A stretch of DNA of 26,180 bases from a virus, in the IMG/VR virus record IMGVR_UViG_3300049259_000037, positions 1-26,180 of that record, one strand, 5' to 3'. Of the stretch, positions 1 through 26,180 are shown piece by piece. How positions within the stretch are numbered: the first letter of the stretch is position 1; the number at the start of each line of letters is the position of its first letter. The translations under genes were made by a program, and so were the position numbers. The notes below the pieces were generated by a model. That model did not search any database and was not told the origin of the DNA. It saw nothing but the letters and a program-made list of their open reading frames with translations.

Positions 1-327
1 GATCATCTGCTTGGAGCGGTCGTCGGTCGCGATCCTGGTGCCGCTGACGGTGATGCCGCCGATCTCCCTCTGCCAACGCACCGTCGCGGCATAGGCGACC
101 AAGCCCGTTTTGCGGGCCGCGGGCATGGCCGCAATCGCGCTCGCGATCTCGGTTTCGAATTCCGGGGGAACAACGAGTTCGCCGTCTTCGAAAAAGATAC
201 CACTGCCTGATCCCCGCAACTGGCTGCGCAGCGACGCCATGAGAACGCTGACGTCCTCGATCGCCACCGTGAAACGGGCTTGCTGCGGCGTGTTCGGAAC
301 AGTCTGTTCCTCAACCTGGTCGGTCAT
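1..327 (-). CDS. DUF4376-like tail fibre accessory protein (partial, 3' end outside window)
   Basis: The reading frame starts with ATG at 327 and stays open for 109 codons to the left window edge, so the C-terminus is missing. A purine-rich AAGGA lies upstream of the start. The last visible residues contain a Trp-x-x-Glu-Ile-Gly-Gly-Ile stretch followed by a Val-x-Gly-Thr and a Thr-Asp-Asp-Arg-Ser segment. That pattern is typical of the DUF4376 domain found in phage proteins encoded beside tail fibres. It lies 25 bases downstream of the tail fibre gene, the usual place for a fibre assembly or fibre-tip accessory protein. The assignment rests on the short motif and on position; the exact role is unknown. 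Confidence 0.6.
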   Translation of the reverse strand, partial: MTDQVEEQTVPNTPQQARFTVAIEDVSVLMASLRSQLRGSGSGIFFEDGELVVPPEFETEIASAIAAMPAARKTGLVAYAATVRWQREIGGITVSGTRIATDDRSKQMI

Positions 328-352
328 CGTTTTCTGATCCTTGGTGGGAGAT

Positions 353-1426
353 TTAGACCGCGCCGGACAGGCGAAGGCCGAACAGCTGCGTCGACACCAC
401 GTTGCGCGTCGCGCTGGTGTTCTGGAAAACGCGCAAATCGATGACATCGCCGGACAGCACCTTGATCGGCGTCGTCACCACGATGCCGTAGGTATCGCTC
501 GGATTGATATACGTGGTCATGAAGGCGCCGGTGCCGCCGTTGGTGGCGATCGAGGCGCGATAGTCGTTGCCGCCCGCTGACGCCGTGAGCAATTCGAGCG
601 CGGCATAGCCGGCGAACAGCCAGGCACCGGCGTCCTTTGCGCCGCAAGTGAAAGCGGCCGATGCGAAGCCACTGCCCGAATTGAAGTAGCTGGCGCCGAC
701 ACTGCCGATATTCGTCACCTTGGTATCGGCGCCCGACGGAATGCCTTGCGGCGAGCTGCCGGTTGCAAAGAAGAACGGCGTCCGGCGCTGGAACAGGGTC
801 AGCGGCGAAATGAACGGGCTGGCCAGCGCCCCCGCTTCGGCCTCGGCCTTGGTCGCCTCGCGGTCGACCGAAACCTTGCGAAAATTGGTGCCGTCGAAGG
901 CGACGCTGAAAAAGCCGCTCGCCGCCAGTTCGCCGGCCTCGAGCGCGGCGCCGTCCAGGCGCAGGATGGTGACGGCCCCGAGGCCGTTGACATTGATCGT
1001 CGGCGTGGTGGTTGTGTTCGCGTTGGCGGATTTCTTGACCCGGATCGGCGCGGTACCGACCTTGTATTCGGCGAGCGGCGGCGACAGCGTCACCACCATG
1101 GCGTCGGCGGTACCGGTGTCGGCCGCGTAATTGACCATCCCGCGCTGGATCATGTGCTGCAGGGCCTTCAGCACCATGCTGTCGTCACTGTTCAACGGGG
1201 TGACGATATCGGCGGCCGCCGCGGTCTGACCGTTGCCGCGGATCAGGTTGCGGAATTGACCGATCAGCGCGTTGACGAAGCCGGCCTGGACCTTGGTGCC
1301 GTCGTTGGCACTGGGCGAGGAACAGTCCTGCACCCAGGTGTCCGCAGCACCGAACGTGCGGGTGTCGGCGGGACGCACGGTGACGGCGTTCGGAGCGTTT
1401 GCCGGTCCGACAATATCAAGGGCCAT
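353..1426 (-). CDS. Tail fibre protein with C-terminal jelly-roll-like domain
   Basis: A 357-aa protein following the gp48 baseplate gene, the position of the fibre gene in Mu-like tails. The N-terminal third (about residues 45-100) contains a helical segment likely to join the baseplate. Residues 110-190 are Thr/Ala/Gly/Val-rich and beta-like, with short modules common in fibre shafts. Residues 203-213 (a Pro-Leu-Thr-Leu collar-like segment) lead into a beta-rich C-terminal domain of about 140 residues, rich in Gly, Ser, Thr and Phe. This domain resembles a C1q/TNF-type jelly roll and would be the receptor-binding tip. AAGGA precedes the ATG. The fibre role is well supported by position and composition; the fold of the tip is inferred. 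Confidence 0.75.
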   Translation of the reverse strand: MALDIVGPANAPNAVTVRPADTRTFGAADTWVQDCSSPSANDGTKVQAGFVNALIGQFRNLIRGNGQTAAAADIVTPLNSDDSMVLKALQHMIQRGMVNYAADTGTADAMVVTLSPPLAEYKVGTAPIRVKKSANANTTTTPTINVNGLGAVTILRLDGAALEAGELAASGFFSVAFDGTNFRKVSVDREATKAEAEAGALASPFISPLTLFQRRTPFFFATGSSPQGIPSGADTKVTNIGSVGASYFNSGSGFASAAFTCGAKDAGAWLFAGYAALELLTASAGGNDYRASIATNGGTGAFMTTYINPSDTYGIVVTTPIKVLSGDVIDLRVFQNTSATRNVVSTQLFGLRLSGAV

Positions 1427-1439
1427 TTTCAGCTATCCT

Positions 1440-2135
1440 TCAAGCGGTGGTGACGTATTCGATGGTGACGTGGGCGTGAACGACGCGCTCCAGAATGCAC
1501 TGCAGGGGCGTCAGGTCCGGCGTGCAGGCGAGATCCATGCCGACTTCGAAGTTTCCGACGTAGGGCAGGCCTGCGACCTGCGCCGTGTAGGCCGCGCTGG
1601 CGCCGAGATGCACCGTGATAACCAGCGTCGAGCCCGGCGCCAGCGGGCCGACCTGGTCGCAGCCGACCTCGAAACAGCCGATGCCCTCGCCGCAATCGTT
1701 GGAGCGGGTCAGGCACTCGATGGTCCAGCCGGCGCGCGCCGCGATCGCCGCATAATATTCGCAGCGGGTGCCGCCGATCGCCGCCACCTTGGTGCAGAGG
1801 TCCGGAAACGGATCGCAATCGTCGGGCAACCCGTATTCGATCATCCATTGATCGTTGGTCTCAGTCTCGGTTTGACACCAGAACTCAAGGCGCAGCGCGC
1901 AAAGCCGCGTCTCCGCATAGTTGCGCAGCCATGCCAGCGCGGCGCTGTAACCGGCTTGCACAAAGCCGGTCGGCCAGGATACCGGGACGCCGACGAGCGC
2001 CGCGATCCAGCCCAGATAATTGCTCGGCGTCGACCCGTCGCTGACCGGCCAGGCGCGGCCGCGCGGCCACAGCGCGCAGGTCGCCAGAAAGCTCTCCACA
2101 AAGGTGGGGCAATGGAACGGGTTCTGGTTTGCCAT
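1440..2135 (-). CDS. Baseplate protein, Mu gp48 / DUF2313 (YmfQ) family
   Basis: A 231-aa protein directly downstream of the baseplate J gene, starting with ATG at 2135, 11 bases after the preceding stop. The N-terminus (Leu-Trp-Pro-Arg-Gly-Arg-Ala-Trp near residues 22-29) matches the family signature, in which a Pro-x-Gly-x-Ala-Trp motif opens the domain. The C-terminus carries several Cys residues and a His-Ala-His segment near residue 220. In Mu-like phages gp48 closes the baseplate arm and connects wedges to fibres. The order gp45-gp46-gp47-gp48-fibre is conserved here, which supports the call. Confidence 0.87.
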   Translation of the reverse strand: MANQNPFHCPTFVESFLATCALWPRGRAWPVSDGSTPSNYLGWIAALVGVPVSWPTGFVQAGYSAALAWLRNYAETRLCALRLEFWCQTETETNDQWMIEYGLPDDCDPFPDLCTKVAAIGGTRCEYYAAIAARAGWTIECLTRSNDCGEGIGCFEVGCDQVGPLAPGSTLVITVHLGASAAYTAQVAGLPYVGNFEVGMDLACTPDLTPLQCILERVVHAHVTIEYVTTA

Positions 2136-2146
2136 GTGCTAACCCG

Positions 2147-3250
2147 TCAGACGAATGTCAGGGTGCCGAGCGTCGCGGTGCGCCCGACCGGCAACACCGT
2201 GTCGGCAGCCGGTGCGACGAGATCGAAGCTGATGACGCCGGGCGCGTTGGCGACCGCCTGATAGATCCATGACAGCGAGAACGTCGCCGGCGTCGCGAGG
2301 AACGGCATGCCGGAATGCGGCGTGTCGTTACCGGCGACCCGGCCAAGGCGCAAGAAGGCCGCGCGCAGCTCGGCGGCCACGGCCTCCCGGGTCAGTACCG
2401 TGTCCGGCACCAGATTGTCGATCGTGATGTTGATCGGATTCGCCGCCGGTGCCGCGACGCTGACAACGGCGCTCGCCGGCTGAACCGTCGCAAGGTGCGC
2501 GGCGACCGTCGCGATCGCCGCCGGCGCCGGGATGCCGTTCGGATAGATGCCATCCATGAACACGAACACCCGGACGGTGCCGCTGCCGGCCCAGAGCCGT
2601 TCCACAAAAACCCGGGTGACGCCCGGCACCTGGCGCGCCCAGATCACGTAGTCCGCCGCCGAGCCGCCATGCGGCGGGTTGCGCTTGCGGAACAGGATGC
2701 GCTGGCGGTAGCTCTCGATATCCTCGATGTCGGCGCCCTGGACGATATCGCCCGGGCCGACGCTCGCCGGCGCGGTCCCGGTCAAGCCGGACAGCACGGT
2801 GAGCGGGGTCCCCTCTTCCGAATTGGCGATCGCGCCGTCGGCCGAGGCGGTGACAAACACTTCCAGCGTCCCGGCACCCGTCAACAGCCCGCCGGAGGTC
2901 ACCAGGAAGGTGACACCATCCGCCCGCTGCAGCGTTGCGCCCGTTGCCACGGTGATCGCTGCCTGCGAAACAAATGAAACCTGGCCGCCGGCGGGTGCCG
3001 CCGGCAGCTGCGGGATACCGAACTCGACGCCGTGCAGCCGCAAGGTCTCGATATCCGGCGCCGTCGAGGCAAAGATCATCTTCGAGATGTACGAGGCGAA
3101 TCCGAATACCTCGAACGTCATGCCGGCCAGCACCTTGGCGGAGGCATAGATGTTGTTCGGCCAGACCCACGCGTCCGAACCCGGCAGATAGGTCCGGAAG
3201 CCCTGCCGCGCGCGCTGCAGCAGGTCCGAGAGGGACGGGATTGCGAACAT
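2147..3250 (-). CDS. Baseplate assembly protein J (Mu gp47 family)
   Basis: A 367-aa protein, close to the usual size of the Baseplate_J family. Near the N-terminus are the Ser-Asp-Leu motif and a segment describing an early helical region. The Gly-Thr-Pro-Leu-Thr-Val block near residue 145 is typical. So is the later segment containing Glu-Ser-Tyr-Arg-Gln-Arg-Ile-Leu and Pro-Pro-His-Gly-Gly-Ser-Ala-Ala-Asp-Tyr (residues about 183-205). This protein forms the wedge ring around the tail hub. A strong GAGAGGAA ribosome binding site precedes the ATG at 3250. It sits between gp46 and gp48 as in Mu. Confidence 0.95.
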   Translation of the reverse strand: MFAIPSLSDLLQRARQGFRTYLPGSDAWVWPNNIYASAKVLAGMTFEVFGFASYISKMIFASTAPDIETLRLHGVEFGIPQLPAAPAGGQVSFVSQAAITVATGATLQRADGVTFLVTSGGLLTGAGTLEVFVTASADGAIANSEEGTPLTVLSGLTGTAPASVGPGDIVQGADIEDIESYRQRILFRKRNPPHGGSAADYVIWARQVPGVTRVFVERLWAGSGTVRVFVFMDGIYPNGIPAPAAIATVAAHLATVQPASAVVSVAAPAANPINITIDNLVPDTVLTREAVAAELRAAFLRLGRVAGNDTPHSGMPFLATPATFSLSWIYQAVANAPGVISFDLVAPAADTVLPVGRTATLGTLTFV

Positions 3251-3266
3251 CAGAATTCCTCTCAGC

Positions 3267-3929
3267 TCAGATCAGCGGCACGTAGCCGCTGTTGCCAGCG
3301 ACGTTGAACAGGAGCTGGCCGCTGCCGATGGTATCGACCGGCAGTCCGGCTCCGAAACCGGGGAACGGAAGCGGCGCCGGCGACGTCACCGACTGCTTCC
3401 AGATATCGTCGAACCGCGCCTCATAGATCTTGTCGCCGTTGCGGCCGTAGACCTGCACGAACAGATCGAGCCGGTCGAACTCGAACTCGGCAAAAGCCTG
3501 GGCATCGATCCGGACCGCGGCGCCCTGCGAGATCAGCGGCGCCAGCGCCTCCAGCGCGATCACTTCGACCCAGCGCCGGATTTCTTCCGTCAAGGTCGAA
3601 CGCTCGAAGATCCATAGCAGCGAGCCGAGGTCGGTTTCGCTGATGTCGCGGCGGACATCCTCGCCGTCGCCCCACCAGCCGCGCTGATCGCCATACTCGA
3701 CCAGCCACATCAAAGGATGGTCGTCGGGAATCCGCCGGTCGGTGAACAGGCAGAGCACGATCGCGGTGTGAAGTGCTGCCGTGGCGCGCAAGCCGCCGCG
3801 GTTCGCGGTCTCGGCCGCACCGGCCAGCGCCCAGTCGGCAGCGCCCTCCGGCGGCTTCCACTGGCTGTCCCACAGCAAATTGCTCTGCGGCTTGTCGCCC
3901 TCGCCGATCCGGACCCGAAGCGCGGTCAT
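3267..3929 (-). CDS. Baseplate wedge protein, GP46 family
   Basis: A 220-aa protein whose ATG overlaps the stop of the spike gene by four bases (ATGA), implying coupled translation. It contains the family features: Asp-His-Pro-Leu-Met-Trp near residue 73, a Gly-Trp-Trp-Gly-Asp segment, and then a Gly-Ser-Leu-Leu-Trp helix around residue 105. In related proteins this region resembles T4 gp25, the lysozyme-like baseplate initiator. Its expected role is to join the inner baseplate to the sheath. It is longer than many family members because of an N-terminal extension and a Gly-rich C-terminal tail. Confidence 0.85.
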   Translation of the reverse strand: MTALRVRIGEGDKPQSNLLWDSQWKPPEGAADWALAGAAETANRGGLRATAALHTAIVLCLFTDRRIPDDHPLMWLVEYGDQRGWWGDGEDVRRDISETDLGSLLWIFERSTLTEEIRRWVEVIALEALAPLISQGAAVRIDAQAFAEFEFDRLDLFVQVYGRNGDKIYEARFDDIWKQSVTSPAPLPFPGFGAGLPVDTIGSGQLLFNVAGNSGYVPLI

Positions 3930-4561
3930 ACGGCGTAAACTTTCGTGGCGCAGGCCCCACCGCAGAGGCCGATCAGCGTCCCGCCTTCATCGCCCAGATG
4001 GACTTCACCAACCAGGACATGCTTCGGCGACGTCAGCGTGACCTTGCCGTTTTCAAGCTTCACGGACGTGTCCTTGAACGTGATGGTGACGGCATCCTTG
4101 GTCGCGACGATGGAGATATTATCGTCGCCCTCCTTGCTGGCGTCGTCGGTTTCGCCGCTCGGACTGCCGCTCTCGCCGGCGTTGTAGCCCTTGCCGATCT
4201 TCAGATTGATCTTCTTGGCGTGAACGACGTCGAGGTTATCCTTGAACACCCGGATGATATCGCCGGAGTGGTTGAACAGGACCGTGCCGCCCTCCGGCGT
4301 CTTCTTCGGCCGGTACTTTTCATGGCCCGCGTCGAGGTACAGCGTGCGGTCGGAGCGGCCGCCCATCTGGACCATGACGCCGTCGCTGTCCTTTGGCGGA
4401 TTGGACGAAAAGCCGAAATCCATCGGCCGCCAGATCTCCTTCGGCTTTTCGTTCTTCAGGCCCTTGATGTCGACGCGCTGCTGGCTCTTCTCGTCGTCGA
4501 CCTTGACGATGCGGGCGCGCCGCGTGGTCGAGCGGACCGCGTCGTCATGCTCGTACTGCAT
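3926..4561 (-). CDS. Baseplate spike protein, Mu gp45 family
   Basis: An open frame reaches back to 4630, but the ATG at 4561 has GGAG ten bases upstream and begins just after the stop of the previous gene, so I take 4561 as the start (211 aa). The N-terminal part is an OB-fold-like region with a basic segment and Val-Asp-Ile-Lys-Gly-Leu. The C-terminal half holds short alternating polar/hydrophobic beta strands ending in a Gly-rich apex. This is the expected architecture of a trimeric membrane-piercing spike related to P2 gpV. The neighbours gp44 and gp46 agree. The final segment includes a Cys-Gly-Gly-Ala-Cys pair. Confidence 0.88.
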   Translation of the reverse strand: MQYEHDDAVRSTTRRARIVKVDDEKSQQRVDIKGLKNEKPKEIWRPMDFGFSSNPPKDSDGVMVQMGGRSDRTLYLDAGHEKYRPKKTPEGGTVLFNHSGDIIRVFKDNLDVVHAKKINLKIGKGYNAGESGSPSGETDDASKEGDDNISIVATKDAVTITFKDTSVKLENGKVTLTSPKHVLVGEVHLGDEGGTLIGLCGGACATKVYAV

Positions 4562-4565
4562 CGGA

Positions 4566-5615
4566 TTACTCCATGCTCCAGCTTGCGCCGGACTTGTTGC
4601 CCTTGCCGCCGCCGCCGCCCTGCCCGTCATAGGCCTTGGGATCGACCAGCTGCAGCGTGGCGATCGAGCCGCGGTCGCTCTGCTGATAGGTCACGCTCTC
4701 GATCAGCATGTCCTGCGAGATGTCGAGAAACGGGCTTTCGGTGTAGGTCAGCGCGCCGGGCGTCCACAGCTTGCCGCCGTCGTCGCGAAAACCCTGCGTC
4801 GATATGGTCGCCTTCAGCGCGTTGCCGGCGGCGCGGTTCTTCCGGTTCTTGGCGCGCTTCTTGGCGCGATCCTTGGTGGTGTCCTCGTCCTGGATGATGA
4901 TGATCGCGCGATGGCGTTTGACGGCGCCGTCCTCTTCCTTGGCCTCGATCTCGATGTTCTCGTCGCCGTGCCCGAACGGCCGCTGGCCGCGGACGATGAT
5001 CTTGGAATGCCGGTTCGAGCCGTTGTGATGCGCGGTGCCGCTGAGGATGTTCTGCCCTTCGATCAGCGCGCCGTTGCGATCATTGCCAGCCTTGGTGATC
5101 TTGGCATTGCCCTCCGGCGTGCCGGTGATCGTCATGCCCTGCTGTCGCGCAAGTTTCTCAACGCAGCGGAAACAGCTCTCGCCCTGCGTCAGCTGATATT
5201 GGTCGACCTTCTCGAGCTGCTGGTCGCTCTCCCACTTGGCGCCGTATTCGCTGGAGACCGCCTGGCCGATCTCCAGCGGGTCCTTGTCCTTGAACTGCCC
5301 GGTTTCATGCTCGGCGCTGCCGTCGACCAGGTCGGCCGACTTCGAGCGTCCGGAAACGTTGATCTCGGCCTTCCTGGCCGCGAACGACGGCTCGCGGCTG
5401 TCGACATGGCCGGTGAGCAGAAGATCGCCGTTCGCACTGATCGACACTTCGGTGCCGACCGTGAATATCGCGTTGGTGGCGGAGGCGCCGAGTTCGGCGG
5501 CGACCGTGAATTCGAACGATCGCGCGGCCTCGTTGAAGGCCGCCTTGACCGATATCTCTTCGAACGCCGTGTAGTTGCCACCGCCGGCGCTGATGCTGAC
5601 GACCTCGATACCCAT
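4566..5615 (-). CDS. Tail hub protein, Mu gp44 (P) / late control D family
   Basis: A 349-aa protein that starts with ATG at 5615, three bases after the upstream stop. The middle contains the segment with Gln-Tyr-Gln-Leu-Thr-Gln-Gly-Glu-Ser near residue 138, followed by Cys-Val-Glu-Lys-Leu-Ala-Arg-Gln-Gln-Gly. This pattern is typical of gpD/gp27-type hub proteins. The protein forms the trimeric hub that carries the spike at the tail tip. The C-terminus is Gly/Lys-rich (a Gly-Gly-Gly-Gly-Lys stretch). Gene order N-gp44-gp45 is as in Mu. Confidence 0.9.
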   Translation of the reverse strand: MGIEVVSISAGGGNYTAFEEISVKAAFNEAARSFEFTVAAELGASATNAIFTVGTEVSISANGDLLLTGHVDSREPSFAARKAEINVSGRSKSADLVDGSAEHETGQFKDKDPLEIGQAVSSEYGAKWESDQQLEKVDQYQLTQGESCFRCVEKLARQQGMTITGTPEGNAKITKAGNDRNGALIEGQNILSGTAHHNGSNRHSKIIVRGQRPFGHGDENIEIEAKEEDGAVKRHRAIIIIQDEDTTKDRAKKRAKNRKNRAAGNALKATISTQGFRDDGGKLWTPGALTYTESPFLDISQDMLIESVTYQQSDRGSIATLQLVDPKAYDGQGGGGGKGNKSGASWSME

Positions 5616-5618
5616 GCT

Positions 5619-6881
5619 CTATTTGCCCAGCGCTTCGAATTCGACCGGCACGAACGACGGGTGCGGCAACCGGTTGCGCCCGGCGATCTCAAAAGCCCGG
5701 TTCGGATTCTGGTAGAGCCGCCAGGCCCAGAATAGACTTGGCATCACCAGATTGGCCGAGATCGTGATCACCGGCGCCAGATCGAGGATCGAGCGCGAGA
5801 GATAGTCGATCACCGCGTCGCGCATTCTGGCGACCGCGTGCGCAAGCTCGATGTCGGCGGCATTGATGATCAGCAACTCGCTTTCGAAATGTTCGGCGAC
5901 GTTGGCCCGCAGCGTGATCGCCGCCGGACGGTCCGGCAGGCTCACCCGCGCGATCGCCTCGCTGTAGGTGGCCAGCGCCGCCAGCCGGATGGCCTGATAG
6001 CCGGCTTCCTGGTTGCGGACCTCGGCCAGCGTGCCCGGCGTCACATAGAGCGGCGCCGGAACCACCACCTGCGATCCGACGAAGGTCTCTTCAAAGGTCG
6101 CAATCGCATCTTCCGGCGCCATGCCGTCGCCGAGTTCGCGAGCGGACGCCATCAGCCGGGCCGCCAGATCCACCGCCGGCGAATTGGTCTGCTGCCCGAT
6201 CGCGGTCTGATAGGTCGCCGCACCGACCACCGGTTGATCGGTCACGTCGCCGGCGGCGTCGAAGATCGATTGTATTTCCTCGCGCTGCCGGGCGCTGACG
6301 TCCGGATCGACCTGCGCCGAGGTGCGCACCGCCTCCAGCGTCGCCGCGTTGCCGGCGACCGCCTCGACGGCGGCGTCGCGGACATAGTCCGGCTGGTCGA
6401 CGAACAGGAGAGCCTTCGCAAAGGACACCGCCGCGGTGAGCGCCAGCACGTCGGCATTGACGAACACGGTGTTGGCCAGCGAGGCGATCGAGGCGATCGC
6501 GCTGGCCGCGCCCTCGCGGCTGAACTTCAGCGAATGGCCGATATAGCCGTGCTTGTCCTTGGAGCGATCGCGCTCGAAGGTCAGGCAGCGGACCAGGATC
6601 GGCCCATGCGTCGGCAGGACAAGAATGCCCGGCCCGCGCGTGGCGCAGATCTGCATCACGGAGCTGGCCTGGCCGTCGGCGCCGTCGCCCACGACATAGG
6701 CGGTCACCGCGTAATGGCGGACGCCCTCGCCGAGGTCTTCCAGATACGGAATATCCCGCATCGGGAATTCGTGCTCGACGATGCGCCGGCTGCCGTCCTC
6801 GTTGTCCTTTTCAACGAAAAACGGCGTGCCTTTGTAGGAGGCCGCCCAGAGCGTCTTCAGCCAGTCCCGCGCGATCGCCAT
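5619..6881 (-). CDS. DNA circularisation / tail protein N (Mu gp43 family)
   Basis: A 420-aa protein. The N-terminal domain (about residues 5-95) carries the DNA_circ_N pattern: an Ala-Ser-Tyr-Lys-Gly-Thr-Pro-Phe-Phe opening, a Glu-Phe-Pro-Met-Arg-Asp segment and the Glu-Asp-Leu-Gly-Glu-Gly block with a Tyr-Val-Val-Gly-Asp strand. In Mu, gpN is a tail protein that follows the injected DNA and helps circularise it; the same domain in other phages is a tail-tip component. An AGAGGAA site precedes the ATG. It lies between the tape measure and hub genes as expected. Confidence 0.88.
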   Translation of the reverse strand: MAIARDWLKTLWAASYKGTPFFVEKDNEDGSRRIVEHEFPMRDIPYLEDLGEGVRHYAVTAYVVGDGADGQASSVMQICATRGPGILVLPTHGPILVRCLTFERDRSKDKHGYIGHSLKFSREGAASAIASIASLANTVFVNADVLALTAAVSFAKALLFVDQPDYVRDAAVEAVAGNAATLEAVRTSAQVDPDVSARQREEIQSIFDAAGDVTDQPVVGAATYQTAIGQQTNSPAVDLAARLMASARELGDGMAPEDAIATFEETFVGSQVVVPAPLYVTPGTLAEVRNQEAGYQAIRLAALATYSEAIARVSLPDRPAAITLRANVAEHFESELLIINAADIELAHAVARMRDAVIDYLSRSILDLAPVITISANLVMPSLFWAWRLYQNPNRAFEIAGRNRLPHPSFVPVEFEALGK

Positions 6882-6905
6882 CAGGTGTTTCCTCTTGCGG
6901 CGCTG

Positions 6906-9131
6906 CTAATGCGATCCGCCGTAGCCGGTATTGCCCTTCGGCGAAGGCGCGGCGGCGTCGGGACTTGAGCGGCCGGTCGATCCCGGACCATTGGCGTTCA
7001 ACATGCCCTTCAGCTGGGCGGCGTTGGCCGTGGCGGTCGCGGTCGCGGTGATCAGTTCGCTGGATGGATTGACCGTCACCTCGACCTTGACCGTGGTTTC
7101 GCCGCTCACCTCGGCCGATCCGGTGAGGGTCGCGGTGACTTGTCCGGTGCCACCGCCACCCTGCGGACCGGTCGACGCCTCCGGATCAAGATCGGCGCCC
7201 GACCGGCCGCGCCATTCCCGGCGCAGCATGTCGCGCATCGAGCCGCCGCGCTGCTTGCGCAGGCGCTCGCCGCTGGTCATGCCGACGTAGCCGGCATCCT
7301 CGACGCTCTTCTTCATCGCCCAGCCGCCGCCCAGCAGCGCCGCTCCGCCGAGTGCCCACGGCAGCGCGGCCGCACCCGCCGTCCACAGCGCCGAACCGCC
7401 GGCGGCCGCGGCAGCGCCGCCGGCGCCGGCCGCTGCAGCGCCACCGCCGCCCGCGGCAGCGGCCGCGGCCGCTCCAGCAGCCGAACCGGCCGCGATCCGC
7501 GCCGCCGCCGCCGTCAAAGCGGCCGCCGAGGCGTCCAGCGCCGCCGCCGAGGCGTTGAGCGCCGCCGGGCCGCCGGTGAACCATTGATAGGCCGCGCGCA
7601 GCCCCAGCGCGCCGGCAGCGGCACCGCCGGCGCCCAAGGCGCCGACACCCATCCCGGCGCCGATCTTCTCTGCCGTCGAGCCTTCCGAAAACGTCTTGTT
7701 GAGGCTGCCGATGGTCTCCGAGATTTTGGCCAGCCCTGACGCCGCCGCGTCCATCAAGGGCGCCTGCGTCGCCAGATTGCGCAGCTGCGCCAGCATGCCT
7801 TCGTACCCGACGAACGGGTCTTTGCGCAGCAGCGGTCCGGCGCCCTCGAGCCCGGGCGCCTTCTCATACTGGCCGGCCTTGGCCTGGTATTGCTCGCGCT
7901 GGCTGATCAGCTTGGTGAAGACGTCGCCGACGGTCCGGTTGGAAAACAGTTTCGACAATGCGCCGGCGACAGCGACGTTATCGTCGGGATCGATCCCCTT
8001 GTTCTTCAGCGCCGGGATGATCTTTTCCCAGGCGTATTTGTCCGGGTCGGTCATCGCCAGCCGGCTGTCGAGGAACTCACCTTTCTTGTCCCGCAGGCCG
8101 TATTCCTGCTGTGCGGCTTTCGACCCTTTGGTGGCGCGGCCGCCGATGTTCTGCGACAGCGCCGAGGCCAGCGATGTGCCGAGCTGGCTGTCGCCGAGGT
8201 CGCGGCCGAGGCCCGGTGCGGTGGTCATCAGGAAGCGGTTCGACAGGATGCCGCCGGCGGCGCGCGACTGTTTCGCCATCTGCAGCACGCCGCCGAGATC
8301 CATGTCGGCGCCTTCGACGCCCAGCGCCTTGATGTATCCGTTGAACAGTTCCTTGACCTCCTTCGGGTCGACGTTCTTGCCCATGACGTCGAGCGCCGAG
8401 AAGAACTTGCGGCCTTCCTCGATCGCCTTGTCCTTGCCTTTCAGCGACTGCAGCACGGTGGTGCCCTGCGCGATCGTGTCCGACAGTTCGAGCGCCTTGT
8501 CGGTCGAGCGCATCCCCATCGCGGTGTCGCGCAGCCGTTCGTGCATGGTCGAGCTGTCGACCGACGGATAGGCCGCCGACGACCGCATCGCCGCGGCCTG
8601 AATTCGCTTGCTATCCTCCGGCGACATGCCGGCCAGATAATCGCGGGCGCTCTCGCGGGCGCCGGTCGCCGCCGCGGTGATGCCGGCGCGGCCGACGCGG
8701 TTCGCAGCATAGGCGCCGCCGCCCAGTCCGGCGGCGGTCAGTGCGTAGCGGCCCGCCTTGCGGAAGAACCGGTCCTGGTGCCGGTCCGTCTCGTTGTATC
8801 CGGCCTTGACCTGGCGCAACGCCCCCAGCGTCTTGGTCTTCCACATATCGACGGCATCGAGGTAGCGGGATGCCCGCATCGGGCCGCCGGACTTGAGCGC
8901 CTGGTCGAAATTCTGCCAGCTCTTGCGGATCTGCTGCATCTCGCGTTCGGTCGCCTTCAGCTTGTCGAGCGCCGCACTGAAGTCGCCGACGAACTTCCCG
9001 GGCGCCTTCATGCCCTCGAACGCCTTGGCCGATTTCTCGACGCCCTTGATCTTGGCCGCGATCTTGTCGAAGACGTTGCCGGTCTTGTCGGCGGCGCTGA
9101 TGACCGCCTTCGCCTCAATAATCCTGCTCAT
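6906..9131 (-). CDS. Tail tape measure protein (Mu gp42-like)
   Basis: A 741-aa protein that begins at an ATG overlapping the stop of the frameshifted chaperone product (ATGA at 9131-9128). The N-terminus (residues 1-120) is charged and helical, and residues 130-150 are a Gly/Ala hydrophobic segment. The middle is helical. Residues 522-604 form an extraordinary Ala/Gly-rich stretch that ends in hydrophobic Gly-Ala-Ala-Leu-Leu-Gly-Gly-Gly-Trp. The C-terminus is Ser/Thr/Pro/Gly-rich. Long helical protein, hydrophobic segments and position after the G/GT chaperone are diagnostic. It sets tail length and leaves the tail during injection. Confidence 0.92.
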   Translation of the reverse strand: MSRIIEAKAVISAADKTGNVFDKIAAKIKGVEKSAKAFEGMKAPGKFVGDFSAALDKLKATEREMQQIRKSWQNFDQALKSGGPMRASRYLDAVDMWKTKTLGALRQVKAGYNETDRHQDRFFRKAGRYALTAAGLGGGAYAANRVGRAGITAAATGARESARDYLAGMSPEDSKRIQAAAMRSSAAYPSVDSSTMHERLRDTAMGMRSTDKALELSDTIAQGTTVLQSLKGKDKAIEEGRKFFSALDVMGKNVDPKEVKELFNGYIKALGVEGADMDLGGVLQMAKQSRAAGGILSNRFLMTTAPGLGRDLGDSQLGTSLASALSQNIGGRATKGSKAAQQEYGLRDKKGEFLDSRLAMTDPDKYAWEKIIPALKNKGIDPDDNVAVAGALSKLFSNRTVGDVFTKLISQREQYQAKAGQYEKAPGLEGAGPLLRKDPFVGYEGMLAQLRNLATQAPLMDAAASGLAKISETIGSLNKTFSEGSTAEKIGAGMGVGALGAGGAAAGALGLRAAYQWFTGGPAALNASAAALDASAAALTAAAARIAAGSAAGAAAAAAAGGGGAAAAGAGGAAAAAGGSALWTAGAAALPWALGGAALLGGGWAMKKSVEDAGYVGMTSGERLRKQRGGSMRDMLRREWRGRSGADLDPEASTGPQGGGGTGQVTATLTGSAEVSGETTVKVEVTVNPSSELITATATATANAAQLKGMLNANGPGSTGRSSPDAAAPSPKGNTGYGGSH

Positions 9132-9594
9132 CGAGGCCGTCCGTTCTTGGCAACATGCCGCAGGTAAAGGCGATGATCCCAGAAGTCGATCTGGTCGATC
9201 TCCATCTGCATGATCTCGCCGATGGTCGCGATCTTCAGATCGAACACCATGTGGTCGACGATCAGGGCGAGATCGCCTCTCTCGCGGCCTTGAAAAAACC
9301 GAACACGGCTTCCTTCAGCTGCAGGCTGTCGGCCAGGCCGAGCTGGTTGAGCAGCTGCGGGTCCTTTGGTTCGATCAGCAACCGCTTGATGTAGTCGCCG
9401 ACGATCTCGTCTTTCTCGGCCTGGAAGATCATGCCGCCTTCGCTGCGGGCGAAAGCAGCCGGCTCTCCGAGCGCCATGATGTCGGGAAACTTCGGGGCGC
9501 GCAGGACGATTTGGGTGATCTGCACAATCGGGACTTCCTTGGTCGGGCCCGGCCCCTCGATCGGTTCGAGCAAAATGATGGTGGCATTCGCCAT
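9128..9594 (-). CDS. Tail assembly chaperone GT-type fusion made by -1 frameshift
   Basis: The product reads 9594 to 9292 in the first frame (101 codons). It then slips back one base at the heptamer T TTT TTC (9298-9292) and continues 9292 to 9128 in the -1 frame for 54 more residues plus stop, giving about 155 aa. The heptamer is a perfect X XXY YYZ slippery site in the correct phase. The added segment (from Gln-Gly-Arg-Glu onward) is hydrophobic then basic, and has no start of its own close to the slip site. Its stop overlaps the tape measure ATG. This mirrors lambda G/GT and equivalent pairs in other tailed phages. Confidence 0.85.
9262..9594 (-). CDS. Tail assembly chaperone (Mu gp41-like, E/41/14 family)
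   Basis: A 110-aa unshifted protein. An AGGAG site lies ten bases before the ATG at 9594. It starts with a short beta-strand segment (Ile-Leu-Leu-Glu-Pro-Ile) and then a Leu-Arg-Ala-Pro-Lys-Phe-Pro-Asp block. The family Asp-x-Asp-like region near the C-terminus is replaced by Pro-Lys-Asp-Pro-Gln-Leu-Leu-Asn. Such proteins bind the tape measure while the tube polymerises and are absent from the virion. Size, position between tube and tape measure, and the downstream frameshift all agree. Confidence 0.88.
   Translation of the reverse strand: MANATIILLEPIEGPGPTKEVPIVQITQIVLRAPKFPDIMALGEPAAFARSEGGMIFQAEKDEIVGDYIKRLLIEPKDPQLLNQLGLADSLQLKEAVFGFFKAAREAISP
9292..9298 (-). promoter_or_regulatory. Slippery heptamer TTTTTTC for programmed -1 frameshift
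   Basis: On the minus strand the codons GGT TTT TTC end in the heptamer T TTT TTC. Both tRNAs can re-pair with UUU after a one-base slip back. The alternative frame is open to the tape measure start. No obvious strong stem-loop was checked by folding, although the downstream 25 bases contain complementary GC-rich segments. Confidence 0.82.
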
Positions 9595-9633
9595 GGTTCA
9601 ACAATCTCCTGTTGGATGCGCGCGCCGGGGCGG

Positions 9634-10017
9634 CTAGGTGATGGTCTTGTAGCTGTCGGCGGCGAGGCCGAGGCCCGAGACCTCGCCGGTCGAGGTATCC
9701 ATCGTCGGTTCTCCCGTGAAGAAGCCGCCCGACAGGATATGCGTCAGCCCGCCATCCTGCTCGACAAAGGTGATGCCGAGGTTGACCTGCTCCATGATGT
9801 TCTCCGCCCATTTCAGCGGCTGGCCATCATTGTCGACGAAGCGGTCGAACGTGATCTCCGCGGTGCGCGCCTTCGGCGCCACGGTGCGGAACACGCTGCC
9901 GTCCTGATTGACGCCAGCCGATACGTTGATGTTCGACGGGTTGAGCGTGATCACGCCGCGCGCGGAGTACGCGACGCCGCCGATCACAGTGGAGACGCGG
10001 CCGCCAGAGGTGTGCAT
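9634..10017 (-). CDS. Tail tube protein (Mu gpM / gp40 family)
   Basis: A 127-aa protein immediately downstream of the sheath gene. It has the family pattern: an early Gly-Gly-x-x-Tyr-x-x-Arg-Gly segment (residues 13-21), a Thr-Ala-Glu-Ile-Thr-Phe strand, and then Val-Asn-Leu-Gly-Ile-Thr-Phe near residue 78. A Gly-Gly-x-Phe-x-Gly-Glu-Pro motif around residues 97-104 precedes the C-terminal Gly-Glu-Val-Ser-Gly-Leu. This forms the inner tube of the contractile tail. AAAGG lies upstream of the ATG. Confidence 0.93.
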   Translation of the reverse strand: MHTSGGRVSTVIGGVAYSARGVITLNPSNINVSAGVNQDGSVFRTVAPKARTAEITFDRFVDNDGQPLKWAENIMEQVNLGITFVEQDGGLTHILSGGFFTGEPTMDTSTGEVSGLGLAADSYKTIT

Positions 10018-10106
10018 GGTGGTTACCTTTCAAAGTGGAGAGTTGAGATCGGTATCGCCGGGCGGCGCTAAGCCGCTTTGCGCTCCGCGTCCGGACCGGC
10101 GAATTG

Positions 10107-11615
10107 TTAGGCGGGATACTGCAGGAAGGTCGTCGCGTTGGCGGCGAACACGCGGAACTGGTTGATGACGTCGACCGGCAGATAGGCATTGACCCGATTC
10201 GGATCGCTCGACCGCTCGACCACCAGCGATCGGGCGAACAGGTCGGAGTTCTCGACCAGGCCGCCGTTCTCCAACTCAGTGTAGACATGAATACACTCGG
10301 CCTTGAGGATCTTGGCCGTGACGATCCCGGGGTTGCCTTGCGGGTTGTCATCGGCCAGCGCGTGCCGGCCGTACTTCTGGGTGATGCGCTGGCGTAAATA
10401 GCGCACGAAGTAGACCATCTGCAGGCGGGTTTCGACGTCGAGCCAGGTGATGTCCGGCTGCGAATACGAATTGGTCTGGTAGGTGGTGACGACGCGGTCG
10501 AGCATCACGGTGCCGTCGATCTGGACCTTGAAGCCGGCGATGCCGTCCTGGTAGAGCGTGTTGCGCTGGGTGATGTTCCACCAGTCGACCCGGCTCTGCG
10601 GCGGACGGATGCCGACCAGGTCGAGCGTCTGCACCGGGCGGCTGATCCGGTAGGCCTGGTCGACCTCGCCGCCGAGATTCTTGTCGGACGCGATCCGCGC
10701 GCCGTAGGCCGCCACCCAGCGCCACGGCGAGGACGGCGAGTTCGCCACGCCCATGTTCGACACGTTCGGATCATTGCGGCCGACGCCGAAGGCGGCGACG
10801 TTCGAATAGGTGTCGAACATCGCGGTGAAATAGTGGCCATAGATCTGCTGGATCGGCGACCAGCGGCCGGACGTGCCGCCCAGGAAATCCTTGATAACGT
10901 CGAGCGACGTGGTGTCCGCATAGGGCGCGCAGATGAAATCGAACTCCTGGTCGCCGAGGGCGGCGATCGCCGAGCCGAGCAGCGGCGTGCCGGTGCCCGC
11001 GGTGCCCGCGGCGATCGTCAGATAGGTCTGCAGCGCGCCCTCATCGCCGACCAGGTCCTTCAGGATCGACTGCTTGGCGGCCAGCGCGCCGACATTGCGC
11101 GCCGTCAGCGTGACGACGTTGGTGGAAACGGAAGCGAGCACCGGGAAGGACAGGTTGCGGCCGAACTTGTAGTAGCCGAGGTTGATCGCCGCCGACAGGT
11201 TCGCCGCGACGTTGGCATTGGTGTCGGTCGAGGACACCGAAATGGCGACCTTCTCGCCCCCGACGTACAGCACAAGCTGTCCCGTGCTGCCGGCAATGCC
11301 CGACGCCACGGTGACGGTGTGGGTCTGCGCCGCGCCCGCAGGGTCCGCGATCGGCAGCATCCAGATTTCGCCGAACGGATGGTTCTGCCGGGCCCAGATC
11401 GCCATCTCTGACAGCATCGAGCCGGGACCGGCCAGCGCCTGCGGGTCGCCGCTCAGGATGATCGGCACGTTGGCCGGCGCGGAGCCGGCCGACGTCTTCT
11501 GGCCGATCAGCAGCGTCCGGCTTGGTCCCTGGAAGGGCGACTGCCCCGCGTTCACTTCCGCATAGAACAGCGGAACGCGAAGATTCGACGGAATATTGTT
11601 GAACAAAACGGGCAT
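10107..11615 (-). CDS. Contractile tail sheath protein (Mu gpL / gp39 family)
   Basis: A 502-aa protein. The N-terminus (Phe-Tyr-Ala-Glu-Val-Asn-Ala-Gly near residues 17-24, then Leu-Leu-Ile-Gly-Gln) matches Mu-type sheath proteins. So does the C-terminal domain, with Val-Val-Thr-Thr-Tyr-Gln-Thr-Asn, Leu-Asp-Val-Glu-Thr-Arg-Leu-Gln and Tyr-Phe-Val-Arg-Tyr-Leu-Arg. It assembles around the tube and contracts on injection, so the tail is of the contractile (myovirus) type. An AGGAG site lies upstream of the ATG. It is followed by the tube gene after an 89-base gap. Confidence 0.96.
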   Translation of the reverse strand: MPVLFNNIPSNLRVPLFYAEVNAGQSPFQGPSRTLLIGQKTSAGSAPANVPIILSGDPQALAGPGSMLSEMAIWARQNHPFGEIWMLPIADPAGAAQTHTVTVASGIAGSTGQLVLYVGGEKVAISVSSTDTNANVAANLSAAINLGYYKFGRNLSFPVLASVSTNVVTLTARNVGALAAKQSILKDLVGDEGALQTYLTIAAGTAGTGTPLLGSAIAALGDQEFDFICAPYADTTSLDVIKDFLGGTSGRWSPIQQIYGHYFTAMFDTYSNVAAFGVGRNDPNVSNMGVANSPSSPWRWVAAYGARIASDKNLGGEVDQAYRISRPVQTLDLVGIRPPQSRVDWWNITQRNTLYQDGIAGFKVQIDGTVMLDRVVTTYQTNSYSQPDITWLDVETRLQMVYFVRYLRQRITQKYGRHALADDNPQGNPGIVTAKILKAECIHVYTELENGGLVENSDLFARSLVVERSSDPNRVNAYLPVDVINQFRVFAANATTFLQYPA

Positions 11616-11660
11616 TGCGTTGCGCTCCTAAGTGAGATGGCAAAAACGAATGGGGGTGGA

Positions 11661-11891
11661 TCAGCCGTGCTTTGGCGCCGCCAGCTTGTCCTTGTGCGCG
11701 TCGGGGTGCGCGGCGGGCTTCGGCGCATTCGGATCATCCGTGATGACCAGATCGCCGGCGATGATCAGCCGCTCATAGAAATCGATCCGCGGAACAGTGT
11801 GGCCCTCGGCCGGCATCACCTTGCTGTCGCGGTCGGGCATCCGGATGCGGCCGCCTTCGAACGCGGGCTTCACATAAACGAATTCGGTCAT
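11661..11891 (-). CDS. DUF2635 small protein (Mu gp38-like)
   Basis: A 76-aa protein starting with ATG at 11891, taken as the start because a longer upstream extension in this frame would overlap the preceding gene. It opens with Val-Tyr-Val-Lys-Pro-Ala and has Met-Pro-Asp-Arg near residue 18, Pro-Ala-Glu-Gly near 27 and a Tyr-Glu-Arg-Leu-Ile segment near 39. It ends in a Asp-Leu-Val-Ile strand and an Ala/Pro/Lys-rich tail. These are the hallmarks of DUF2635, always found just before the sheath gene in Mu-like tails. Its function is not established. Confidence 0.88.
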   Translation of the reverse strand: MTEFVYVKPAFEGGRIRMPDRDSKVMPAEGHTVPRIDFYERLIIAGDLVITDDPNAPKPAAHPDAHKDKLAAPKHG

Positions 11892-11910
11892 CGGTTTGAT
11901 CCTTCGGGTT

Positions 11911-12693
11911 TCAGGGTTGCTGCAGGTCGATCGGCGCTTCGATGTGGTTGAACGTGTTGTCTTGCTCGCCGATGCCTTCCGCGTTGACCACGTCGAGATC
12001 GAGCCCGGTGAGAACCGTGGCCGACAACGGCGTGAGCGCCGCGACCAGCGCGTCGCACAGCTTCTTCTCATTGCCGTCCGGAAGTGCCTTGGCGACCTTG
12101 CTGAGAGGCCAGGGCAGGATGTCGTAGCCGGTCGGTTGCATCTGGTTCGGCCGATAGACGTTCACCTGATCGTCGGAGACCTCGACCTGCCACGTCAGCA
12201 CGCGCGCGGCGATCTTGACGCCGGTCTCATCGAGCACCTGGCGGTGGCAGTCGTGCTTCCACACCCGGGTGAAGCTGCGAAACAGCGCGCAGATCGGATC
12301 GAGATCGTAGGCCAGCCGCCGCGTGATCTGGAATTCGAGCAAGTCGAGCGACATCTCGTGCTCGGCGTCGGTCGACGGATAGCCAGGAACGAACTCCGAG
12401 CCGCCGCCTTCGAGCGCGATATCGAAGCCCTGCACCATCGCGAATTCCATCACGAGGTTGATGTGACGGTGGAACGGCGGGCCGCCGTTCTGTTCGGAGA
12501 GGCCGTCGCCCTCATCATCATCGGTCAGGATGATGACCGTCGGCTTCGCATCGTCGGGGTACGTCTCCGGCGAAAAGTCGCTCACCCGGCTGTCGTAGAC
12601 CCGGTTGGCCGCGATCGTCGGGCCCGTCGAGGGCGTCGCGCCTTTCAGCGCGGCGAGCGCGGCAAAGCGCAAGGCGGTCCGAGCGAGGGTCAT
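11911..12693 (-). CDS. Tail terminator-like / minor tail protein
   Basis: A 260-aa protein that opens the tail block, upstream of DUF2635 (where Mu has gp37). The N-terminus has an Ala-rich helix followed by Arg-Val-Tyr-Asp-Ser-Arg (residues 31-36). Next come Pro-Thr-Val-Ile-Ile-Leu-Thr-Asp-Asp-Asp-Glu and a strand with Asn-Leu-Val-Met-Glu-Phe. This order of helix, Tyr-Asp-Ser-Arg and acidic loop is typical of tail terminator proteins that cap the tube and contact the neck. Residues 120-170 hold an extra region with His-Asp-Cys-His. I am confident in a tail-completion role and less so in the exact family. Confidence 0.65.
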   Translation of the reverse strand: MTLARTALRFAALAALKGATPSTGPTIAANRVYDSRVSDFSPETYPDDAKPTVIILTDDDEGDGLSEQNGGPPFHRHINLVMEFAMVQGFDIALEGGGSEFVPGYPSTDAEHEMSLDLLEFQITRRLAYDLDPICALFRSFTRVWKHDCHRQVLDETGVKIAARVLTWQVEVSDDQVNVYRPNQMQPTGYDILPWPLSKVAKALPDGNEKKLCDALVAALTPLSATVLTGLDLDVVNAEGIGEQDNTFNHIEAPIDLQQP

Positions 12694-12822
12694 TTTGTGC
12701 GAAATCCAGTGGGTTTCGATGGCTTTGGGCTTTTTGGACCCGTTTTAGACCCTTGGAATGGATTTCAGGGTCGGTTAGCGTCGCTGCGCGTCGATGGCTT
12801 GATATCCGGAGGCGCTTCAAAG

Positions 12823-12933
12823 GCAGCGAAGGTTAAACGGCTTATGCCGGGTGGCTCCAAAAATAGGGCTTAGTAGCAGCGTCCGGTCGCTCCGGGCGTG
12901 GGCCTAATATTGGGGGTCAGCAACCTTCGCTGC
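12823..12933. repeat. 12-bp inverted repeat, arm pair A (GCAGCGAAGGTT)
   Basis: Left arm GCAGCGAAGGTT lies at 12823-12834 and its exact reverse complement at 12922-12933, with arm starts 99 bp apart. It interleaves with arm pair B, so the order is A, B, A', B'. A degenerate third copy with one inserted base occurs at 12962-12972. Confidence 0.8.
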
Positions 12934-12953
12934 TGAATATCAACCACCCGGCA
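12845..12953. repeat. 10-bp inverted repeat, arm pair B (TGCCGGGTGG)
   Basis: TGCCGGGTGG lies at 12845-12854 and its exact reverse complement CCACCCGGCA at 12944-12953. The arms are again 99 bp apart. The gap between A and B and the gap between A' and B' are both ten bases. Confidence 0.8.
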
Positions 12954-12983
12954 CCAGCCGGGCAGCGCGAAGAGGCTGTCCAG

Positions 12984-13154
12984 ATGTTTAACCTCTTGAT
13001 AGGGGGCGGGCTGCTTGTGGCCCTGACTAGCTTCATTTTTTGGGTTGGCATCGAAGGGCACAAAGAGCGCGTTCGCCGCCGCTTCTTGCCGAAAGAAGAG
13101 CAGGACCGCCTCGAAGCCGAAGATGCTGCGTGGGCGCAAAACTACAGCTTTTGA
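12984..13154 (+). CDS. Small single-pass membrane protein, 56 aa
   Basis: The ATG at 12984 opens a 56-codon frame closed by TGA at 13152-13154. AGAGG lies nine bases upstream. Residues 3-22 are a hydrophobic membrane segment (Leu-Leu-Ile-Gly-Gly-Gly, later Phe-Ile-Phe-Trp-Val-Gly). A strongly basic stretch follows (His-Lys-Glu-Arg-Val-Arg-Arg-Arg, residues 26-33) and then an acidic tail (Glu-Glu-Gln-Asp-Arg-Leu-Glu). The charge pattern suggests the N-terminus outside and the C-terminus in the cytoplasm. It is on the plus strand, co-oriented with the PEP-CTERM gene 86 bases downstream and against all virion genes. I do not recognise a family. The clean topology argues for a real gene; a holin is conceivable but unsupported. 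Confidence 0.55.
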   Translation: MFNLLIGGGLLVALTSFIFWVGIEGHKERVRRRFLPKEEQDRLEAEDAAWAQNYSF

Positions 13155-13162
13155 AGAGTCAA

Positions 13163-13199
13163 GCCGGTTCTTTTTGCCAGGTCAATTGACTCAACCGGC
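13163..13199 (+). promoter_or_regulatory. Palindrome and candidate promoter/operator before the PEP-CTERM gene
   Basis: GTCAATTGAC at 13181-13190 is a perfect 10-bp palindrome. It is flanked by GCCGGTT (13163-13169) and its reverse complement AACCGGC (13193-13199). TTGACT at 13186-13191 matches a -35 box, but the segment 17-18 bases downstream is only a weak -10. This may be an operator-overlapped promoter for the gene at 13241; it is a guess from layout. Confidence 0.3.
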
Positions 13200-13240
13200 G
13201 CGGGAAAGGTGAATGTACCCATTTCACCGGGGGTATTTCC

Positions 13241-13783
13241 ATGCGCTTCGTGCTCGCCTTCCTGCTGTGTCTTGGCAGCTTCACGGCCAAAGCCGCCACC
13301 TACTATATTGACCTCAACACGGTAACTCCGGACGGCATCTTTCCCGGTTCGTGTTATTGCGGCAACGGCCTAATTTTTCCGTTCATGCCTTTCGCACCCG
13401 GCGATGTCGTTGACTTCGGCAGCGTGACAATCCCCGCCCAGCAGGTTGGTCACATATTCTCAGGTCCGCCAGTGTATTTACAAGCTGGAGCGGGCGCCGT
13501 TTACGAACCGGGCAGTTTCCCGGGTTGGTATTGGCCTTATACAACCGCTGGCAGCTCCGCAACATTCGACCTAATTTACACTATCCCGGTAGGCAAAAGC
13601 GGCATCCGCGTTGGTTGGAATGGCCCAGGATTTTATACACCACCACCCGAGCTCGCCACGGCCGTTCCGGAAACGACTACGTGGGCGATGATGATCTTCG
13701 GGTTCGCCGGTATCGCCTTGCTAGCATTTCGGCGAAAAACATTAAGTGCGTCATTTCAACGCCAATCCTTCGCAGCGTCGTAA
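13241..13783 (+). CDS. Secreted PEP-CTERM-type protein, prophage cargo
   Basis: A 180-aa protein on the strand opposite to the virion genes. Residues 1-18 form a Sec signal peptide (basic start, hydrophobic core, Ala-Lys-Ala cleavage box). The mature region is rich in Gly, Pro, Tyr, Phe and Trp, with a Cys-Tyr-Cys pair at 38-40. Residues 142-148 read Val-Pro-Glu-Thr-Thr-Thr-Trp, followed by a hydrophobic helix (149-163) and Arg-Arg-Lys (164-166). This is the tripartite PEP-CTERM sorting signal that exosortase cleaves in host envelope systems. The usual second Pro is Thr, and a 14-residue tail follows the basic cluster, longer than normal. GGGGG lies about nine bases before the ATG. The 3' end overlaps the convergent glycosidase gene by 28 bases. 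The function of the mature part is unknown. Confidence 0.8.
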   Translation: MRFVLAFLLCLGSFTAKAATYYIDLNTVTPDGIFPGSCYCGNGLIFPFMPFAPGDVVDFGSVTIPAQQVGHIFSGPPVYLQAGAGAVYEPGSFPGWYWPYTTAGSSATFDLIYTIPVGKSGIRVGWNGPGFYTPPPELATAVPETTTWAMMIFGFAGIALLAFRRKTLSASFQRQSFAAS

Positions 13784-16104
13784 ATTCGATATTTTTCAGA
13801 AAATATGCCGCCCTTCATCGCCGACCATGCACTGTCGCCTTGGATCAAGAACCAACACGGCCTTTTCGAGTGCGTTCTAGCGACCGATTGCGTGAGGTAA
13901 TCGAAAGCTAGGCTGTATCCAACGTCGCTCAATTTGTGGTCTTCGACCAAGTTGTCGAGCCCCGGCGACGCCCAAGCCGTAATGGTGCCGGTGCCTGCAG
14001 TCGTTGGAGTTATTGCTATCGGATCGTGATAGGTCGCCGAAATATCAAATGCGTTCGTCGACGGGTTCATCACAAAATAATCCCTGCCGTGCTTTTGGCC
14101 ATCCAGGGGATTGTCGTCATTCCTGATTTCCGGCGGCAGTGCTCCGGTTGATGCAAATGAAACTCGGTCACCCGCCTGCAATGTGTTGCCTGTCCAATTA
14201 ACCGCTTGCGCTCCCGGCCCGCTCGTTGTGCTGAACGTCACGGTGTGATCAACGCTGATGCCAAGCGTGATGTGCACGCACCACGTTTCCGGCGCCGTCT
14301 GTTGGTTGGCTCCTTCATATGGCTGAAATGTCACCGGGGTCGTTCGACCGTCGATCGCCCAATCAGCTGTGATCGCCTCGTAAAGATCGTAGAGGCCCCC
14401 CGGATCGGAATACGCCTTGAGTGTATTGCCGCCGAGAGCACCGACGCCACCAACCAATCCTTGCCGGATGTCGTTGTCCAGCCAGCTAATTGCCGCGGTT
14501 CGACTGGCCCCGCCGGCCGCATAATTATTTCGCGCTGTCAAAAGCACGCCAGCGCTCGCAGCAACAAAATTCTGCCCAAGATATTGCATGTTGGCGCCGG
14601 CGTAATACGGAGCGTCTGAAAGAACGTCGCTGTGATCTCTCGGCCGGTTCGGATAGGTGTCGTGATCGACTCCACCGGTGTACGCCCCATAGAGCGGATA
14701 AGCCGCGCTATTTAGATCGAAGCCATTGAAGCGATACACCCTTGCCTGATCCACAAAATCAGGAATGGCAAACGAGGCCATAACGCGCTGTACGGAGGAT
14801 CTCGGCCTTCCACTTGACAGACACGAAGCTATGACCAGAGGGCTGATCTCGCAGACCCGAAGCCCGTACATGTTGTGATACGGCTCGTTGTTGCTGTTCG
14901 GAAAGCCGAGAGCGAGCCCGCGGGCATAGAGCAGATGGGTCGGGAAAAATCCAAAATTCCAAATCTCATTGCTGTACTCGAAAAATCCTGCCAACCACTG
15001 CAAAAGTCCGCCGGTAGGATGGAAGATCAAGTCCGCCAACGCCCTCACGGCCGCGTTGTTGAACAACGGAGGGATGCATACCCACAAATCGGCATCCAGC
15101 TCATTCGCCATCTGGATCATCACCTCAACCGGAATATTGAAGGAGATGCCGCCGTAGAAAAGCAGGAACTTACCCAGAATGGCGTCGTAGGTAAGCGTCA
15201 CTAGCGTCCCAGCGGGCAGGCTTCCGCCAAAGATAGCACCGCCGGTTCGATCAGCGATGCGGATAGGGCCAAGACCACCTCTATTCATGGTGGTATTTCC
15301 ATCCGCATTGGTCGACGTCACCCGGTATTGTATTTGCTCACCGTCTTCATATGCCAGCGGGTTGCTGCCGGAGGGATTGTTGCAGACATAAGCGATATTG
15401 TCGGACGTGGTGACGGAGCTACTCCAGAGATCGACCGGATAAGCCTCATTGAACCAGCTCAGGTCGGTCGGAAGCGTCCGATGCTCCCATTTAACGTGAT
15501 TGGAGCCTTGGCCGAAGACATTATTCCAACCCATGGTTCTCGCGGAGACAGGATTGATGTCCCGATATCTCGCTAGCCATTCTGGGGTGTAGAAGTAACC
15601 CGCATCTATCCGAGCCTCATCACTGACGCGGCAAATCACGAGACCGCCGGTGCCAGCTGCATTTGCGAACCCAGTTGGGAAATAAAATCCTAATTCGGCA
15701 TTTGTGTAATTAACAAATCGAAAGAACACTTCGCCCGGGCCGGTGAAGTGGATTTCAGCGGTTGACGATGTTCCTCCGGAATATGTAACTGCACCCGAAG
15801 TTCCGGAAATCGTAATGTTCGTCCCGAAGACGAACCCAAGATGCCGCGTGCCGGTGTTTTTTATCTTCCAATCAACAGCGTTTCCGCAATATCCCTTGTC
15901 AAGGACAATCGATCCGCCGATGACTCCGCCTAGAGTGTTGATCGGGTATTTCGACGCGTCTACGTCGCGAGGAGACGAACCTGCGAAAAATTGCTGGCTT
16001 TGGTACTGCTTCGCAATGTTCATGAACGCGCCATCGTACTGCACGTTCGTTTGAATGGAGCCAGAGGCGCCGCGCACCTGAGAGCTCAAGAGAAGCCACC
16101 CCAT
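13756..16104 (-). CDS. Virion-associated clan GH-A glycosidase-like protein with fibre modules
   Basis: I chose the ATG at 16104 (782 aa): it overlaps the previous stop as TGATG and has GGAGGG seven bases upstream; two GTG codons precede it. Residues 1-160 are beta-rich. A TIM-barrel-like region then begins (Tyr-Thr-Pro-Glu-Trp-Leu near 172, Trp-Glu-His-Arg-Thr-Leu-Pro near 206). Residues about 243-318 look like a phage-fibre beta module. The barrel resumes at Asn-Ile-Pro-Val-Glu-Val and has Glu-Tyr-Ser-Asn-Glu-Ile-Trp-Asn at 376-383, the clan GH-A Asn-Glu acid/base motif (Glu380). Tyr-Glu-Gly at 596-598 fits the nucleophile (Glu597). Residues about 602-714 resemble the FCCH-like beta module common in tail fibres, and the last 65 residues look like the barrel end. 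The likely role is degradation of host surface polysaccharide; the substrate is unknown. Confidence 0.7.
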   Translation of the reverse strand: MGWLLLSSQVRGASGSIQTNVQYDGAFMNIAKQYQSQQFFAGSSPRDVDASKYPINTLGGVIGGSIVLDKGYCGNAVDWKIKNTGTRHLGFVFGTNITISGTSGAVTYSGGTSSTAEIHFTGPGEVFFRFVNYTNAELGFYFPTGFANAAGTGGLVICRVSDEARIDAGYFYTPEWLARYRDINPVSARTMGWNNVFGQGSNHVKWEHRTLPTDLSWFNEAYPVDLWSSSVTTSDNIAYVCNNPSGSNPLAYEDGEQIQYRVTSTNADGNTTMNRGGLGPIRIADRTGGAIFGGSLPAGTLVTLTYDAILGKFLLFYGGISFNIPVEVMIQMANELDADLWVCIPPLFNNAAVRALADLIFHPTGGLLQWLAGFFEYSNEIWNFGFFPTHLLYARGLALGFPNSNNEPYHNMYGLRVCEISPLVIASCLSSGRPRSSVQRVMASFAIPDFVDQARVYRFNGFDLNSAAYPLYGAYTGGVDHDTYPNRPRDHSDVLSDAPYYAGANMQYLGQNFVAASAGVLLTARNNYAAGGASRTAAISWLDNDIRQGLVGGVGALGGNTLKAYSDPGGLYDLYEAITADWAIDGRTTPVTFQPYEGANQQTAPETWCVHITLGISVDHTVTFSTTSGPGAQAVNWTGNTLQAGDRVSFASTGALPPEIRNDDNPLDGQKHGRDYFVMNPSTNAFDISATYHDPIAITPTTAGTGTITAWASPGLDNLVEDHKLSDVGYSLAFDYLTQSVARTHSKRPCWFLIQGDSAWSAMKGGIFSEKYRIYDAAKDWR

Positions 16105-16703
16105 CACCACCCTCCAAAATTAGCAGTGAGCTGATTGCCGAGGATGTACATCGAGACCATCGGAAAATACGGGCCAGCCGCGACGCTGGCGGCCGCAATA
16201 TCAAACCCGCCAACGCCGGTAGCTGTGTTGGCTGACGGGTTGTTGTTCCAATCCCCGGAATTGGTCTTGAAGAAAAGCAAGCTCGACGATGCCTTGAGAT
16301 AGGCAGTCACGGTGTCGCCGTTGGCATACCCTCCAACTGTCGCCCCCGACGATCCCCCGCCGGTCCAGATTTGACCATTACTAAGAAGCCCGACGCTGTT
16401 ATGATCGAACCCAACGTAATTATTTACATCAGCAGTGGCGTTGCCGATACCTACAAGATTTAGAGTGTCGTCATTCTGATTAATGACGACAGAAAATGAA
16501 TGATCGCCCGAGGACACCGAGGTGGTTGCCTTGACCGAACCAAACGTTATGCCGCCGTCATTGTAAGTCGCAATCAGTTTTGTTCCATCCAAATTTATCC
16601 GCGACGTCTTGTTAGCTGGATCCCAGGTTACCGTCGTACCGATCACCACGATCGGCCTCGCAGTCCTCGACAGCGTCCGCCTCCGATGCAAAAGGTTTGG
16701 CAT
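16104..16703 (-). CDS. SPRY/B30.2-like virion protein
   Basis: Two in-frame starts exist. I take ATG at 16703 because it follows the previous stop (16717) and has AAAGGGGTGG upstream, giving 199 aa; the longer form would start inside the preceding gene. After a basic N-terminal stretch (His-Arg-Arg-Arg-Thr), the rest is beta-rich. It shows a SPRY-like succession of strands: Ser-Gly-Asp-His-Ser-Phe-Ser-Val, Val-Gly-Ile-Gly-Asn-Ala, Ser-Val-Gly-Leu-Leu-Ser-Asn-Gly, Tyr-Ala-Asn-Gly-Asp-Thr-Val and a Phe-Phe-Lys-Thr-Asn-Ser-Gly strand. It ends Phe-Pro-Met-Val-Ser-Met-Tyr and Ala-Asn-Phe-Gly. The fold suggests protein or glycan binding at the virion surface. The stop overlaps the glycosidase start. 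The SPRY call is by eye. Confidence 0.6.
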   Translation of the reverse strand: MPNLLHRRRTLSRTARPIVVIGTTVTWDPANKTSRINLDGTKLIATYNDGGITFGSVKATTSVSSGDHSFSVVINQNDDTLNLVGIGNATADVNNYVGFDHNSVGLLSNGQIWTGGGSSGATVGGYANGDTVTAYLKASSSLLFFKTNSGDWNNNPSANTATGVGGFDIAAASVAAGPYFPMVSMYILGNQLTANFGGW

Positions 16704-16716
16704 TTCGACCACCCCT

Positions 16717-17574
16717 TTAATCGAGAGACAATCCAAGCCGCGCAATCAAGCCCGCGGCTGTATAGGTCGGCGTTCCGCTGGCACACACTGCTGCGATGTA
16801 CGCGTTGCGGCTTCCTGAGACAGCCTTGAGCGTCTGGCCAATCCCGCGAAGCGAAGCTACGCTCACACCGCCCAAATCTTTATAGTCCGCTGCAGCAATC
16901 GAGAACGGGCCGTAAAGGCTAACCGCACTGGCGTCGCTAATGCTGACCGCGCTACCCTCCGTCCCCATCGATACGTTTGCATCCAGAATATAAACGTCGA
17001 TCGCCTGTTTTAGATCATCTTTGTCGATGATCTGGATCGAGTTGAGCCAGGCGGTGCCATCTGAAATGCGAAACAGGTTCGTGAGGACCTGCGTATCAGC
17101 GATGAGCGTACCGACCGCCTGTGCACCGGTGCTCGCCGAAAGCGTCACGTCGAACACCAATGATTTGCCGACACTAGCGACCGGCACCATGTTCGCAGCG
17201 CCTTGCATACCAACCAAGCCACCAGCATCGGTGCCGGGCGCCGTAGTCCCCACCGTAGCCGCGGCTAGATCAGTGTGCAGCGTGTCGAGCTTTGCATTGC
17301 TTGACCCGACGAGAGTCTCGAGCCCGTCTACGTAACCGTTAAGCGTCGTGATCAGGCTTTCCAGCGTGTCGGTATAGCCTGCAATGGTGGTGAGCGAGCC
17401 GTTCGTCGTTCCCAATAGCCCTTCGAGCCCGTCGACGAATGTCTTCAAGCTCTCCAGCCGGGCCTGCATGGTGTTGGCCGCGGGGCTCGCACCCTGCCCG
17501 ACGATCGCGATCAGGTCATCGATCGTCGAAATGACGGTATCGACGCCTGCAGAGTTTTTGACCGAAATGGGCAT
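16717..17574 (-). CDS. Virion structural protein with N-terminal coiled coil and internal repeat
   Basis: A 285-aa protein I cannot name. Residues 35-105 are helical with Leu at heptad-like spacing and contain two copies of a Val-Asp-Gly-Leu-Glu-x-Leu unit about 39 residues apart, suggesting a trimeric stalk. The C-terminal part (from about residue 130) is a beta-rich domain. It has Val-Gly-Lys-Ser-Leu-Val-Phe-Asp-Val, a Tyr-Gly-Pro-Phe segment and a final Ala-Gly-Leu-Ile-Ala-Arg-Leu-Gly-Leu. Similar two-part proteins occur in head-proximal regions of other phages, where head fibre or collar roles are suspected. Its start follows the stop of the 57-aa gene by one base. Codon use is less GC-rich than in the head genes. 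Confidence 0.6.
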   Translation of the reverse strand: MPISVKNSAGVDTVISTIDDLIAIVGQGASPAANTMQARLESLKTFVDGLEGLLGTTNGSLTTIAGYTDTLESLITTLNGYVDGLETLVGSSNAKLDTLHTDLAAATVGTTAPGTDAGGLVGMQGAANMVPVASVGKSLVFDVTLSASTGAQAVGTLIADTQVLTNLFRISDGTAWLNSIQIIDKDDLKQAIDVYILDANVSMGTEGSAVSISDASAVSLYGPFSIAAADYKDLGGVSVASLRGIGQTLKAVSGSRNAYIAAVCASGTPTYTAAGLIARLGLSLD

Positions 17575-17575
17575 A

Positions 17576-17749
17576 TCAGATTGCTCCTAACAGGCCGCTG
17601 TTCGCGGGCACGTTGAATGAAAGTGAACCGGCCATTGTCGGCGTCGACGGTTGCTGCAGCTTCTCGACCAGGGCAGTGAGCTGGTCGACCTTCAGCGCAA
17701 GCGCCGCGATCTGCGCGGCGACGGATGCGATCGTGGGTGTTGCAATCAT
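17576..17749 (-). CDS. 57-aa coiled-coil protein
   Basis: The ATG at 17749 overlaps the stop of the FII-like gene as TGATG, and the stop at 17576-17578 lies just before the next ATG (17574). This tight spacing and full use of the gap support a real gene. Residues 9-32 form an Ala/Leu-rich amphipathic helix (Ile-Ala-Ala-Leu-Ala-Leu-Lys-Val-Asp-Gln-Leu). A short Pro/Thr linker follows, and then a Phe-Asn-Val-Pro-Ala-Asn-Ser-Gly C-terminus. No family is recognised. It may be a neck or head accessory subunit. Confidence 0.6.
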   Translation of the reverse strand: MIATPTIASVAAQIAALALKVDQLTALVEKLQQPSTPTMAGSLSFNVPANSGLLGAI

Positions 17750-18222
17750 CACACCAGCGGAACGTATTGGCTGTTCGAAGCGATATCGAAGCGCAACGAG
17801 GGCAGTCCGGCATCGACGACAGGCCAGCGCTTCTTGGCGGTCAACTGCAGCAGCAAGCGGCCCATGCCGTCTGGATAGGTGCGCGCGATCTCGTAAAACT
17901 GCCCGTCGAATTGGCGCGTGACCTTGTCGCCGGGACGCGGCGACCACGCCAGCAACGCGTCGTTGACGCTGACGGACGGATACGAAGCCGTCCAGTTGTG
18001 TGCAACGTCGTCGGCAGAGCCGCCGCGCGCGTGCACTGCACCGGATTTGGAAGTCCCTTCCCATATCGCGATCGCGTCGAATGCGACCCGCGACGCGTCG
18101 GGTGTCTTCCGCCCGCTGACATCATCACCGGGCTTGAAAGCCTCGAACGTGAACAGCTCGCCGAAAGCACGGTCGATCGCGCCCGAAACCCGATTATCCC
18201 GGGCTGAGAACGGATTGGCCAT
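17749..18222 (-). CDS. Head-tail connector protein, lambda FII-like
   Basis: A 157-aa protein directly after the major capsid gene. Residues 1-25 are a short helix with Ala-Ile-Asp-Arg-Ala-Phe. The middle is beta-rich, with Pro-Arg-Pro-Gly-Asp-Lys-Val near residue 95 and Tyr-Glu-Ile-Ala-Arg-Thr-Tyr-Pro-Asp-Gly-Met-Gly near 110. This matches the beta-barrel pattern of FII/stopper proteins that seal the portal and receive the tail. It is about 40 residues longer than lambda FII because of a central Ala/Gly/Thr insertion and a C-terminal Asn-Ser-Gln-Tyr-Val-Pro-Leu-Val. The family call rests on position and pattern. Confidence 0.65.
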   Translation of the reverse strand: MANPFSARDNRVSGAIDRAFGELFTFEAFKPGDDVSGRKTPDASRVAFDAIAIWEGTSKSGAVHARGGSADDVAHNWTASYPSVSVNDALLAWSPRPGDKVTRQFDGQFYEIARTYPDGMGRLLLQLTAKKRWPVVDAGLPSLRFDIASNSQYVPLV

Positions 18223-18252
18223 CGGCGAGCTCTATCGTTGGATTCTGACGGA

Positions 18253-19269
18253 TCAGGTCAGCTTGCCCTTGATCAGCGCCTTCGGCCGGGTGCAGAGCGA
18301 CAGCGCGTTCATCTGGCTGTCCAGATTGATGCCCTTGTCGTTCTCCATCCGGTACTGCTTCAGGTACATCCGCTGGCCGACGGTGTTGACGGTCTCGACG
18401 TAGTCCGCCGGCGCAAAGTAGGTACGGAACAGGTTCGGAGCACCTGTCGGGAAGATGTGACACTTGTTCGTGTTGATGAATTGGGTGCCACCCACCGCGC
18501 CGCGATAGTTCTCCCAGAGAATGCCGCCGAACTCGAATGAGCCGTAGGACATGCCGTTGTGAATGTAGGCCTTGCGCAGTTCGGCCGCGGCCGGATTGTT
18601 GAGGAACGTGTTGCGCACCTCGACGTGCGCCAACAGCGCATCGAAGAAGTTATCGCCGCACAGCGCTTGCAATCCCGAGAACGGAATGCCGCCAAGGTTG
18701 GTCGAAACCTGGCGGATAACGGCGGCGGCGGCTTTCCGAAGATCGCCCGGTCCGGGCGAGGCCGCGTCGAGATTGAAGTCGATCTCGGCGTCCTGGGAGA
18801 TGCCGAAGGAGGCGAACAGGTCGGTGGTGGATCCATCAGCATATGTGATGAGACCGATCACCGCACCGATGCGCTGATATTCCAGCGTCACTTCGTGCGA
18901 CGGACGATGGATGGCAATACGATCCGCCACCATCCCCTGCACGGTCATGAGCTGACTTTCGGTGCCCCATGCGCGAACGCCCTGGACTTCGTCGGCATAG
19001 ATCGCATCGTTGATCTCGAAATGCGGAACGATGAACGGGCGAGCGGTCGCCTTGTTCTTGCCGAGGGTATTGCCCGGACCGCCCCGCGGGGTCGGCGCAA
19101 CCAAGATCAGGTTGCCGTCCTTTTCCTCGAGCGCGATCGTGGTGGTGGTGACGCCCCGCTCATTGAAGAGGCCCATCTGACCGAGGCGACCGGGCTGAAA
19201 CAGCGGCTTGTTGATCGCGTCCGTGAGACTAACCACGCCGAACGCATTGTTATTGAAGATGTCCAACAT
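18253..19269 (-). CDS. Major capsid protein, lambda gpE family
   Basis: A 338-aa protein, close in length to lambda E (341). It begins with an Asn-Asn-Asn-Ala-Phe stretch. It then has Leu-Gly-Gln-Met-Gly-Leu-Phe-Asn and the characteristic Gly-Val-x-Thr-Thr-Thr-Ile-Ala-Leu-Glu segment near residue 40, followed by Pro-Arg-Gly-Gly near residue 61. The C-terminal part has Gly-Gly-Ile-Leu-Trp-Glu-Asn-Tyr-Arg-Gly and Phe-Arg-Thr-Tyr-Phe-Ala-Pro-Ala-Asp-Tyr. The HK97-fold subunit forms the head shell. AAAGGA precedes the ATG. It follows decoration protein D, as in lambda. Confidence 0.95.
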   Translation of the reverse strand: MLDIFNNNAFGVVSLTDAINKPLFQPGRLGQMGLFNERGVTTTTIALEEKDGNLILVAPTPRGGPGNTLGKNKATARPFIVPHFEINDAIYADEVQGVRAWGTESQLMTVQGMVADRIAIHRPSHEVTLEYQRIGAVIGLITYADGSTTDLFASFGISQDAEIDFNLDAASPGPGDLRKAAAAVIRQVSTNLGGIPFSGLQALCGDNFFDALLAHVEVRNTFLNNPAAAELRKAYIHNGMSYGSFEFGGILWENYRGAVGGTQFINTNKCHIFPTGAPNLFRTYFAPADYVETVNTVGQRMYLKQYRMENDKGINLDSQMNALSLCTRPKALIKGKLT

Positions 19270-19300
19270 GGTTGTTGGTCCTTTCGATTACGGAAGGGTG

Positions 19301-19333
19301 AAACGAAAACGGCAGCGCCGAATGCGCTGCCGT
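19301..19333 (-). terminator. Hairpin with U-run between decoration and capsid genes
   Basis: Read on the minus strand, a perfect 10-bp stem (ACGGCAGCGC and GCGCTGCCGT) with a 5-base ATTCG loop is followed by TTTTCGTTT. It falls in the 92-base gap between D and E and ends about 30 bases before the E start. It fits a factor-independent terminator or partial attenuator, or a processing-stable mRNA end. Confidence 0.75.
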
Positions 19334-19361
19334 GGTGGATCAATCCAGATTGAGAGGTGGA

Positions 19362-20036
19362 TCAGCCGACGTCGCGGAACCGGATGCCGTTGCGCGCGAG
19401 CTGCACGATCGCCTCGGCCTTCTGTGCCGCGGTGATGCCTACTGGCCACTCGATGCACTTGGCATTGACTTCGGCCAGGCGCACCATCGCCGCGATCTTG
19501 ACCGTGGTCGAACCGTCGGTCACCGCCGGATAGATCGCGATGCCCGCCGCGTTCTGCGAGCCGTCGGTGCCGGTCAGGTTGAGGGCTCCGAACGTCATGT
19601 CGCCGGGGTTCTCGATGCCGACGCGGACCTTGAAGCTGTCGCCGACCGCGAAGTCCGTCGCACCGTCGGCGATAGTCAGCTTGATCTCCTTGTTGAACGC
19701 GACACCGACCGTGAGCGGTCCGATCTCGCGGCCGTCCGGCGTCTGGACGCTGAAGGTGCCGGCATTTGCGGCCGCGGCGGTGCACGTCAGCAGGTAGTCG
19801 CCGTCGACGGCGGCCTGCGACGTCGCCGGGTTTGCCAGGGTCGCAACACCGTTGCCGGTGTTGGTCCCCACAACGATCGACGACGTTTCGCTGGCAACGA
19901 TCGGCGCCGCACCGAGGACGGTGCCGGCCAAGATGGTCTGAGAGACGCCGATCGGCACGTTTTCGCGGGAAAGATGCCCGTCGGCCTCGGAAAGAATGAA
20001 CTCACCCGGGTGACGGGCTTCGAGAAGAGCAGCCAT
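19362..20036 (-). CDS. Head decoration protein D with inserted domain
   Basis: A 224-aa protein, about twice the length of lambda gpD. The N-terminal part (residues 1-50: Arg-His-Pro-Gly-Glu-Phe-Ile-Leu-Ser-Glu, Ala-Gly-Thr-Val-Leu-Gly) and the C-terminal part (from Ala-Gly-Ile-Ala-Ile-Tyr near 164 to Gly-Ile-Arg-Phe-Arg-Asp-Val) form the D-type fold. Between them, residues about 52-143 hold an extra beta domain. It has Gly-Asp-Tyr-Leu-Leu-Thr-Cys, Gly-Thr-Phe-Ser-Val, Thr-Val-Gly-Val-Ala-Phe and Phe-Ala-Val-Gly-Asp-Ser-Phe, and recurs in decoration proteins of other phages. It stabilises the expanded head. GGAGA precedes the ATG. Confidence 0.9.
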   Translation of the reverse strand: MAALLEARHPGEFILSEADGHLSRENVPIGVSQTILAGTVLGAAPIVASETSSIVVGTNTGNGVATLANPATSQAAVDGDYLLTCTAAAANAGTFSVQTPDGREIGPLTVGVAFNKEIKLTIADGATDFAVGDSFKVRVGIENPGDMTFGALNLTGTDGSQNAAGIAIYPAVTDGSTTVKIAAMVRLAEVNAKCIEWPVGITAAQKAEAIVQLARNGIRFRDVG

Positions 20037-20094
20037 TGAGATTTCTCCGTTTGGAGTGGGTTTCAGGTCAGCCGGGCGGACGCTCGACCGATGT

Positions 20095-20496
20095 TTACTT
20101 CACGACCTTCATGCCGCGACGTTCGAGGGCGGCATCCCAGCTAATGGCCTCGCCACCCGCAGCCGGCTGATCGCCGCCGAGCGATAGACCGAGCGAGCCG
20201 TCCCCAGCGCGAGTCCCCGTCGATTTGGCGGCGGCTGTGAGCGCCGCCTTGGCCTCGTCGGCTGTCATGTCGGTGCCGGTCGCGAAATGCAGTGCCAGCG
20301 TCTCCCGTCCCTTGGATTCTTCGAGAGCCAAGATGGATTGAATGCGGGTGCGCTCGGCCGTAACGGCGTCGGCACGCGCCGCAATCGCGGCGTCGCTGAC
20401 GGTCTTTGCTGTTGCTGCCGCAGTCGCAGCTTCGTTCCGCACTGCAGCGAGCGCGGCATCATGTTCGGCGCGCGCGATCACGTTCTGGTCAGTCAT
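20095..20496 (-). CDS. Nested capsid scaffold protein (Nu3-like), internal start in protease gene
   Basis: The ATG at 20496 lies in frame inside the protease gene with ACGAGGT upstream, a good ribosome binding site. The product is 133 aa, about the size of lambda Nu3. It is Ala-rich and highly helical (Ala-Ala-Ala-Thr-Ala-Lys repeats, then a charged heptad-like region with Arg-Thr-Arg-Ile-Gln-Ser) and ends Arg-Arg-Gly-Met-Lys-Val-Val-Lys. In lambda the scaffold is made from the same kind of internal start in gene C. Confidence 0.75.
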   Translation of the reverse strand: MTDQNVIARAEHDAALAAVRNEAATAAATAKTVSDAAIAARADAVTAERTRIQSILALEESKGRETLALHFATGTDMTADEAKAALTAAAKSTGTRAGDGSLGLSLGGDQPAAGGEAISWDAALERRGMKVVK

Positions 20497-21411
20497 CAGT
20501 CTACCTCGTGGTTTTGTGGGGGTTGTTTTGGCCGTCCGGCCGGAGAGATCGGCGAGCACGCCTTCAAAGCTGCCGACAGCATCGGCGAGACCGACCGCGA
20601 CCGCGTCGGCTCCGATGTAGGTACCCGCCTCCATTGCCAGGATGGCTTCCGCGGTGAGCGACGGCCGCCCCTCCGCTACCGTGGCGACGAACAGCGAATT
20701 GAAATTCTCGACCTCCGCCTTGAGCGAGGCCTTCACATCCTCTGTCAGCGGTTTATAGGGGGTCCCGTCGACCTTCTTTTTACCGGCGTGAATGAGCGTC
20801 GGCACCACGCCGCGCTCGTGCAGAGCGTGGCTGTAGTCAGCGTGGAGCAGAACAACTCCAATCGACCCGATCACCGACGATCGGCTGGTGACGATCTTGG
20901 TGGAGGCGCTGGCGATCGCGTAGGCCGCGCTGCAGCACAGACCCGTTGCCATCGCGTACACGGGCTTGATTTGGGCAGCTTCTCGCACGACGTCGGCGGT
21001 CTCGAATGCCCCGACCGCTTCGCCACCAGGGCTGTCCATATCCAGAATGATGGCCTTGACCGCGTCATCTTTGGCCGCGGCAGCGATCTGGAACTTCAGG
21101 TTCTCATAGCTGGTGATGCCGGACAGAGCCTGCAAAAACCCACCACGGTTTACCAGCGAACCGATCACTGGGATGACCGCAACGCCGTCGGCGGTGGTGC
21201 GATAGGCCTTGCGCTTGCCTTCGGCGTCCTGTTCGAAAGATCCGACGAACCGCGACGCGTCCGGCAGCGCCATGTCCGCATCGGGCTTGAGGCCAGCCGC
21301 ATCGATACCGATCCGCCCCTCAAGCACCGAAGCGATGAGTGACAGCTTGTCGGGTAGGATCATCAGCGGCCGGTTAAGGACGCGATCCGCAATGTGGGCG
21401 AGTTGAGTCAT
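20095..21411 (-). CDS. Head maturation protease, S49 family (lambda gpC-like)
   Basis: An upstream extension to 21528 exists, but I take the ATG at 21411: it overlaps the preceding stop (ATGA) and has GGGGA upstream. The product is 438 aa, nearly the length of lambda C (439). The S49 core includes Asp-Met-Asp-Ser-Pro-Gly-Gly-Glu at about 124-131 and Ala-Thr-Gly-Leu-Cys-Cys-Ser-Ala-Ala-Tyr, with Ser161 as the candidate nucleophile. Gly-Ser-Ile-Gly-Val near 182 and a His-Ala-Gly-Lys-Lys-Lys cluster at 208-213 supply the candidate general base, most likely Lys213. Residues 306-438 are the scaffold domain. It would degrade the scaffold and trim head proteins during procapsid maturation. Confidence 0.93.
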   Translation of the reverse strand: MTQLAHIADRVLNRPLMILPDKLSLIASVLEGRIGIDAAGLKPDADMALPDASRFVGSFEQDAEGKRKAYRTTADGVAVIPVIGSLVNRGGFLQALSGITSYENLKFQIAAAAKDDAVKAIILDMDSPGGEAVGAFETADVVREAAQIKPVYAMATGLCCSAAYAIASASTKIVTSRSSVIGSIGVVLLHADYSHALHERGVVPTLIHAGKKKVDGTPYKPLTEDVKASLKAEVENFNSLFVATVAEGRPSLTAEAILAMEAGTYIGADAVAVGLADAVGSFEGVLADLSGRTAKTTPTKPRGRLMTDQNVIARAEHDAALAAVRNEAATAAATAKTVSDAAIAARADAVTAERTRIQSILALEESKGRETLALHFATGTDMTADEAKAALTAAAKSTGTRAGDGSLGLSLGGDQPAAGGEAISWDAALERRGMKVVK

Positions 21412-21713
21412 GGCTGGAATTGTCCCCATACGGTCCACCAGTCGGATTGCGTCACTGCCGAGCGGCGCGAGCCTCCTCGAATGGCAAACCTGCGATTGGG
21501 ATTGACGCCGCTTGTCAGAGCGAGACATTCCGCCTGCGCGCTCTGCATTTCCGACCGGAGAAAATTGATGTTGGCTGCCTGAAAGCGAACTTCACGCTCG
21601 CCTTCCGGGCCCTTGTAACGAATGAGGGTCTCAGCACCGCCGCTGATAAGATTGTAATAAGCGTCGCGAAGCGCGGCATAGCGGGCGCAAGGATCGCTGA
21701 AATCAACCGCCAT
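21408..21713 (-). CDS. gpW-like head-tail joining protein
   Basis: Two starts are possible, 21725 and 21713; I use 21713 because GGTGG lies eight bases upstream (101 aa). Both overlap the portal gene end. The core (Ala-Arg-Tyr-Ala-Ala-Leu-Arg-Asp-Ala-Tyr-Tyr, then Gly-Gly-Ala-Glu-Thr, a Val-Arg-Phe-Gln-Ala strand and Ile-Asn-Phe-Leu-Arg-Ser-Glu) shows the helix, beta-hairpin, helix layout of lambda gpW. An Arg-rich C-terminal tail follows. gpW completes DNA-filled heads at the portal. In lambda W precedes the portal gene; here it follows it. Confidence 0.85.
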   Translation of the reverse strand: MAVDFSDPCARYAALRDAYYNLISGGAETLIRYKGPEGEREVRFQAANINFLRSEMQSAQAECLALTSGVNPNRRFAIRGGSRRSAVTQSDWWTVWGQFQP

Positions 21714-23280
21714 CCTTGCCACCATCGTTATTGAGCAGGCCGTTGACCAGTGCTTCGTCTTGCGCCTCAGTCATCGTGTCTCCGTCCGGCAGGTCGTACT
21801 TTGCGCGCATCTTCTTTTCGGCAGCGCGCTGGCGATAGACATCTTCGACGTCGACGCCGAGGTCGTTGCAAATCATCTCATCCGTCATGATGCCCATGCG
21901 CTTGTAGCCCTCATGGGATTTCTGCGTCTTGAGATCGTCGGCCTGCGGCTTCGGCGGACCGCGCCACTCGGCACGACTGATCGCCTCTCGCTTATTGAGA
22001 AATTCGTAGAAGCCGCCCTTGAACTTGACGCGGCCAGTCTCGATCATTTCCTCGAGCCAAGCTTCGTAGACCATCTGATAGAAGCGACCAGGTATATTGA
22101 CCCGACGCGCCACGATCATCGGCCAGAGTTCGCTTGTCGCCATCCGGACAGACGAATAGGTCGCCGCCGTGTAGTCCCCGGTCAGTGTCTCGAACGTCAT
22201 ACCCAGGCAACGCGCGATTTCGCGGAGCAAGAATTTTGCGAACGCCTCGTAAGTGTCGTTCGGCGCCTTCGAACCGTTGAAGGTCAGTTTTTCGCCGGGG
22301 AAGAGATGCGCGATCTTGCCGGATCGGCCGAGGTCTATCTTCGTGCTCTCATACCAACCTGCTTTGGCGCTGAGCAGGCCAGCCATGCTGCCGGTCGGCG
22401 CAACCCCCTGCTCGTCCTCATCCTGCAAAGCCGCCAGCACATCGCTGGTCGGGGCCTCGCTTTCGATCGTTGCAGCAAAAATCGCCTGAATCAAAGCGGA
22501 CGTCAGAGTTGCATCGGCCAACTGATCGAACTGGCGGACAATCCGCAACGCCGGCGCCATCGGCGTAATGCCGCGGACCTGCTCGGCGCCACCGTCAAAT
22601 ACGTGGATCACCTGAGGTCGACCGGCGCCGTCACGCGCCGGAATGTCAAGGGGGCGCTCGTACATCTGGTCTACGCGGAGCGACATCCGATAGGACACTG
22701 GCATGCCCCAGCCGTCCATCGTCACGCCCTGGAACATCTTGTTGCCGTCCGAGTCCTGCACAAGCTTGTGCGGCGGGATCAGCTTTACTTTCGTGCGAGT
22801 TGACGCGTATCGCCGGTTGACCATCGGCAGCAGCGCCAAGGCCTCGCCGTGGCTGTAGTAGGACATCATGACCGCCCGCGCGAGCTGGCCGAGCGTTTGC
22901 ACGCCGCGGGCGTCGCACTCCATCGGATTCATCGACCACGCTTCGAACGCTCGCTCTGTCGTCTGCGACCAGTCGTCAACTTCTTCCTGGCTCCAGCCAA
23001 GGACCGCGGCATCCGGCTTCGAGGCAAGCCGCAGTCCATTACCCATCGTGGATGCGATGGACTGGTTGATCGCTCCGGCTAGCCAGCCCGAGTTGTGGAT
23101 GGCGTCGACCGCGCGGGCTGCCGCAATCATGTAGCCCTGCCGCACGTCGTCGCGCGTGTCGCGCAGCGCCGGCCGCCAGTTAAAGAAGAACGGCGACGCC
23201 TCGCCCTTCATGTATTCTGACGAGACAACAGGCTTCGCTGGCGCCAACCCGATAAGGCTGCGCAACTTGTCGAAGGCCAT
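21703..23280 (-). CDS. Portal protein, lambda gpB family
   Basis: A 525-aa protein, close to lambda B (533). The N-terminal part has Arg-Asp-Thr-Arg-Asp-Asp near residue 41 and Asn-Ser-Gly-Trp-Leu-Ala-Gly-Ala near 63. This is followed by Met-Gly-Asn-Gly-Leu-Arg-Leu, the lambda-portal signature. Further on are His-Val-Phe-Asp with Glu-Gln-Val-Arg-Gly-Ile-Thr-Pro, and a Leu-Leu-Arg-Glu-Ile-Ala-Arg-Cys-Leu-Gly-Met segment. Twelve copies would form the DNA entry ring at one head vertex. The C-terminus is Asp/Gly-rich. It sits directly after the terminase. Confidence 0.95.
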   Translation of the reverse strand: MAFDKLRSLIGLAPAKPVVSSEYMKGEASPFFFNWRPALRDTRDDVRQGYMIAAARAVDAIHNSGWLAGAINQSIASTMGNGLRLASKPDAAVLGWSQEEVDDWSQTTERAFEAWSMNPMECDARGVQTLGQLARAVMMSYYSHGEALALLPMVNRRYASTRTKVKLIPPHKLVQDSDGNKMFQGVTMDGWGMPVSYRMSLRVDQMYERPLDIPARDGAGRPQVIHVFDGGAEQVRGITPMAPALRIVRQFDQLADATLTSALIQAIFAATIESEAPTSDVLAALQDEDEQGVAPTGSMAGLLSAKAGWYESTKIDLGRSGKIAHLFPGEKLTFNGSKAPNDTYEAFAKFLLREIARCLGMTFETLTGDYTAATYSSVRMATSELWPMIVARRVNIPGRFYQMVYEAWLEEMIETGRVKFKGGFYEFLNKREAISRAEWRGPPKPQADDLKTQKSHEGYKRMGIMTDEMICNDLGVDVEDVYRQRAAEKKMRAKYDLPDGDTMTEAQDEALVNGLLNNDGGKDGG

Positions 23281-23293
23281 GGTGAATTGGATC

Positions 23294-25225
23294 CTATTTA
23301 TTCAGGCGAGCCGCGAGGCTGGCAAACTTGTTGGCTTTGGCTTTCGTCTCGACCGCTTGCTGTTCCGCATCAACATCAAGACCGCGGCCTTCGCGCAGCG
23401 CGCGCCATTTCAGCGCCTTCCAGCCTGCAGCACCCAAGACCCACAGCGCAGCGCGGCTGTAGACCCGGCAATCGAGCGCTTCGTTGGCCTGATGCTCTTT
23501 CTTCCATTCGTATCGGCCAGACTTCGTCTTGACCCGTCGCTCGGCTACGAGCTGCTTGCACCACTCCGCGTCCAGATAATCGGGAATGTGGACGTAACCC
23601 GGAGGCCATCCCTGCCCTGCCGCAAACTCTTCATCGGTTGGACGCGACAGGGTGAGGAAGCGATAGAGCTCGGCCTTGAAGACGTCGCCGGTAACGCTTC
23701 GAAGCTGGACGGCCTTTTTTCGGTTGCCGAACGGAATGTTGGTCGGCGTCGCTACCGGCGCGTTGACCTCGAAGCCCCTCTTGCCTTTGAGCGCGAAGAT
23801 GCGGCCCTGATCCTGCTTTGATATCCATGCGTAGACGGCAGTCGTTTGGTCGCCAGTGTCCACGCCGAGTGCATCGATCCGAAGGTCGACGCCGGACGCA
23901 TGGGTCCAACTATCCTGCAATGCGGCTTCGACACCGAACCATGTTTTCGGATCGTCGGCCGGGCCGTAGAACACCCTGCGGTCGATCGCCCAGCTTTCCA
24001 GTCCCTCACCGAAGCCCCAGACGTGGAGTTCAAGACGGGCTGGACTGGCCTGGACGTCAACGGCGGCGGTCAGAAGGGTCACGCCCCGAGGCAATGTGCC
24101 CTGCTGCCAAGTCTCGCGGCGTTCGTAAACGCGCTCCCAGTCGACCTGCTCGCCCTCTTCGGTCCAAACTTCACCCAGAACGGTGTTGATGAACTCTTTG
24201 AGGAGGTCAGGATCACCCTGCGCCGCTTCCCATCGCTGTGCGATTTCGACCCAAGACATCCAGCCTACCGGGCTGTACATGCTGGAAAGATGGAAGCCGA
24301 CGGTCCGACCGTCGCTTTCTACGGTTGCGCGCCACTCACCGCGGCGCAGCATCTCTGTCTTGTGCTGTTCGCCAATCTCGCAGCCGCACTCCTCGCACCA
24401 GTACGAGGCTTGAGCGGCCTCGCCCTTCGGCCACTTCAGCTGCTCGAACTTAAGCGTCTGATAGTGCTGGCAGTGCGGGCACGGCAGGAAGAAACGCCGC
24501 TGATCCGATTTAGCGAATTCGCGGTCGATGCGGGATCGACCGGCGAGCGTCGGCGTGGAGACCATGAATATCTTGCGCCGCTGAAAGGTTCGAGTTCGAG
24601 CCTCAGCGAGCGCGACTGGATCGCCTTCGCCGTCGACGTCGCCGGGGTATCCGTCCACCTCGTCGAGAAACACATAGCGCGCCGGCATCGACCGGAGTCC
24701 GACTGCGCTGTTAGCGCCGGTCATGACCAGCACGCCGCCGGGAAATTCCTTCGCCAGAACCGTATTGCCGCTATCTCGGGACTTGGGGTCCTCAACTAGA
24801 TTCTGAAGCGCTGGGCTCTCTTCAATCATCGGCGCAATGCGCTGCTTCGAATAGCGCTTCGCCATATCGACCGTCGGCGCAACCGACAGCATCGGACCGG
24901 GCGCTTGGTCGATGACGTACCCGATCCAGTTCAGCCCCGATTCGGTCGCTCCAATCTGAGCGCCCTTCTCGAAGACAACTCGCTGGATCGGCGAGGACGG
25001 CGACAGCGCGTCCATGATCTCGCGCAGATACGGCGTCCGGTCGGTGCGCCACCTCCCAGGCTCACTGGCCGCCTTCTGTGACAAAAAGCGATGCTGATCC
25101 GCCCATTGGCTGACCGTGAGGCTCGGTTCTGGCGTCTGACCTTCGCACCAAGCGGCTTTCGTGAGCGTCCGCGCCTGGTCAACGTAGCGTTGGGTCGCCG
25201 CGTTCACTGAGGTGCTGTCTGACAT
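23294..25225 (-). CDS. Terminase large subunit, lambda gpA family
   Basis: A 643-aa protein matching lambda A (641) in length. The ATPase has a variant Walker A, Lys-Gly-Ala-Gln-Ile-Gly-Ala-Thr-Glu at 87-95, and a Walker B, Phe-Leu-Asp-Glu-Val-Asp at 186-191. Two Cys pairs at 249/252 and 277/280 form the expected zinc site. The nuclease domain contains Ala-Val-Asp at 388-390 and Gly-Val-Asp-Thr-Gly-Asp at 454-459, with Asp residues that would bind metal. It cuts the concatemer and drives packaging into the procapsid. The start overlaps the small subunit end by 47 bases. Confidence 0.97.
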   Translation of the reverse strand: MSDSTSVNAATQRYVDQARTLTKAAWCEGQTPEPSLTVSQWADQHRFLSQKAASEPGRWRTDRTPYLREIMDALSPSSPIQRVVFEKGAQIGATESGLNWIGYVIDQAPGPMLSVAPTVDMAKRYSKQRIAPMIEESPALQNLVEDPKSRDSGNTVLAKEFPGGVLVMTGANSAVGLRSMPARYVFLDEVDGYPGDVDGEGDPVALAEARTRTFQRRKIFMVSTPTLAGRSRIDREFAKSDQRRFFLPCPHCQHYQTLKFEQLKWPKGEAAQASYWCEECGCEIGEQHKTEMLRRGEWRATVESDGRTVGFHLSSMYSPVGWMSWVEIAQRWEAAQGDPDLLKEFINTVLGEVWTEEGEQVDWERVYERRETWQQGTLPRGVTLLTAAVDVQASPARLELHVWGFGEGLESWAIDRRVFYGPADDPKTWFGVEAALQDSWTHASGVDLRIDALGVDTGDQTTAVYAWISKQDQGRIFALKGKRGFEVNAPVATPTNIPFGNRKKAVQLRSVTGDVFKAELYRFLTLSRPTDEEFAAGQGWPPGYVHIPDYLDAEWCKQLVAERRVKTKSGRYEWKKEHQANEALDCRVYSRAALWVLGAAGWKALKWRALREGRGLDVDAEQQAVETKAKANKFASLAARLNK

Positions 25226-25748
25226 ACTTTTCCAAAATCACCGCCAGCGCGACCAGTGGAACCCCAAGCTCGGCGGCGATTAGCGGGCTGACCTGGGCGG
25301 GCCAGTTCGTCCAAGCATCCCGGTCTGCGCGCGATAATTCGAAGACCATCTTCTTTGCGGTGTCGGCGTCGATCAGGCGCTCGCTCTTGGTCTCGAATTC
25401 GAGCTTTCGCAGCCGGGCGAGGTAGGTTTCCTTGAGCGCCTTGGCCTTGCCGATGGGCATCGCCTCGCCGTCGACGATGATTTGAGCGTCATCGTCGATG
25501 TCGCCGTTAGCCGCATCATCGGTCGATGCATGCACCGATGCATGCATCGGTTCGGCGCCTAGGCTCGCCTTCACGCCACCGCCTATGGCCTCTTCGATGT
25601 TGGCGGCACGGTCTTCGAGCACTTCAGAAAGTCTCACCTTCCCATTGTGAGACCTAATCTTTTCGCTCTTTACCTGGCGGATCAGGGTGCTTTTGTTAAG
25701 ACCGATTTTCCGCGCAGCTTCCGAGATCGAAATCAGATCGTCATCCAT
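25179..25748 (-). CDS. Terminase small subunit, lambda Nu1-like
   Basis: I use the ATG at 25748, giving 189 aa (lambda Nu1 is 181); the frame is open further upstream, but that part is not Nu1-like. Residues 5-30 form a winged helix-turn-helix (Ile-Ser-Glu-Ala-Ala-Arg-Lys-Ile-Gly-Leu) that would recognise the packaging site. A linker at 66-80 is rich in His, Ala, Ser and Asp, and coincides with palindromic DNA. The segment with Tyr-Leu-Ala-Arg-Leu-Arg-Lys-Leu-Glu-Phe (109-118) and a Arg-Asp-Ala-Trp helix near 143 is typical of phage DNA packaging proteins that bind the large subunit. Confidence 0.85.
   Translation of the reverse strand: MDDDLISISEAARKIGLNKSTLIRQVKSEKIRSHNGKVRLSEVLEDRAANIEEAIGGGVKASLGAEPMHASVHASTDDAANGDIDDDAQIIVDGEAMPIGKAKALKETYLARLRKLEFETKSERLIDADTAKKMVFELSRADRDAWTNWPAQVSPLIAAELGVPLVALAVILEKYVRQHLSERGDPTLR
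25525..25550. repeat. GATGCATG repeats with a 16-bp palindrome in the terminase small subunit gene
   Basis: GATGCATG occurs at 25525-25532 and 25537-25544 and again at 25785-25792 just upstream of the gene. CCGATGCATGCATCGG at 25535-25550 is a perfect 16-bp palindrome. The repeats might be recognition sites for the terminase, since lambda has such sites beside Nu1, but could also be simple repetition. Confidence 0.45.
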
Positions 25749-25982
25749 GCCGAAATCCCGGTTCCATCCCCTCAAACCTCGGCCGATGCATGAATTTGGG
25801 CTTCTGACGCTAGATAAATGTCGGGCGGCATCCGACCCGCGTGCGATCAAGCGATTTCAACGGTCCCTTAATTTTCTGGTGCGAGGAGGCCGCGCGTTGG
25901 GACTGCCGAAGGCCGTGGTGCGCCCGGGGCGAGTGCGCTCCGGAAACAGGGGGGTGGGACTGAACACGCATAGACGGGCTTT

Positions 25983-26180
25983 CTACGATGCCGATTGCCG
26001 ATGATTAGGGCGGCCGTGGCGCGCGTTGTCAGCGAAGCCGAAGAGCGCCTTGCATTTGCTCTGGGCTGTCGCCGGCGTACCCAGGTACGACACGACCTTG
26101 ATGCGAGACATCACTCGACGCTTGGGCAGCAAAGGCGAGCGCTGCTCGATGCCGACGCTTAAGCGGAGGATGAGGATATG
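25983..26180 (-). CDS. Possible C-terminal end of an unknown protein (partial)
   Basis: A minus-strand frame is open from the right edge to TAG at 25983-25985 (65 codons). An internal ATG at 26111 would give 42 aa. Most codons end in G or C, as in the neighbouring genes, except for the last eight. It contains Arg-Ile-Lys-Val-Val-Ser-Tyr-Leu-Gly and a lone Cys, and no family is recognised. The 234 bases between it and the terminase small subunit gene show no further gene. Confidence 0.3.
   Translation of the reverse strand, partial: HILILRLSVGIEQRSPLLPKRRVMSRIKVVSYLGTPATAQSKCKALFGFADNARHGRPNHRQSAS

Follow-up and report, generated by a model that had tools for sequence, protein, structure and literature searches.

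Glycosidases of the families GH51, GH79 and GH39 belong to clan GH-A. The phage protein analysed here resembles them in its predicted TIM barrel, with an Asn-Glu pair after strand 4, a Glu after strand 7, an Arg on strand 2 and a Tyr near strand 6, but differs in sharing about 10% identity with them, in lacking a Pfam match and in a barrel that carries up to three beta domains. A functional phage enzyme of clan GH-A is known, a soil viral GH5 endomannanase (PMC6786970). TIM barrels are rare among phage depolymerases, accounting for 10 of 984 fold hits (about 1%) in one survey of deposited phages (PMC11326577).

Polysaccharide-degrading phage enzymes include the endosialidases of K1F and phi92, whose catalytic part is a beta-propeller (PMC12632334), whereas a TIM barrel is predicted here. 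Likeness to them would lie in the activity predicted for our protein and in a beta-barrel module of similar predicted fold, which in K1F is a polysialic-acid binding site (PMC12632334). PslG-type glycosidases are encoded beside exopolysaccharide genes (PMC9075953), as are rhizobial homologues of our protein, but belong to another family; the protein studied here is phage-borne and contains inserted modules. It is well documented that phage proteins shuffle domains and that otherwise unrelated ones have modules in common (PMC10684548); in the present family, by comparison, insertion affects several loops of one catalytic barrel fold.

The window, i.e. the whole stretch of 26,180 bases that was analysed, is the viral record of a contractile-tailed phage with its virion genes on the minus strand, in the order terminase, portal, protease, decoration, major capsid, glycosidase region, sheath, baseplate and fibre gene (Table 1). 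No RNA families were found within the window.

Table 1 Features of the glycosidase gene and its surroundings in the window
Feature	Position	Strand	Remarks
Predicted GH-A-type glycosidase gene	13756..16104	-	782 aa, ATG start
Ribosome-binding site GGAGG	16111..16115	-	6 bases before glycosidase ATG; read from sequence
Family-wide beta domain, residues about 50-160	15625..15957	-	between barrel strands 1 and 2
Arg189, invariant	15538..15540	-	at strand 2
Insert 1, residues 226-318	15151..15429	-	beta2-alpha2 loop; homologous to module of same phage's tail fibre
EYSNEIWN (376-383) with Asn379-Glu380, proposed acid/base	14956..14979	-	after strand 4 (373-377)
Tyr500, invariant	14605..14607	-	just past strand 6
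Tyr596-Glu597-Gly598, proposed nucleophile	14311..14319	-	after strand 7
Insert 2, residues 621-710	13975..14244	-	beta7-alpha7 loop; mobile phage module, putative beta-barrel
Tail-fibre gene of the phage	353-1426		
Low-GC cargo cassette	12694..17748	.	about 5 kb (5.05), between two connector-region genes
Connector-region genes flanking the cassette	17749-18222 and 11911-12693		homologues abut in relatives L296-L299 and L301
SPRY/concanavalin-like lectin candidate	16104..16745	-	213 aa, directly upstream of glycosidase, in cassette
Coiled-coil plus beta protein	16717..17574	-	285 aa, in cassette, no family match
Secreted PEP-CTERM-type protein	13241..13783	+	180 aa, overlaps 3' end of glycosidase gene

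Family membership and distribution

Scans of the 782-aa glycosidase against Pfam, NCBIfam and PHROG gave no match, and no named GH family exceeded its curated cut-off. Plasmid searches yielded weak but consistent matches in alphaproteobacteria and one cyanobacterium over residues 314-503. Profiles built from these matches recovered 69 viral loci, a set confirmed by a separate profile. In bacterial genomes they gave over 500 matches, and the 80 best of these were retained. Viral contigs yielded relatives to the profile but none to a single-sequence search, and tblastn of P0001, L016, L033 and L028 against 50,697 deposited phage genomes gave no convincing barrel match. The closest relatives are phage proteins (L014-L018) with 28-31% identity, one of which, L016, was located in the genome of Bradyrhizobium sp. 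Tv2a-2 (L136). The glycosidase family is found in many uncultured phages and in bacteria and has no Pfam, PHROG or NCBIfam entry; we regard this unclassified family, common to both, as new.

Uncharacterised bacterial proteins with SNEVWN and YEGG motifs (L002-L010, L137-L215) share the homologous barrel and the family-wide beta domain. They differ from the phage protein in being cellular, many with signal peptides, and are annotated as hypothetical or calcium-binding. The kinship to cellulose-binding-type bacterial proteins that had been read from the sequence is supported by the matches to cell homologues and by structural matches.

Predicted structure and active site

The open reading frame, its coordinates and both motifs of the sequence-only reading, EYSNEIWN with Glu380 and PYEG with Glu597, 217 residues apart, were found as claimed. 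Structure prediction and a search against GH-A families, the check proposed along with that reading, agree with a clan GH-A-type glycosidase. The AlphaFold2 model, built with 32 family members, is a (beta/alpha)8 TIM barrel with a pTM of 0.78 and pLDDT values above 85 for most barrel elements. Its eight strands comprise residues 18-21, 187-190, 339-344, 373-377, 438-443, 494-496, about 592-597 and 750-753, the assignment of strand 7 being short. The barrel had been expected to start at a WxxRTLP segment, which instead falls within the beta2-alpha2 loop, strand 1 being located at residues 18-21.

Among the structural matches listed, GH51 arabinofuranosidases are the best (Z 23.6, rmsd 3.4, 311 aligned residues), followed by GH79 and GH39 enzymes (Z 18-21.5). 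A Foldseek search with the whole model yielded weak matches, the best with an E value of 0.012, while the structural aligner gave Z values above 20. Comparison of the model with BFVD gave no useful match, and a sequence search of solved structures with the glycosidase returned nothing credible.

Asn379-Glu380 is located at the end of beta4, the position of the acid/base in clan GH-A, and Glu597 at strand 7, the position of the nucleophile, is present in 81 of the 81 relatives that can be read at this site. In the 82-row family alignment, Glu597, Tyr596, Tyr500 and Arg189 are invariant wherever readable, while identity among aligned members is only about 16-30%. Most loci were fetched with the pattern E[YF]SNE[VI]W, so that the conservation of Glu380 is partly built in; Glu597, Tyr596, Tyr500 and Arg189 played no part in fetching. 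By analogy with clan GH-A, Glu380 would act as acid/base and Glu597 as nucleophile in a two-step retaining mechanism.

Modules inserted into the barrel

Two beta modules had been proposed to interrupt the barrel, at about residues 243-318 and 602-714. Both are present; their limits are better set at about 217-321 for the first (module 226-318) and about 610-713 for the second (module 621-710). A third, family-wide beta domain accompanies them.

The beta2-alpha2 loop measures 12-37 residues in 67 of 82 members and 103-304 residues in the remaining 15. These are the clade of the window phage, two proteins from Bradyrhizobium chromosomes and another, separate group of phages. Domain insertion into the catalytic barrel, at first taken to be unusual, is recurrent in this subfamily. 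Insert 1 of four members was made into a profile; among 23,356 open frames, this matched the phage's own tail-fibre gene (E 1.2e-5) and, in the L136 prophage region, a gene of fibre type (E 5e-8). Insert 1 is homologous to a tail-fibre domain. Among the bacterial SNEVWN/YEGG proteins this loop has 15-37 residues, except in Bradyrhizobium L137 and L138 (204-205).

In the two Bradyrhizobium chromosomal proteins the insert occupies this same loop and itself contains an E1_FCCH-like segment, which suggests that phages and host polysaccharide clusters have exchanged genes.

The loop after strand 7 comprises 123 residues in the window protein and at most 54 in all other complete members, and the site of insert 2 is unique among the 82 members. 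Insert 2 scored 23.3 bits against a profile of 67 module copies, compared to 9.4 bits for the best of 534 controls. The module occurs inside many different phage structural proteins, in line with the fibre-type character assigned to both inserts from the sequence. In L016 one copy lies between strands 5 and 6, and a second, weak match falls between strands 6 and 7. A catalytic barrel that repeatedly took in phage beta modules at several loops is, in our view, a further new feature of the family.

No curated Pfam match to E1_FCCH or End_beta_barrel was obtained for insert 2; in the same test the related nested segment of L137 scored 28.6, with a cut-off of 29.5. The fold matches of insert 2 include the beta-barrels of the phi92 and K1F endosialidases and ubiquitin E1 FCCH (Z 6.8-7.4), although its model is poor (pLDDT 58) and a Z of about 7 may reflect just a common arrangement. 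By analogy with K1F, insert 2 might hold sugar. A very recent arrival of insert 2 is not supported, since GC3 is the same in the insert (0.59) as in the remainder of the glycosidase gene. The loci L216-L295 place this module within dozens of otherwise different phage structural proteins, without a Pfam match.

In a TIM barrel, the beta2-alpha2 and beta7-alpha7 loops belong to the catalytic face. Modules inserted there would thus rim the cleft, together with the family-wide beta domain, and could hold or orient the polymer.

Genomic context

In five relatives with capsid proteins 71-89% identical to that of the window phage (L296-L299, L301), the homologues of the two flanking connector-region genes are directly adjacent and follow the capsid gene at a distance of about 0.45 kb. 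The cassette between them in the window phage has GC3 values of 0.55-0.68, compared to 0.80-0.89 for most tail genes. This empty site in five relatives and the deviant composition identify the segment as moron-like cargo. Promoter-like sites in the cassette are at chance level. The location of the glycosidase at the head/tail junction, pointed out in the sequence-only reading, is correct; the cause of this odd place is that the cassette split two connector genes. The glycosidase came with its neighbours as part of this cargo.

The glycosidase ATG overlaps the stop codon of the upstream gene by one base (ATGA-type overlap), and the enzyme is translationally coupled to the lectin-like gene on the late-gene strand. 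The protein encoded at its 3' end on the opposite strand features an N-terminal signal and a C-terminal VPETTTWAMMIFGFAGIALLAFRRK tail, which is PEPxxWA-CTERM-like. It matched NF035944 with an E value of 6e-7, below the cut-off of that model, and deposited phages contained no match to its gene.

Virion-gene regions likewise harbour family members in unrelated phages: the member in L085 follows a gene for a virion structural protein, that in L083 is flanked by a fibre gene and a head-tail adaptor, and that in L087 is close to a capsid gene. A conserved three-gene set common with L087 was considered and rejected, its two neighbours having no convincing similarity to those in the window.

A different cargo of about 3 kb is present in the close relative L299 (about 11100-13800), one gene further, between connector gene and sheath. 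The head/tail junction may therefore be a cargo hotspot.

Association with exopolysaccharide genes

The distance between the cell homologue and genes of Poly_export (capsule/exopolysaccharide export) was determined in 39 genomes; a 40th with many copies was left out. In Hyphomicrobiales, 6 of 6 homologues lie within 20 kb of such a gene, where uniform placement would predict 0.19 (P about 6e-10, a value that overstates independence because the six genomes are few and partly related). No excess was seen in the other 33 genomes, mostly Rhodobacterales, with 2 observed within 30 kb and 1.4 expected. The Bradyrhizobium homologue L138 adjoins rmlA/B/C for dTDP-rhamnose synthesis, a GT61 glycosyltransferase, a flippase and an acyltransferase, while a Shinella homologue was found beside an O-antigen ligase and export genes. 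This proximity of rhizobial homologues to polysaccharide export and synthesis genes bears out the exopolysaccharide link of the sequence-only reading and points to host exopolysaccharide as our best guess for the substrate.

Proposed function

We consider it likely that the protein is a phage glycosidase with GH-A fold and catalytic pair, directed against the exopolysaccharide of an alphaproteobacterial host and carrying fibre-type modules in two loops. The enzyme is probably a tool for passing the slime layer of an exopolysaccharide-making bacterium, which would be degraded from the virion or after lysis. No signal peptide was recognisable by eye, which, together with the coupling on the late strand, suggests that the protein most likely rides the virion or is freed at lysis.

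A possible alternative, which we rate below this reading, is an enzyme outside the virion that is freed at lysis or secreted by a lysogen and loosens exopolysaccharide, so that progeny disperse or the lysogen surface changes. The low-GC cassette beside an opposite-strand PEP-CTERM-type gene indeed resembles cargo for lysogenic conversion, and the relatives L015 and L016 begin with signal-peptide-like sequences, which point to secretion over virion assembly in those phages. However, the glycosidase gene is co-directional and coupled with late-strand genes, its product has no such signal by eye, insert 1 is common to the enzyme and the tail fibre, and the neighbours of the relatives in other phages are head, connector or fibre genes. 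We find it unlikely that the protein serves as an auxiliary metabolic enzyme that nourishes the host by digesting polysaccharide from plants or the environment. Active GH-A enzymes of phages such as the endomannanase exist (PMC6786970), and arabinofuranosidases are among the nearest folds, but delivery from a living host would lack a signal peptide, a tail-fibre module is inserted in the barrel and the nearest cell homologues occupy polysaccharide-synthesis regions.

The crowding of the active-site face by large inserts and the lectin-like gene upstream would also fit a catalytically dead barrel that acts as an adhesin for carbohydrates, to which the inserts add further lectin surfaces. This is very improbable given the invariance of Glu597, Tyr500 and Arg189 in 81 readable members at such low identity.

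Returning to an active glycosidase, we tentatively suggest, with less than even confidence, a new depolymerase class. Its unclassified GH-A-type core would dock interchangeable phage beta modules on catalytic-face loops, which retune the grip on the substrate while the core remains unchanged, and would travel, together with a lectin and a surface protein of PEP-CTERM type, as one exopolysaccharide-directed cassette. The family represents a natural set with one catalytic core and different modules at different loops. It makes phage tuning of polysaccharide specificity by loop insertion testable and supplies candidate enzymes against alphaproteobacterial exopolysaccharide.

In two loci (L083, 6284-9989; L136, 7920-12646), fibre-like or neighbouring phage genes as well as the glycosidase relatives begin with sequences resembling signal peptides, an odd trait in virion proteins. 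The genome of Cocleimonas flava (G027, the source of L183) contains 16 stretches matching the glycosidase family in 4.5 Mb, compared to one or two in other genomes.
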